Source: Isoetes taiwanensis (Eukaryota > Streptophyta > Lycopodiopsida > Isoetales > Isoetaceae). From it: 64,000 bases of DNA. The translations under genes were made by a program, and so were the position numbers. The notes below the pieces were generated by a model, which had not been told where the DNA came from, did no database searches, and saw only the letters and a list, made by a program, of their open reading frames with translations. The number at the start of each line of letters is the position of its first letter. Within the stretch, counting starts at the first letter, position 1. This document shows, piece by piece, positions 1 through 64,000 of this stretch. Where the stretch lies: NCBI GenBank assembly GCA_021234155.1, contig JAJEKV010000026.1, forward strand, positions 3,038,001 to 3,102,000, given 5' to 3'.

Positions 1-686
1 AAAGAAGTTGGCTTATTGGTAAAGGTGTTGGCTTGGGTGCAGAAGGTCAGGGGTTCAATCCCATGATGCACCTTTTTCTTAAAAGAACTGCTAACTAGAC
101 AGAACAGAATATCAGATATGTATAACAAAATAATAGAACATATATTGCTATATAAAGATAGTTGGCAAGATGGAAAGAGTGTTGGGTTGGAAGTAAGAGG
201 TCAAGGGTTCAAAACGCGGGCGGAAAACCGAAAATTTTTTTTTTAAAAAAAAAAAAAAACGGACGCGTATTTTTATACGGCGGACCGTATGGGGCGTGGC
301 GATGTTTATATCAAAGCGTTTATTTTCAAAAGAAACACCCTCGGATACCTCAGTAGCCCCTTTTGTTTTTTTTCTGACTGTTGTCCGTTTTGCCTCGGGA
401 GACGTGCCCCCTAGGGTATTTGAGAGGTGCCCGATCCATTGGAACCGTTTTCGCCTTCATCCGAACTACGTACAAAAAGTTATAGCTCTTCCAAACTTAG
501 GTCTTCCAGTCGCCCTAAACTTCTTAAGAACTTACAATTTATTACATCCACCTAACACAGAACTAAATCACCAAAAAGTTAAGCAGTCCAACGAGCCTAA
601 ACTCCCACTCAACTACCGAGCTAACGGGTTAAAGATTTGGTCAGTGCTATGATTCCGGTCAACCAAAATCATGGCTCTGATACCAC
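1..686 (-). mobile_element. Internal 5' region of a minus-strand LTR retroelement (cut by window edge)
   Basis: This stretch lies directly downstream, on the minus strand, of the LTR that ends at 687. Bases 674-685 read on the minus strand as TGGTATCAGAGC, the usual plant retroelement primer-binding site complementary to the 3' end of initiator methionine tRNA, separated by one base from the LTR. No gag or pol domain can be read in the part that remains. Two segments (about 30-72 and 175-215) contain a B-box-like GGTTCAA sequence and may be tRNA-derived SINE pieces inserted into the element. The short open frames here have no recognisable family. Confidence 0.6.
674..685 (-). other. Retrotransposon primer-binding site
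   Basis: The minus strand reads TGGTATCAGAGC one base after the LTR end (...CGTCACA). This is the classical initiator-tRNA-Met primer-binding site of plant LTR retrotransposons. It fixes the orientation of the element: the LTR is to the right and the internal region to the left. Confidence 0.85.
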
Positions 687-1527
687 TGTGACGCTCCCTG
701 AACATATACGACCCTCGGACGTATACATACGGGGACTTTCCCCTCCCATGGCGACCAACTCGCCATGAGCAGGGCCCTCCGTCTATTTCGGGCCATCTAT
801 AATATGATGCCCGAAAGAAGGACACGAAGGGGTCATTCGGCCCACGCCTTCAATGGGGCTCCTACGTCGCGGAAGCGTGAATACATGTTAGCACACATCA
901 AAGCACAATTTCATTATTTTTGGACTTTCCCCAAGTCCATACAGTTCCCAAATTACCTCGAACAAGGATCTAAAGTGTACATTCTCATCCAAAATATAAA
1001 GAACGCTGAAAGAATTGTAAGCTAATATAGCTTGAACCCCCAACTATTTGATACCCATACAACTATTTAATAAAAAATATTATAAAATACATGGTTATAT
1101 AATATGTGTTTTATAACATATTATACTATCCACGATGTAAGTTTTTATTTTCCATGTGCCATGTTAATGAAAATTGGGCGACCGCCCTATTTGCACATGC
1201 TGCATTGCAATCAACAACATTGATCATTATCTACAACATTGGTAATATTAAAAAATGAAGCATATAACTTCCAATGGAAAAAATAAACCCTCTAAATATC
1301 ACAGGTTGACTTTATCTACAATTATTAACGGAAAAAAAAAAAATCCTCTAAATGTCAAAAGCCAGTTTCGAACTCAACACTCGAAACACACAAGACGAAA
1401 GCCTTAAACACAAGGCCAATAAGCAATTGTTGGTTTTTGTCATTTTAAACAATTAGATAAACGATATTCATTAAATAGAATATTAAAAAGAAAAAATTCA
1501 AAACCCTAAACCTAAACCTAAAAGTAG

Positions 1528-1657
1528 ATGTCGACGGCAATATCCTCCGCCGCTTTCTTCTCTCGTCATCTCAATGACCAGCTGAACAAAATGGAGGAGG
1601 CGGAATCAGGTTGCGGAATCAGGTTGTGTATTTGCTCCAAAAGCGGTTTACAAAGAG
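1528..1657 (+). CDS. Possible first exon of a captured gene fragment
   Basis: An ATG at 1528 opens a 43-codon frame beginning MSTAISSAAFFSRHLNDQ, followed by a good splice donor (AAAGAG, then GTAAAC at 1658). The residues before the donor are rich in Ser, Ala and basic residues without early acids, like an organelle-targeting leader. This is weak evidence. It is preceded by telomere-like repeats of CCTAAA typical of plant 5' leaders. A second open frame at 1762-2064 starts with a strongly hydrophobic stretch (LLLLLAVIFCFCLHLV) and could be a later exon in another frame or chance. The function is unknown; it may be host sequence picked up by the surrounding transposon. Confidence 0.25.
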
Positions 1658-2552
1658 GTAAACGTTTTGTGGATTTGCTCTAAAAGCAGTTTGCATATCT
1701 GTATCTCTTCCTGCAAAGAGGAATTTCAAAGCAAAGAGGAATTTCAAAGCAATATCCTGCTATGAAGCTACCTGTGTCTCTTCTTCTGCTTCTGGCGGTG
1801 ATCTTTTGCTTCTGCCTCCATTTGGTACTCAAGGACGAATCATATCCGGTAAGAACCCTCAGTGCGCCATATGCAAATGTTTCTACCTTCTGTTTCGAAT
1901 CTGTAGATTGCTTGGGAACTTCTGCAATGCCAAAACATAGACAAAAGATGTGCTTGCATAGACAAAAGATAGAAAGATTCAGATTGCAAGATCATAGATC
2001 TGTTCATAGTTTGGTTTATTCTTCTGTTTGGTTTCTTGTTGCAGGAACACAGGTGAAGGAATAAGGGCCAGCCAGCTTTAGAACTACTGCCACTCTAAAA
2101 TCGGGCGACTGCCAGTGTTATAAGACCAACAAAATGGTCATTTTTCTTTCATGATTAATTTTATTATGATCAAATTGGGCGTTCGCCGGATTTGAAGCAG
2201 GAACGCTTGCAGGAATACGCCTGGGACTTCAGAAAAACAAGCTCATAAGCTTGCAGAATGGGATAAGCTAGTCTAATAGCTTACTGTAGTGTCCCACAAA
2301 TTGGGCGATCGCCCAATTTAAAAGAGAATTGATTGTAGGAAAACAAGCAGATAATATACTCATTATATTTCTGAGCCCCTAATTTGTGTGAGCCGTTAAT
2401 TCTTGTGCATGTATTTTTCAATTTCTTATCTTGAAATAGAATGCTCAACAAACATTCTAATCTTGTTCCTTCTTACTTTTCTAAGAATTGGGCATGCTAG
2501 CGAGGCACAACAAATTGGCACTTACGAGGCAGACACACCAAATCGGGCGCCC

Positions 2553-2740
2553 GCCCGATTTGTCCCGATTTGTGCATAAGGAATCTCCATAGAACATACA
2601 GGGAAAACATAATGGGGCAGGCAAGTTAGATGTTCAGTACTAAGCACATAACAAATTGGGCGCCCGCCCGATTTGTGCATGAGGAATCTCCATACAACAT
2701 ACAGGGGAAGAAGACCTAATGGGGCGGGCCAATTTGGCGG
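2553..2740. repeat. Imperfect tandem duplication, about 110-bp unit
   Basis: The segment with 'tgtgcataaggaatctccat' near 2571 recurs near 2674 ('tgtgcatgaggaatctccat'). Both are preceded by a family A palindrome and followed by similar 'acataca' and 'aatggggc' tracts. The duplication carries the palindrome with it. Confidence 0.75.
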
Positions 2741-3473
2741 CCACCCAATTTACATGTCCATTAGAAGGGAAAATATGTGTGGAATATAAGTATTAGAATG
2801 TATGGAAGGCAAGTTTTGAGAGCTAGACATCAAATTGGGCGCTCGCCCAATTTGCATGCCTAATACAAGAAAACAATTAAAAGAGATTAACTTAAAATAA
2901 AAGAAAAGTTGTAAATGAATAATATATGGCAATGGTCGTGTTCAAGGCAAAAATAATAAAAATAGGAGGGCTCCAAATTAGCCACCCCCTTCCAAGTGAC
3001 AACCCAATCTTATTAAGTAAAAGTAAGCCTTGTTAAAGCAAAATACAACATGCACACCCAACAAAAGGGTAAAAGAAAAACAAGGGCCATGCACCATTGA
3101 AGTGGGCATATAAAGCCAATAGAACAATCTATACAAAAGGAATAAAAACACTAACAAATGATATAAAAGGAATAAAAACACTAAGGAAGGAGATATGCTA
3201 ACCTTTGGCGGCCTTGGACATGCAAAAACACCTCAAAATGTTCTCTAGAAGATGGGCGCCTTTATGAAACATGGAAAAACACCTCAAAAGGTCCTTCAGA
3301 AGATGGTCGCCTTCAAGGAAGAGGAGCAGATAAGGAGGAGGACGAGGAGGTTGCATGCGTGATGGGGAAGTGGCATGCTCATAATGAAAGGTCCATGCGT
3401 AGTTAGTGCCCATAGAGCGTGTCAGATTAAATGCACCTTAACATGACCATTTCAAAATTCAAAAAAAAGATGC

Positions 3474-3612
3474 CACGTGGACCATTCACGTGGTTGTTGA
3501 GATTCAAAATTTGAATTTCCCCCCTCAACTCAATATTGTCGTGTGGACCATTCACGTCATTATTGAGATTCAAAATTCAAATTCAAATTTCCCCCCCTCG
3601 ACTCAATATCGC
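3474..3612. repeat. Two tandem copies of a roughly 66-bp unit
   Basis: The unit contains 'tggaccattcacgt', 'ttgagattcaaaat' and a run of C followed by 'ctcaat'. It occurs at about 3477-3540 and 3543-3607. The open frames read across it are repeat artefacts. Confidence 0.7.
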
Positions 3613-4871
3613 CAAGCACTTGCTATCCATTCCATATTCGAAGCGTCTACACTACGAGTCATTGCCGCTCTCGACTAAACCATTTTTTGCTAGCGTAATG
3701 TGTCATGACTTTCGTGATTTGCAATTCAAGGTTGTCATTTTATTGCAATTCTAGATATATTTTAGTGTAATTTTAATTTCGAATGGAGAATAGATCTCCT
3801 TTATCTAGTGCTCTAAGTACCCATGTTTCTCTTTCGTTGAGAGTTGCAGCATGCATTGCCACACTAATAATGAGGTGATAAGACACACCCTCTGGCTTCA
3901 AGATGAGGTATGACTTTTTATTTTCGAAATGGCATAGCTACTTGTCATAGGGTTTGATTTAAGAATGAGCAAACAATGTTGTTGTCAATAATTTGTTCTC
4001 GCTACTAGCTTGGCTCAACTTGTGGTGATTGTAAGTCAACAGTGGGGCTCGATATCTTTGAAGACCAAATCTAGATGCACCTGAGATAAGGGAGACACCC
4101 AAATTTGTGCACGCATGGGGCCAATCTCACAAGATTGAAATGGGGGCGAAACTTGCGAAGCCCAAATAGGGCGGCGGCCAATTTGCAGCCAATTTTTTTT
4201 TTTTTTTTTTTCACATTTTTCCCATGTTTTCATATATTTTTCAGATGTGCAAGCTTGGAAATCGGCGGCCTTAATTTGTAATGATATATCTTTCAATTAT
4301 TTTGCAGATGATGAACATATTCAAAATGGACGTCTGGTTTCAAAAGGGTTTCTTGTTACGAGAATTCACAGCCACCTCATTTAGTCCCAACTGGCTCATA
4401 GCGTTGAAGAGGTATTTGAAGTCAGGGTAACACACTCTAGGAGATGCTAATTGCTGACAATAGAGGTATGACATTACAATAGCTTTGGGGAAAGATTTTG
4501 TATCATTATAGACCCGGGTGTTACAGTCTGTGGCCATTTTCTAGGATTGAACACTATGGACGTGTCCGACACCCAAGGGTTCCATCTGTTTAGCAATCTC
4601 AACTTTCATTTTTGGATTATTTCATTATATATGGACTACTACAATGCCAAAGCTACTGGACTTTGTGACAAGAAGGCACTTACATCGAAGTCGACATCAT
4701 CTATTCTCAGTATATCGGGGGACTCCTGTAAGAACATGAATGTCCATTTGACAAGCCATCCATGAAGATCTTACCGTGAAATTTCTCTTGCAACAAAATA
4801 GAAATAGGTATGTGATTGATATCTTTTATATATTTCATTAAACATGTGCATACCTCTGATATTGATGAGAG

Positions 4872-5216
4872 CTTGATCGGGCACATTGGGCCTTTTGTTT
4901 TTGGATGCCTCATCATGTACCACAAAGCGTCAAGCCGGTGTGGCCTGATGATGTCTTGTGTCCGACGTGGGTAGGGTATGCTATTGAAGAGCCCCAAATG
5001 GATGATAAGAAAGAGAACTTTGAGACTATCCAAGTGACTTGTTGGGAGCCTGTACCTGTGAGGAACCAGATGTACCCATCCAATTATGTCAATTGTTGGA
5101 AGAAGAGATGGAGGCCAACGACTGCAAGTGACCGTATAGAACTAGAGATTATCGACTATGCTTTCAAACAAGAAGAAGATACCCAATACTATCAAGATAC
5201 CCGTGCATGCTGCTGA
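4872..5216 (+). pseudogene. Coding-like fragment, unknown family
   Basis: A frame open from about 4872, with the first ATG at 4905, ends at a stop at 5216. It has balanced composition rich in Trp, Pro and charged residues (for example VGYAIEEPQMDD and CWKKRWRPTTASDRIELE), unlike the AT-rich random frames nearby. It lies 94 bases inside the right terminal repeat of the 901-5334 element. I do not recognise the family. It could be the last exon of a transposon gene or a captured host exon. Confidence 0.35.
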
Positions 5217-6681
5217 GGCATATGCAGCACTCGCAAGGGATGTCAATTAGTGTATGAAAAAGAGTCATTCATGCGACAATTTAAAAAATGGTCCATAAAT
5301 TCAGGTTTTGTCCAAAAATAATGAAATTGTGCTTATCATAAATCATATATAAATAACCACCACGAAGGGTGGCACATCCATCCAAGTACCAACGACAAAG
5401 AATATGCATCTGAACCTAAGAAAACACCCCAAACCCCAGGTTCTACCCCGGTTCAGACTCGATGAGGATGGACCGGCCGGCTCGGCCTCAAGAGATCAGC
5501 AGACAGAGGTATAACCTAGCGTTGGCTGGCATAGAACATCGGCTAGGGTTGTCCACTCCATCCGCCCCTCCTGTGCACACTTTGCAGATGAGTCCAATCA
5601 CGCTATGGCGTCACTATAGCCTTCCTGATCACGCTTGACTCAAGGTATCACCCTTCGAGGCCTACTACGGGGGTTCATGAAGTCCCGTCCGATGAGGCAG
5701 GCCTGGGGAAGCGTCCCCTTCCGGATCCACGGTGGTTCCATGGGTGGACTAGAGAATACGTGCGCATCAGCGACCCGCATCCGTGCGGACTTACTCCGCC
5801 CTAAATCTACTCAAAGTGCAAAGGTGCCCCATGCGGGTCACACCAACTACACCTGGGAGTGTCGGGACCCATACCCTTTGGATCGCCTAAGCTCAATTGG
5901 CCGGCTATTAGGCCTAGTCCACTTTGTAGGAGTCTCGGAGCCTTTTATGTTAGGTGCAAGACCCCACCCCACTTCACCATCAGTCCCTTGTTTGGTGCTA
6001 AGTCACTCCATAGCATCCACGACTCGGTGGGCTCTTGTGCACAGGCCGCATCTAATGGGAATAATACAGGGCTCTATCTAGGAGCATACTACAATACATG
6101 GGCTCAGAGGTCTCTACCCCCGTAATCCCCCATCTCCGGAGTGCTAACTAAGCAAAGAACTACTAAACCATCAACCAAAGCACGTACAGAGACTAGAGAT
6201 AAGAATACTCACCATATCAATCAAGGGTTAGTCTAACAGGTAAACCACAGAGAAAACAGAGAGAGAACACACCACAGAGAGGTGCTATGCTATAAATCAA
6301 CAAAGTAACCTACTGACTAACCGTCAAATCGGTCTTGGGCTGCTCCATCTCGACTAACTGAAGGGCGCCTGGCTGCTGCTGCTCCTCCTCCATCCCCAAT
6401 TGCTCCCAATTCGAATTGGGGCACAAAAGCCCTAATTTGGGTGTCCAAAATGGAAACCCTACCTTGCCCAATCGATTTGGGCCAGGTGGCATGTCATAAA
6501 TTAACTAATTTGGTATTTTAGCCCTTTTTAATATTAGGATAAGCCCTAAATTCGAATTAGGGTTTTGGTTAGGTTTCCACTTTATAATTTAATTATTAAC
6601 ATAGCTAACCATATTAATTATTCATAGTGACGTGTCACGTATTTATACTTAAATATGCGTATAAATATGTGGAACGTCACA

Positions 6682-8060
6682 CAGACTAACCATGACAGCT
6701 CATTGGACCTCAATTGATCAATACAAAAACCCCACCTGAGAATTTCTTCATATATGGACCTCTAGACCCCTTGCAATTGCATGCACCTCAAAAGATCAGC
6801 ATCTAGCTCTAGGAATCAAACTGCAAAAGAAGATATATAGTGCAGTCAGTTCTAACCCAGCATCATTATTTCTGTCATAACTGTCTCATACAAATGAATT
6901 CGGCCTGATGAAACCCAATTCGGAAAACTTGTTCAAAAATCTTTCCATAAAAAAAAGTCATCTAAAAAAGGATCTCTAATTGCCGAGATATGATGCTCAA
7001 AAATTCGGCCACCAAAAGTGCCCAGAATCTGCTCCTTTTGTTTTCATGCTATGCAAAAGCTCTTGCAAAAATCTTTTTTTAAAGAGGCAAAAACCCTTGC
7101 TTATATAAAGTGCATGCTGCATGTATGCCAAGTATTATAGTTTTAGAGTTTAATTTTGTTGGTGTGGCCTTGATGCTATGGGTAAGCATGATCAGATTTA
7201 GAAGAATTACGTGGCGTTGTGCATCTAGCAAGCAGTATTTACTCCACTATGAAGTTGATGGTAATATTTAGTGGTGTTTGGCCTTACCTTTGGTGTCTAG
7301 GCATCTTTCACTTATCCTTATTTGGGCTTGAAGAGGGGACGTTAAGGATTGTTATATTGCTTTTTTGTGAGTCCAGCCATTCTTTGCTTGCAATTTTAGG
7401 TAAGCTCTATGTTATTTTCTTGTCGAGATTTCTTGATGCTCTAGGTCTGTTGGCTATGAGATAGAATAGAACTAGAATAGAATATAATGGTTTTTGTCAT
7501 CCACGAAGACCAATTGGCTTATTGGACCTAATAAGAATAGAATAGATTTTGTAGCTTCCACGAAAGCAACAGACTTATTACTGTCCGGGTTAAAAAAGAA
7601 CTTCACCCCCAAAGGTTTTCGGAGGAAAATTATGGCAGTAATAAGAGTGATGCCAAACTATACAAATATACATATCGTGTAACACATATACAAGTCAGGC
7701 AAGTGTATGGGGACTTAACTGAACCCACACCTTTATAACCTCCTAGAGATATGATCCCAACATCCATATTGAAGCCATGCTTAATCACATGTAGCGGCTG
7801 ACCAGATCTGGCCAACTCAGCATAGCATGCCCGAATTTGATCATATGCCGTATACCTCTAGAGGGTATGACATTCATCCTCAAGAGCTTCCAATTGACAG
7901 CATTGACAAAGCCTGTCCTGCCTGGCTCCCCAATCCATCTACCTGTCTCAATTCGGAGAGGGTGTGCACCTGTACGAATCGAGGCAATGAGTCTGCTCCT
8001 TTTTCATAGGCAGATGGGTACGCAGGTAGCATTGTGGGCTCCGTTCTAATGTGGGATTTA
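6682..8060. other. No gene recognised
   Basis: AT-rich unique-looking sequence to the right of the LTR. The open frames at 7219-7464 and 7494-7682 are low-information and carry no motif. No RNA gene was found. Confidence 0.5.
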
Positions 8061-10660
8061 TGTGGCGTTGTCTTGACCTTCTCAAGAGCCCTGACATTCT
8101 AGAGCTTGTTGAGAAGCAAGCGTCAAGGTACTACCTCAAGCTGTGGCGATCTGCCTCTTTTTGCCTTTATACGAACCCGTGCTCTTGGACATTCCATCTA
8201 ATGAGCCATTGAGCTTGCATTTCCTTCCAACAGATCTTGAGGCACCGTGGCTTCATTGCCACGATATAAGCCAAGCTAGGGAAACGAGCATCGTCCATAG
8301 TGGTCACCTTCCAAAAGTAGACGATGTGCCAATGAATGGCCTCCCTCTGAAGGGGTAAGAAACCTGTCTCTTGCAACATGATTTGATATGGGACCATGGA
8401 CTTCACACTCGGTACTCGACCCAAGAAGACTTTCTGCACTTGCTCCAAGTCATTCCCGATAGTGAGAGATACTAAAGGGCCCCAAACCTTAACCTCGTTT
8501 AGAAGGACAAGCTCCACCAAGACTCTAAACAGGTGCGAATGATGGGCCCAATCATATAACTCTGATCTATTATAGCGTCTTCCAGCCCGCTATCGCTCGT
8601 AGATGAATGGAAGCATCTCAATATATAGTAGAGGGAAACTCCACTCCCAAATATTTATAGGTGCGTGCCATTTCCACATTTTGGCCCAGTAACTGAAGGA
8701 GGGAGCCCTTGGCTGACATGAAGATGATATGAGGACCACCTTAATTTTGGCATGTATGTCAGTTGCTTGACAAAATGTGTCCAGGACGCCAAGATGGCGT
8801 TGCGTGTCCACTGGAGTATAAGCTAGGAGATCCACATCATCAACATATATTAGCTGCCTGGTAATATGGTGCAGGAGGTGAGCTCCCTCGCCCCCATTTT
8901 TAGCAAGCCAGCTCTCCAACTGTTCAATCTATATTCCAAACAATGTAGGAGAGAGTGGGCATCCTCAATACTACTATCAAATGGCTGGCTTGTTAGCTCA
9001 ACTAGCCGGCCTCCAGCCGTTGCAATCTTGCCCACAGTTTTTTTCGAGGCACAGTCAAAATCCTTGGTGAAGTCCACAGAGCAGCAATACAAGTTTCGTC
9101 GACGGCTCCTACTATTTCCAATCAGGGTCCACAGTGTGAAGATGTGATCAATGGTTGAATGCTGCAGTCTAAGCCCCGCCTATGTGAGGTCCTGCACATC
9201 TGCTGCCTCTGCCCAAGCCGCCAACTGTTGATCGAGAATTCTGGCAAGTAGTTTCGCAAACACTAAACTTACCACAATTGTTCGGTAATTATCTCGACAA
9301 ATATGGGCATCTGCCTTGTATATGGGGACAACTCTGCTAGTGGTCCACTGCAGGGGGAAACAATTCTGTAATGCCCTTTTGAACATGGCAGTTAGCAATG
9401 GTACTATAGATGATCCTACCCACTTGAGTAGCTCTGCTTATATACCATCCAGGCCTGGCACTTTTCATTGGCTAGACTTGTAAGCCTTGGTCTACGTTTG
9501 CCTTTGTGATTTCTAACACCGGGTCCTGTTGTGGGATTACTGCTACTTGTGCCCCCTTAAGGATCGTAGAGCTACTGCAGCTATTACCCCCACTATTCTG
9601 GACATATGTTTTCTATAGGCTGTACTGCCTTTCTGAGCACCTTTCGCCAGAAGGTCTTGAGATGACGGTCCAGAAGGAAGAACATTTTCCCTTGTGGCTT
9701 TCTTAGCCTTAAGGAAAAGGCGGTATTGGTTGTTCGCATGGGGGCATAGAGCAGGGTATGTGACCTGGTAGAGCCAACGTTTGTGTTCCGTGCACTGAGC
9801 ACAAACCACTGGTATGCGATACGTGCCCCCAATGGCTCGTCGAGGGTGGCTTCTTTCAAAGCATCTTTTTGCAACAGCTTCGGGGACGCCAATCAGCATG
9901 TCCGCCTGTTGCTCTAGCATAGAAAACTGTAGAACTTCTGCCACCTGTGAGCATCCAAGCGTAAGCCTCTGCATGTTAATAGTCCAATCGCAGCTGAGCC
10001 ATGCAAGGAGGAGCTGCATAGGAGGTTGGAACGACTTATCAAGCTTGCTGCAAATATAATGGTAAATAATCTGCCTCCTCTCATCCCTACTGACTATTTC
10101 CACTCAAAAGTGCTTGATGACATGCATATCCTGCTCAGCCACCAACACATAGTCCCTCCTCGTTCTCCCCCCTACAAGTGTGCTTGCTAGAGGACAGCCA
10201 CTATGCCAGTCCATTGCAGATTACTGGGTCAAAGATACTGCAGAGCAACAACAACTGCCTACCATAGCGCGTGACTTGATTGTCATCTGATGCTATAGCC
10301 AAGATCCTTCTGAAGGGTGCAGTTGCAACACATAGTCAGCCAAGGGATCAAATCTCATGGGTTGTTCTGCGCCAGTGCGTGCATTGAAGTCTCCAATGAG
10401 TATGACTCTACCCAACTGCTTGTACTGCTGTATATCATCATAGAGATTGATATAAGGGTCTAGTCTATCCACATCTGAGTGGTTGTGATAAAAGTTTCTC
10501 TCAGCATGTGGGAAGTAGCAAGCCACCACAAAGAGAGGACTGTCGCTGCATTGCTGCATGCACACCCACAGGTACCAGTTGTGCTTGTCTGTCTTGCACA
10601 AGGAGATTGACTGTGCCAAGGCTGTTCAATAGTAGCAGGGGACACCCCGTGTCTCCACAT
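8060..10660 (-). mobile_element. Decayed LINE (non-LTR retrotransposon)
   Basis: Read on the minus strand, fragments occur in the order of a LINE ORF2. The apurinic endonuclease piece is at 10619-10293, with ILIGDFNARTG near its end. A linker follows at 10103-9543. Reverse transcriptase pieces follow: 9398-9180 (SRVVPIYKADAH, then CRDNYR and KLLARILDQQL), 9092-8850 (CSVDFTKDFD, the first catalytic Asp motif), and the catalytic box YVDDVDLLA near 8850. The C-terminal domain is at 8520-8167. The reading frame changes several times and stops are present, so the copy is inactive. Plus-strand frames in this stretch are shadows. Ends and target duplication were not located. Confidence 0.85.
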
Positions 10661-11250
10661 TCCTATGCACTCATTGAAGATGGAGTAGCGCTAGTATCCT
10701 GGCAAGTCGGGTTCATATCAGCGGCAAGTGAGTTGAGACTATCTCCTTTCCTTTCTACCATGGGAAGCCCCGACAATTCTAGGAAACCATGCAGAGGCAA
10801 AATTTCTATTTGCTGTTAGGAGCTATAGTGGCACATTTGGTAGTGGCGACACGGGGGGGAGGGGGGCGGGGGTGTGGGTGGAAGCAACATGCGACATGCG
10901 GGCAGCGGCAGGTGAGGCAACTGGAGTAGGGTGTGCACTTGTCGCAGGTGAAGCAGGGTCATGGGCTGGAGCTATTGGGGCCTCAACGGGAGGACACCGA
11001 GGTTTGCAGCACTCGTAGCATCGTTTGGCGGCTGGAAGATCTACATCTTGCCCTAAATCAGTCCTGCAACTCCTCCCTGTCTACGGACGCTCTTGACTTT
11101 GTCCAACTCATGCTAGGTATGCCGTTAAAAGGTGGGCCTATGCTAAAAGGCTTGCTTTTGATACTGATGATGTTATTTTGCCCTAGAGCAATGGTTTAAG
11201 AAACTGGTCAGGTATTGTGAGAGTGAGTCAGTTGCTAGTGCGACGACTTT
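10661..11250. other. No gene recognised; G-rich tract
   Basis: Contains a G-rich stretch at 10851-10883. The frame at 10933-11199 has no recognisable motif. It may be the untranslated leader of the LINE to its left, but nothing here proves that. Confidence 0.4.
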
Positions 11251-11518
11251 AGTGAGGAGAGGCAAGCTTGATCACGTACACTTACAAGCAATGTTCATGC
11301 TAGAAACACCTGCTGGAATGCTACAGAAAATGTTTTACATGGGAAGCTCAAAAACCTGCTGGTTGATTTCACTTGTGCTTGTAAATATGTTTGTGCTTGT
11401 ACGTGCAGGCAGGGCTGTTGGCAACGGAGGTATCGATATTGGCGGTGATGGGAAGCAACTGTCCTCTTCTACAGAGATGCCGACTGCTCCAGGGCCAAGT
11501 GCCATGAATCTCATCTCG

Positions 11519-11800
11519 AATGCAATGCCATCTCCAATAGCTTTTTTAGCTTCTGGAGAAAAGGTGCAGGTAGCTCTAGAGTTCTTTCTGGTACTGTTAA
11601 CATTAACATGTTGGCAGAATCGGTGGTTGCATTGTCTCTTCTAGATGCAATTGGAGAGCTGTTTGCTGCACTTGAGGAAGAAATCCAACACATGGAATGG
11701 GAAGAGGAGAAAGTAACCATGTCTGAGAGAGCATACTTAAGAGCGCATATGAACTTGGCAAGGGATCTCTTGTTTAGGCTCTGGCTAGGAGGCAAATAAC
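11519..11800 (+). CDS. Possible exon, unknown protein
   Basis: A plus-strand frame open from about 11519, with the first ATG at 11608, ends with the stop at 11800. Its residues look coding-like and helical: LLDAIGELFAALEEEIQHME, then MSERAYLRAHMNLARDLLF. No splice acceptor or promoter is clear and I do not recognise the family. The minus-strand frame at 11511-12038 overlaps it and contains poly-T-derived Phe and Lys runs, so I consider that one a shadow. Confidence 0.3.
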
Positions 11801-11803
11801 AAT

Positions 11804-12868
11804 TGAGTGCTGGATATATTTGGCTTGGATTGTTTTGTTGTTGTTTTTTTGCTTGCTTGCAGGTTGTGTTATGTAGAAACGGAGGTGGAAAAATGTACTT
11901 TGCTTGAGGTAAAGTGTGAAGCGTGCTGTAAAAAAGGGTGTACTTGAAATGGAAGTGGAAAATCGGGGGAAAAAAAAAAAGCCATTGAAATCTATATTGG
12001 TTGTCATATTCTTGCTTCCTTGCATCTGGATCATGCATAGGATTAGCCCATTCCCTAAGGGTTGACGAGCCTTATGATATGTGCACTAACGCCGCAAGGG
12101 GTTCAACCCCTTGGCCTGCTTTTCATTCTGAAGCTATTTCTTTTATGTACATGTTCTTTCTGTTGCAAGTTGAGTTTGGAGTGTAATGCTTAGACTCCTT
12201 GTATTTGGTCCACGGTTATATACTGCATACGGTCAACGATGTATATTTAGTTTATTGCCTATAAGGTGTGATTAACCATAAATTATAGAGCCAAGTAAGC
12301 GTTTGACCACGTCAAACAAGCTGTTAGATGGCTAGGGATGTTAGATCAAGGCACATGCCATGGAATATTCTGCAACACTAGGGCTCATAATGTAAGATAG
12401 GAGAGTTCAACAAATAACGATAACAATGACCCTTCAGAACCATATTGCTCTTTATTGACAAAATAATTGCTAAAGCTGGGCAACCCTTTGGCAACGCACA
12501 CTCGTTAGTTTCGTTACTTTGGTTAACAAAACACTTCTTCCATTTAAACCACCACTTTCTCCTTTATTTTTTTCTCCTCCAGGCCTATGCGGAAGACCAC
12601 CAAACCTGGGCCGAAGACAAACAAATTTCCCGGATCATATGAATCTGAAGATCTAGGAGAGGTAAACTCTAGGAGGCATTAAGTCTATTCTTTACCTTCC
12701 ATCAATTTTAAGGGAGATTTACATTCAATTGATGGTAGGACTGAAGCTACGAACATTTTTACGTTCTTAAATGAAGCCATTGGCTTTCCATTCCTGTTCA
12801 TTCTTTACGCATATAATATAATTGAATGGTTCAAACTGCCTTTCCAATTCTGAAGCTAAGGAAATGAA
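11804..12868. other. Intergenic sequence upstream of the PPR gene
   Basis: AT-rich DNA with no gene. Pyrimidine-rich sequence near 12550-12580 ending in 'ctcctccag' could be a 5'-leader intron acceptor for the gene that starts at 12869, but no experimental start is visible. Confidence 0.4.
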
Positions 12869-14761
12869 ATGGCTAATGCTAAGAAGAGATTTTATGGTTT
12901 CCAGATTAAAGAGTTCTCTAATCCAGCTTTACATAAAAGCCGTGAATATCTTGATCCTTCGAGCTATGTTAATCTCGTGCAAAGATGCACCAATGCGGGA
13001 AGTCTTCCAATCGGTAAGAAAATTCATGCTTACATTATCACAAAAGGCCACAGCTATGGTGTTTTTCTGGATAACCTGCTTGTGCATATGTATGGGAAGT
13101 GTGGTGCATTAGTGGAAGCAAAGAGATTGTTTGAAAGAATAAATCAGAGGAATGTGTTCTCCTGGAGCATTCTGATGGGATCATATTTGCATTCTGGTTG
13201 TTTAGATTATGCCCACAAACTGTTTGAGGAAATGCCAGAGCGCAATGTGGTATCATGGACTACCATGATCCAAGCTTATGCAAAGAATGGATATGACAAA
13301 GAAGCCCGTCAATTGTATAGACAAATGCAAGATCAAGGCGTTATACCAGATAGGGTTACACTCTTGACAGTGCTTGAGGCATGTAGTAACCATGAAGCTC
13401 TGGCTGAGGGAAAGAGAGCACATGCCCAGATTGTTGAGAATGACTTGGAAATAAGTATGGCTATTCGGACAGCTCTTGTCAACATGTACGCCAAATGTGG
13501 GGATTGGAAAAATGCAAAAGCTCTTTTCAGCAAGTCCCCTGAGAAGGATGTAATTCTGTGGTCTGCAATGATTACAGCATATACCCAGCATGGAAATGGC
13601 TCTGAAGCGCTCTCACAATTTTGGCAGATGCAGTTAGTAGGTTCCATGCCAAATGAGGTGACTTTTACCAGTATTCTTAGTGCATGTGCACAGCAGGGAG
13701 CTCTATTTGAAGGCAGGCTCATTCACTCTATCATATTGGATGATGCCCTTACTTCAGATGTTGCTGTTGGAAATGCACTGCTCAATATGTATTCCAAGTG
13801 TGGTAGCATGAATGATTGTCTGAACATCTTTGACAATATGATAAACAAGGATCTGATGTCTTGGAATATCATGATTGAAGCATTCGCCCAACATGGGTAC
13901 TACAATGAGGCCTTCCATGTTTTTGAAAGGTTGAGGCTACAGGGCATGACTCCAGACAAATGCACTTTTGTCAGCATCATCAACTCGTGCGCCAACAGAG
14001 CAGCATTCACCAATGGTAAACAGATTCACAAGTACATTTTAGAGATTGGGTTAGAAACCAATGATATAGGGACTGCTCTTGTGAGTATGTATGCCAAGTG
14101 CGGTTTCATTGGGGATGCACAAGCTGTCTTTGAAGCAAACGTTATCAAGGATGTGCAACTCTGGACTGCTATGATTGCAGCATACTCTCAATATGGGTTT
14201 GGGGAAGGGGCACTTCAGCTCTTTCAGCAAATGCATCTGGAAGGTGTTATGCCAAATATTGTCACATTCACAATTATTGTTTATGCATGTAGCCACTCTG
14301 GCTTAGTGGATGAAGGCATCCATTATTTCACTTCAATGAGTGCAGACCATAACATTACAGTCATACTGAAGCATTGTCATTGTCTCATTCATCTACTTGG
14401 CCGTTTGGGTTGGGCAGATGAAGCAGAACATTTGATTGATAGCATGCCATGTGAGGCTACTTCCTTGTCATGGATAACATTATTAGCGTCATGTTTTGAT
14501 GTAGAACAAGGCAGACGAGCTGCATTGAATAGCTTTGAATTGGACCCTGGAGATGCTACGCCATATGTGTTGTTATCAAATCTCTATGCTGCAGCAGGCC
14601 AGTGGAAAGATGCAATGCAGTTGAGAGATGCTGTAAAACAACAAGGTTTACAAGAAAGGACACTTGACAAAATGAGTGATTGTTGCGATATAAATCTTTC
14701 CATGAGATCAAACATGTGCACCTTGGCTCAAGTTGAATGGAAAGCAATGGCTGGAGAATAA
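12869..14761 (+). CDS. PLS-class pentatricopeptide repeat (PPR) protein
   Basis: A single uninterrupted 630-codon exon, as usual for plant PPR genes. Proteins of this class bind single-stranded organelle RNA, and many PLS members specify sites for C-to-U editing or other RNA processing in mitochondria or plastids. The sequence shows about a dozen tandem repeats from residue 30 to 520, with diagnostic strings such as NMYAKCGDWKNAKALF, NVVSWTTMIQAYAKNG and GKKIHAY. An E-like motif (YVLLSNLYAAAGQW) lies near residue 560. After about residue 590 the tail does not match the usual E+ or DYW domains; there is no PG-box-like segment and no HxE zinc site. An editing role would therefore need a partner deaminase, or the gene has lost its C terminus. 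ATG at 12869 is the first in frame; the other-frame ATG at 12822 gives only a short peptide. No clear targeting peptide is seen in the first 30 residues. This is the only clearly intact gene in the window. Confidence 0.93.
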   Translation: MANAKKRFYGFQIKEFSNPALHKSREYLDPSSYVNLVQRCTNAGSLPIGKKIHAYIITKGHSYGVFLDNLLVHMYGKCGALVEAKRLFERINQRNVFSWSILMGSYLHSGCLDYAHKLFEEMPERNVVSWTTMIQAYAKNGYDKEARQLYRQMQDQGVIPDRVTLLTVLEACSNHEALAEGKRAHAQIVENDLEISMAIRTALVNMYAKCGDWKNAKALFSKSPEKDVILWSAMITAYTQHGNGSEALSQFWQMQLVGSMPNEVTFTSILSACAQQGALFEGRLIHSIILDDALTSDVAVGNALLNMYSKCGSMNDCLNIFDNMINKDLMSWNIMIEAFAQHGYYNEAFHVFERLRLQGMTPDKCTFVSIINSCANRAAFTNGKQIHKYILEIGLETNDIGTALVSMYAKCGFIGDAQAVFEANVIKDVQLWTAMIAAYSQYGFGEGALQLFQQMHLEGVMPNIVTFTIIVYACSHSGLVDEGIHYFTSMSADHNITVILKHCHCLIHLLGRLGWADEAEHLIDSMPCEATSLSWITLLASCFDVEQGRRAALNSFELDPGDATPYVLLSNLYAAAGQWKDAMQLRDAVKQQGLQERTLDKMSDCCDINLSMRSNMCTLAQVEWKAMAGE

Positions 14762-16600
14762 GATAATAAAGAGCCTTGGATGTATTGAAGGTTGACAGAT
14801 CGGGATGTGTCTTTTTATCCAGTATGTCATAGCTGGAGCATTTGGGAAACGTGGCTTTCTGGTGCCTTAGGGGAGGAATTGCTGCAATTTCCTTCAGAGA
14901 CTTGCTTTCCTTCCCATTGCTGACAGCAATTTGGCTTATAACCACAGTGTCTTTGCTGAAGCTAAACACTCTTCGTGTTGGGCTACAAAGACAAGATTTC
15001 TGTGACAAACAAGGTCATATTAAGAGACTGTCCACGACATTTGGAAATTATGTCAAGTGCAAGGACCAACCATACCACAACCAATGAGATAAAATGAATC
15101 TCAACTTTAGCAGCAAATTTCCATTTGGAATATATTTGATAGGCTGCAAGTTTGATGATTACAAAACCCTTCATTATACACAATACTGCTGCCAAAAGTG
15201 CAATGCTGGAAATACCGAAGCAACTTTCTGGATAGTACATGAGACTCTGGACTATTGTCAAGATTGTCTGACCATCTTGATGCCACTTGGTATGATAGTT
15301 GATTTTTTAATATTTGGGGATTCTTTGATGTTTTTATAACCAGATTCACTTGTTACTTTACTCCAGCACCAGGTATTTGTATACATTTATATTTTTCACA
15401 ACGACCAAGGCAAGTAACTGCAGCGCAAGTGCCAGGTTAGTTGTTTAAACGTTTTGTCAAGCTACATGTCACTAAATCTTATCTCAATTAAAGCGCTACA
15501 CCAGCAGGACAATAAAATGCCAGTCTTAGATAGAAGAGCATATATCCTTCTTGTCTTATGATTTAAAATAATTCCGTTCTTGAATAATGACTGGGAAAAG
15601 TGCAAGATATATTGGGAATAAATCTATCTGTGTCCTAATGCCTAGAAGCTGGACCTCATGCTACGTACTCTTCAACATAACAAAACGCTTGTGTAAGCAT
15701 TCGTGATCCAATTGGTAATATGCAAAGGCACTCGCAAAATAACAAAATCCCAAGTGTAGAATTCGATTGTGTTTATTTATGGAGGTCTAATGGATCTAGG
15801 CTTTGCAATTTGTTTAATATATTAGCTTGTCAAAAGAAAAGCAGTTGTTGCTTTTTCTTTTGGTTCAAACTTGCAAATGGTAAGAATAGCAATGCTCAAA
15901 TCCTTTTGTGTGATTAGGGCAAAACCATGATTTGGTTCTTAACAATGAATAACGGGGTTACCCATAAACTCAAGAGTACTTATGTGCAAACTGATGCTTG
16001 GATGGAAGCAATTAGAAATTCCATTTTATCAATGGCACAATCGCCCAAAGTTGACAACTAGCTCAGGGAATAATGCATGGCAAGCCATAGGCAGGAAAAA
16101 AAAGAAATGGATATGGTGAAATTGTCATATTTGGACCAGTATTGCTCTTGTTAATTAAATAGAAAAATAAATGATTACGTTCAGGTGAAAATTTACCCTT
16201 GATGTTGTGATACTTCGCAATGAATTCTAGGTATCAAAATCACAACACCATTATTCTCTACACGGAATCTCTACTGGAAACATTCCACGCAGTGGAATCT
16301 CCATTTGCTTATTTGTCTGAAAGGAATATCGGGATCCATATTCTAATAAGAGTTGTCCCTTGCTTATGCAAATCCAACAAACTTTAAGTAAGACAATTTA
16401 CATCTTAGAATTGGCTCATTTGACGCAACTTCGATCCACCCAATCGTGCTCAAGGTTGAGAACACGCAACAAGCAACCTTGCCGCTCTGCCCAAGAATCT
16501 AATAGAACCCAACAGTCTTCTCTGGGCTTATTGGGTTTTTACAATTCAAGCCTAAATAATAACTCAGTAAACTTTCAACATTCCGTATCAATCGCAAACT
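14762..16600. other. 3' flank of the PPR gene; no further gene recognised
   Basis: The frames at 14842-15087 and 15094-15349 show no PPR, E+ or DYW similarity and no family that I know. Part of this sequence may be the 3' untranslated region. No RNA gene was identified. Confidence 0.45.
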
Positions 16601-18907
16601 TAAATGTGAAAAAACAAGAGATTCTGCAGATTTGTTGGAGAATGTTTATCCAGTGCTTCAATGTCCAGATATTTTATCTGAAAAGAACGAGCTTCTTGTG
16701 AAAACATTTAAGCAATTTAAACGCAAACATCAGAAGTGGTGGGATGAGGAATGTGCAGTGGCAAAGCATGATGTATACTGGTCTTTGGATGAGACAGAAG
16801 CAAAGCAGGTATCTGAATGGCACACAAAGCAGAAGGCAGCAGAACGGAAAGCACATAGACAGGAAAAGTTGCTTATTAGAATAAACAATTGCCCTAATAC
16901 TTTATGGAAAAGAACGAAACCTGCTCTCAATGCACCAGGCACTTTCAGTAAAGATGAAAGGACGCGGTATATAGAGTCCGGGATGTGGTGTTTCCGCCTT
17001 TTTTTTTGGTATTTCCGGCCATCTGATATCAAAGCGAAGTGGTATTTCCGGCCAAAAAAAATGGTGTTTTTGGCCAAAAATATGGTATTCCTGGCCAAAA
17101 ATTGGTATTTCTGGCCAAAAATCAAACGCGAAACTGTGCGGCAGAGCCAAAATCTTTGGTCGGATCCTTTTTGCAACTCCCTGGACGGCTTGAAATGCTT
17201 CAAAACCCTTCCAATCGCTTTGTCTTCCTCTTTAACACTAGTTTGATGAAGAGGAAGTGATTTGAGCTCAGATAGGGCTGGATCGAGCAAAAAATGACCC
17301 AAAACAGTTGATTCTGGGCTTGAAACTGTGAAGTACGCAGTGGCTGATAACGGGTGGCCGGAAACACCACAAAAAAGGTCCAGAAATACCACATCCCGGA
17401 CTCTAAATACGGCGGTCCGTAAAGATGAACTTCGGGGTTTGTTACAGAATTGTACCCTCTTTTTTGTTCTTAAGAGCGAGTCTATGAAAATAATAGAGGA
17501 AGACATTGTTGATCTATTTAATGTCGTAGACGTACAATATACTCCATTGAAGAAGGCTAAAGATGTTGAAGGCTTTGCAATATAATTGCTAAAATGGGGA
17601 GGAGAACAAGTGCATGCAAGTATTGCTAAGCTTTTTTATGAAGCTCTAAGATATGGCTTTTCAAAAAGGTGTTATGTCAATCAGGTTATACAGATCTTGA
17701 AGCCATGAGATCCAGATCTTGAAGCCATGATCCAGATTGTGTACATTATTATCATACACTTCTTGTAAGCAATGTATTGGCTATATTGTACGGCGTTATT
17801 TTGGAAACCATATAAATGCTTGGACTGATGACTGAAGTGTCAAAGCATTGGGACAAGCAAGTTTTCAAAAAGATCACTCTACTGTAGACCATTTGTTTAC
17901 TTTGAGAGTGATGGTTGAAGGAGCAAAGGGCATCGGAAGAGCTCCCTTTTGTTGCTTCATCTTCGACAGAATGTCACCACTTAAAAATTTGGAAGATAGA
18001 ACGACTAGATTGAGAATCCCAAAAGAGTTTCATAGGGGGGTGGCGTGGCTCTATGAGAGCTGTTGGTGTGATTGTCATTTCCAATGGAAGGCTAAAAAAT
18101 AGTCGCAAGCAATGTGGGTATAAAAAAGAGGTGTCCATTATCTCCTATCCTGTTGGTATTTTTATTGACGAGGTTAAAGCATGGCTGCAAAGGAAGATGT
18201 TGGCATTCAGTTCGGTAAATATGTTTTACTACATTTACTTTATGTTGATGATGTGGTACTTTATCTCAAACACCAGAGGGTTTGCAAAAACTCCTTTGCG
18301 GACATGAGAAATTATATATCTATGTTGGCATGAACGTGAATAAAGAGAAAATGAAAGTGATGGTAGTGGGTTCTTGTCAAAAGGTGGATATGAAACTTGC
18401 TCGAAAGATTTTGGAACAAATAAAAACGTACAAGTGTTTGGGCAGGGATTTGAGTTTGTATTTGGCAGATCACTACAAAAATTGTCGCCAGTTGGAGATC
18501 TTGGGACAAAAGGAAACCCTTACATGCAAGAAGTAAATGCAATGATAGTCATCAGAGAGCAGGATTATCTAAATGGTAAGTTTAGTAGAGGAAAGTAGGA
18601 GCTTCTTGCTTGCATGCGCTTAAGTTCAGATAGATTGGCAATTGAGGTGCGACGAGAGCAAGATGTGCTATGTGAATTGCGTTCTTGTCCCTGTTGCCTA
18701 GATGCTCGAGTAAAAGATGAAAAGCATGCTCTTTTCCATTGTTCAGTTTTTGACTACCTAAGATCACGGCATGATATTAGTTGCAACTTTTTCCACAAGC
18801 TTTTGAACCTATATGCTATAAAATTTGATATGTATCTTCAAGAATATGATAGATTAAGGATAAAGTTACCAGATCTTTATGACATGGTAAAAGACCTTGA
18901 TGTGTAA
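16600..18907 (+). mobile_element. Decayed LINE, interrupted by a MITE
   Basis: Plus-strand fragments follow LINE ORF2 order. The linker between endonuclease and reverse transcriptase (around KHQKWWDEECAVAKHDVYW) is at about 16725-16980 and resumes at 17429. The reverse transcriptase start is at 17848 (QASFQKDHSTVDHLFTLRVM). The catalytic box LLYVDDVVLYL is near 18232-18265 in a different frame from its neighbours. A C-terminal Cys/His segment (CPCCLDARVKDEKHALFHC) is at about 18690-18750. It has frameshifts and stops throughout and is inactive. The 3' end is placed at the stop near 18907, followed by no clear poly-A. Confidence 0.85.
16958..17418. mobile_element. Mutator-like miniature element with 10-bp target duplication
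   Basis: The repeat GTAAAGATGA occurs at 16948-16957 and 17419-17428, directly flanking the element. The ends are long imperfect inverted repeats sharing TAGAGTCCGGGATGTGGT. Joining the flanks restores the LINE reading frame through TFSKDELRGLLQ, which confirms insertion. Inside, 17017-17125 has about five tandem iterations of a unit like GGTATTTCTGGCCAAAAA. A 9-11 bp duplication is typical of Mutator-like elements; there is no transposase. The open frames here (for example 16902-17150) are repeat artefacts. Confidence 0.8.
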
Positions 18908-20523
18908 AATCTAGTTTTCTTAGTCTTTCCTCTTCAATCAATCAAAAAACGCGCAATGTAATTTTTTCCTCGTCTATGGACGTGAACGTCTAAAAAGCAT
19001 GAATTTATGCAACACAATATAAACATAAGCATATGGGGACAACATTGGAACATCAAGTGGGGCAGATGCCCCATTTTAGAGGGCATTATCAAGTTAGCTT
19101 TTCATACTAATGTGCCAGTCTCAATATCAAGTTGCACGTTGTTTGACTACACTTCCTCATCCTCTGGAGCACTTTGTTGGGCAGTTGCATTGGCGACTTT
19201 TTTCACCTAGTTAGCTAATCCTATCAGTACATAGACGATGAAATCCTCTGCAACTATTGGGCAAACTAGCACATTTCAGACAAGTGTTCTACCACATTAG
19301 GGATCATCACTGATAAAATCCCTGGCCACAACCCTAATTAACCATTTTTAGGTCTAGGTTAGTTCATCCGGACGAATAGAAATTCGAGCATATGTCAGAA
19401 CAAGATTGTCCAATCCACATATAAAAATTCTTGCTATTTTTTTTTTATTCTTGTAGATGCTTAAGTTTTGAAAAAGGCAGATTTTATATCTCGTTTATGA
19501 TAGATAGATAGAGAAAAAAAAAAAGGCAATGTGATCTTTCTCCTTTCTGGCAATGCACTAATTTACTTATGCTCACAGTTCAAGCATGACCAACTGGTGC
19601 TGTGGTAAAGACATTAAATCTGTCGTACATATTAGATAATCATATGCAAGTAGCTCATTGGATAAAGTATTGTGGCTAGGTAGTGTATTGGGTTCCATGT
19701 GATACTTAGAATGTGATGTATCTAATGTACTTATGATGCGATGGTGAATAAATTAACTTCCTTTAAAATAAGACCAAAAAAAAAAAACTAGTTAAAAGCA
19801 TGCTTAATTACTTTGCATAGCAAATTGCAAGATTTGAAATGGGTGGTGTTTTGTAATATAAAATTGTGCTCGACGTTGCCACGCTTAGTAGGAGCTTATG
19901 TATTTGTAGCTGGCTGTAATATAAATATGTTACTCTTTTGGCAAATCCTGTTTTGATAAATGTATTACTTTCTAAGTTTCTCATTGACATAGTAAAAATT
20001 TATATTTTTCTGTAGGATTTACAAACATAAAGTTATAGCATAAAGGATGGTGAAATTTTTGTGCAAAATGCAAAACATATGAGTCAAGGCTATTAAACAT
20101 GGAGGCTGCAATGATGTCTATGAATACTACTAAGATTATAGTCTGCATGTTTTGCTTGTGGTCTTCCATGTAGATTATCTGGAACGTGGTATTTGATATT
20201 CTCTGGCATGAGCGTGCAATGTTTTTATGAGCAATAAATGTAAGCTTGACAAAATATATTATTACCAAATAACTATAGAAGAAAATGCCATCGATCTGAG
20301 CCATCGGATCGGTATTCTAAAATGGGCGAGCATGCATCTCTCCCATGCATGCATGCATTGCATGCATTTTCTCAGGCTCTGGTTCATTTGGGGACGCTAT
20401 TTCTTGCAGATTCTTCATCGACTTCTCATCGACATTTTCTCCTCTCTCAACAGTTCCCTTGACTCCCACCCTCCCTCCCTTAATGTGTATATTATAGTAA
20501 ATGTTGTTTTTTGTCACGTGGCA

Positions 20524-20591
20524 CGCGTGACCAGCCCCTCGCTTTTTCGAGGTGTAACGCGTGACTAGCCCCTCGTTTTTTCGAGGTTTTT
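20524..20591. repeat. Two tandem 34-bp units, each with a hairpin
   Basis: The unit starts CGCGTGACCAGCCCCTCG and closes with CGAGG. It occurs at 20524-20557 and 20558-20591. Each unit can form a CCTCG/CGAGG stem with a T-rich loop. Confidence 0.75.
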
Positions 20592-20711
20592 TCTCTATTG
20601 GTTTTTTGTTGATGATGTGCAGGTCCAGAGATGATGCACGACTTCGGTATTCTCGGTGGAGCATGGGTTTTTTGTGGGAACGTTTAGCAGCCCTGCGTTG
20701 TCAAAGCCCCT

Positions 20712-20792
20712 TGCCGAGATTTTATCGCTAGGGTTTTTCCTCGAAAACCCGAAAGGGCGGGGTTTTTTAATCCCGGCGATAAGCTCTCGGCA
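20712..20792. repeat. Imperfect 81-bp inverted repeat
   Basis: The left arm TGCCGAGATTTTATCGC pairs with the right arm GCGATAAGCTCTCGGCA, with two internal mismatches, around a loop containing GGGTTTTT and GGGCGGGG runs. It could be a small foldback element; no target duplication was confirmed. Confidence 0.55.
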
Positions 20793-22526
20793 GGTACACT
20801 AGCCAACATCTGTAGCACACAATTTTATTTGGGGTCCAGATGTTATAACTGGATATTCCCTATGGTTTTCATTTTTTTGGGTAGCCTGCAATGTGCAGCT
20901 ACCCACTTTATACCATTGTAGAAAAACTGCTGAGATGAATGAAAAGCCTAGCTAGGAGCGGGAGCTTTTGTCTGTTTCATGTGAGCCCTTATTTGAGAAT
21001 GTGGCACTTTAGAGTTATATGAAGTGATGTTGTCATCTTACAATTATTACATCCAACTTATATATATGAAATACCATACCCAACGACCTTCTAAAAAGTG
21101 CCCCAAATGAATCCAAGAAATCTAAGAATATAAAAGTACAAAAGTATGTTCTAATCATCCTAGTGTTAGCAAAGGGCTAGAGCACTGGTTTTGTTTCTTT
21201 CTTGACTCTATAACTCTTAGTCTGATGTCTGGACTTCTGCCTCATCTTAGTGTTTTCCTTAGGGCTATAACTTTGTCTCTAACATGTCTGGACTTCCGTG
21301 TCAACATAATGCCTTTCTTCCGATCACTGAGGCATCAATTGTTTCCACATACTGCCCATTAGAGCCTAAGACCAAGGTCTAGATCTGTCCCAATTGTATC
21401 CATCTCAAAATAGACAAAGTTACAGATCTGGATGTCATCCCTCGCTCAAAATAAGTAGTTTATACCTGATCACAAAGTACAGGCATCAAATATTGGACTT
21501 CAAATCCAAAGCATCGTACAGATTCCAACAAATTTTTAAAATAAATTTACCAGACTGGCTTGAAATCAATCATAAGATTGTGCAAGGCTATGCAGATTAA
21601 AAAGAGGAGGTGGCAAAATTTTCTGAATACTGAGCTTGGCTTACCCCTGACCATGGGGTTGTGCTTTAGACCAAGTACTTGTGCGGTGGAGTTTGTATAA
21701 GCAGTAATTTCTTAGAAGGAGTCTGCTTCTTATCACATGCTATGTACACTAAATCTCGCCTTACTAGTGACCCTTTCTTGAACCTAAAAAGCAAAGGTTT
21801 GCGCATAAACTATAGCTCTAGGAGACCAAAATGATCGTATCTTTACAACCCCCAAAGTGATAAAACCACAACCCAAGTTGTATATTATTGCAAAGAGCAC
21901 AGAACATGTTGTCTATCAAGTCCAAGCATGCAAACATATAACACTATATACAAGAGTTATCTCATGTCAAATTTTAAGAACGCGAAATGTAGGGTTTGTA
22001 GGCTGATCTGGAAAATCTCTAATGACATCAACATAAATGCTCTTAAAATCAGCTATCTAATCAGAAATCTCCCTGAATCTGCTATTCGAAGCTTCTGAAA
22101 TCAGACAAATTTGACATCCAGAGCTTAAGTTATGAGTAAAGCTGCGATTTTACTGATGGCGCTCATGTTGAAGGCTGAAATGTAAAACCACTAATTTAGA
22201 TACCAAGATCAATGCAAATCCACTAAAATTGATATCCGTGGAAAGATGTCTAAATCAGCTATATTAAGCTTCTTACATTGGGCAAACTTGACATCTAGTG
22301 CTCAAGTTATATGTAATACTACAATTATGCTGATGGCGATCATGCTAAGTGCAAGGCACTCATGCTATATTGACTCAAATTGTATTACATTTTCTATATC
22401 TATAAATTTTAATATAGAGGAGTTGTATTGTAGAGGAATTGGCTAATAATATAAGAATTTTTTGTGATCAATATAACCACTATAATTTTTTCCATTAGTA
22501 TGAAGTTTTTTGTACAATACCATATT

Positions 22527-22900
22527 CACTATAAGAGAAAGCATGTTTGGAGAGAATAGGCAATTGTCCAGACTCATATTGCTGACGCATATTGTGACAC
22601 ATATTCTCTGGCGAAAAATCGTTGATTTTACGTCAGAAATTTTGTCACAGAAATTCTGATGATTGTGCGTCAATGTTCTTGTCATGTTTTTCGTTCATAT
22701 TTTTCATTAGACTTTTTGTCAGATGTTCGTTAGAATTTTTGTTAGTGTGCGCGTCAAATTCCCATCAAGATATTCATCGTATTATTCGTCGGTTTTTTCA
22801 TCATAACATGTGCAAGCATTTCATCACATTTTATGTCTTCCTCGTTTTTGTCATAATTTCATCATTTTACTTTCTTTGTCATTATATTACTAACATGCAA
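22527..22900 (+). mobile_element. Possible CACTA-type transposon end
   Basis: The sequence starts CACTATAAGAGAAA at 22527 and is followed by dense repeats of a CGTCA/TGACG-containing motif ('ctgacgcatattgtgaca', 'tacgtcagaaattttgtc'). This pattern is typical of CACTA subterminal regions. The matching other end was not found in the window, so it may be a truncated or solitary end. Confidence 0.4.
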
Positions 22901-23325
22901 GTCTAAAGTGGTTATTCAATGCAAGTATAGTTGTTTAAAGTAGTCAAACATGATGACCTAGCAAACGCACTAATGACCTATAATGCAATTGCAGATTCCT
23001 TTTTCAAAAACTCAAATTTTTGCTGCTTTAGGGGGTTGGTTGTGAAAAAGTGTTAAAAAATTTAGATAGCAATCAACCATAAGATTCAATGTGCAAGAAA
23101 AGTAAATTGCACATTTTGACTAGAAAACCCAAAACATGATTGCATATATACTCCCAATCATAAAAAACCATAAATTTTAATATTGATTTTGGAATATGTA
23201 GCATTATAACAGGGGTTTTTTTTTGTGATTTTATACGCTTTTTGGCATGGTTTTCATATGATTTCATGGGCGTATTGCGCGAGGCATACTAATCAGTACA
23301 TCTAGAGTGCACCAAGCTTTTGCAT

Positions 23326-23541
23326 CAGGGTTCGAAATTGGGGGGGTTCGAGCCTTAAAAATCCGGTCATTCCAAAAAATTTCCGATAGCCAAAAAATAT
23401 TCCCGGCGTTTTTACAGGCTATTTTCGGAGAAATTTCTAAGGATTTTCGGGAAAATACACTATAATTTCATGTATTTCCGATAGCCTTAAATGTAAGCAG
23501 GCATTTTTAATGGTTGGGGCAAATTCTAATTTCGAACCCTG
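23326..23541. mobile_element. hAT-type MITE, 216 bp
   Basis: The inverted ends CAGGGTTCGAAATT and AATTTCGAACCCTG are flanked by an exact 8-bp direct repeat, TTTTGCAT, at 23318-23325 and 23542-23549. CAGGG ends and an 8-bp duplication are hallmarks of the hAT superfamily. The interior has repeated 'ttccg' and 'ccgg' motifs like those of the MITE at 49138-49351. No coding capacity. Confidence 0.9.
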
Positions 23542-23549
23542 TTTTGCAT

Positions 23550-24374
23550 GCAATTTGTGCAATTTTTGTTTCATCCTCCTCAATGGTTAAGATCAGAGGG
23601 CTTACAAAAAAAGCCCTCTTTAATCCAAAAAGATCCAAGGGCTCACGCAGGACTGATACACATTCTGGCCGATGAGTCCGGTGTAAAAAATACACAGACA
23701 GGACTTCCAGCGGGTTTAAGCGCCTACCTGTCAGCCGGTGGACCCGTTTGCTCCTTTCTTTCCTTCCTCTCGCCGGAGCTTGTGATCCGCGCCATAACTC
23801 CCAACTTCGGTGCTGGGTTTATTGCCGTTTATAAGTTATCGGATCTGCACACCCTCTGCGTTTTTGCCATGGCTTTATATTGCATGCAAGACGCTTCTGC
23901 TGTTAAATATCTTCTGAGGGTTGGATAAGCTTCTGCAATGAGGAATCCGGTGCGGAATCCTCGAATCTGGCTATGGTTTTGGTTATGGGTAGCTGTTCTA
24001 AATTTGAGTTGCATTGCTTCTCGGACGGCGACAAGGCCGGCCTTCCGCCTTCAAAAATGCACATGATTTTGGCGGCGGGTTAGGCGGAATGAAAATGTGG
24101 ATCATCTGCGAATGGCGTGGAGTTACCTATGCACGAATATCACGCGGTATGAATGCTTTTGCAACGCCGGCCGGAGGCCAAATTGCCTGGCGCTCCTTGC
24201 TACTTTATATCCGCCATCGCCTCCTCGCCACCACGATAAGCCGGCCCCCCAACTCATCTTCGAAAATGTGGATACTTACGTAAGTAGTTTCTTATATATT
24301 CACATCTATCTAATGACCCATAACTCTTAAATTACTCTGCTGATTCTACTTACGCAAAGCAAAAAGGTAAAAGC
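23550..24374. other. No supported gene
   Basis: The frames at 23548-23928, 24014-24283 and 24097-24330 are GC-richer than their surroundings, and the last two overlap each other in different frames. I see no motif or splice structure supporting any one of them. The raised GC content could mark an old gene or promoter. Confidence 0.35.
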
Positions 24375-24381
24375 GAAAGGG

Positions 24382-24747
24382 GGATGTAGCTCAACCTTCC
24401 AAGAGGTTCATAGGTCCATTGCAACCAGGCCAAGAACCTCCAAAAATTTTAATGGAATCAACAATGAAGGATCATGATGAAAAAACTGTCCCAGCAGTGC
24501 CTTTGGTGATAGGAGATAAGTCTGCAACAGAGGGTAATGTATGCAACTTATGCTCAAGTGTTTTTCCAAATTTTTATATTCTCACTATGGACCTTTCTCT
24601 TCAGATTTAGTTACCACCATTTCTAAGTCCAAGCGGAGAAAACTAGCTAAAAAGCAGCAGTATGGTGCCATGAAGTTTTCTTCTTCAGTTTTTACTGCAG
24701 AAGCTATCAAGCGTGGAATTACCATAAAAAAGGCAGAAAAGAGTTAG
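24382..24747 (+). CDS. Possible two-exon small gene, unknown protein
   Basis: One frame runs to a donor at 24533 (ACAGAGG, then GTAATG). It resumes after the acceptor 'ctttctcttcag' at 24605 with matched phase, giving the joint ATEDLVTTISKSKRRKLAKK and a stop at 24747. The second exon is basic (KSKRRKLAKKQQ). The start is not defined: there is no good ATG, and the frame is open from about 24382, so an upstream exon may exist. A further coding-like segment at about 25200-25345 (SSLFQAQRFYEMQGNAFEI, then a GTGAAT donor) could belong to the same or a neighbouring transcript. The family is not recognised. Confidence 0.35.
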
Positions 24748-25350
24748 CCATGCTTGTACATTTGGTAAGTAGAACTTAGAGAAATATTTTGTTAAGTTGG
24801 AATCCAGTAACTTGACAACATTAGTAACTTGACAACATTGCCAATTGGTCTTAACTTAGAGTAAGAGTAGACGAGATGCAACTGCTGAATGATGATTTTA
24901 TTTTGCAGGAGCTGCTTATTTTGCTCTTTATTCTCTGCTTAATGTATATGCCATTATTCACGGCATCGTGTCCCATCACATCTGCTAGGTATGATTGTAA
25001 TATGCATTCTCATAGTTTGTACTTCGAAATTAAAGTTCACATTTTAAATTCTGTTTGTACTGATACTGCAGAGACTGCAGAGACTGCAAGGTAGCAGAAT
25101 AACGGATTTTCCGCTTCCTTTCTTGTACTACTAGTTGAAACAATGTAAACGGGATTTGCATCCATTTACAGCTTCTTTTGTTATACTCGTCATCTCATTT
25201 TATTCAATGTGAGGATTGTGTTGAAGGTGAGAAGTCATCGTTGTTCCAGGCACAGAGATTTTATGAAATGCAGGGTAATGCATTTGAGATAAATGCTTCA
25301 CAAGCCCAAAGCATTATAGCATCTCTAATGCCCCAGATGAAAGGTGAATC

Positions 25351-27480
25351 TATTTAGCTATTTATGTAATGACTAACCTTCACATGCTGAATACATGATA
25401 CTTGTCATGTTGAAATAGGATATTTGATGAAATAGAATATTTGAAATTCATTAGGCAGTTGCCGCCAAGTTCATGTTTTTATGTATCATATACATTTGCT
25501 ACATGTTCTTTGTTCTCAATATTTAATGGTGAAAATGCCTCTATGAGATTGTGGTGCTGAAATAAGATATTTATATCTATGCATTTTCTACATATCCTTT
25601 GTTCTTTGTTCTTACTATTTGATGGTCAGATTCTGCATAGTAAATGTCAGCATCGCCACTCCATTTTCAGGGACAAAAGATACAAAGACGTAAGATACAA
25701 AGATGGTCCTATTTGTTGATCTTTGTAAAACGCATGTCGATATAGAATTGAAACTCTTATTTGTATATTTCTTGGCACTTACATAAACAGATATAGAATT
25801 GAAACTCTTATTTGTATATTTCTTGGCACTTACATAAACAGGCTAACTAGCACATAAAGTTTACTTATGTCTGCTTTAGTTAGCACATAAAGTTTACTTA
25901 TGTCTGCTTTAGTTAGGGCCCGAAGGGCCCAAAATTTTTTTTAATATAACAATCAACACACAACTACCATTAACATTATTAACACAAACCATTGCATTTA
26001 ACACATTTAAATTAAAATCCCCCTTAAACCCCCTTTGGTTTGGGTGCATATTCACACGGGGGGTTAGATAGGGCAGCGAGAGCCCCAAAAATATATTTAC
26101 AATACATGTACAAAATTAATACCATTAAGTACATTCTCTCAAATCTTATAGTATTTTGCAAACCTTAATATACAGTATACAAAAACTTGTATATGCATAC
26201 CCCACAAACGAGGATCGCTATGTACGGTCCACATCTTGGAATAAAGGGCAAATATGCCCATCAAGGGACGCTTCTTTGTGAGGGAAAAGACCTCCATCTT
26301 TTCTTTCAATATCAAGAGGCGCTTCTTTGTGAGCAAAAACCCCTCTATCTTCTTGTTCATTTCGACAAGTATGTCAGTAAATCTTCCCGAGCTTTGCCAG
26401 GCATGCTTAATAAAAAACTTATCTATACGTGTATAGCCATTTAATGTTGGTGTTTGTCTATGCGCGCATAGCGTTTGCCTATGCGCGCATAGACAAGTAC
26501 AACTTAGATTTCGCCGAAAACCTAAAATTCTGGCATAATCATTAAAAAGGCTTTTGGAAGGAAAATTTCACCTATACACGTATAGAGAAACATTAACTTT
26601 GAATTTATAAACACAATTGAAAATAAACAAAGGAAAAGGAGTAGGAAAAGGGTAGGTTACAAAATTTGCATGGTAGGTAGAGCCCATGCGCGCATAGGCA
26701 TGCCTATGCGTGCATAACATCGACGCATCCCCCCTCCCCTCCAAAATAACTAGGGTTGCTGCCTTAATCCGATCTGGTGTTGTGTGAGCCATTTAATCTG
26801 CTGGTGAATGCGGATTCCGCTTAAGCTGAAGGTGCGGAATGAATCTGGAATCGGCTTAAGCTAGAGGTGTTGGTGAATCCGAATCCTAAACGATGGAGGT
26901 GCTGGTGAACTCTGGAACCTGTTTAAGATGAAGGTGCATAATCTGCTTAAGCTGGAGGTGCCGCATCCCTGACGCTGTGAATATGCCTTTGAATCTGATG
27001 TTTAGTTTAAGAACACGATTGCAAACTAAACGGGAGTGTTGCATCACTCCCGTTTCAAAGATTCCCTTAAAAAAAACACCAAGATTTAAAAATTGATCAT
27101 TTTTAAAAGAAGTTGGGGATTTCAAGTGGAACAGAATATTTTATCGTGCATTTTAGGTTCTTTTGAAGTGATGATCTTGCATGTGTAGAAAAGAGCACTT
27201 GAAAATGGCAAAATTCCAGACATTAATACACCAGAAATTTCACTAGGAATTCAAGACATCAAAAAGGTACAAATAAGAATAATTTTTTATTACTTTCTTT
27301 CAATTACATCAAATATGGCGATTTTGTAGCCAATAATAAATAATTTAGCAAAAAATAAGTCAGAGGTCTAAATCAAAGCCCTCAGTATGTTGTTTGCTTG
27401 TCCCAGGTTGGTCCTTATCTGCAATTTGCTCCTTTGTCACTGTTTCATCTTTACTGGTGTCTACAGTCTCTTCAGGAATA
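25351..27480. other. Repeat-bearing stretch without a supported gene
   Basis: Includes a direct repeat of about 55 bp ('gatatagaattgaaactctt') at 25739-25840 and another at 25849-25917. It also holds palindrome family B (26423-26717) and two antisense frames that are shadows of these repeats. Confidence 0.5.
26423..26717. repeat. Dispersed palindrome family B (CTATGCGCGCATAG)
   Basis: Perfect or near-perfect 14-bp palindromes occur at 26423-26436 (CTATACGTGTATAG), 26458-26471 and 26479-26492 (both CTATGCGCGCATAG), 26572-26585, about 26685-26697 and about 26703-26717. A further copy at 31794-31807 is interrupted on its right side by the transposon that begins at 31807. Confidence 0.85.
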
Positions 27481-27491
27481 GTAGCTAGAGA

Positions 27492-28866
27492 AAAAATTGA
27501 GTGCCTCAGTTGCGTATTCCGCTTTCAGAGATTTAGTCGCCAGCCCGAGCGCCTTCCAATCTATATTGATTTGCTATATTCCACTTTACATACCGAAAAC
27601 TATGGACAGGTAAGCATATAAAGTACATAGTACGTCTTTTGTCCCCGTGTTGGTTTAATTTTGTGGGAAAAGTGTATTCCGGAATACACTTTTCCCTTTT
27701 GACTAAAGGCAATGTGTATTCCAGAATACACATTGCCCTCACTCAGAAGGGCAAAGTGTATTCCGGAATACACATTGCCCTCACTCAGAAGGGCAAAGTG
27801 TATTCCAGAATACACTTTGCCCTTCGGATCAAAGGGAAGTGTATTCTGGAATACACTTTGCCCTTTTGTCTCAAGGCAAAGTGTATTCCGGAATACAAAT
27901 CTTGAATTTTTGGAAAATAGTGCCCTTTTTTTGTTGTTTTTAGCTTAGGAAAACCACTTTTTAGTTAATAAATAACATGAAAAAGTATGTTTGTGCGTCT
28001 ATTTTCTAGCTGTTTTTCCTCCTTTTTGCTTGCATTTAATGCACAAATCTTCAATTCTTATTCTGGAATACAGTCTTCATCCCTTTTCAACTCTTAACAG
28101 TGTTGTTTTAATCTTTTATGTGGCAGGCAAGAAGGAAGCAAGAGGGCACCAAAGAAAGTGCTGAAGATAGTCAAGCGACCGCATCCAATGAAGCAGACTG
28201 CTGACACAGACGAGCCTGCGATTTATGAAAATTTTCAAACGCAGTGGTTCGTAACTGGGTGCAGGTGGCAAGTACATCACACTCACATTTCTACACGTTT
28301 GCAAGAGCGCTGGGAACAAACGGTACGCTGACTCCGAGTTTGTCAACCTTGGGACAATAAAAGATGTCTCCAAGGTTGCTGGACAAGGAAGTCAAGCGGG
28401 GAGGCTATCCTTCAAGACCTCCCAGGCCTCCATTGTTGTAGGCTTAGTCACTAAACTCAAGATTCATTGGCTTGTAGCACGCTCAGAAAATGCTTTTGAA
28501 GGTAGATATGAGTTAGAAATGAGAAGCCAAGGAAAAGGGAGAAAGTCCAAGAAAGTGGGTTGTAGGGATGAGCTGAACCTTAATGACGTGACTATATTGT
28601 GTTATGATTTTAAATTAAAATCTAACAATCGTCTATGCCAGAGGACTATCAATTTACTTAAAAAGGCTTGTAATTACGAGGAAGAGGATGAGGAAGGGAG
28701 TGGTGGTGGCAATGCTTCACCATCTGTTGATAGTGATGAGGAAGACAACTCAAGCACTTCCTCGAGTGACAGTGAAAAAAGTGAAGGTGATGAGGAAGGC
28801 ATAAATGAATATGATGACGTCCTGGATCCCTCCTTCATCACTCCTCACACTTTTGTACATAACTGA
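27492..28866 (+). pseudogene. Possible spliced gene, acidic C terminus, unknown family
   Basis: An upstream exon ends at 27609 with a strong donor (GGACAG, then GTAAGC). The acceptor is 'tttatgtggcag' at 28127. The last exon reads in one frame from about 28262 (GKYITLTFLHVCKSAGNKRY) to the stop at 28866. Its tail is very acidic and Ser-rich (DSDEEDNSSTSSSDSEKSEGDEE), as in many nuclear proteins. Between 28128 and 28262 the best frame (KKVLKIVKRPHPMKQTADTDE) is offset by one base from the downstream frame, so there is a frameshift or an unseen short intron near 28255. The exon boundary at 27492 is approximate. The intron carries the palindrome array. No domain recognised. Confidence 0.45.
27665..27900. 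repeat. Array of six roughly 30-bp palindromes (family C) at 40-44 bp spacing
   Basis: Units start at 27665, 27709, 27749, 27791, 27834 and 27875. The first is a perfect 32-bp palindrome: GGGAAAAGTGTATTCC followed by its inverted copy. The others keep the core GTGTATTCC/GGAATACAC with small changes, and the last lacks its right end. Spacers of about 10-13 bases are partly repeated: 'tcactcagaa' occurs twice. It lies in the inferred intron 27610-28127. Confidence 0.9.
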
Positions 28867-29441
28867 GTCTTAGAAAACAACTATAAATTTTGCATGTGAA
28901 TATGAAGATTTTATCTTCAAATTTTGAGAATACTACAGTTTCAGTTAGAGATTTTACTTCAATTTTTTGTTAAATATTTTATCCTCTGAAATTAGAGTTT
29001 CTCTCTTAAAACATACTTCAAGGACATTCTATTTGCTAAAAAAAGTGTCACTTTAAAAAAGTCAATTCTTTCGTTGCACAAAAAAACTAGTCGTTTGGGG
29101 GGGGGGGTCAAAATAGAATTTCATGCATCTTTTTTTTTTTTTTACCTCGTTTTACCCCCTTTTTTGTAAAAAAAAAGGGAATCTTTAAGGAATATTCCTT
29201 TTGCTCTCGTTTCGATGATTTGCTCCCGTTTAATACGCAATCTTGTTTAAGTATTTCATTTGACTTTTGCTCTGATCAATTCTCCGAGACTATTTTGTTT
29301 CCCTTCATCTATGTTTTTTGGATAAAACATATTTTTTCCTCGACTGCTGGCTGGTTGTTTCTGGCATCTGGCACTTAAGTCTGACGTTTCAAGTGCCTTT
29401 TGTTTATGCTGAAGATCTCCCGCTACAATTAGCACTTGCAA
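28867..29441. other. Intergenic, low-complexity tracts
   Basis: A G run at 29097-29107 and T/A runs at 29130-29175; otherwise AT-rich, with no gene. Confidence 0.5.
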
Positions 29442-30026
29442 ACTGTTGAGAATTGAAAAATAATCATCACATGTGAAATATTATAACTAGAAGATATGAG
29501 ATGTATAGTTTAGAAATCACACAGATATACAGACCAAGCTTTATTCTGAGTTGCAGAGAGACATATTTAAATACCAAAGCAAAGATCAGTAATAGTGTAA
29601 TTGTTACATGGTTAATAGTTAACTGTTTAAATGTTACCATTAAATATGTTTGAAGTTACTATTCATTCACGATAAGGTGAAGGCTATTTTTGTGGAGCCA
29701 AGACTATCTCAGGAGCAAGCACCGATTGCCGATTCCAAATCGGCCCGGCTGCTTCTATATAAAACAAAGATGAATTCGAATGTGGGAAGCCGGATCAATG
29801 ATGTTGGAGTAGCCGAATAACCCTTGTGGCTCGAGTTATCCTGGGTGCAGTAGTCTATAATGCTATAGGGATATTGTCGATCCTGTAGCTACAGTATTTT
29901 ATACATTATTTGTTCAATTGTCATATGTGAGATATAATTAGAACAACATCTGACCCTTAACTATCTTTAGAATATGATTCGTGCATAAATCAAGTTAAAA
30001 TTGTATTAGTGTGATAATATCCTAAC
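29442..30026 (+). repeat. 5' LTR of the copia element
   Basis: It begins TGTTGAG and ends CTAACA (the canonical TG...CA), 585 bp, one base before the primer-binding site TGGTATCAGAGC. No second LTR copy is present in the window, so the element's age cannot be estimated. Confidence 0.8.
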
Positions 30027-31693
30027 ATTGGTATCAGAGCAGGATATATCTGAAGATCTCATTCAATATGTCAAGTCGATTTGGTCAAGTTGGTTGAGCA
30101 CAGTTGAAGTGTTCAAGGGTGGTGCAGGCTTCCAAGTATGGAAGGATTTCGTGAAGCATATTTTGGAAGTTGAGGACTTGTGGAATCTTGTGGATCCATA
30201 GAATGTAGATGCAGAGATCAATATTGCCTCCAGGTCACAAAGTTTTGTAAATCTGGCAGCTAACTCTGCTAATGCTAATGCAGGTGAAGAAAGTGCAGGA
30301 AGGGTGCTTGTGAGTGCTGGAGCAGCAAGGACAAGTTATGCAAGAATAAAAGAAGCCCAGGATATTATCTCTTGTATTATCTCTTGTAAGGTGAGTCCCA
30401 CTATCAGACTCAAGCTTAGAAACAAGTCATCAAGAGAGATGTGGATTTTTTTGGGCAAATAGTATGAAGAAAAGTCCTCTTCACAGTCCTCTTCACAAAT
30501 AGATCTACTTGAAAAAGAACTAAGAGGACTAAAATTGCAAGACGATGGAGACGTCTCTGAATTTTTCAATGATTTTAATAACATCATAGCAGACTTAGTT
30601 GGAGCCGGTGTTAATATTTCAGAGCAAATTCAGGTTCTACAAATCTCTAGATCTCTCATTGATAATGATCAACTAGCTTTATTCCTAAGAAACATAAGCA
30701 AAACTCGAGAGGAGGCAGAAAGAGTGTTAAGAACAGAATATGAACAAAGGAAAATAACTAAGGGTTATGAAGAATCCATTGAAGTGCTTTATGCTGGTAA
30801 GAAAGGTAAGAGAAAATGTTGCTATTGTCACGAGGCAGGGCCTTTTAAGAGTGACTTTCCCAAACTTAATAGCAATGATATTAGTTGCTACAATTGTGGA
30901 GGTAGGGCCAGGTGGCTGCAAAGTGTTCTTCACCAAGAGATTATGGTAGAGGGAGAGAAAAAGGAAAGACACTAGAGGAGGAAGGAATAATGCAGCTAGG
31001 GGTCGAGGAGGAAGGAGGTCGGCTGGCATACACATTTCTCAAGAACATGAACAAGAAGAAAAGGAAGTTAAAGATGAAAATGAGGTACCTTGTGCATTTT
31101 CTGTTCTTGATAATTTTGAAGGAGCTAATTCTAAGCATGACACATTTGTAGTTGATAGTGGAGCTGAGAGATCAGTAGTCCAATCTACTGATCTCCTCAA
31201 AAAAATCAAGCAAGCAAACACGAGAAATATCCAAGTAGGAAATGGAGAATCGCAAGCAATTGAGGGGAGTGGCCTGCTGCAACTGACAGACTTACAAGGC
31301 AACATAATAGATGTTGAGAGTGTTCTGTGTGTTCCAAGTATAATAAAAAATCTGATTTCTGTTAGTCAGTTAGTAGATCTAGGTTATAGAGTCAATTTTG
31401 ACTCTAAAGCATGTAAGATCTTTCTTGAGAATGAATTAAAATTCTTGGCAAAGAGATGTGGCAATTTGTTTCAAATGAAAAGATCCACTTATCAAAGCAT
31501 AAACTCAGTAAATGTTCATGATGTTGAACTGTGGCATAACAGGCTGGCCCATACAAACTGCAAAAACATCAAGTACTTGGCTCAAAAGGGATGGATTCAT
31601 TGCAATGATGTCAAAATGGACAAATTTATTTGTGAAGGATGTGTGCTTGGGAAGCTAAATAGGCTGCCTTTTGCAAAGGTCAAACATCCATAG
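29442..31693 (+). mobile_element. 3'-truncated Ty1-copia retrotransposon
   Basis: The 5' LTR is 29442-30026 (TGTTGAGAATTG...CCTAACA), directly followed by the primer-binding site at 30028-30039. The gag part spans about 30100-30975 and contains premature stops. Of its two zinc knuckles, the first reads CCYCHEAGPFKSDFP and has lost the canonical His/Cys spacing; the second starts CYNCGG. The protease active site VDSGAE is at about 31154, followed by a GAG-pre-integrase segment (LWHNRLAHTNCKNIKYL ... CEGCVLGK) ending at the stop at 31693. The integrase core, reverse transcriptase, RNase H and 3' LTR are absent, so the copy is dead. Confidence 0.88.
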
Positions 31694-31951
31694 CCTCATA
31701 CAGTTTTTCACATATGGTCTTGATTGTCAGGCATAGCTTTTGGCATTCCAAACATTTTAATTGATTTTCTCTGTCTTTCCTGTCACTAACTGCCTATGCG
31801 CGCATAGGGTGTAAAATCGCTAGTGGGGTACAACTTTTGGCGAAGCGTTTAAGCACTTTAAGTGCTGAAACTCGCGGACGTCGAAGCCCGTCACGCCCTT
31901 CTCCCTCCTTTTCCCCTGGGCGCGAAAACTCAGTTCAGTGTTTCACTGTTG

Positions 31952-33344
31952 ATGATGGAGGCATGGAGCGCGGATGATTTTCACAGCATCAGAGGTCTGT
32001 ACAATTCGGGGGTGAAGCCCCACGAGGAAGAAGCTTGGTTGGAAAATAATGTCACGGATCGAGATTGGGATTCTGTTTGGACAAAGAAGTTGAACAAGGG
32101 AAAGATAAAATGGCACTGTGCAAAGGAGCATCTTCAAGAGAAGTTGGAAACACTCTGCCGAAAAATCTACAAGAATTGTCACAACAACGGTAAGAAAGCA
32201 ACCGGCCCTTTGCTTTTATGTTTGAAAAATTGCACTAGATCAATACTTGCACCTGAGGAACACAAAGTAAACTGGGCTACATTTGCTGTGCAATGCCAAA
32301 GATACCACAACAATAGACAAGTGAAAACAGAGGCAGATGTTGTAGCACATGTAAGGAAAACTGAAATGAAGGCAAAGCCAAAGGTGGCAGCTGGATCAAA
32401 TGATATCAGTGCATGTGATGAAAACATAAAAACCTTAGAGAATGCAGTACAGGAGATTGGAAAATCAGTTTTACTTATCACAAAGAATCTGGAAGCAGTA
32501 GGAAGTGAGCTGAAAGGCAATGAGAAGGCCTCTGAATTACAGAAAATGATGTTGGAAGAGGCTGAGAACAGTTTAAGACAGGCCACAAATGATTTGGCTA
32601 CAAAACAGGAGGAGTTCAAGCTTAATCCAAACCGTGTGAGTTGGAGGCGTAAATTAAAGATTTGGAGCAGACTTGTCCGGATGGAAACTTGCACACGAGA
32701 ACAAAGTACAAAAAGCAATGAACCCTACCTCTGTTAATGAGCAGGTCAAATGTAAACTCAAACTTGAGGAGGAGTTAAAAGTTCTCGAAGAAGAACAGAG
32801 ACTTCTGCAATTCTACATAAACAATTTGTGGAAGCTGAAAATGGATACTCCTGCAACATTTAGCATCTCTACTATTATACGAGATAAGTTGTTAGTGGAA
32901 GATCCATTTTATACATGTTCAGCATGTGGTCTGGAATTCACTAAAGCTTACAGGTTAAGTTTAGCACTGAATTGCCAACATGAGTATCATATAGCTTGTT
33001 GTTCATTGTTGAGAGGAGGACAATGTATTCATGGTTGCCCTGGAAAGGTGCCAGAGGGTGTATTTGACGAGCTAGGTTTTGGCCATGTTGCAGGTGCTTC
33101 AAATAGTACACCAAAAAAGGATGTGTTAATCCGTCCTGCAATTGAGGTCTCACCCTTCAGGGTTCAAAGAAGGACAATGGTGCCATTTGAAGATGCACAA
33201 CACCTGCAAAGTCCTATAGGAGTACAGTCAATTGTGACTGATTTGAATGCAACAGCAGAACCACCACCACCAGTCCAAGAAGTCGAAGCTATAGAAGAAG
33301 TCAGTAAACCAAAGACCGGTTGTAAACACGGCACCGGTTTGTAA
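31952..33344 (+). pseudogene. Coiled-coil protein with RING-like zinc finger (frameshifted)
   Basis: The reading frame opens upstream, but the tandem ATGs at 31952/31955 (MMEAWSADDFHSI) are the likely start. The first part, to about 32640, includes a long heptad-rich coiled coil (ENIKTLENAVQEIGKSVLLI). The frame then shifts and continues with a second coiled coil (KLEEELKVLEEEQRLLQF). After it comes a Cys/His cluster at about 32918-33040, with C-x2-C (CSACG), C-x-H-x2-H-x2-C (CQHEYHIAC) and a final C-x3-C (CIHGC). This spacing resembles a RING-type finger, which in other proteins binds E2 ubiquitin enzymes. The region around 32640-32700 needs at least one frame change, so this copy is broken or has an unseen short intron. 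It is the first coding region inside the 31807 transposon; a related tail continues at 33360-33545. Confidence 0.55.
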
Positions 33345-33359
33345 ACACAAAGACCAGTT

Positions 33360-33663
33360 GTGGAAAAAACAACAGACCCGATTGTACACACTGAAGCACC
33401 TAAGGAAGTTGAGGGAGTAATTCCATCGGATGAGGGCAACTTGGGTGAATATTTGCCAAAAGGAAAGGGCAGAAGAACAAAGAGGGGTAAGCTGGAGGAT
33501 GGGAAAGAAGTTGTTCAAAGCTACAAGAAAGAGAACAAGAAGTAGCTATGCCAAAGATGCGGGAAGCGGTCTCAATCATGAGACCACACCTATCGAAGTG
33601 TGTTCAAAGAAAATGCGATTCAGGCCCTCGTGGTTTCAGGTGAGCCTGATGTTCAACAAGTGA
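33360..33663 (+). pseudogene. Basic/acidic linker region following the RING-like protein
   Basis: A frame at 33360-33545 (for example EVEGVIPSDEGNLGEYLPKG, then KGRRTKRGKLEDGK) follows the stop of the preceding region by 15 bases. It looks like a low-complexity, lysine-rich continuation. A second frame to 33663 overlaps it. It probably joined the RING part to the phosphatase part in an ancestral gene, but no intron structure proves this. Confidence 0.35.
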
Positions 33664-33927
33664 TTGCTGCCCTTAACAATGGGTCAAGTGGGCATTCTTT
33701 GGGCAAGCCCGAAATAAACAATGAATATTATTGATTTTCTTTTGTTGCATTCAATTGTAGGATTACGGTTCAATCTGTTAGGTCGAGAGAATCCTGCTTG
33801 ATACTGAAAGGTTTCCACATTCAACCCATTTTTCATTTTCATCTTCATCTATTTATTCATGTAGTAATTCTGTTGTGCGGTGTATTCGGGATGTTCCAAC
33901 GTACTAAATATTGATTTGGCAAAGAAA

Positions 33928-34547
33928 AGATAAATTCATTGTCTTGGATTTAAATGGTGTGTTGGTAAAAACATTTGGTGCAAATGAACACATACGCTTG
34001 GAAGCGGGGATTGACAATGACATACACTAGCGTAAAGAAAGTGATATTCAGACCGAAGCGGTGTTCTTCTTGAAGACTTTGTTCTGAAGTGTTGTGTTGG
34101 TATATGGTCATCAATGCAACTCTCTAATGTGGAAGATGTCTTTGCAAGTACTATGTTCAGTTTGAGGGACGGATTTCAATTTGTATGGGGACGGGGAAAA
34201 ATGTGTGCGCAGACCGTTTTCACCACCCTAACAAACCTGGCAGGCATCAAATCATGATGAAGCCACTTGGAAAAATATATGAGTCATACCCAAGATTCAA
34301 AGGTAAGACTTTGCTTCTTGATGATTCATTATACAAGACTTACCTTAGCACTCCCTGGAAATTTCTGCGGGTACCTGCATTCAAGATGGATGTCCATGAT
34401 GAAGTGCAGGCCAAGACTGAGGAAAAAATGAAGTTACTGGTGAAGAACACACACAGATACAAGCCTTGGCCTAAGACAGATAGAAAGATTATGAAGCTAT
34501 GCTTGGAAAGACTTTCTGGAACCAGTTGCAGTTCTGCAGGTTTATGA
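33928..34547 (+). pseudogene. Decayed FCP1/NIF-type phosphatase domain
   Basis: Three segments match the order of this HAD-superfamily family, whose members dephosphorylate proteins such as the RNA polymerase II C-terminal tail. The nucleophile motif appears as KFIVLDLNGVLV at about 33935, in which the usual second Asp of DxDG is Asn. The motif II region reads CCVGIWSSMQLSNVEDVF at about 34090, followed by GFQFVWGRGK. The C-terminal part reads KPLGKIYESYPRFKGKTLLL and then DDSLYKT at about 34260-34335, the conserved LLLDDS block. At least two frame changes (one near the G/A run at 34186-34200) and in-frame stops separate them. It lies inside the 31807-39391 transposon, downstream of the RING-like gene in the same direction. 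It may be a captured host gene or a normal component of this transposon family. Confidence 0.65.
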
Positions 34548-34559
34548 AGGAGGAATTGG

Positions 34560-35256
34560 AGAAGGTTTATGGTGATGACGATTGTCATTCTCCATGATTA
34601 TTGGCCTGTTTGTCATTTATTTAGGCCAAGGAATCCTACACTTTTCATGTACCATCTTTATCTTAATTTAAGAATGTTTTTGCTATATTGTTTATGTAGT
34701 TCAATGCAGACTTTCTATAAGTTTTTGCTATATTGTTTATATCTACTTCAATGCTGACTGCAAGGGATGCATAAAACTTACCAAGTGCTTAAACAAAAAA
34801 TTGCCAAAACACTAGGTAAAACATATATGTTTAGTACTAGGTGCGATTAACTTCTTGTTATGCTATATAACTTGTTTAAAGATAGTTTGTTTATTGCATG
34901 TGTGCTCTTGTGTTCCAGTGCTTACTCACAAGCACTGCTGAAACTAATTAAAGTGCTTAGTGTTTGAGCTGGAGCACTGTTACATTAAAGCAGAATATGG
35001 ACTGTACAAGAATTCAATGTTTTGCCACCTGCATGGATAATAGAAGTAAGAACATCAAATGAATTCATTCTTTACTTAATACAAAAAACAAAATGTGATG
35101 CTGAAAAGAAGTAGATGAGACAAAAAAACTTCATATATTTGATAGACGAAAAGAACATAAGAAAATGACAAACAAAGAACAAAAAACAAAGAACGAAAAG
35201 AACATTTGATACAGAAAGTGGTAGAGACAAAAATCTTTTTATATTAACAAAGTTTT
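34560..35256. other. Spacer between convergent genes of the transposon
   Basis: AT-rich, with an internal repeat of 'ttttgctatattgtttat' at 34678 and 34724 and several AGTGCTT/AAGCACT words (34778-34970). Similar words occur near both ends of the element (31850 and 39330). Confidence 0.5.
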
Positions 35257-35850
35257 TTACAAAAAAAAGGCCTTCAGGCCAGTGTCTTCAGGGGGTGTCT
35301 TGGGGGTGGCTTTGAGCGGGGGTGGTGTCTTCGGGGGTGGTGTCTTGGGGGTGTCTTGGGGGCTTTCTGGCTCACTCCACACATTCTCCTCCAGTTCCCG
35401 CCTCCTCTGCCACTTGGTGGGGCGCTCTTCGTAACAGCTCTCGAAAACCAGTTGTTTTTCTTCTTCTTCATCCGCCTCTTCCTCTTCCTCTTCCTCTTCC
35501 TCTTCATCCTCTTCATCCTCTTCTTTCTCAGAATTGTCCTCTTCTTCTTCAGAATTGTCCTCCTCCTCTTCTGCTTCTTCTTCTTCTTCTTCTTCTTGCT
35601 CCACTACCTGCTCGACTTCTGTAAACAAGAAAATCAACAATGTTAGAACAAAAGAAAAACAAAACAAAAAAAAACTGCAAAACAAAATAATACCTTCTTC
35701 TTCCTCTCGATCTTCAGTGTCTGTTCTTGAATCTGGACGAACCGGCTCGAAAAAGTAGGCCCCCCTGTATTGCGGAGCGACGTCCGCATCTTCTGGCACC
35801 TGTGTAAGCACATACTCTGGTGCTTGGTTTCCGCTGCATGCAGAGGCCAT
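35257..35850 (-). CDS. Acidic Glu-rich coiled-coil protein, two exons
   Basis: Exon 1 is 35850-35694, starting MASACSGNQAPEYVLTQVPE. Exon 2 is 35618-35257. The junction has matched phase (donor GAAGAAG/GTATTA, acceptor TTGTTTACAG), giving about 172 residues. The middle is almost pure Glu with some Asp, a strongly charged segment typical of histone- or chromatin-binding or disordered proteins. The C terminus has TPPPKTPPPLKATPKTPPED repeats. The sequence without the intron is uninterrupted, so this may be the one intact gene in the transposon. It is convergent with the upstream phosphatase region. Function unknown; an accessory protein for transposition is only a guess. Confidence 0.6.
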   Translation of the reverse strand: MASACSGNQAPEYVLTQVPEDADVAPQYRGAYFFEPVRPDSRTDTEDREEEEGIILFCSFFLFCFSFVLTLLIFLFTEVEQVVEQEEEEEEEAEEEEDNSEEEEDNSEKEEDEEDEEEEEEEEEEADEEEEKQLVFESCYEERPTKWQRRRELEENVWSEPESPQDTPKTPPPKTPPPLKATPKTPPEDTGLKAFFL

Positions 35851-36343
35851 TGCAAAGGAAATAAACAGAGCGTGAGGCGAATTGCAAAGGAAATGCCGTC
35901 TTAAGGCGGTAGCGTGAGGGCGTAAGAAGAGCTTAAATCCTATGATTACGGGTCTAGTGCTTAAATCCTATGCTTAGGCGCGTCAGTATACGAAAAACCT
36001 GACACGCGCCAGAACAATTAATTCGTAACCAGGCTTAAATATTTCGTACGACCATTGGAATTGACACATGTCACATCGAGGAAATGCCTTGACAATATAA
36101 TTTTGCCAAGAATGTTGGGATAGTGATGGTATCAAAATAAATAATTGAATGTTATTCCAATGTCACAAATGTACATTCTTAAACAACAATTCAATCTTCA
36201 TTTCAAAGTACGTGTCCATGCACACCACCCTTGTGCATCCTCACTATTATTAATATATATACAAATGTGTGCTTACGTGCTTAGGTGCTGGAACAACAAA
36301 TCACTTGAAAAGAATGACATCAATTTGGTTAAGTGTCAAAGAA

Positions 36344-39026
36344 TTACAATGTTATTGGGAGACTGGCCATAATTTTTTCATGGGTCTCCTGTGAAATTTT
36401 GTACATGTCTGTGCCTTCAATTTTATCCATATCAATTTTAGAATATCTTACCATATGGCTGTGCACGGAGGCTTCGGGTTGTTTAGTGAGCAACATATAC
36501 TTGAAATTACCCAAGAATTGATAATACAATCCACTTAAGATAACCTCATGCACTCCAAATTTTTGCCCCCATCCATCTTTGTATGAATCTTCAAGTGTGC
36601 ATTTGGGTTCTGTGCACTTGAGGATGTAGAAGTCCACACCCTCTGAATTGTCTACCTCAGCATTCACTGCAAAATTGTCACCTACCTCTACCAAATTACT
36701 GATCCATTCATTGGCTTGTTCAAGAGTCTCCTTTTTCTTCTCAACTCCTGGTTTTAAGTCAGTTACCTCCCACTTTCCAAATCTACCTGTATTGATGCAG
36801 GAGTCCCAATTATGATCCATGCAAAACAAGCAGAAACATGACAGGCATCTATGAGCAAGCCTGTTTGGTCTACTCCTGCTGACAGGTCTGATACAGTGAA
36901 TCTTCTTTGTGCCTTTAAGTGTTTCAATTTCATATTCTTCCATGTTTGCCACAACAGCAGGTTCAATTTCCCAAAAATATCTTTTGATCTCATCTGTTTC
37001 ATCAACTGGTAGACTGCTGAAATATGTACACAGAAATTTTACAATATCTTTAGCATGCCTCAGTTGCACACCATTGGGTTTGAGTTGTTCCTTACTTAGC
37101 AGCCTTTTGATAACAGCACCTGCACCATCATGTTCACCTTTACCATGAGCAGTGGCAAAGTAGTTCCACACTATTTCCTTGTCATTCATTGTGAAGTACC
37201 TGCCTAAGAAAAAAAAAAGGTTTTCCTGACTTGAATTGTGATGAGCAGCCATCACTCCAAACCCAATGCTTCTCATACTCTATTTCCTGTTCCTTAAGCC
37301 ATGCAACATGCTTTTGTAGGCAGTGTTCCACAAATAATGAGTCATGCACTTTATCATCAGAAATGTAAAAGTGAGTCTCTTTTATGATCTTCCTACCATT
37401 GTTGAGTCTATTCCTGATCTGCTCCAATCTTCTGTTCTTTTTTTTCTTCTTTGGACAGTCTTCTTCTGTCTGCACAGGAACAGGAATATCAGCACTTTTG
37501 TCATGTCTATATGTTATGTGAACAAGTATAGAAACTTGGTCTGTATGCCAGTGCATTGACTGGGGCTCATTCTGGATCTTGATGCTGTAATTTTCTGCAA
37601 AGTCAATAACAGATACAATTGTATCTTCTGGAAATGATGACACACACTGTTTAAACTGATTGGCCTGCCAATGTGCTATGTAATTGTGTGGAACAAAATC
37701 TGATATTACCTTCTTCACATCCTCTTGAAACTCTTTGGGACTTCTCTCCTTTTAAACTAATCTCAAGACAGGTTTGTACCTCAAAGCCTTTCTTGGATCC
37801 CCGAATTCTCTGTCCTGGTCCACAGGTTGCTTTTCAAATGTCTTCCAAGTAACTAGTAATGAACCCGTGCCATCTATTTCCTGTGGACATTTTCTAATTC
37901 TATCCAACCCACATTTTTTACACGCCAACATCAAGCAGTTATGATCAAACCACTCCTCATCATCACCTTTGCTGCAGACCACTTGTCTCCATAAATCACT
38001 TGTGCACTTGATTGTATGCTCCTTGGCTGCACATTCGGGCCAGGGCCACAAATCTCCGCGATGGCGGTTGCAATTGTCATGAACTCCACCCGATTTTCTC
38101 GGTTGTTCAATCCCTGCATGATGTATTCAAATTTCAAGTGGTAAATGCAACATCATGTATGCCTCTCACGCATCCTCCTTACAAAACTCGGTTTCAACCT
38201 CTCAAAAGTCTGCAATGCAATTTTGATATGAGGATTCTCCTCTCTAAACCTGAGGTAGAATTGCAACTGTAGGGAAATCGTGTGAATGCCAAATAAATGC
38301 TACATATAATGAACCCTACAATATAGGATGAATACTTACTTGGCTGACTTCAAGAAGGTGAATTGGATGTTCCATCTTTATTTCTGTCTCTGATACATAC
38401 TTCCTCACGTCTTTCTTGTATGGAGAAACTCTTGTATTTTCTGTCCAGAACTTGATAACAGCTTCTCTATTGTGATCTAACATGCTATCCATCCGCTTCC
38501 TCCTCCTGAACATTGACCAAGGTCCTTCCCCTTTGTTAGCTTGCACCCTTCTTTGAAAAGCATTTGAAATTGTTTTTCTGGGGATGCTGAGCAATCTGGC
38601 CACTTCTGCTTGATTCAATGGCTTGACACCATTTCTACCTGCTGCTGCCATTATCAGGGTGGACTTCCTTGCACGAAGCATGTCATGATTCCTCTCAAAC
38701 TTATGTTCTTGCATTGTTTCCTTCAAATTCTTCACCATTTGCTCGGCCATAGTAACCTGCTTAGATTTCTTTATAGAAGCAATTGGTAAATCCCTTGCCC
38801 TCCAAAGAAGACTGTCAAGGATACGGCCTTTGTCATTGTCATCAACATTTGTACTAATTTGGTTGAATACTTCATAAATTTCTCCTGAAATTTCTCTTAT
38901 TCTGCGGTCACTCAGTCTCAATTTCTTATTCTTCTTTGAAGGCGAATCTTTAGAAGGGGAATTCTTCTTCATTGCTACTTTCTTTGCATACAATCTCTGC
39001 CTGATCTCTCTTCCTTGCTGCATCAA
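36344..39026 (-). pseudogene. Transposase-like protein with HTH and RNase-H-like DDE/D signature (disrupted)
   Basis: On the minus strand, the first segment (39026-38341) is basic and has a helix-turn-helix-like stretch (LNQAEVARLLSIPRKTISNA), consistent with DNA binding. It ends in a GTAAGT donor; the next exon starts at 38266 after 'CCCTACAG'. A Cys-rich region follows (CKKCGLDRIRKC, about 37900). The catalytic-like part reads IVSVIDFAENY (about 37610), WVWSDGCSSQFK (about 37240) and ATAHGKGEHDGAG (about 37135), plausible Asp, Asp and Asp/Glu positions of a DDE nuclease. The C-terminal part runs intact to the stop at 36344. Disruptions are an in-frame TGA at 38153-38155, a frame change near 38000, a TAA at 37752-37754 and a shift at the 10-base A run 37209-37218. 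Multicopy proteins with DFAENY/SDG/HGKG signatures occur, as far as I recall, in several animals, where they are unnamed. Confidence 0.65.
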
Positions 39027-39391
39027 TGGCTCTGTAAATTGAACGGGGAGAGGAATTGGGTTTCATCTATCCCGAATTTCTGTGTATTGCAAAATTGGTG
39101 AGGGCAAATTGTTGAATTTCGGTTCAGGCAATTCTTGGAAACAATTAGTCCCTCTATTTTGCTTGAATTCAAGATGGGTTAGCCCACCATCCAGGAATAT
39201 GGCGGGCTACAGACATTCATGTTTCCGGCACCAAACATGTTCATGATTCTCTCAGCCTGTCATTTGACGGGCGCGCACCCTACATGTCAATACTTCAATC
39301 ACGCACGTCGTGTTTAAAACACACCAATTTTAAGCACTTGTAAGCGGCGTCCGGACGGTGATTTCTGCTACCCAGTACCGATTTTGCACCC

Positions 39392-41156
39392 CATAGCGCC
39401 TTGTGATTAATTTTGCTTCAGGCGCTCAATAAGAGCCTTCATTTTGTGCTTTTTGTTATTTGCTAACTTTGTTATTTACGAGAAACCTAATGGTATTTTC
39501 ATTTTGCCAATTTCCTGCACGTAGTTACTTTTTATAAATTTAACTTTTATTTTTATACCCTGTTTTAATGCACTACAATTAAGAAGATGTCCATTTTTTT
39601 TAAATCTAGGACCCAAAAACGACACTCAAAATAGTAAATTGAGGGCTATTTTTTAAAATGACCCCCAAAAGTAGCAGAATTTAAGGATATTTTAGGGAAT
39701 CTTTGGAAGATTCTTTTTATTAGTGCAAACGCAAGTCATTAGTGCATTTGCTAGGTCACCGTGTTGTCATTGCAAGTTGAGTCAATATTATAAATCCCTG
39801 AAAGAGGAAGTATAGTTAGAAGCATCTAAATGCATATTTTCATGATGAATAGATACACAAATTACGAATAAGGAAACTTTTACAAGGCTTAGCAAAACAT
39901 TCAGCTTTTCCATAAATATTATTTAAAAGGCTGCACTTATAACTTTACAAGAAAGTAGTGCGGTGATATCAGCACCGCATGTTGTAAATTGTCCTAGGAC
40001 AGAGGATTTACTTCAACAAAGGGAACTGGATAACATATACGAAGACTTACGAAGTTCTGGAATGATGCCTACACATTATTGGACTATCAGCTAATAAAGA
40101 AGAATTGGCAAGTGGCAATGATTTAATGTTAATGATTGTCTGCTTAGACATCCCCTATGGTAATGTGAAAAATATTTTACAATACATCATCATATCTACA
40201 TCTCTAAGTTTCTTCTTTAGTGTCTGATAGTACTCTGTGAACTCAATGGTTTTTAAAAGTTGAATGTATAGTAAATGTGGAATAGAAAGTGTTGAACCCC
40301 TATAAGTAAAAGAAACCTTAGACACGATAGAGATATTGAAGTCCAAAAGAGAATGGATGAACCAAAATACCTGACTGGAATAGAACCCTAACCGCGTAAG
40401 GGACACCCCATCTTGGACGTGGATTTTTGGCTGTCTAGAGTTTTAAATTGCCCTGGTGAAGCAAGTTCCAATCAAAGATAAGAGCAAGCAATGCCAAATT
40501 GTCCACCCCCACTTCATATTTTTCAGTACGGGACTAAGATGATACCAGTGTATCAGCAAATATTATAGCAGAAAATCAAGAAGTACCTGTACATGCATAC
40601 ATGAAGGCTAACTGAAGCAACCTTTCACTTTGAACAACTTTAACCCAACAACTTATGTAGCATTAGCTGCCTTATTTATCGCAACAACTACTTTATTCAC
40701 ATGATCATCAACATGTGGCACTTCTAGTGCTCGCTCTGTTGCACCTCTAGTTCTTACATATTTTAAGGCGAAATCAAACAGTTGAAATAGATAAATAGAG
40801 CAAGAGCATCAGGAACGCACAAGGAGAAGTATGAAATACCTGAACAACATTAGAACTCTGCATGACTCCTGTATTCTTCATCTCTTATAACACCAAGTTG
40901 CAGTCTCTCTACATCCTTGAATCTAGAAAAGGAGAATGGCCAGATAATGTAGAATCTGCATAACAAACCTAAGAGTATGTCAAAGGAAGTGACAACGGCT
41001 TTCATGTGGCATAACTTCCAACCTATAGGTGATGTCAAAAAGGAAGCATGATGCACAAGATATTGTAATAGACATTTATATCAAGTTCAACAACCACGAG
41101 TCATGCAACATACTCTGTGGGAATATCTAAAAATTGCAATTTATCCACCAATCCAC
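39392..41156. other. No gene recognised
   Basis: AT-rich sequence after the transposon. The minus frame at 40155-40406 and those near 40850 show no motif. No RNA gene seen. Confidence 0.5.
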
Positions 41157-41159
41157 TGT

Positions 41160-41670
41160 TATATTCCCCACACACATTTCCCACACACATTCCCCCCACA
41201 CATTCCGTACATATTTTGTATAAATACAACACATTAAACCATTGAAATAGCCATTAACAAACTAAACCATTGAATTAAACCCCCCAGTTGTTTTTGTTGA
41301 TATTCGTACAGGGCGTCCAACGGAAGGATCGGACCGTAGGATGTCGATTTCGGACGATCTTGGCCATCGTTAGGCGCGACACATTTTTTAGCAAGTTTTA
41401 GATAACTGTCAATTAGGAATACATAATTATTGTTAAGGCTATGAAGCGCATTACACACATATACTGGCGTATGTATTGGAGCTCCTCGCCTCTGTTGGAC
41501 ACCCTGTACGAATATCAGCAAAAACAATTGGGGGGTCTTGGGGGTTTAATTCAATGGTTTAGTTTGATGGCCATTTCAATGGCTTAATGTGTTATATTTG
41601 TACGGAATATATACAGAATATGTGGGGAATGTGTGGAGGGAATGTGTGGGGAGTGTGTGGGAAATATGTG
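41160..41670. mobile_element. Foldback element with arms of about 160 bp
   Basis: The left arm (about 41160-41322) and right arm (about 41493-41670) are imperfect inverted copies. For example, 'aaactaaaccattgaattaa' at 41258-41277 is inverted near 41548-41567, and 'gatattcgtacaggg' at 41299 pairs with 'ccctgtacgaatatc' at 41503. The outer parts are rich in CACACATTCCCC repeats. The loop 41323-41492 has no gene. The target duplication is unclear because the ends are simple repeats. Transcription would give a long hairpin RNA. Confidence 0.75.
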
Positions 41671-42417
41671 GGGAATGTGTATGTGTGTGTGCGCACCTGT
41701 AGTCATTTTGCCAAGTTAATTTACATTGACATTAGCAATTTGAGACTTGAAGATGAAAAATAAGGACAAAGGAAAAAACATTGAGAATAATAAAGGCGGG
41801 CTTACAAAATTGGACATTTCTTCATTATGATAAAAAATCTTCTGATGTCTATTTTTGGCTTTAGGTTTGTTGAACGGACTCTATCTGGTTATTTTTTTCG
41901 CAAAACAACAAAGATTTGCATGCCATTTTGATGGGTTTATATGGAATTCAGAGTGGAATTACCGTTACATGCCCTGCCAACAGATTATGCAGGGGTTTGG
42001 AGTTTCATATGCTCAGCATATAGTAAGGGAATGCCTTGCTCAAATAAGCCACAAACTTGCAAAAACCAATTGAATGCTTGATGGGTTTATATAGAATTCA
42101 GTGTGGAATTACAGTTATATGCCCTGCCAACAGATTATACAGAGGCTTGGAGTTTCATATGCTCAGCATATAGTAAGGAAATGCCTTGCTCAATAAGCCA
42201 AAGACTTGCAAAAACCAAGACAGACCTGTGAAAATAATTGAATATACTATGCAAACAATATAGGCATGGATTGAAAGGCTCGGAACCATACCTAATACTG
42301 TCTGCACACAAAGGATTAGCATAATTGCCGTCGCGACAAAAACCTCCATGATCGAAAAACTTCGAATATCACACACACAAGAGAGGGTTGGGGCCAAGAA
42401 CAACAGGCCAGATGAAG
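41671..42417. other. No gene; imperfect direct repeat
   Basis: The segment 'ttgatgggtttatatggaattcagagtgg' at 41928 recurs at 42079 with few changes and includes 'gccctgccaacagattatg' and 'agtttcatatgctcagcata'. The unit is about 150 bp. The open frame at 41855-42073 covers the first copy only. Confidence 0.6.
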
Positions 42418-42600
42418 ATACTATGCATGCATGTCCAAGAACATGCATGCACCAAACCAAATCAATGGTTCACAAAAGATACTATACATGCATGTCCAAG
42501 AACACGCATACACCAAACCAAACCAATGGTTCAGAGAAGATACTATGGATGCATGTCCAAGAACACGCGTGCACCAAATCAAACCAATGGTTCACAGCAC
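42418..42600. repeat. Three tandem 61-bp units with internal hairpin
   Basis: Units are at 42418-42478, 42479-42539 and 42540-42600. Each contains 'atgtccaagaaca' flanked by inverted TGCATG words that can form a short stem, then 'ccaatggttca'. Because 61 is not a multiple of 3, the frames that read through (42348-42688) change frame between units and are artefacts. Confidence 0.85.
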
Positions 42601-45600
42601 AAAACTTAAACAAACATACATGGCGCGCTTTGTAAATACCGCTACCATACGCAAACGCAAATATCATATAAAAACCTTAGCAAAATAACCGTATAATTAT
42701 ACGTTTTGGACGATGAACCATTTTTTTGTGATATTTGATCTTGAATAATCGAGGCAAAACATATGTGCTTGACTTTGCAGTAGAAGAAATAGCTAATCAA
42801 CACAAATGCTTCTCATAACATTTCAAATGTAGAAAATTACTCGGGGTAATAGCCATCTTTTGTTTCATACTAATTCACTTACCAAATCTATGACCAGGTT
42901 GTATACCATAAAGATTGCAAAACCAATAATCCTGAAATGAAATCCAAAATTGCTTGAAGAAACAAAAATTTGTGTAATTTATTGGGGAAATTTCTATTTT
43001 ACAACCACGTTATCCAATGCATTACATGCCATTCACTATCAACTTTTAAAAAGTATATGGTCTTAACTTGCACAGAGAAAACTCCTTCAATAAGATACCA
43101 ACCATGGGAAGAGTCCATGTGCATGTTGCCCCACTCATGATGCTTTGCCAAAAGAAATAACGAGTGAAAAAACTGTCTGAGAATCTTTTAGGATTTGCAT
43201 ACAGTGCTTGACTATTCAGGTGAGAAAAATTGTGTCATATAATAACCTTGCAAATAGGTGTGATTGGAATGTCCCATATAGGCTACTAACATATGTTATT
43301 TATATTATATAAGACACCCAGCATACCCTTAATTGGTGACATCAAACAATACCGTACAAGTTAAAATTTTCACGGGTCTCTTTCTCTATTCTTGAATGTA
43401 AAGCATGAAAGATCATTCTAGAATGGAAGCTGCTTTGTCGCGTTGTCGCGACTGAATATTGGAGCGATGACTAAGCTTTTTATATGAAAGCTATATTTAA
43501 AGGGACTCCAAGCAAGAATCGGAATGCAGAAAAGGCTCAATCCACCAATTTGCTTGAAGAGCAAGAATCATATCTTACAACCGCAGAAAGATTTTATCAC
43601 AGACACACACACACATGCTCGGAGAAGATAGATGGGAGAAAATGAATTGCGGAACAATCGGCGAAGAAGCAGAACATCTAGAAGAGTTTTGCTTTCTTTG
43701 TGCCTTTAATTCTTCAGTGAAATTATTCCATTTCTAACATGTATCGGATCTAAATCAAGGAGAATCAGCTAGAAAGTGATTTTTGAAGGAAGAACGTCAG
43801 AATTGCAGAAAGGTGCGAAATCATCTGTGTTTCATGCAGGAAGAATGGCTTTTACATTGGCAGCTAAGGATAAAGAGATCTTCTATATTGGCAGCAAAAA
43901 ACAAGCCCAAGAATTACGCATGCTAATGGAGCTTAAAGCGCATCTCAAGCAATAGAATATGTAGCAAAATAACAAGGGGTTGCAGGGGGATTTGATATGG
44001 ATGTAAAATAACAATCCCTGAAACTATAGACTATATATCCCTAAAACACTTGACTCGGTTGTCATAAAAAAAAACATAGATTCAAGATAAAAAATAATCA
44101 CATTAGCTCACTGGGTATATTGGTTAAAGTAGTCTTATTAAGACATTGAATTATTCTGGTAGAGGTTCGAGCCCTCGTATTTTATATTCTAAAATCTTAG
44201 GCGAAGCCGTATAGAGGTTCGATATTCCCTCAAAACCTTGGGCGAAATCGTATTTCATATTCCAAAATCATAGGCGCCTCCAATTATAAATGACTATAAA
44301 CGAAACGAGAGGTGCTCACAAGCTCCAACATACGATCTGGGTCGTAGGATCGACGAATCCGATGTCTGTGATAGTCCAGGGTGCACCTGGTTTAGATACC
44401 TACAGATGCTAGGAAAGAGGATTCAAATAATGTCTGCCTTTTGTGTTATTGTAGCCGTCTATGGAATGCCCAGGACCACTGCAACAAAGAACCTGAAGAC
44501 CACAATTTAGTATTTGACTAACCTGAAGAAGATATGGACAAAGTTATTAACAAATGCACCCAATTCAGCATTGCAATATTTTATTAACCATTATGTTTTG
44601 TCCTACACTAACATTTCATGCCTTCACAAAGTTATGCAAGATTAGTGATTTGTCTTCGTGCAATGTAGATGAGTCAATATACAATGTAAATGTGTGTAAA
44701 AATACAAAGTCGAGAAAGGGATATCACCTAGTGCAAGTTTGTGCAATACAAATCATGGCCACGATTTCTTATATAGACAAGCATACCTACAGTGCCATTT
44801 CTGTGAACAATAAACAATCCACACATTGATCAAATCATTGTAACCTATCTCCATAACCAAACCTTTGGACTGAAGAATTTAACTGCCCCATATACAGTCA
44901 AGGCACAAATTGCCCCCTATGAACCAATTCTAGACTCCTATAACAGTCAAGGCACAAATATGACAAAATATCAAGCCCAATGTTGCTATATAGGTTAATT
45001 CAAGCGGCTGCTTGTCCACAATATATGATCAATCCTCTAAGAGATGGAAAACATTGAAACTTGTGAAAATTACTAGACATGAAAAAAAAATCATGAAATC
45101 ACAACATAGGACTTACTAGCGTTGATCAAATCGGTTGAAGTCATAAAGCTTCCCCATCTTCAAGGAAAAGTGCATGTGAACATTCATAATGTCGTTGCAA
45201 GGATTTATGGATTCGATTGGTAAATATACAAAAACTGCTTGAAGACTTTCATCGAATCTCCATGCCTACTCCATTATTTAAAGCATTAGAACGTGGCTGC
45301 AATTTCCTGCCACAATCGCATCCATGCCCCATGGGCAAAAGCCCCATGGTTTCTCACATAATACAATGGGAAGCTCTCTAGCTTGGACTTAAGCAGATAG
45401 GAAGCTCTCTAGCTTGGTAAGCAGATCATCCATGGAAAAAGGCCTTGGCATTTCTACCAAACCACAAATTGCCAACTTCCAGGAGTCCCATGTCCCATGA
45501 GCAGAAGCCCTATCACTATTTAAGGGATGTCTTTCCGTGGCCTAATCATGCTAGGATGTCTAAGAATCCAACCACCTGCTGTTCCTTCATCTCTTTCCTC

Positions 45601-46280
45601 TATGCTGCCATCCTTCCTTATATCTAAAGGCACAACATATTCTTGTCCATTGCTTCTTCTTCATCCTCTTCTTTTGCCGCATGCACATGTCCATTCTCTT
45701 TACCAATTGAGCCCCAAGAAACAATACTCCATTTCGGAATAATGGCCATAATATGAATCTTTTCCACAAAATGATCAGCAGAGAGTAGAGAAGCATGTGC
45801 ATTAGACAATATTACCAGTGTTTCCACGACAGAGAAGATAGGATGAGAAAGAAACTATGGGGTTCGCCATTTTGAAGCCCCGGATATGGTAGCCGGGTTT
45901 CATCATCAAAATCTATTTACCAAATAAAGGTTTGCTTGCTATGATATGAAGTAACGTCTTATAGGGATAATGAGTCTTTTGCACACTATAGTGGAATTTC
46001 ATGTTCAAGTTATGATGTTTATGCCTATGTATGCATTGGTCTGCTATAGTCTTTGATTGTCGTGCGTGGCCATGTTTGTTGCTTTTATCTTTCCTTAAAA
46101 AAACTTGCAATGATTACAAATGCACTCAAACCTTGATTCCTAGAGTATAAGGCTAGTTTGGTTATCAAATTAGTTATTGCCCTTTGAAAGTTGTCACTCC
46201 CTTTACACTATCCCCAGTTTTGATTAACATTAACCCCATTACAAGTTCATTGACTTTTTAAGACCATTCTTTGACTAGAG
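42601..46280. other. Gene-poor stretch; one tRNA-like segment
   Basis: No supported gene. The segment at 44104-44190 ('tagctcactgggtatattggttaaa' ... 'gaggttcgagccctcg') resembles a degenerate tRNA or a tRNA-derived SINE head, with A- and B-box-like sequences. It lacks convincing arms for a functional tRNA. Part of it repeats at 44190-44262. The remaining frames are short and without motifs. Confidence 0.45.
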
Positions 46281-46509
46281 AAACTGTAACACTCATGTCG
46301 TATCTAAATAAATAAAAAACATACTAATCTGACAATGTACATGCCAATCTTCTCTGTGGAGAACTACGTGGAACTGTAACACCCATGTCGTATCTGAATA
46401 ATCTTTTTTGTGGAGAACTACGTGAAACTGTAACACCCATGTCGTATCTGAATAAATAAACCATACTAATCTGACAACGTACATTGCCATTTTTTTGTGG
46501 AGAACTGAT
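46281..46509. repeat. Three direct repeats, unit 54-90 bp
   Basis: 'aactgtaacac(t/c)catgtcgtatct' begins units at 46281, 46371 and 46425. Two units also share 'catactaatctgacaa', and all three contain 'gtggagaact'. The middle unit has lost the central part. Confidence 0.8.
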
Positions 46510-49129
46510 TTTATATAATTATATCTTCTAGTAGTTTGGTCCCAGCATAGAAGCAAAATATGTGGACGAAGGTTTGCGCTCTTGAAGTAAAGAAACATGG
46601 TGAGATACATAATACTAATAAACCACATATCATATTGTCTTTGGGCTCAGTTATATGAAGAGAGTCAAAAGTTGAGCAACTCGATGCCCCATTAATGGAT
46701 GGATGGTGTAATATCATTATTCAATATATATACACAAAAGAAATGGAAGATGCGCTAGGAAAGAGAGTAGCATAAAAATGTCATAAAACAAGCATTTATA
46801 TATTTGAAGACCCATATTAGATTCGGTCTGAGAGGCTAGTGTTAGAAAAAAAAAAAAATATGGGGTTGCAGGGGACATAAGTGAGCTAAATAATTTCTTA
46901 TATGTTTCTTCATGACATGACTGCATAAATGTCTACGAAAATGAATGGGTTATGGGCCACTTTGATAAACCAGGTAAAAATGATTACAATGCTTTGACTC
47001 GCATATTTTCTTAGAAAGCAATTCTCTTCTAGTACCACCTGAATATTTATGATATAGATTTGACTGTAAGTACGCTTTCAAGGTACTCTGGTAGATGAGT
47101 GATAAATCAGATTTCGTCCACGGATCCAGAATACATTGTTAAAACAATGCAAATAAACATTTGAAAGCAACCCCCCTTTCTTCACCTTCTAAATAAAGCC
47201 ACCATTTGTTTAAAGATTAAAGTATCTAGACAGTGAGCATGTAGTGAAGCATATTCAATTAGCCTGTGATGAGGTCATGTAAGGTATATGTCTACCATTT
47301 TGAAACAAAAGACAGTGCTCCCTGAGCATGACAACGTGATTATGTAGAGGAATAAGACTAGATAAAATTAATACAATAAGCACTTGAACTCAAACAAAAC
47401 ATATTTTGATGCCGAAAACAGAGAAACTTTTATGAATAGCAGAGAAAAACAATGCAAAAGCTGATTATGAAACATGGAGCATTTGCAAGATCGGACTGCA
47501 TATATTAAACCTCATAAACTTTACAAAGATTGACGTTTTGGTAAGGAAAGGGACTTGGTACTACAAACAGCTTTGACAGGAACCCTGAAATCAGAAGCCT
47601 TGCATCCAGATTACAAAAGGGAAACGCCAGAGCTTGATCATCAGAACCTTGATTCTGCACTGCAGAATACTGAATCTGCACTGCTCAATCATGCCTGCTG
47701 TAGGAGAGCAACATCTACATAATCTTCAGCTGATTTTTACAATGATAATATGGAATGGAATGGAATGGAATGCAAAAGAAACTATATATAGATAGAATCT
47801 CTGCACTTTAAAAAGGACTACTACTTTTTACAAAAAAGCTGCCTGCAAAGGATGATCCATGGAGTTCAGGATTTATATTTGTGCCAACATACAAGCATCA
47901 CAAGACAACGCCTAAAGATGTAAAATCTGGATTTCTGTTCCCTGACTAAAGAAAACATCCTTTTGCTGCAGCACAATCCTCCACCACTGCCACAAACTGA
48001 CGATTTAGTGCGTGCCTCCCAAGGATCTGCCTCTCCAAGCCTCTCTGGTCTCGTGTAACACTGACCCATTTCTCCTTCTTCCCTGCAAAAGAGCTAGAGC
48101 GCCACTGCCTCTTCTAAGGAAAAAACAGCCGGATTCTTAAATACAATGGAAATCTATTGGCGCTCGCACAATACAGCCTTAAGCCATGCCCAGCGGAAAA
48201 ATGAAGCGGCCCAGAATTGTCCTGCTGACAAGACTGAAATGATTTTTCTAAGCAAAATAAAGCAGATACAACAAGAGTACCTGCAAGATAAGGATTTGTG
48301 TCTGCACACGAATTAAGGTTGATCAAAAGATTCAACGCTGGAGCTCAGAATTAGAAGAGTCTAATCCTCTCTGATGAATTAAAGTGGTTTTTAACAAATT
48401 GGGCTGGAAACAGTGAAGCAATCGGGATTCGATACATAAAGCAACAAACGGAAGGAATTGCACCTTTGTAGCTTACTGGGTCCCTCTCTGACGTATACTT
48501 TGCACGAGCGCCATATATAGCTCCATATTTTCATTTTTAACCCAATTGAAACCACTAACAAAAGGGAAAAGCAAAAATTTAGGGAAACCACCACCGCCGG
48601 AATTTAGAATTCTATAAGAAGGACCCACAATCATTCCTGCCGTGGGTCAATTCGCAGATCTCTTGAGATTTGCCCAGATCAAACTTCCCTTTTCACAGTT
48701 TTTCTTTCGCGAATCCCAGATGAATCATGCCACAGATCCGAACCAAAAACAAACTAAACCAATCAAGCAAGCAGAAGCAACAGAGAACTCTTTTTCAAAG
48801 ATTCGTAATGATACAAAGCATACCGGGATCAATCAACTTCCACGAATGCGAGGGCAGAAGAAAACGTGGATTCGGCGCTAGATTTTGTGTGCGCGAGTTT
48901 CTAGGCCGATGATTTACGATGATTGGGACTGCAGGAGCCGGGGAGACTGTTCGGCTGGAAGCTGGCGAGGTCCGCCATAGCCAGGCCGGAGCTACAAACC
49001 CTAATAGGGCAAAAGCGTTAGGTAGTTCTGGCCACAAGTGTCCCATTCGATCTCTACTTTTGTAAGAATCATTTGTACCTTGCAATCAATGACCCCGTGA
49101 TTGCCCCCTTCCCAAAAATACATGTTCAT
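46510..49129. other. No gene established; possible transcribed region on the minus strand
   Basis: GC-richer islands at 47990-48050 and 48890-49000, with minus-strand frames at 48069-47866 and 49085-48795, suggest an old or non-coding transcript. I see no family motif or clean exon chain. A short GGAAT tandem run lies at 47755-47773. Confidence 0.35.
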
Positions 49130-49137
49130 GGATGGAC

Positions 49138-49351
49138 CAGGGCTCCAGATTAGGGGGGTTCCTCCCCAGAATTTCCGGTTGAAGTTGTTAAAATCCGGTT
49201 TCTTTAATAGATGCCGGCAAAATTTCCGGTCAAAATTTAGTAAAATCCTTGTTAAATCCGGTAAATTAGAGGATATTTTCTAAAAAATCCGGTAAGTACC
49301 AACAAAGCACGGCATTTTGCCGGTTTAAGCAAAATCTAATCTGGAGGCCTG
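49138..49351. mobile_element. hAT-type MITE, 214 bp
   Basis: The inverted ends CAGGGCTCCAGATTAG and CTAATCTGGAGGCCTG (one mismatch) are flanked by an exact 8-bp duplication, GGATGGAC, at 49130-49137 and 49352-49359. The interior is built of 'aaaatccggt' and 'tttccggt' iterations. Its length and interior resemble the MITE at 23326-23541, so the two probably belong to one family. No coding capacity. Confidence 0.92.
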
Positions 49352-49403
49352 GGATGGACCCCCATTTGCCATATATATCATATCATATCAAATATCAAAT
49401 ACA

Positions 49404-52260
49404 TTATAAACCCACTTTCGATCCTTCTAACATCCTCCCTTCAAACCCCCCCTAGCAATCATCCTCCTCACTTGTTTATTCTCTGGTCCCTGTTGCCTCC
49501 CCCCTAGCTCCCCGTCTGTCATCTCATTTCCCTGTTGATCCTTCTATCTCGTTCACTATCTGCTCCTTTCCAATAATGGCTGCAGTTGCCCCCCATCCCC
49601 AATCATGGCCACTGTCCTTTCGCCTGCGCCATTTTGCAACCACTCGCCACATATATTAACAACTCACATCACTCCTTCAGCTATTTCATGCTAGCTTTCT
49701 GTGCTAGGTTTTTTCTGATTCTCGAGATGCTCGGGGATGTCTGTCATGCTGCAAGTTGCATTATATTGTCGTTTTGTTATTGAGTCACTTCGTGGTGGTT
49801 GCTGAAATCATTGGACTCTATAAATTTGCTTTTGTTTTTCCCTTGTTCTTTCCCTTATTTCCATTCTTGCTTTTTTTTTTTTCATTCTTGAAGTAATATC
49901 TCTTGATAGTTTGCCTTGAGACAAAGGATTGTGATGTTCACATATTGAAAGTGTTACATTGTCGTACAATAACTGTGCGTTGGTTGTACAATTCACTTTG
50001 ACTTAACTTGGTTCACTAACAAAGTAGCTGACATGGAAGAACTTGTCAAAAACACATTATCAGTGGTATTCATGATGTGCATTTGGATCTTTCGTAGCAT
50101 GTTCATGGCAAATATATGATATCTTCTTGGGATGTCCACCATCTTGACTCCAATGTAGTTTTGGATCTTTCTTCCACACAATTTTCGATGTGGGATTCTC
50201 ATTATTGGATTCCATATATGCACTGATGTTTTGACATTTGTTGTACATTCTCATTGATTCATCCTTATGTTTCACCCAATTTCTATTGAATGATCATATC
50301 GACCTTTTCGAAATAGTCATCTTCTAATTTTATTAGCAATTTCATCACAACCGAGTTGCTCCTTACCTTATCTTATGTCTAGCTCAAAATAGCAAGCTAC
50401 ATAAATTGGTTTGATTACTGGTTGAAGCACAATTTCAAATATATTTGGTTTTTATTTATGGACCTATTTACTTAAATGTAAACCATCAACTGGCTTCACA
50501 ACCTAAATATATGTATGTGCACAGGGTACGAAGGCTTTCATGTTTCCATGGTAAACCCCCACTTCTAATCCTTCTAACATCCCGCTTTCAAAATCCCCCA
50601 AAAAAAAAAAAAAAAAAAAAAACCCCAACAATCATTCTGCTCACTTGTTTATTCTTTGGTCCCGCTGCCCCTCGTCCTTCATCTGTCATCTCATTTCCCT
50701 GTTCATCCTTCCATCTCATTCAGTATTTATCTCCTTTCCAATAATGGCTGCAGTTGCCTCTCATCCTCAATCATGCCCACTTTCCTTTCACCTATGCCAT
50801 TTTGCAACCACTCACCACATATATAATGACTGCTTTCCTTCTTAGATCACTCCTTAACTATTTCATACTAGCTTTCAATGTTGAGTTTCTGATTCTTGAG
50901 ATGTTGGGATGTCTTCATGCTGCAAGTTGCATTATATTGTCATTTTGTTATCAGGTCACTTCCTGGTGGCTGTTGAAATCATTGGACTCCATAAATTTGC
51001 TTTTATTTATTTTTCCTTGTTCTTTTCCTTATTTGCATTCTTGCTATTTTTGGTTTCCATTCTTCAAGTAATATCTCTAATTAGTTTGCCTTTAGACAAA
51101 GGATTGTGATGTTTACTTTTTGAAAATCTTACATTGTCGCACAAATTCATTGGCATTATGCTGGTCATAGAATTCATTGTGATTAAGTCGATTCAGTAAC
51201 AAACTAGATGGCATGGAAAAGCCATTCTGTGAAACTAAAGGCTGACATGGAAGAACTTGTCAAAATACGATATGTACTATTGTCTGACAATTGTTTGAAG
51301 AAACATTATCATAGGTATTCATGACGTGCATTTGGATCTTTTGCTGAATGTTCACAGCAAAACCTGATATCTTCTTGGAATGTCCATCATCTTGACTCCA
51401 ATGTAGTTTTGGGTCTTTGATGCCCACATTTTTCGATGTGGGATTCCCATCTATGGCATGTCCTATATGACCAATATGTCCCATCAGTTTTCACCCAATT
51501 TCTATCGAATGATTATATTGACCTTTTAAAAGTATTCACCTTGAAACTTTATTAACAATCCCATCACAACTGAGTTGCTCCTTACCTTAGCTTAACTTAT
51601 GTGTAGCTCAAATTGACAGACTATATAAATGGGTATGTACTATTGGCTGAAGCACAATTTCATCAATTGTAAAATTGGTTCTTGTTTATAGACCTGTATA
51701 CTTAAATGTAAACCATCAACTGGCTTCACAAACTAAGCATATGTGTGTGCACAGGGTAAAAATGCTTTCCATGTTTCCATGATACATCCACTTTCTATCC
51801 TGCTAACATCCTCTCCCCTCCCCCCTCTTGAAGGCCTCCTTTTCCTCCCCTACCCTCCCCTCCCTTCCCCTCCCGTCCCATCCCATCCCTCTAGTAATTA
51901 TTATGCTTACACTCTCTAGTCGTATTAACCCTACTTCATCTGTCATCTCATTTCTCTGATGATCCTTCCATCTCTTTCACTATCTGGCTCCGTTCCAATA
52001 ATGGTTGCAATTGCCCCTCATCTTTTGCAACCAATCGCTATATATAACGACTACTTTCTGTCTTAGATCACTCCAACCATTTCATGTTGGATTTCTGATT
52101 CTCGAGATGTTGGGGATATCTGTCATGCTGCAAGTTGCATTATATTATCATTTTATTATACTCATAATGGTGGTTTAGATCATTAGACTCTATGAATTTG
52201 CTTTTATTATTTTCCTTCTTCTTTTGCTTCTTCCGTTCTAAGTTTTTTTGCAGTCTTGAA
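49404..52260. repeat. Three tandem copies of a 1.15-1.25 kb segment
   Basis: Copy starts are at about 49404, 50552 and 51787; the third copy is incomplete. Shared landmarks are 'ccttctaacatcc', 'ccaataatggctgcagttgcc' (49572 and 50737), 'atgctgcaagttgcattatattgtc' and 'gtaaaccatcaactggcttcac' (50478 and 51710). No conserved open frame spans the copies: the frames at 49586, 50754 and 50909 differ in length and end at different stops. A non-coding or decayed tandem repeat is therefore likely. Confidence 0.85.
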
Positions 52261-54173
52261 ATAACTTCTCTTTATAAAATTCTCAGTTTTAAGGACCAAT
52301 CAATGAAAAAAGCACAAAAGCTGAGATACATATTTAAAACCCAAAGAGAAACAAGGTGCTGTCGCGCGAGGGGTTGCCCTCATGAATGGAAAAAAAAAAA
52401 AGACTCTATATAAAGAACAAGTAAAATTTCTAGATTCATGAGCATTCTCTTGCATGTTGAGAAGAACAATTCAGCTCAACAAATCCACATGTAAGTCATT
52501 ATTATGGGACATTCAGTCTTCATCATAATCAAAGAGCTTGATTTTGTTCCATAACTGGGTATGAAGTGCTACATTTGCATGCACCAAAGTTCAATCTATT
52601 GGAACATAAGTGCAAGATATTCGACCAGGGAATAAATTACTAATCGCATATAGCCATAATGGCTTTAGCTAAACTTGCCCGAGATTAATCCCAAAACTTT
52701 ATGTGGTTTAGCTAGACTCTACACATTTACGTCTCATACTTTCTAGCACTTAGCTGAACTAACCCACAACTCATCCAAAAAACTTCTATGGTGTGGTCAA
52801 TGGAAAACATTAAGCTAAAATTACTATACATTTTTTCAATTATTAGCACACCAGCCCAACCAAGCCTACCGCCTTTCTTGCAATTCTAGCCTATCCACGT
52901 AGCACCTCCACCTCATCAAAAATTGTTGTGGCATTACTTTTCGTCATTAATTCTTTTTTTTTTCAAGATCTACGGCCAATAAAATTAGATAAGGCAAACA
53001 AATAGCAAGGAGACGTAGAAAGTCACAATTCAGAATGCCTTGAGGTGCCTATTTACATTCCTTGCGGCAGAAGGCGAGCTTCGGCTATGGCATCATCTTA
53101 GCGAATCTTCCCCCATGCTCCTGCATTTTTCGCTTTCGTATGCCTTGAAATTTCAGCATATTGTTGAAGCTCTATGGACATGGATTTAACCGTGTGGATC
53201 CGGCGATGTGCCATGGCTGGCCAAGAAATTAGTTTTGCTAGAGGATACTTCCATAATAGAGAATGAACTGCATCAGCATCAACATACAATAATCATGATG
53301 TAGTTTGCTTCATCATGTCAACATGGTATGATTATCAGGATTGCTCAAATATGTCCATGTTAAAGGGTATTTTATATTTACAAGTCTGTTAAGCATTTTG
53401 ATCAGATGCAGGGACAAGATTTTATGCGAAACAAAGTCATATATTGTATGGCATTCACCGTCCATGACCCTCTATTCTGTGACATCTTTTGTGAGTTTCT
53501 ACAATCCCTATCTGTTTCATATTTGCACTCTTTGTCTGGATGCATGTGCTATAAAAATACCGCATCATTTTCCCCCTTGCTTCATCATAAATTTCTTAAT
53601 CAATTAAGCAAGAGGGCGTGCGTCACAAAATGTCTTAAACTACAACATGTTCATGGTTCTGATGAATTACATGGCGCCGATTTGCTTCTTAGTTTAAGTT
53701 CATCTCCTTTTGCAATGCTGGCTAGCCTTTTGATCCCTCACTCTGCTGGGAGTTGGATGTAACTCCATTCAAGCTTCTTCATTGCTTCTCCAGGTCATAT
53801 TCACCAGAATTTTCATTTTTCTCTGGCTCAACCATTTCTGAACTCAGCTGCATAGCATCATTACTTTTGTCAGGCTAATTGGTATTAACGACTGCAGGTT
53901 CAATTTCTTTGCCATCTCATATGCAGTAGCGAGCACTAGAAACAGCTCTTGAGCAGGGCTTTTCTAAGAAAACGTGCAAGGATTTTTAATCTATACCATC
54001 ATGCAAAACTCCAGAAAACTAAAAGCACGATGATTCTATCAGATTACTATGCAAGACAAGCCATGCTAAGGATCTTTCTAGATTTAATTTATGTTGCAAG
54101 GATCAGAGGCAAAGCCTCTAAGTCATAAACTTATAAAAAACCATGATTTGTTTTGCAGGAATTGATGCTACCA
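52261..54173. other. No gene recognised
   Basis: AT-rich. The frames at 53341-53607 and 53406-53762 overlap each other and show no motif. An intron acceptor for the next gene lies near 54158 ('ttgttttgcag'). Confidence 0.45.
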
Positions 54174-54282
54174 TGCCTCGTATACAAATTTGAGGGTGCT
54201 ACACTTGCAAATTGAGCCTGAACGCCTTCCATTGAAGAATATAACAGCAGAAGAAACAAGTCGCTTGTGAGGTGACAAACAC

Positions 54283-55748
54283 TTGGATATTTGGTGCCGG
54301 AGAAAATTGTATCCGCCCGACCCGTTCTCTCATCAACCACCAAAATTTGAGAACATTGTGGAGGCTTTAAACTTCATTTCAGATGGTTCTAAGGGGCTTC
54401 TTGGATATGTGCTCCACTTTTGGCAACATATTCAGAACCAACAACAAGAGATACATAACAAACAACAAGAAATTTTCAGGCAACACCACAAAATCTTCAT
54501 GCAACAACAAGAAATCCATAGGCAACAAGAGCAAATGCATAGACAACAAGAGGAAATGCACAAACAGGTGGCTTCATGGAAGATCAAGCTTTCAGTCAAA
54601 CAAGAAGAAATCGAGGCACTTCAAAATGAGCTTAAGGGGTTTAAAGAGCAGCGAAGAAAACGGACCTTGTCAGACATTAATGGTCTTGTGGCTGGAGGTA
54701 GAGCATTTAGAAAGAGGATGAAGATGGTCCAAGATATACTTCATCCTGGTGATTCCTCAATAATAGAGGCTCAAAAACCTGACCACATGATTCAATTGTT
54801 CCATAATTACTTTAATGAGGACATCTTGAAATTGATGCTAGAGCATGACTCCTCTTTCAAACCGATGTTGTTGAATCTGGTAGCTGCGGTAGAAGTTGAG
54901 CAAAAAGAAGAGGATGCTCATCCTAGCCAAGATGTTCAAGATGCATGTGAAGAAGGTGGCATTAGCCGAAGAGCTTATGAATTGCGTTTCCAGTCCTTAA
55001 GAGAAGGCCATCCATTGATGAGATTCGTATTGTTGACAAGCTGATTAACCTTTCCGTGTTGTTCTGCTGGAATAAAAGACCACAAGCTGCTCGTGACACA
55101 AGCTTGCGTAATATAGAACAAGTTCTTTCTGCTGCAGGATTACATAATGGTAAACAAAATCTTCTTATTCTTTAGTGTGCCATTTTAAACTATGAATCTT
55201 CTTATTCTTTAGTGTGCCATTTATTCTTTAGGTGAAGCGAAGATTATGAAGGATGAGAAGCGGTCCTCTGATAAGACAGATGTTCCAAAATCTGTGAGTC
55301 TTGGAGGAGCAAAAGCACGGCATTTCTTGAGTGAAGACGCTCAAAAGGCCATAGGTAACCCGGATATTAAACTTTAGGGGGTTAAGGGCCAAGGGATAAT
55401 TGAGCCTAATATAAAATCTATAACATGTATACAGGGAGATTAAGAACTCCAGGTCAATGGTCTTTTGGTCAACAACTAGTGGATGCTGAGCGTGACCTTA
55501 CAAGAAGAGGTATGGCAGCTGTGCAGAACAAAAATGTTTGGACAAGCTTTGAAAAAGTATATGAGATGATGATGGATGAGAACTTGTCTCGAGATAGAGC
55601 CTTGGAATTTCAAAATGCTGTCAACAATTTTATAGGGTTCAATCATGTTGAAGCCTCGGGCCCCAAAGGCGAGAGACTTTGGATAAGCTCTACACTTGAC
55701 AACTTGCAAGAGGCAAGACTTGCAGTAGTCAGATGCACAAGGGCTTGA
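54283..55748 (+). CDS. Multi-exon Gln-rich coiled-coil protein, unknown family
   Basis: The first frame (54283-55044) has a Gln/His-rich coiled coil at residues 50-95 built of repeats such as QQEIHRQQEQMHRQQEEMHK, then a basic patch (KGFKEQRRKRT). Near 55010-55040 the frame shifts by one base into IDEIRIVDKLINLSVLFCWN. Splicing then continues with matched phase: exon ends are 55149 (AATG/GTAAAC), 55232-55354 (SDKTDVPKSVSLGGAKARHF) and 55435-55748 (GRLRTPGQWSFGQQLVDAER ... stop). An upstream exon before 54158 is likely. The consistent splice phases argue for a real gene; the single shift near 55020 argues for a recent break or a sequence error. It converges with the ParB-like gene on its right. 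No known domain recognised. Confidence 0.55.
55160..55230. repeat. Tandem duplication of an intron acceptor region
   Basis: 'atcttcttattctttagtgtgccattt' occurs at about 55157 and 55195. A third 'attctttag' at 55223-55231 is used as the acceptor in the inferred gene. The duplication supplies spare acceptor sites. Confidence 0.7.
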
Positions 55749-56607
55749 TGTTGGTGTTTGGGTCTAGAGGCAGTCATGTTATGCATTGCAAGGTCTGATA
55801 GCCCCAAGGTTTTTTAAAAATAGGGACCTCCTTGAAATGACGAAATCTATGGTCTAGCAGGATTGCTGCTTTCGGAAGAGGAACGTCATCGGACTTTTGC
55901 ACCGGTATCTAACAGTGGATCATTGCTTCTCCATGGTTGTATTGTGGTTTGGATGACATTCAAGGCATGTGCTTGACACTTTCTATCTTAGGCCAATATT
56001 TTTTGAAGGCAATTACATGAGTGCTATGAAGCACAGTTTCATTAAAGTTGAAAATTTCGTGATTCCATTTTTGCTCGAAATGATTATGTTCGTTGTTTTT
56101 TCACACATACAGCAATCAAATCTGCGCTATTTACCTAAAAATGCACAAGCATTAGCATGAAAACCGCTGTATTTGAGAGGAAATGGGGCGGAAATCGACG
56201 GGCGCAACAAGGAGATTGCGCAATTTAAACCAAAATAGCAAGAAAAAAGCGAGAAAATCGCTGCATTTGAAATGAATCAAAAGGAAATTCACGAAAATAA
56301 GCAAGCAAATAGCGCGGTCGCGCAGTCTGCTGCAATATATTCACATTGCAAATGGCGCTGCTGCGCTATTTGCTTTAATAAAATCAGTATTCTTACACAG
56401 TAGACAACACATCGTCATAGAATACAGCATCATTTTTTACATGCATAAGGACAAGCATCGTATTATTATATAACAAGTAAGATATACAAAAGAGGCAAAT
56501 ACAGTAAGATCTTATGTCTTATCAGTTTTCAAAAGAGTAATCAGTACAGTAATCATTAATACCAAAGAGGTAAATCTTATATACAAGTAAGATATGCAAA
56601 TCAGTTT
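55749..56607. other. Spacer between convergent genes
   Basis: No gene. Two palindromes of family D lie at about 56307-56330 and 56348-56373. The frame at 55969-56160 has no motif. Confidence 0.5.
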
Positions 56608-59428
56608 TCAATATTCTTCACCAAAAATAGTATCATCTGCTGTATCAATATCAACCGGGTTAATCTTACTGAGGTCAATGGGTGTCTCAGTATCTTCTAC
56701 AACATTTTCCCCGGATGCTGTGGTGTCTCCTTCACCAGCCTGCGATGTCTCTCCACCAGCACGCGATGTCTCTCCTGTAGGAGTCCCAGTCAATGTCAAA
56801 ACTGGACGAGTGTCTATGGCTGGTGGTGCAAGCAAGGGATTTAGGACGTTGTCAATTCTTCCTAAAATCCCTAGCATGCATTGGATCTTTTTTGCATCAT
56901 GCTCATACGCCACACTGCTCCTTTTTAACTGCAGTGATGCCCTAGTGAAAGCCCCAGCAGAAAAAAAATCCAGAACAAAGTTACCTGGAGGGCAGAGCTT
57001 TTCGACAAGTTATGCGGTTGTAGCAGGACCAACCTGCTTGTGAACCAACTATTCCCCTTCCATACCTTGCCATCCGTATTTGAATCTGTCCCTCAGGAGC
57101 TTGTTAGCCATATTATCTGTCTTGGCACCAATAGCCTCTTTGGGGGTCTTAGGAACTTCAGGTGCTTTCCGGGGATGTTCACCATAAAACCTAAAATCCA
57201 GGTTTTTATCAGCCTGAGCTTGGGCAGAGATCCTGGTGGCTAGAACCACAGCTGCTGGTTCTTTTATGCCACCACCCGTTGACCACCCACTTTCCTCTTC
57301 ATACATGCCTAAGAAAACTCTAGATCTGGATTCTAGTCTCTCCAGGGCAGTACCGAAGAGACTTGTATGTTCTGGCCTGGCAAAACATATAATCCAGTAG
57401 GTCTCTACATCTGTCATCTTAGAAGCAGCATCAAAGAATTTGGCCAAAGTGGCGGGATCCCAAATCGGAGTAATTTGCCTCGCATCTAAACAGATCATGC
57501 TGGCACGCAACACGATCGGATCCTGGACAATCCCAGCACTAGAAACGCACTCCACATAAAATCTTTTCAAGTCGTTCTCGTCCTCGGGCTTAAGAATCTT
57601 ACGGATTGATCTGCCTAATGAGAAGGGCACACATGACCATGGACGCTCTCTTTCAGAATTCCGTCCGACACCCAACTATGATGTATCACACTCCAAGATA
57701 GGAGGGTTGAATCTGGGAATCCGTCGGACACCTTTCTCAAGTCCTCAAACTTTCTGTACTTGATGCCAAGTTCATCATGGATGTAGTGGAGAATCTCCTT
57801 CTTCATGTAGGCAAGAATCCTCAAGTTCTGTGTTCTTGTCTTGAAAAAATTATCACCCTTATAATCCGATGTGACCTTTACATCAATGTCCCCACTGATG
57901 GCTTCCTGAAGGACAGTCCTGCAATCTTCATAATCTAGGCCTCTCATGCATCTGAGGTAGTTTTTGCTGATGTAGTCATTGTCCTTTGCCCAATTGACTG
58001 CTATGGATTGGCCCTTGTTATCCTTCAGCTCCCCCTTTTTCCATTTATTCCACATTTGGCGAAAGAGAGCGTAAATGTCGTCTGGCATGAAAACAAACCT
58101 GTTGACATCTTTGGTATGCTTCCCCCTGAGAATCTTGTCAACCATTTGCAGGTAATGCTGAAAGGCAAACGAAATATGTTAGAGCTTGAGTGTAGTAAAG
58201 TAGGCCAAATGGCGCCGCTGCGCCATTTGGCAGCAAACAGCGCGGCGGCGCCATTTGGCATTAAATGGCGCCGCTGCGCCATTTGCCATCAAATGGCACC
58301 GTTGCGCCATTTAATGCCAAATGGCGCTGCGGCGCCATTTGGCCTTCTTTGGCCTGTAAGGCAAATAGGTGGATACATACCTTGTATTCGTCGCTTCTCG
58401 ATTGCCCTTTTCCTGCTGGTGCTAGTTTGCCGCACTCCTGGTATTGCCTACGCAGGTGGTGTATTTGATCTGCGTAGGGCTCCTTACACACCGTCCTGGC
58501 TACGATGTCATTGACATCCACACTGAGCTGAAGAAGGTCCAAGTCACCAGAAAGAACTCTGCAGATTCTATAAGTGTAAATCTTTCTGAGTTCTATTCTG
58601 GCATCTTCTGTCCCCAACTTCTGACACACGAGCTGAGCGGCTGAGACAGAATGGTTGCCATTGATGATGTAGAACCTCCTACCCACCAGGTCAGATTCTT
58701 GTGACCATGGTACGAGCTGCTTTGTATCTGGATCAAAGGGCACCACATCTGCCAGCGTGAAGAATGGATGGGGATCTTCAGCAAATGACTTGCACAGTTT
58801 CCTAACATGTTCAGGATTTACAACTCGTGCCATCATGTTAGGAGGTGCCTCTTCCATATCCGTCTCGGCACTCCTCTGCCAACTCCGTCTCGTTAGGCTG
58901 TATTTTTTTTAGAGTTTCCTCTGCCAACTCCGTCTCGGCATCACGGTCCATCTTCAGCTCAGAAGGCACCTCCAAACTTTCCATTTTCTTCTGCTTTCTG
59001 ACCCTCATCTCCTTCTTTGTTTCCCTCTTCCTTTTAACTGGAATGTTATCAGCCGTTGATGCACCGCCTTTACCTCTCCGATGTGGGGAGGATGTTTTAG
59101 TATCACTAATGGTTCTCTCTGAATCCTGTTTGGGCGGGGACCTGATAGGAGAACCGATAGGAGTCCTGATAGGAGGAGACTTGGAAGGTGACTTGGGAGG
59201 AGACTTGGGATTTTCCTCGTCTTTCTTTTGATTCTCTTCCTCATGCTCTGTCCCTTCTATATGGAGTGTTCCTTTCTTGGGTTTGGCTTGCCTAACGTTT
59301 GGCCTTCTCTTCCCATCCTTCTTTGTAATCTCCGCTAGAAGCCAGGTGCTGTCCATTAGAGCAGGCATATTACCAGAGGTCTTGGCCCTGACAACATGTG
59401 ACACTGAGTTCTTTGATGCGTCCATGGC

Positions 59429-60921
59429 TGTGACGTCCCCTACTCGTATACGATGCCCGCGCCATATACAAACAGGAGTTCATCCCCCAAGACCAGCTCC
59501 ACAGCGATACATGGCCCTCCACATATCATCTTTGTGACCGCCTAGAGTCCACGGTGGGAAGAGTGAAGGGGTCATTTTACCCGTCTCCCTCGGGCCTACC
59601 TAGGCTGCGAGGCGTAAACATACACGCGTCGGTAACATAACATCATATATCCACCTCGAAGGGTGGCACATCAACATCTGCATAGACAAAGATCAGGCAC
59701 AATACATGGAAGTTCCTACCCAAGGCTCGGACTCTCGAGGGGATGGTGACAAGCTTGGGTCTCCGAGTTCAAGGCATGAATCATGACAATGGATTGGGCT
59801 GGCATAAGAGCATGGCTTAGGGTTGTCCACTCCATCCGCCCCTCCCCGTGCACACTTTGCGAGTAGGTTGAAAAGTGTTGGGACTGATCTGTAGCCAGCC
59901 CGGGTGCATAGCCAAAGGGCTATTCACGGGTTACATCTCCCAGTCCCGTTGGGGCGGTAGGGATCACTCCCTCCGAGAGATCTACATGCTGACCCAAGGT
60001 GACTAGAGGGCTTTGCCCTTATTCGACTTAACCCATGGAAGGTGAACACCACCCCACGGGTGTCGAGCCCATGCCTTACCCACACTCGGTGGCAAGCCAT
60101 TAGACCTAGTCACTCGATCCCGGTAGACTTTACACGCCCGGTCGGTCAAAGGGTCGAGAACACGAACCTCACTCTAAGCCCGGTCTGGCCCCTTCACCCA
60201 AACCCGGTGGGGCTCCACAGGCAGAGCCGAAATCTAGTAATGCACTAAGAGGGACTAGCTAGGAGCATCATCTACTAAGCTTTAAGTCTCTACCCCCCTT
60301 CCCAATACAATGAGTCCACAGAATACATCCGTCCATCATATCAACATAAGTAAATAAGAACTAATCTGATTCATAGAGTTAGGTTCTTTAGTTAGAGTCA
60401 ATCTCAGGATCTGCTTGGCTGCTAAGGGTGATTTAATAGGCTAAACCTACTGGTTCGAAGGCTGGAATAAGGTTTAGGGTATTCAATCGACCAAATACCT
60501 GATCCCTGGTTCCTCCTCTCGATCCGGCGTCCATGTCTACGTTTACGCCCCGAGATGCGGTCGAAAGGATGATCGACAAAGCCGGGCGCTTGGCGGCGGT
60601 GGGAGTTGGAATTGACTCCTCGGTAGCGCTGAATCCAGACTCGGAAGGTTTGTGGGCGAAAAAGGGAAAGTTAGGGTTTGGTGCCTTATGTAGGCTATCG
60701 ATTAGGTTTAGGGTTTCCATGACCCTTGGTCTACCTTTAATGGGTTAAAAGGTCTAAAAGTCGCACATTGCTAAGTGTGCGCACCATTGCAAGTTGCCCC
60801 CTAGGGCGCCCTTGCTTGGGTACATGTCGGCGTACACGTCGATTGGGACGGCGTAATGCGGCGTGGCGGTCTTGATGCGATTATCGTCCCGGGACCGTTA
60901 TCTTTGTGTTGGAACGTCACA
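59429..60921 (-). mobile_element. Solo LTR, 1493 bp, with 5-bp target duplication
   Basis: The ends are TGTGACGTCCCC (left) and GGAACGTCACA (right), giving TG...CA in either orientation. ATGGC flanks it at 59424-59428 and 60922-60926. Orientation (minus) follows from relatives at 687-6681 and 62758-63130, where the primer-binding site and the polypurine tract are visible. No internal retroelement sequence is present, so recombination between LTRs has removed it. It interrupts exon 2 of the ParB-like gene. The open frames inside it (60042, 60433, 60533) are not genes. Confidence 0.9.
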
Positions 60922-61503
60922 ATGGCTGAACGGATTATGCCAAATCCTCTAAGGAGCTCGACCATGCCATTAATAGCAGCAGCCTCTTTGCTTTCATATG
61001 AAGGCAACGGCCAGCCTTTTCTTTTGGCAGAGAGTGTCTGGTCCTTGATGCTGGATTCCATCATCTGTGGATCATAAAACTGCCAGTCCATGCCGTACAG
61101 ATCAATGGTGCAGTTCACGGGATCCTGCTTTTTCACCTCCCGCATGTTGACAATGATGCCAAGCTGCATCACAACGTCTTGTTCAGCACTTCTCGACTTT
61201 GTGAGGAGGCAAAGTTCTCTCCTCTTGTCCCCCTTTGTAGGGTCGACACCTTCCTCCAGAGGTATCGCCCTGACAATTTCCATGCACCATGGCCTTCCAG
61301 CCATGACCACGGTCTTCTCCGTCACAACGTTGCTGGGCTTGAACAACGAAGCTTCACAAAAAAACAAACAAATCAACATTCAAATCATGAAACGCCAACC
61401 CAATCCAAAAAGACGTGCAGAAGTAAATGTACAGGCAAACATCACGGTGGCGCCCTTTACATGTGAACAGCGCGGTGGCGCCATTTACATTTGAACAGCG
61501 AGG

Positions 61504-61727
61504 TGGCTCCATGCGCCATACCCAAGGTCACGGGTTCAACGCCTCGTTGTGAAAGTGGCCATGCAATGTAAAGTTGGTGGGGGAAGGACCCACTTCAGCA
61601 ATGTAAAGTGGTGGGGGCAGGACCCATCTGGGTGTGTTGTAAAGTGTCACATGTCCGATAGGACGCTGCCTTGTGGCGTGACGTTAAAATCTCTTCTTCT
61701 TCTTCTTCTTCTTCTTCTTCTTCTTCT
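61504..61727 (+). repeat. SINE-like segment ending in a TTC repeat
   Basis: Located in intron 1 of the ParB-like gene. It has a B-box-like 'ggtcacgggttcaacgcc' at 61527-61544, a non-coding body with two 'atgtaaagt(t)ggtggggg' repeats (61565 and 61600), and a (TTC)n tail at 61691-61727. The A box is not clear, so this may be a 5'-truncated tRNA-derived SINE. Confidence 0.5.
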
Positions 61728-62218
61728 ATTCACATGTAAATGGCGCCACCGCGCTGTTCACATGTAAATGGCGCCACTGCGCCATTTACATTATATCACA
61801 TCTGCTCTAAACTAACTACAAAACTAACACATCCCAAAGAAATGGCGCAGACGCGCCATTTCTGACAGACAGACCACAGAAACTCACACTCCTAGTAGAC
61901 ACCTGGATACACGAAACAGCGTGGTCGCGCTATTTCTAGACCCATGACAACCTTTAAGACCGGGGAAAAAAATTAAAAAAAAAAAAAAAAAAAAAGTACG
62001 AACTAACCTGAACTCGAGGCCATCGTATTTGCGACCGTACAAGGAGCGTACACGGACCGTATAAATTCTACTCCACCTTTTTTTCGGGAGCTCCCGGAAC
62101 AACAGGCGCTACTGGAAGGCGCTAGAGAGAGAAAGCTCATGCGCTATAGAGAGAAGCGGACAATATTTGGCCGGAATTTTTCGAGCGAATGAAATCGCCC
62201 GCCCGAAAGGATTTGGCC

Positions 62219-62340
62219 TGCCCGTCCGTCCGCCACTTGAATTTCAAAATTTGAATTTCCCGCCCGTCCGCCACTTGAATTTTAAAATTTGAATTCCCCG
62301 CGTCCGCCACTTGAATTTTAAAATTTGAATTCACCGCCAC
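62219..62340. repeat. Three tandem units of about 35-47 bp
   Basis: 'cgtccgccacttgaatttt' recurs at about 62226, 62266 and 62302, each followed by an AAATTTGAATT stretch that is itself palindromic (AATTTNAAATT). The minus frame at 62137-62379 is made of this repeat. Confidence 0.8.
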
Positions 62341-62582
62341 TTTTAAGTTTTCGCATATATTGTGCGGTCCACGTCTCAAAGTCGTTTATAAACCACGGGG
62401 TATTCAGATATGGTAAATGTATATTTTGTCCTCGTATTCGCGGGGTTCGCGATTTTATGCTCCCCGTCCTCGCTTCAACATTCGCAGGTACTTGCGCCTG
62501 AGAGGACTTGGCCGCCAAAGCAGGGCGCTCGTCAGACGTCTATTCCACCTTAGGCATTGGTTTTTCAGGAGAGTTGTTTGAG

Positions 62583-62712
62583 TTGTGTTTCTTTGTCTAG
62601 CAGGCGCTTCTTTGGGCGCTACCTTCAGTTGCAGGCGCTTCATTTGGATAGCAGGCGCTTCTTCATTTGATAGCAGGCGCTTCCTCTATTTTGAAGGCGC
62701 TTCTTTGAATCA
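62583..62712. repeat. Cluster of AGGCGCTTC repeats
   Basis: Five copies of (C/G)AGGCGCTTC or AAGGCGCTTC lie at 62600-62705, spaced 20-36 bases apart. Related 'caggcgctac' and 'aaggcgctag' occur at 62103-62123. Confidence 0.75.
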
Positions 62713-62757
62713 AGGCTCTTCCCTTCTTTCAATGGCAGATTCTCGATCTACAATGGC

Positions 62758-63130
62758 TTCGAGATGCGGTCGGAAGGATGATCTGACAAGCTGGGGCGCA
62801 CTGGCAGATCGTGGGAGTTGGAATTGACTCCTCAGGCGCGCGAATCGAAGCTTGGAAGGTCTGTGGGCGAAAAAGGAAAAGTTAGGTTTTGGTGCCTTAT
62901 GTAGGCTATCAGTTAGGTTTAGGGTTTCCATGACCCTTGGTCTACCTTTAATGGGTTAAAGGTCTAAAAGTGCGCACATTGCTAAGTGTGCGCACCATTG
63001 CAAGTTGCCCCCTAGGGCGCCCTTGCTTGGGTACACGCCGGGCGTACCGCGTCGATTGGGACGGCGTGTAATGCAGCGTGGCGGTCGATCTGATATCGTC
63101 CCGGGACCAGATATCTTTGCGGAACGTCCA
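62758..63130 (-). repeat. Partial LTR (start region), same family as the solo LTR
   Basis: About 370 bp is closely similar to 60551-60921, for example 'gttggaattgactcctc', 'tttccatgacccttggtcta' and 'ccccctagggcgcccttgct'. On the minus strand it begins TGGACGTTCC at 63130, immediately after a polypurine tract (AAGGTGGGGAGAATG, 63131-63145). That marks it as the start of a 3' LTR. The left part beyond 62758 does not match, so the LTR is truncated there. Confidence 0.85.
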
Positions 63131-64000
63131 CATTCTCCCCACCTTGAAATGATGATGTCCGCAGCATCGTGGTCTCCCCACCTTGGAATCTTCCTAACCT
63201 GCAATCAACCTGATGCATACGATATACTACTATAATACTTACACATTTATTAAGATTACCTTAAGGTAATATTTTTAAATCGTTATTACGCCATTACATT
63301 ATCAAATAACTTGTCAATTCGTAACTTCTATTAAAACAAGGTACTTATTAGTCTCCGTTATCACAACATTTAGTTTATCACAATTTAACACTTTCATATA
63401 TAATTATTATTTAAGGTACTCTTCATTCCTTGCAACACATTCCAACAAAATTTGTGTTGCAAGTCTTCGCACCTTAAAATCCTGCATTAATTTTACAATA
63501 TCTATAATTACATACTTACTATTTTAATTATTAGAATTACTCTAAGGTAATGTTTAAGACATTACTGTACTATTTCATTATCCAATTAACTTATCACTTC
63601 ATAACTTAATCCACGCAAGGTAATTATTAACCTTACTTAATACAACATTTAAGTTTATCAAAGTTTATCAATTTCATACAAAATTTACACTTGCAACACA
63701 TTATAACAAAATTTGTGTTGCAAGTCTTCGTAGCTCAACCTCCTTGCCCTCCGGAGCGCTCTATTGGCCTGCAGGTCGACACTACGTTATTACCATTTTA
63801 ATTATTAATAAAATTTTGGTTATATGGTGACCACCCCACCTATCTACATGAATGCATGGCTAATCTCCCGGCGTAGGAAGAGGATGCTTCTTCCATCGTG
63901 GCCGTGGAGACAACGCCCTATAATGCCTATATGCCGCTCATGCCTACACCTTTAGTTGCCCAACGTGGAGGATAGGTCCTTCCCGTATATGGGACGTGAA
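63131..64000 (-). mobile_element. Polypurine tract and 3' internal region of an LTR retroelement
   Basis: The polypurine tract at 63131-63145 is repeated nearby ('ctccccaccttggaat' at 63173-63188). The sequence to its right is AT-rich and non-coding, with two related segments: 'caacacattccaacaaaatttgtgttgcaagtcttcg' at 63436 and a similar one near 63694. No polymerase domain is present up to the window edge, so the coding part lies further right or has been lost. Confidence 0.6.

Follow-up and report, generated by a model that had tools for sequence, protein, structure and literature searches.

A multigene DNA transposon family of Isoetes taiwanensis with NIF/FCP1-like and RING-H2-like genes beside a probable DDE/D transposase gene

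The window analysed here, a stretch of 64,000 nucleotides from the lycophyte Isoetes taiwanensis, contains a DNA transposon of 7,585 bp at positions 31807-39391, with GGGTG...CACCC ends and CATA on both flanks. The inverted ends and CATA duplications that had been predicted for this locus proved exact to the base (31807 and 39391). Between them lie four coding regions in a convergent layout, with gene A and a NIF gene on the plus strand and an acidic-protein gene and a transposase gene on the minus strand. The RING-like gene A, the NIF gene and the transposase gene are all interrupted in this copy. The features are as follows, with the basis of each in brackets.

31803..31806, no strand: left target-site duplication CATA (sequence)
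31807..31819, plus: left terminal inverted repeat GGGTGTAAAATCG (sequence; repeat matches in the genome)
31952..33715, plus: gene A, broken, 3' end approximate (tblastn; intact 492-aa homologue at L030:6464-7942, minus strand)
32916-33038, plus: C-terminal RING-H2-like Cys/His cluster of gene A (sequence)
33868..34597, plus: NIF/FCP1-like HAD-fold gene, broken, 5' limit uncertain, maybe spliced to an upstream exon (tblastn of the intact L020 copy)
35257..35850, minus: acidic-protein gene with a predicted intron (sequence; known from family 1 only)
36344..39066, minus: transposase gene, broken by frameshifts and a stop (tblastn; intact exons elsewhere)
37127..37135, minus: third acidic position, Glu or Asp, the E-H-D of HGKGEHDG (invariant in alignment A3; before a core helix)
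37251..37253, minus: putative second catalytic Asp, WSDGCSSQF (invariant in A3; after strand 4 of the model)
37602..37604, minus: putative first catalytic Asp, VIDFAENY (near-invariant in A3; strand 1 of the model)
38267..38339, minus: predicted 73-bp GT-AG intron of the transposase gene (sequence; open frames on both sides)
39348..39357, no strand: subterminal palindrome CGTCCGGACG (sequence)
39379..39391, minus: right terminal inverted repeat GGGTGCAAAATCG, reverse complement (sequence; repeat matches in the genome)
39392..39395, no strand: right target-site duplication CATA (sequence)

The four convergent coding regions of the original prediction are real, with the correction that 31862-32737 and 32658-33344 belong to a single broken gene, since a related family (family 2, below) has a single frame of 492 aa.

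A search of the 1.66-Gb I. taiwanensis genome showed the element to be present in many copies (482 left-end and 545 right-end candidates at first look). Among the matches listed, each end is repeated with about 99% identity (40 of 40 scored matches for each), and the pair of ends is therefore not due to chance. Among the 40 left and 40 right matches listed, at least ten left ends, one of them that of the window, are followed by a right end less than 20 kb off; in all ten the distance is 6.6-7.75 kb, and order and orientation are as expected. The remaining 30 left ends lack a partner among the 40 right ends listed, a list too short for this to count for or against pairing. Co-occurrence of the ends at the spacing of the window, which had been proposed as a check, is thus seen in other genomic copies. 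Perfect 4-bp target-site duplications (TSDs) flank 12 of the 14 copies of this family (family 1) with both ends read (the window, L001-L007, L009, L014, L019 and L020), and the other two have a one-base mismatch (TTTT/TTCT in L008, AAAT/AAGT in L021). The duplications (CATA, TACA, AGAT, TTTT, AAGT, TGAT, AATG, TTAT, ACAT, TAGT and TGGT) are mostly AT-rich. The check for an empty site, run on another copy, L003, showed the single 4-bp target: the joined flanks with one TTTT are identical to an uninterrupted Copia copy (291 of 291 bases, 100%). Removal of the insert and one TSD leaves open frames of 132 aa in L003 and 131 aa in L008. We consider it probable, at about 0.8, that the window element represents one decayed member of a family of multigene cut-and-paste DNA transposons.

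Nested transposable elements are frequent in this genome; L029 and L033 hold frames judged by eye to be Copia-like and gypsy-like.

The NIF and transposase genes are closely linked. Of 150 NIF-gene matches, 66 have a transposase match at the expected place, and the chance expectation for any transposase match within 20 kb of a NIF match is about 0.7%; this count took 150 of 155 NIF matches and 150 of 157 and 125 of 134 transposase matches, the remainder being mainly second fragments or unlisted rows. A second count, over 87 of 151 NIF matches and 110 of 299 other matches chosen partly for a visible partner, found at least 25 further NIF loci adjoining a transposase, and 25/87 is a lower bound on linkage rather than a rate. 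The distance from NIF to transposase exon 2 is steady, mostly 2.2-3.0 kb, and that from the left end to NIF is 2.3-3.2 kb in all 15 pairs found.

Three further families in the same genome have the same RING-like, NIF and transposase genes, with order and orientation kept and NIF proteins 26-35% identical to that of family 1. Family 2 (L030 970-7895, TSD TTAT/TTAT) and family 3 (L027+L032 1797-9547, TSD TATA/TATA) were each read with both ends in one copy, and family 4 (L034) is a gene module for which ends were not found. Families 2 and 3 share the GGGTG start of the left terminus, and the palindrome core GTCCGGAC reappears close to the right terminus in family 2 and, as the variant GTCCGAAC, in family 3. 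The acidic gene differs in sequence between family-1 copies, and no counterpart turned up in the three further families as read (L030, L027 and L034), where the gap between NIF and transposase is only about 0.3-0.5 kb. On the question whether all four genes travel together, the NIF, transposase and RING-like genes recur in all four families, and the acidic gene is seen in family 1 alone.

The NIF gene encodes a true NIF/FCP1 domain. Pfam NIF is matched at 2.1e-13 in L020 and 1.5e-14 in L021, PF03031 exceeds its curated cut-off in families 1-4 (50.7-72.4 bits versus 21.8), and UBLCP1 is matched at 1.1e-5. The catalytic motif of active FCP1-type phosphatases is DxDx(T/V), which the element NIF lacks: DxDxT is replaced by DxNGV in all nine repeat-borne NIF sequences aligned, whereas DLDET or DLDHT stands in all three of the host-like, high-scoring NIF loci that were read (L058-L060). 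Because the HAD nucleophile Asp is kept but the second Asp has become Asn, the protein is more likely to bind phosphoproteins as a pseudo-phosphatase, or to be a slow enzyme, than to work as an ordinary CTD phosphatase. NIF frames are intact in many copies. Between recent copies, dN/dS is mixed for NIF (0.36, 0.57 and 1.36, with few changes) and 0.66 for RING; between families, synonymous sites are saturated for both. At least one further type of repeat in the genome also bears a NIF of this kind. Some frames in L057 look ParB-like but had no Pfam match.

Gene A comprises an N-terminal domain, a coiled coil and the C-terminal RING-H2-like cluster. RING-H2 domains have the ligand pattern Cx2C...CxHx2Hx2C...Cx2-3C, which can be read by eye in families 1-4. 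The RING score is below the Pfam gathering score in every family scanned (best zf-RING_2 2.6e-4, 21.6 bits versus 27.3).

Could the extra genes have come together by other routes? If genes of different elements adjoined by accident in nested or composite insertions, as the frequency of nesting in this genome (L029, L033) might allow, then steady spacings from NIF to transposase exon 2, from left end to NIF and from left to right end would not be expected, nor an empty site with one TSD; for the ends, NIF and transposase, this explanation is ruled out by the spacing and the empty site, and overall we regard it as extremely improbable. Passive, Pack-type capture would make the NIF and RING-like genes pieces of host sequence, taken once and carried as cargo since. 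In its favour, passages of PMC10741241 describe host genes carried by plant MULE and CACTA elements, the gene copies are broken in the window element, and the genome has high-scoring host-like NIF loci. Yet the three genes are identical in order and orientation in four families despite the low NIF identity, NIF frames have stayed open in many copies, and the altered motif sets the repeat-borne NIFs apart from the host-like loci read. Since both genes recur in four diverged families, capture is less likely, and we think it improbable; judged from sequence, the gene set would instead be a conserved accessory set. The tests support the earlier reading, which left encoding or capture open, as to a multigene DNA transposon family that has host-like regulatory proteins and a transposase of no assigned superfamily.

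As for the large minus-strand gene, a structural model and conserved residues strongly suggest a transposase of the DDE/D type that has an RNase H-like core and, towards its N terminus, a helix-turn-helix; a Cys/His cluster and a C-terminal domain complete the protein. Intact exons are found in L015, L017 and L018 (the last with small deletions). In alignment A3 of the core (22 sequences), SDGC and GEHDG are invariant, and of three comparisons of core dN/dS, one gave 0.08, another 0.16, and the last was saturated. A first model, of most of exon 2 with five similar sequences, was dropped (pLDDT 29.9). The core model (pLDDT 66.6, pTM 0.67) has the strand and helix order of RNase H and puts D, D and E/D where that fold normally carries them, so that the fold modelling that had been proposed yielded an RNase H-like topology but no superfamily. 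In the VIA-align list, an Argonaute-type domain or a retroviral integrase stands in 49 of the 50 rows, with Z from 8.6 to 6.5, where values under about 8 may reflect a common arrangement; the remaining row is a designed protein. Foldseek matches were weak (best E 3.7e-3) and included unrelated folds. Viral-structure matches (best E 1.2e-4, many unnamed), RNase H and terminase-like folds among them, pointed to no relevant transposase family. None of these fold searches singled out a known superfamily, and such an absence excludes nothing.

The earlier reading could not place the transposase in a named superfamily, and sequence searches gave no placement either: no Pfam or NCBIfam family scored above cut-off (a stray MphB match of P0003 reached 18.8 bits against 615), and nothing among PDB sequences was better than E 0.25. 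Animal proteins with a similar HGKG..DG motif exist. No relatives were found in IMG/VR or GTDB genome contigs with a few peptide and DNA patterns, or in phages by tblastn, searches that could miss distant ones. Four motif-scan stretches in genome contigs (L022-L025) were taken as chance, the element proteins matching nothing there by tblastn at E 0.01.

We suspect that the transposase has its binding sites in the GGGTG termini, and perhaps in the subterminal palindrome too, and that it cuts both ends and joins them to target strands four bases apart. That distant relatives in the genome keep the same gene set suggests a role for the extra proteins in the survival or movement of the element. 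With less assurance, the coiled-coil RING-H2-like and NIF/FCP1-like proteins would be accessory factors and not passengers. NIF might recognize host transcription or silencing factors while RING transfers ubiquitin or acts as a scaffold, so that the transposase stays expressed; that the pair acts on such host factors is a tentative proposal, somewhat short of an even chance, and a direct part in the transposition complex seems rather unlikely.

Transposon-borne accessory proteins can reveal how elements escape silencing, and a NIF and RING-like pair that has persisted through deep divergence offers a concrete case for testing in a lycophyte. Given that at least dozens of NIF-domain loci adjoin a transposase (the 66 of the first count and at least 25 others in the second), counts of 'phosphatase genes' in I. 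taiwanensis need care.

Among known proteins, the FCP1/SCP/UBLCP1 phosphatases (Pfam NIF; PDB 3shq) share with the element NIF the domain, the first Asp, the Lys and a later Asp, and differ in their motif and in that the element NIF is transposon-borne. MuDR, En/Spm and VANDAL are autonomous plant DNA transposons in which a second protein beside the transposase serves full activity or anti-silencing; unlike the element, they have TSDs of 7-12 or 3 bp, other termini and unrelated second proteins. Kolobok and Sola3 target TTAA, as piggyBac is described to do, and none of the family-1 TSDs read is TTAA. By the descriptions in passages of PMC10741241, where multi-ORF MULEs also appear, Ginger has 5'-TG...CA-3' termini, CACTA/EnSpm has CACTA/CACTG termini and a 3-bp TSD, and MULEs have a 7-12 bp TSD; none of these fits GGGTG...CACCC ends with a 4-bp TSD.

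Of the named superfamilies, Sola comes closest in its 4-bp duplication and its size, the comparison being one of descriptions. That the element is a Sola transposon with accessory genes is only a little less than an even bet on that comparison, and 4-bp TSDs are also made by other superfamilies. An unnamed plant superfamily, with a DDE/D transposase, a coiled-coil RING-H2 protein and a DxNGV NIF as its standard genes and as an element-borne means of intervening in host phospho-signalling or ubiquitin pathways, would be a more speculative possibility still. Passages on Sola (PMC10741241, PMC9033089) describe a DDD transposase, a 4-bp TSD, lengths mostly of 2-9 kb and presence in the moss Physcomitrella; the element, at 7-8 kb with short termini, has the duplication in family 1 and in one copy each of families 2 and 3, and its model topology and conserved acids would be compatible with a DDD/E RNase H fold, with moderate fold scores. 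Sola1 and Sola2 likewise have variable termini, and the passages on Sola in PMC10741241 and PMC3627910 mention no gene A or NIF. A parallel in gene content is Sola1-1_Ec32 of the brown alga Ectocarpus, which, as described in PMC12477816, is a multigene element whose accessory gene and transposase gene lie on opposite strands, although it is 21.5 kb long and its accessory protein is ParB-like with a DNA methyltransferase rather than NIF or RING.

The window element occupies positions 31807-39391 (7,585 bp) and its sequence is flanked on either side by CATA. Both this duplication and the inverted ends bear out the original prediction, and the ends recur genome-wide at ~99% identity. When the two ends (154 and 157 bases) were used as queries against the window's own genome (1,658,258,908 bases, 1,110 contigs), the best 40 of 482 and the best 40 of 545 first-look candidates were all (40/40 each) ~99% identical. 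Among the best 40 listed per end, ten left ends, including the window's, had a right-end partner. The ends were also expected to co-occur elsewhere at the spacing seen in the window, and in 10/10 listed pairs they do so in the correct order and orientation, 6.6-7.75 kb apart (start to start).

We fetched the nine remaining end pairs with flanks, seven copies whose transposase exon 1 is intact and five further stretches. In aligned pieces, L001-L009 show 85-97% identity to the window copy. Both ends could be located, by exact end motif or by search, in 14 copies of the window's family (family 1). As anticipated, 4-bp duplications accompany these copies: they are perfect in 12 of the 14 and one base off in the other two (L008, TTTT/TTCT; L021, AAAT/AAGT). 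This count leaves aside L010, L011, L012, L013, L015 and L017, with one end located, and L016 and L018, with none.

The insertion footprint is also visible at a paired empty site, found for a copy other than the window's. Copy L003 interrupts a Copia gag-pol frame, and removal of the insert and one TTTT restores an open frame of 132 residues (131 in L008, treated likewise). An uninterrupted Copia copy (C1028:19256562-19256852) equals the joined L003 flanks over 291/291 bases, with a single TTTT target; the flanks also match 39 other scored places at 84-99%. The frames adjoining the window element (30463-31693) are, we assume, Copia-type gag/pol, and a related Copia is the insertion target of L003.

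A convergent layout of four coding regions was originally proposed. The strands agree, with the coiled-coil/RING-like gene (gene A) and the NIF/FCP1-like gene (NIF) on plus and the acidic gene and transposase on minus; however, the two window frames of gene A are one gene, which in family 2 (L030) forms a single 492-residue frame. Gene A has an N-terminal domain, a coiled coil and a C-terminal Cys/His cluster with RING-H2 spacing, whose RING scores fall below curated Pfam cut-offs. The NIF frame is intact in L020 and L021 (253 aa; Pfam NIF 2.1e-13 and 1.5e-14), and the sole PDB match of the protein at E up to 1 is UBLCP1 (1.1e-5). The open frame in family 1 has no Met upstream of the domain, so that splicing may join NIF either to gene A or to another exon upstream. 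The acidic gene, with one predicted intron, varies by copy (window and L021 versus L020), and window ~34.8-35.95 kb is without alignment in five of the nine fetched end-pair copies (L001, L002, L007, L008, L009). Window 35257-35967 and L020:3700-4413 diverge strongly, yet their predicted intron and C-terminal end look similar, which suggests a module that evolves fast or has been exchanged.

The module recurs in diverged relatives in the same genome. A NIF profile search gave 151 matches; those listed were all above cut-off, and many were scattered intact frames (65-80 bits). Two of the four scattered loci fetched (L026 and L027, not L028 and L029) carry the family-1 transposase type, in pieces of 38-57% identity (core 49-57%, C-terminal part 38-44%). 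Their NIF is 35% (L026) and 30% (L027) identical to that of family 1, and their RING region 51% over 37 residues and 48% over 54 residues, respectively. Once second copies (L030, L031) had supplied ends, elements were delimited in two families:

Family 2, L030 970-7895, duplication TTAT/TTAT.
Family 3, L027+L032 1797-9547, duplication TATA/TATA, inverted ends identical over 29 bp.

No duplication was obtained in L031, whose left side is inverted. L026 and L030 share a contig, with 260 kb between them, and may represent a segmental duplication. Gene A, NIF and transposase are all present again in family 4 (L034), whose ends were not found. GGGTG.AA opens all six ends of families 1-3, with GTCCGGAC or GTCCGAAC repeated near the right ends.

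Linkage of NIF to the transposase is evident genome-wide. A transposase match lies within 20 kb of 72 of the 150 NIF matches tabulated (chance expectation for any such match, ~0.7%), and in at least 66 of the 150 it has the expected order, strand and distance, a lower bound because only best matches were listed. As to whether all four genes travel together, NIF does so with the transposase, as do RING, NIF and transposase in families 2-4, but not the acidic gene, which appears to be absent from families 2-4 given a transposase-NIF gap of only ~0.3-0.5 kb.

A helix-turn-helix is predicted in exon 1 of the transposase, the HTH_23 match (E 0.0017 in L036) being below cut-off. In a core alignment of 22 sequences, SDGC and GEHDG are invariant and IDFAEN nearly so. 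An AF2 model built for the 253-aa core of L036 (pLDDT 66.6, pTM 0.67) has D60 on strand 1, D165 following strand 4 and E204/D206 preceding a core helix; the third catalytic acid would be Glu or Asp. Foldseek against the PDB gave weak matches, the best at 3.7e-3 and the SETMAR transposase domain at 7.9e-3, with some unrelated folds among them. Argonaute-type domains or retroviral integrases made up 49 of 50 VIA-align rows listed (Z 8.6 to 6.5). Because Z under 8 can be generic, the modelled fold appears well supported only when the conserved acids are added to the fold scores. Beyond the footprint, linkage and module recurrence shown above, transposition is probably of the DDE/D cut-and-paste type with a 4-bp stagger, and the NIF and RING-like proteins would serve as accessory factors.

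The general acid/base of HAD phosphatases is the second Asp of DxDxT. DxNGV is common to all nine repeat-borne NIF sequences in the alignment, and the three high-scoring host-like NIF loci read have DLDET or DLDHT. Replacement of this second Asp by Asn points to a protein that has a binding role or catalyses weakly. For transposase cores dN/dS was 0.16 in one pair and 0.08 in another, whose dS of 2.2 is near saturation; a third was saturated. Values from recent copy pairs are mixed and thus indecisive, at 0.66 for RING and at 0.36, 0.57 and 1.36 for NIF, where the highest comes from very few changes. Comparison of NIF between families gives dN ~0.7 with saturated dS; that its frames are intact at 34-37% identity suggests constraint over a long period.

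The DxNGV NIF gene also occurs in another repeat type (L057; also L028 and L029), at 22-28% identity and with no match to the family-1 transposase type in these three stretches. At L057:1226-5931 (C1038:8375600-8382000) it stands beside long frames of unrecognised type. Two frames in a minus-strand row at window 57049-61379 are weakly similar (26-31%) to L057 frames; the row is possibly another multigene element. No Pfam match above cut-off was found in the four frames scanned, and one frame may resemble ParB. Elsewhere, window 12860-14761 holds an intronless 633-aa frame that we take to be pentatricopeptide-type, as would suit a plant genome, and a presumably Helitron-like helicase frame (L017:755-2395) adjoins a family-1 copy.

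In the literature, most subscription papers excepted, we found no report of SDGCSSQF, of HGKGP with transposase, or joining FCP1, RING finger, DNA transposon and transposase, and no relevant report linking NLI interacting factor to a DNA transposon and transposase or describing an Isoetes DNA transposon and transposase. The Isoetes taiwanensis genome paper annotated repeats with LTR_retriever and RepeatModeler, and its accessible part does not name family 1 (PMC8566536). The tested features of family 1 do not fit piggyBac, CACTA, MULE or Ginger. Compared by description, as far as the accessible text goes, the family is a candidate Sola member: its size, its duplications of 4 bp other than TTAA and its putative DDD/E core agree with that superfamily (PMC10741241, PMC3627910). 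A precedent for multigene elements comes from Ectocarpus, in which the accessible part of PMC12477816 describes a Sola1 element whose accessory gene is of ParB/methyltransferase type.
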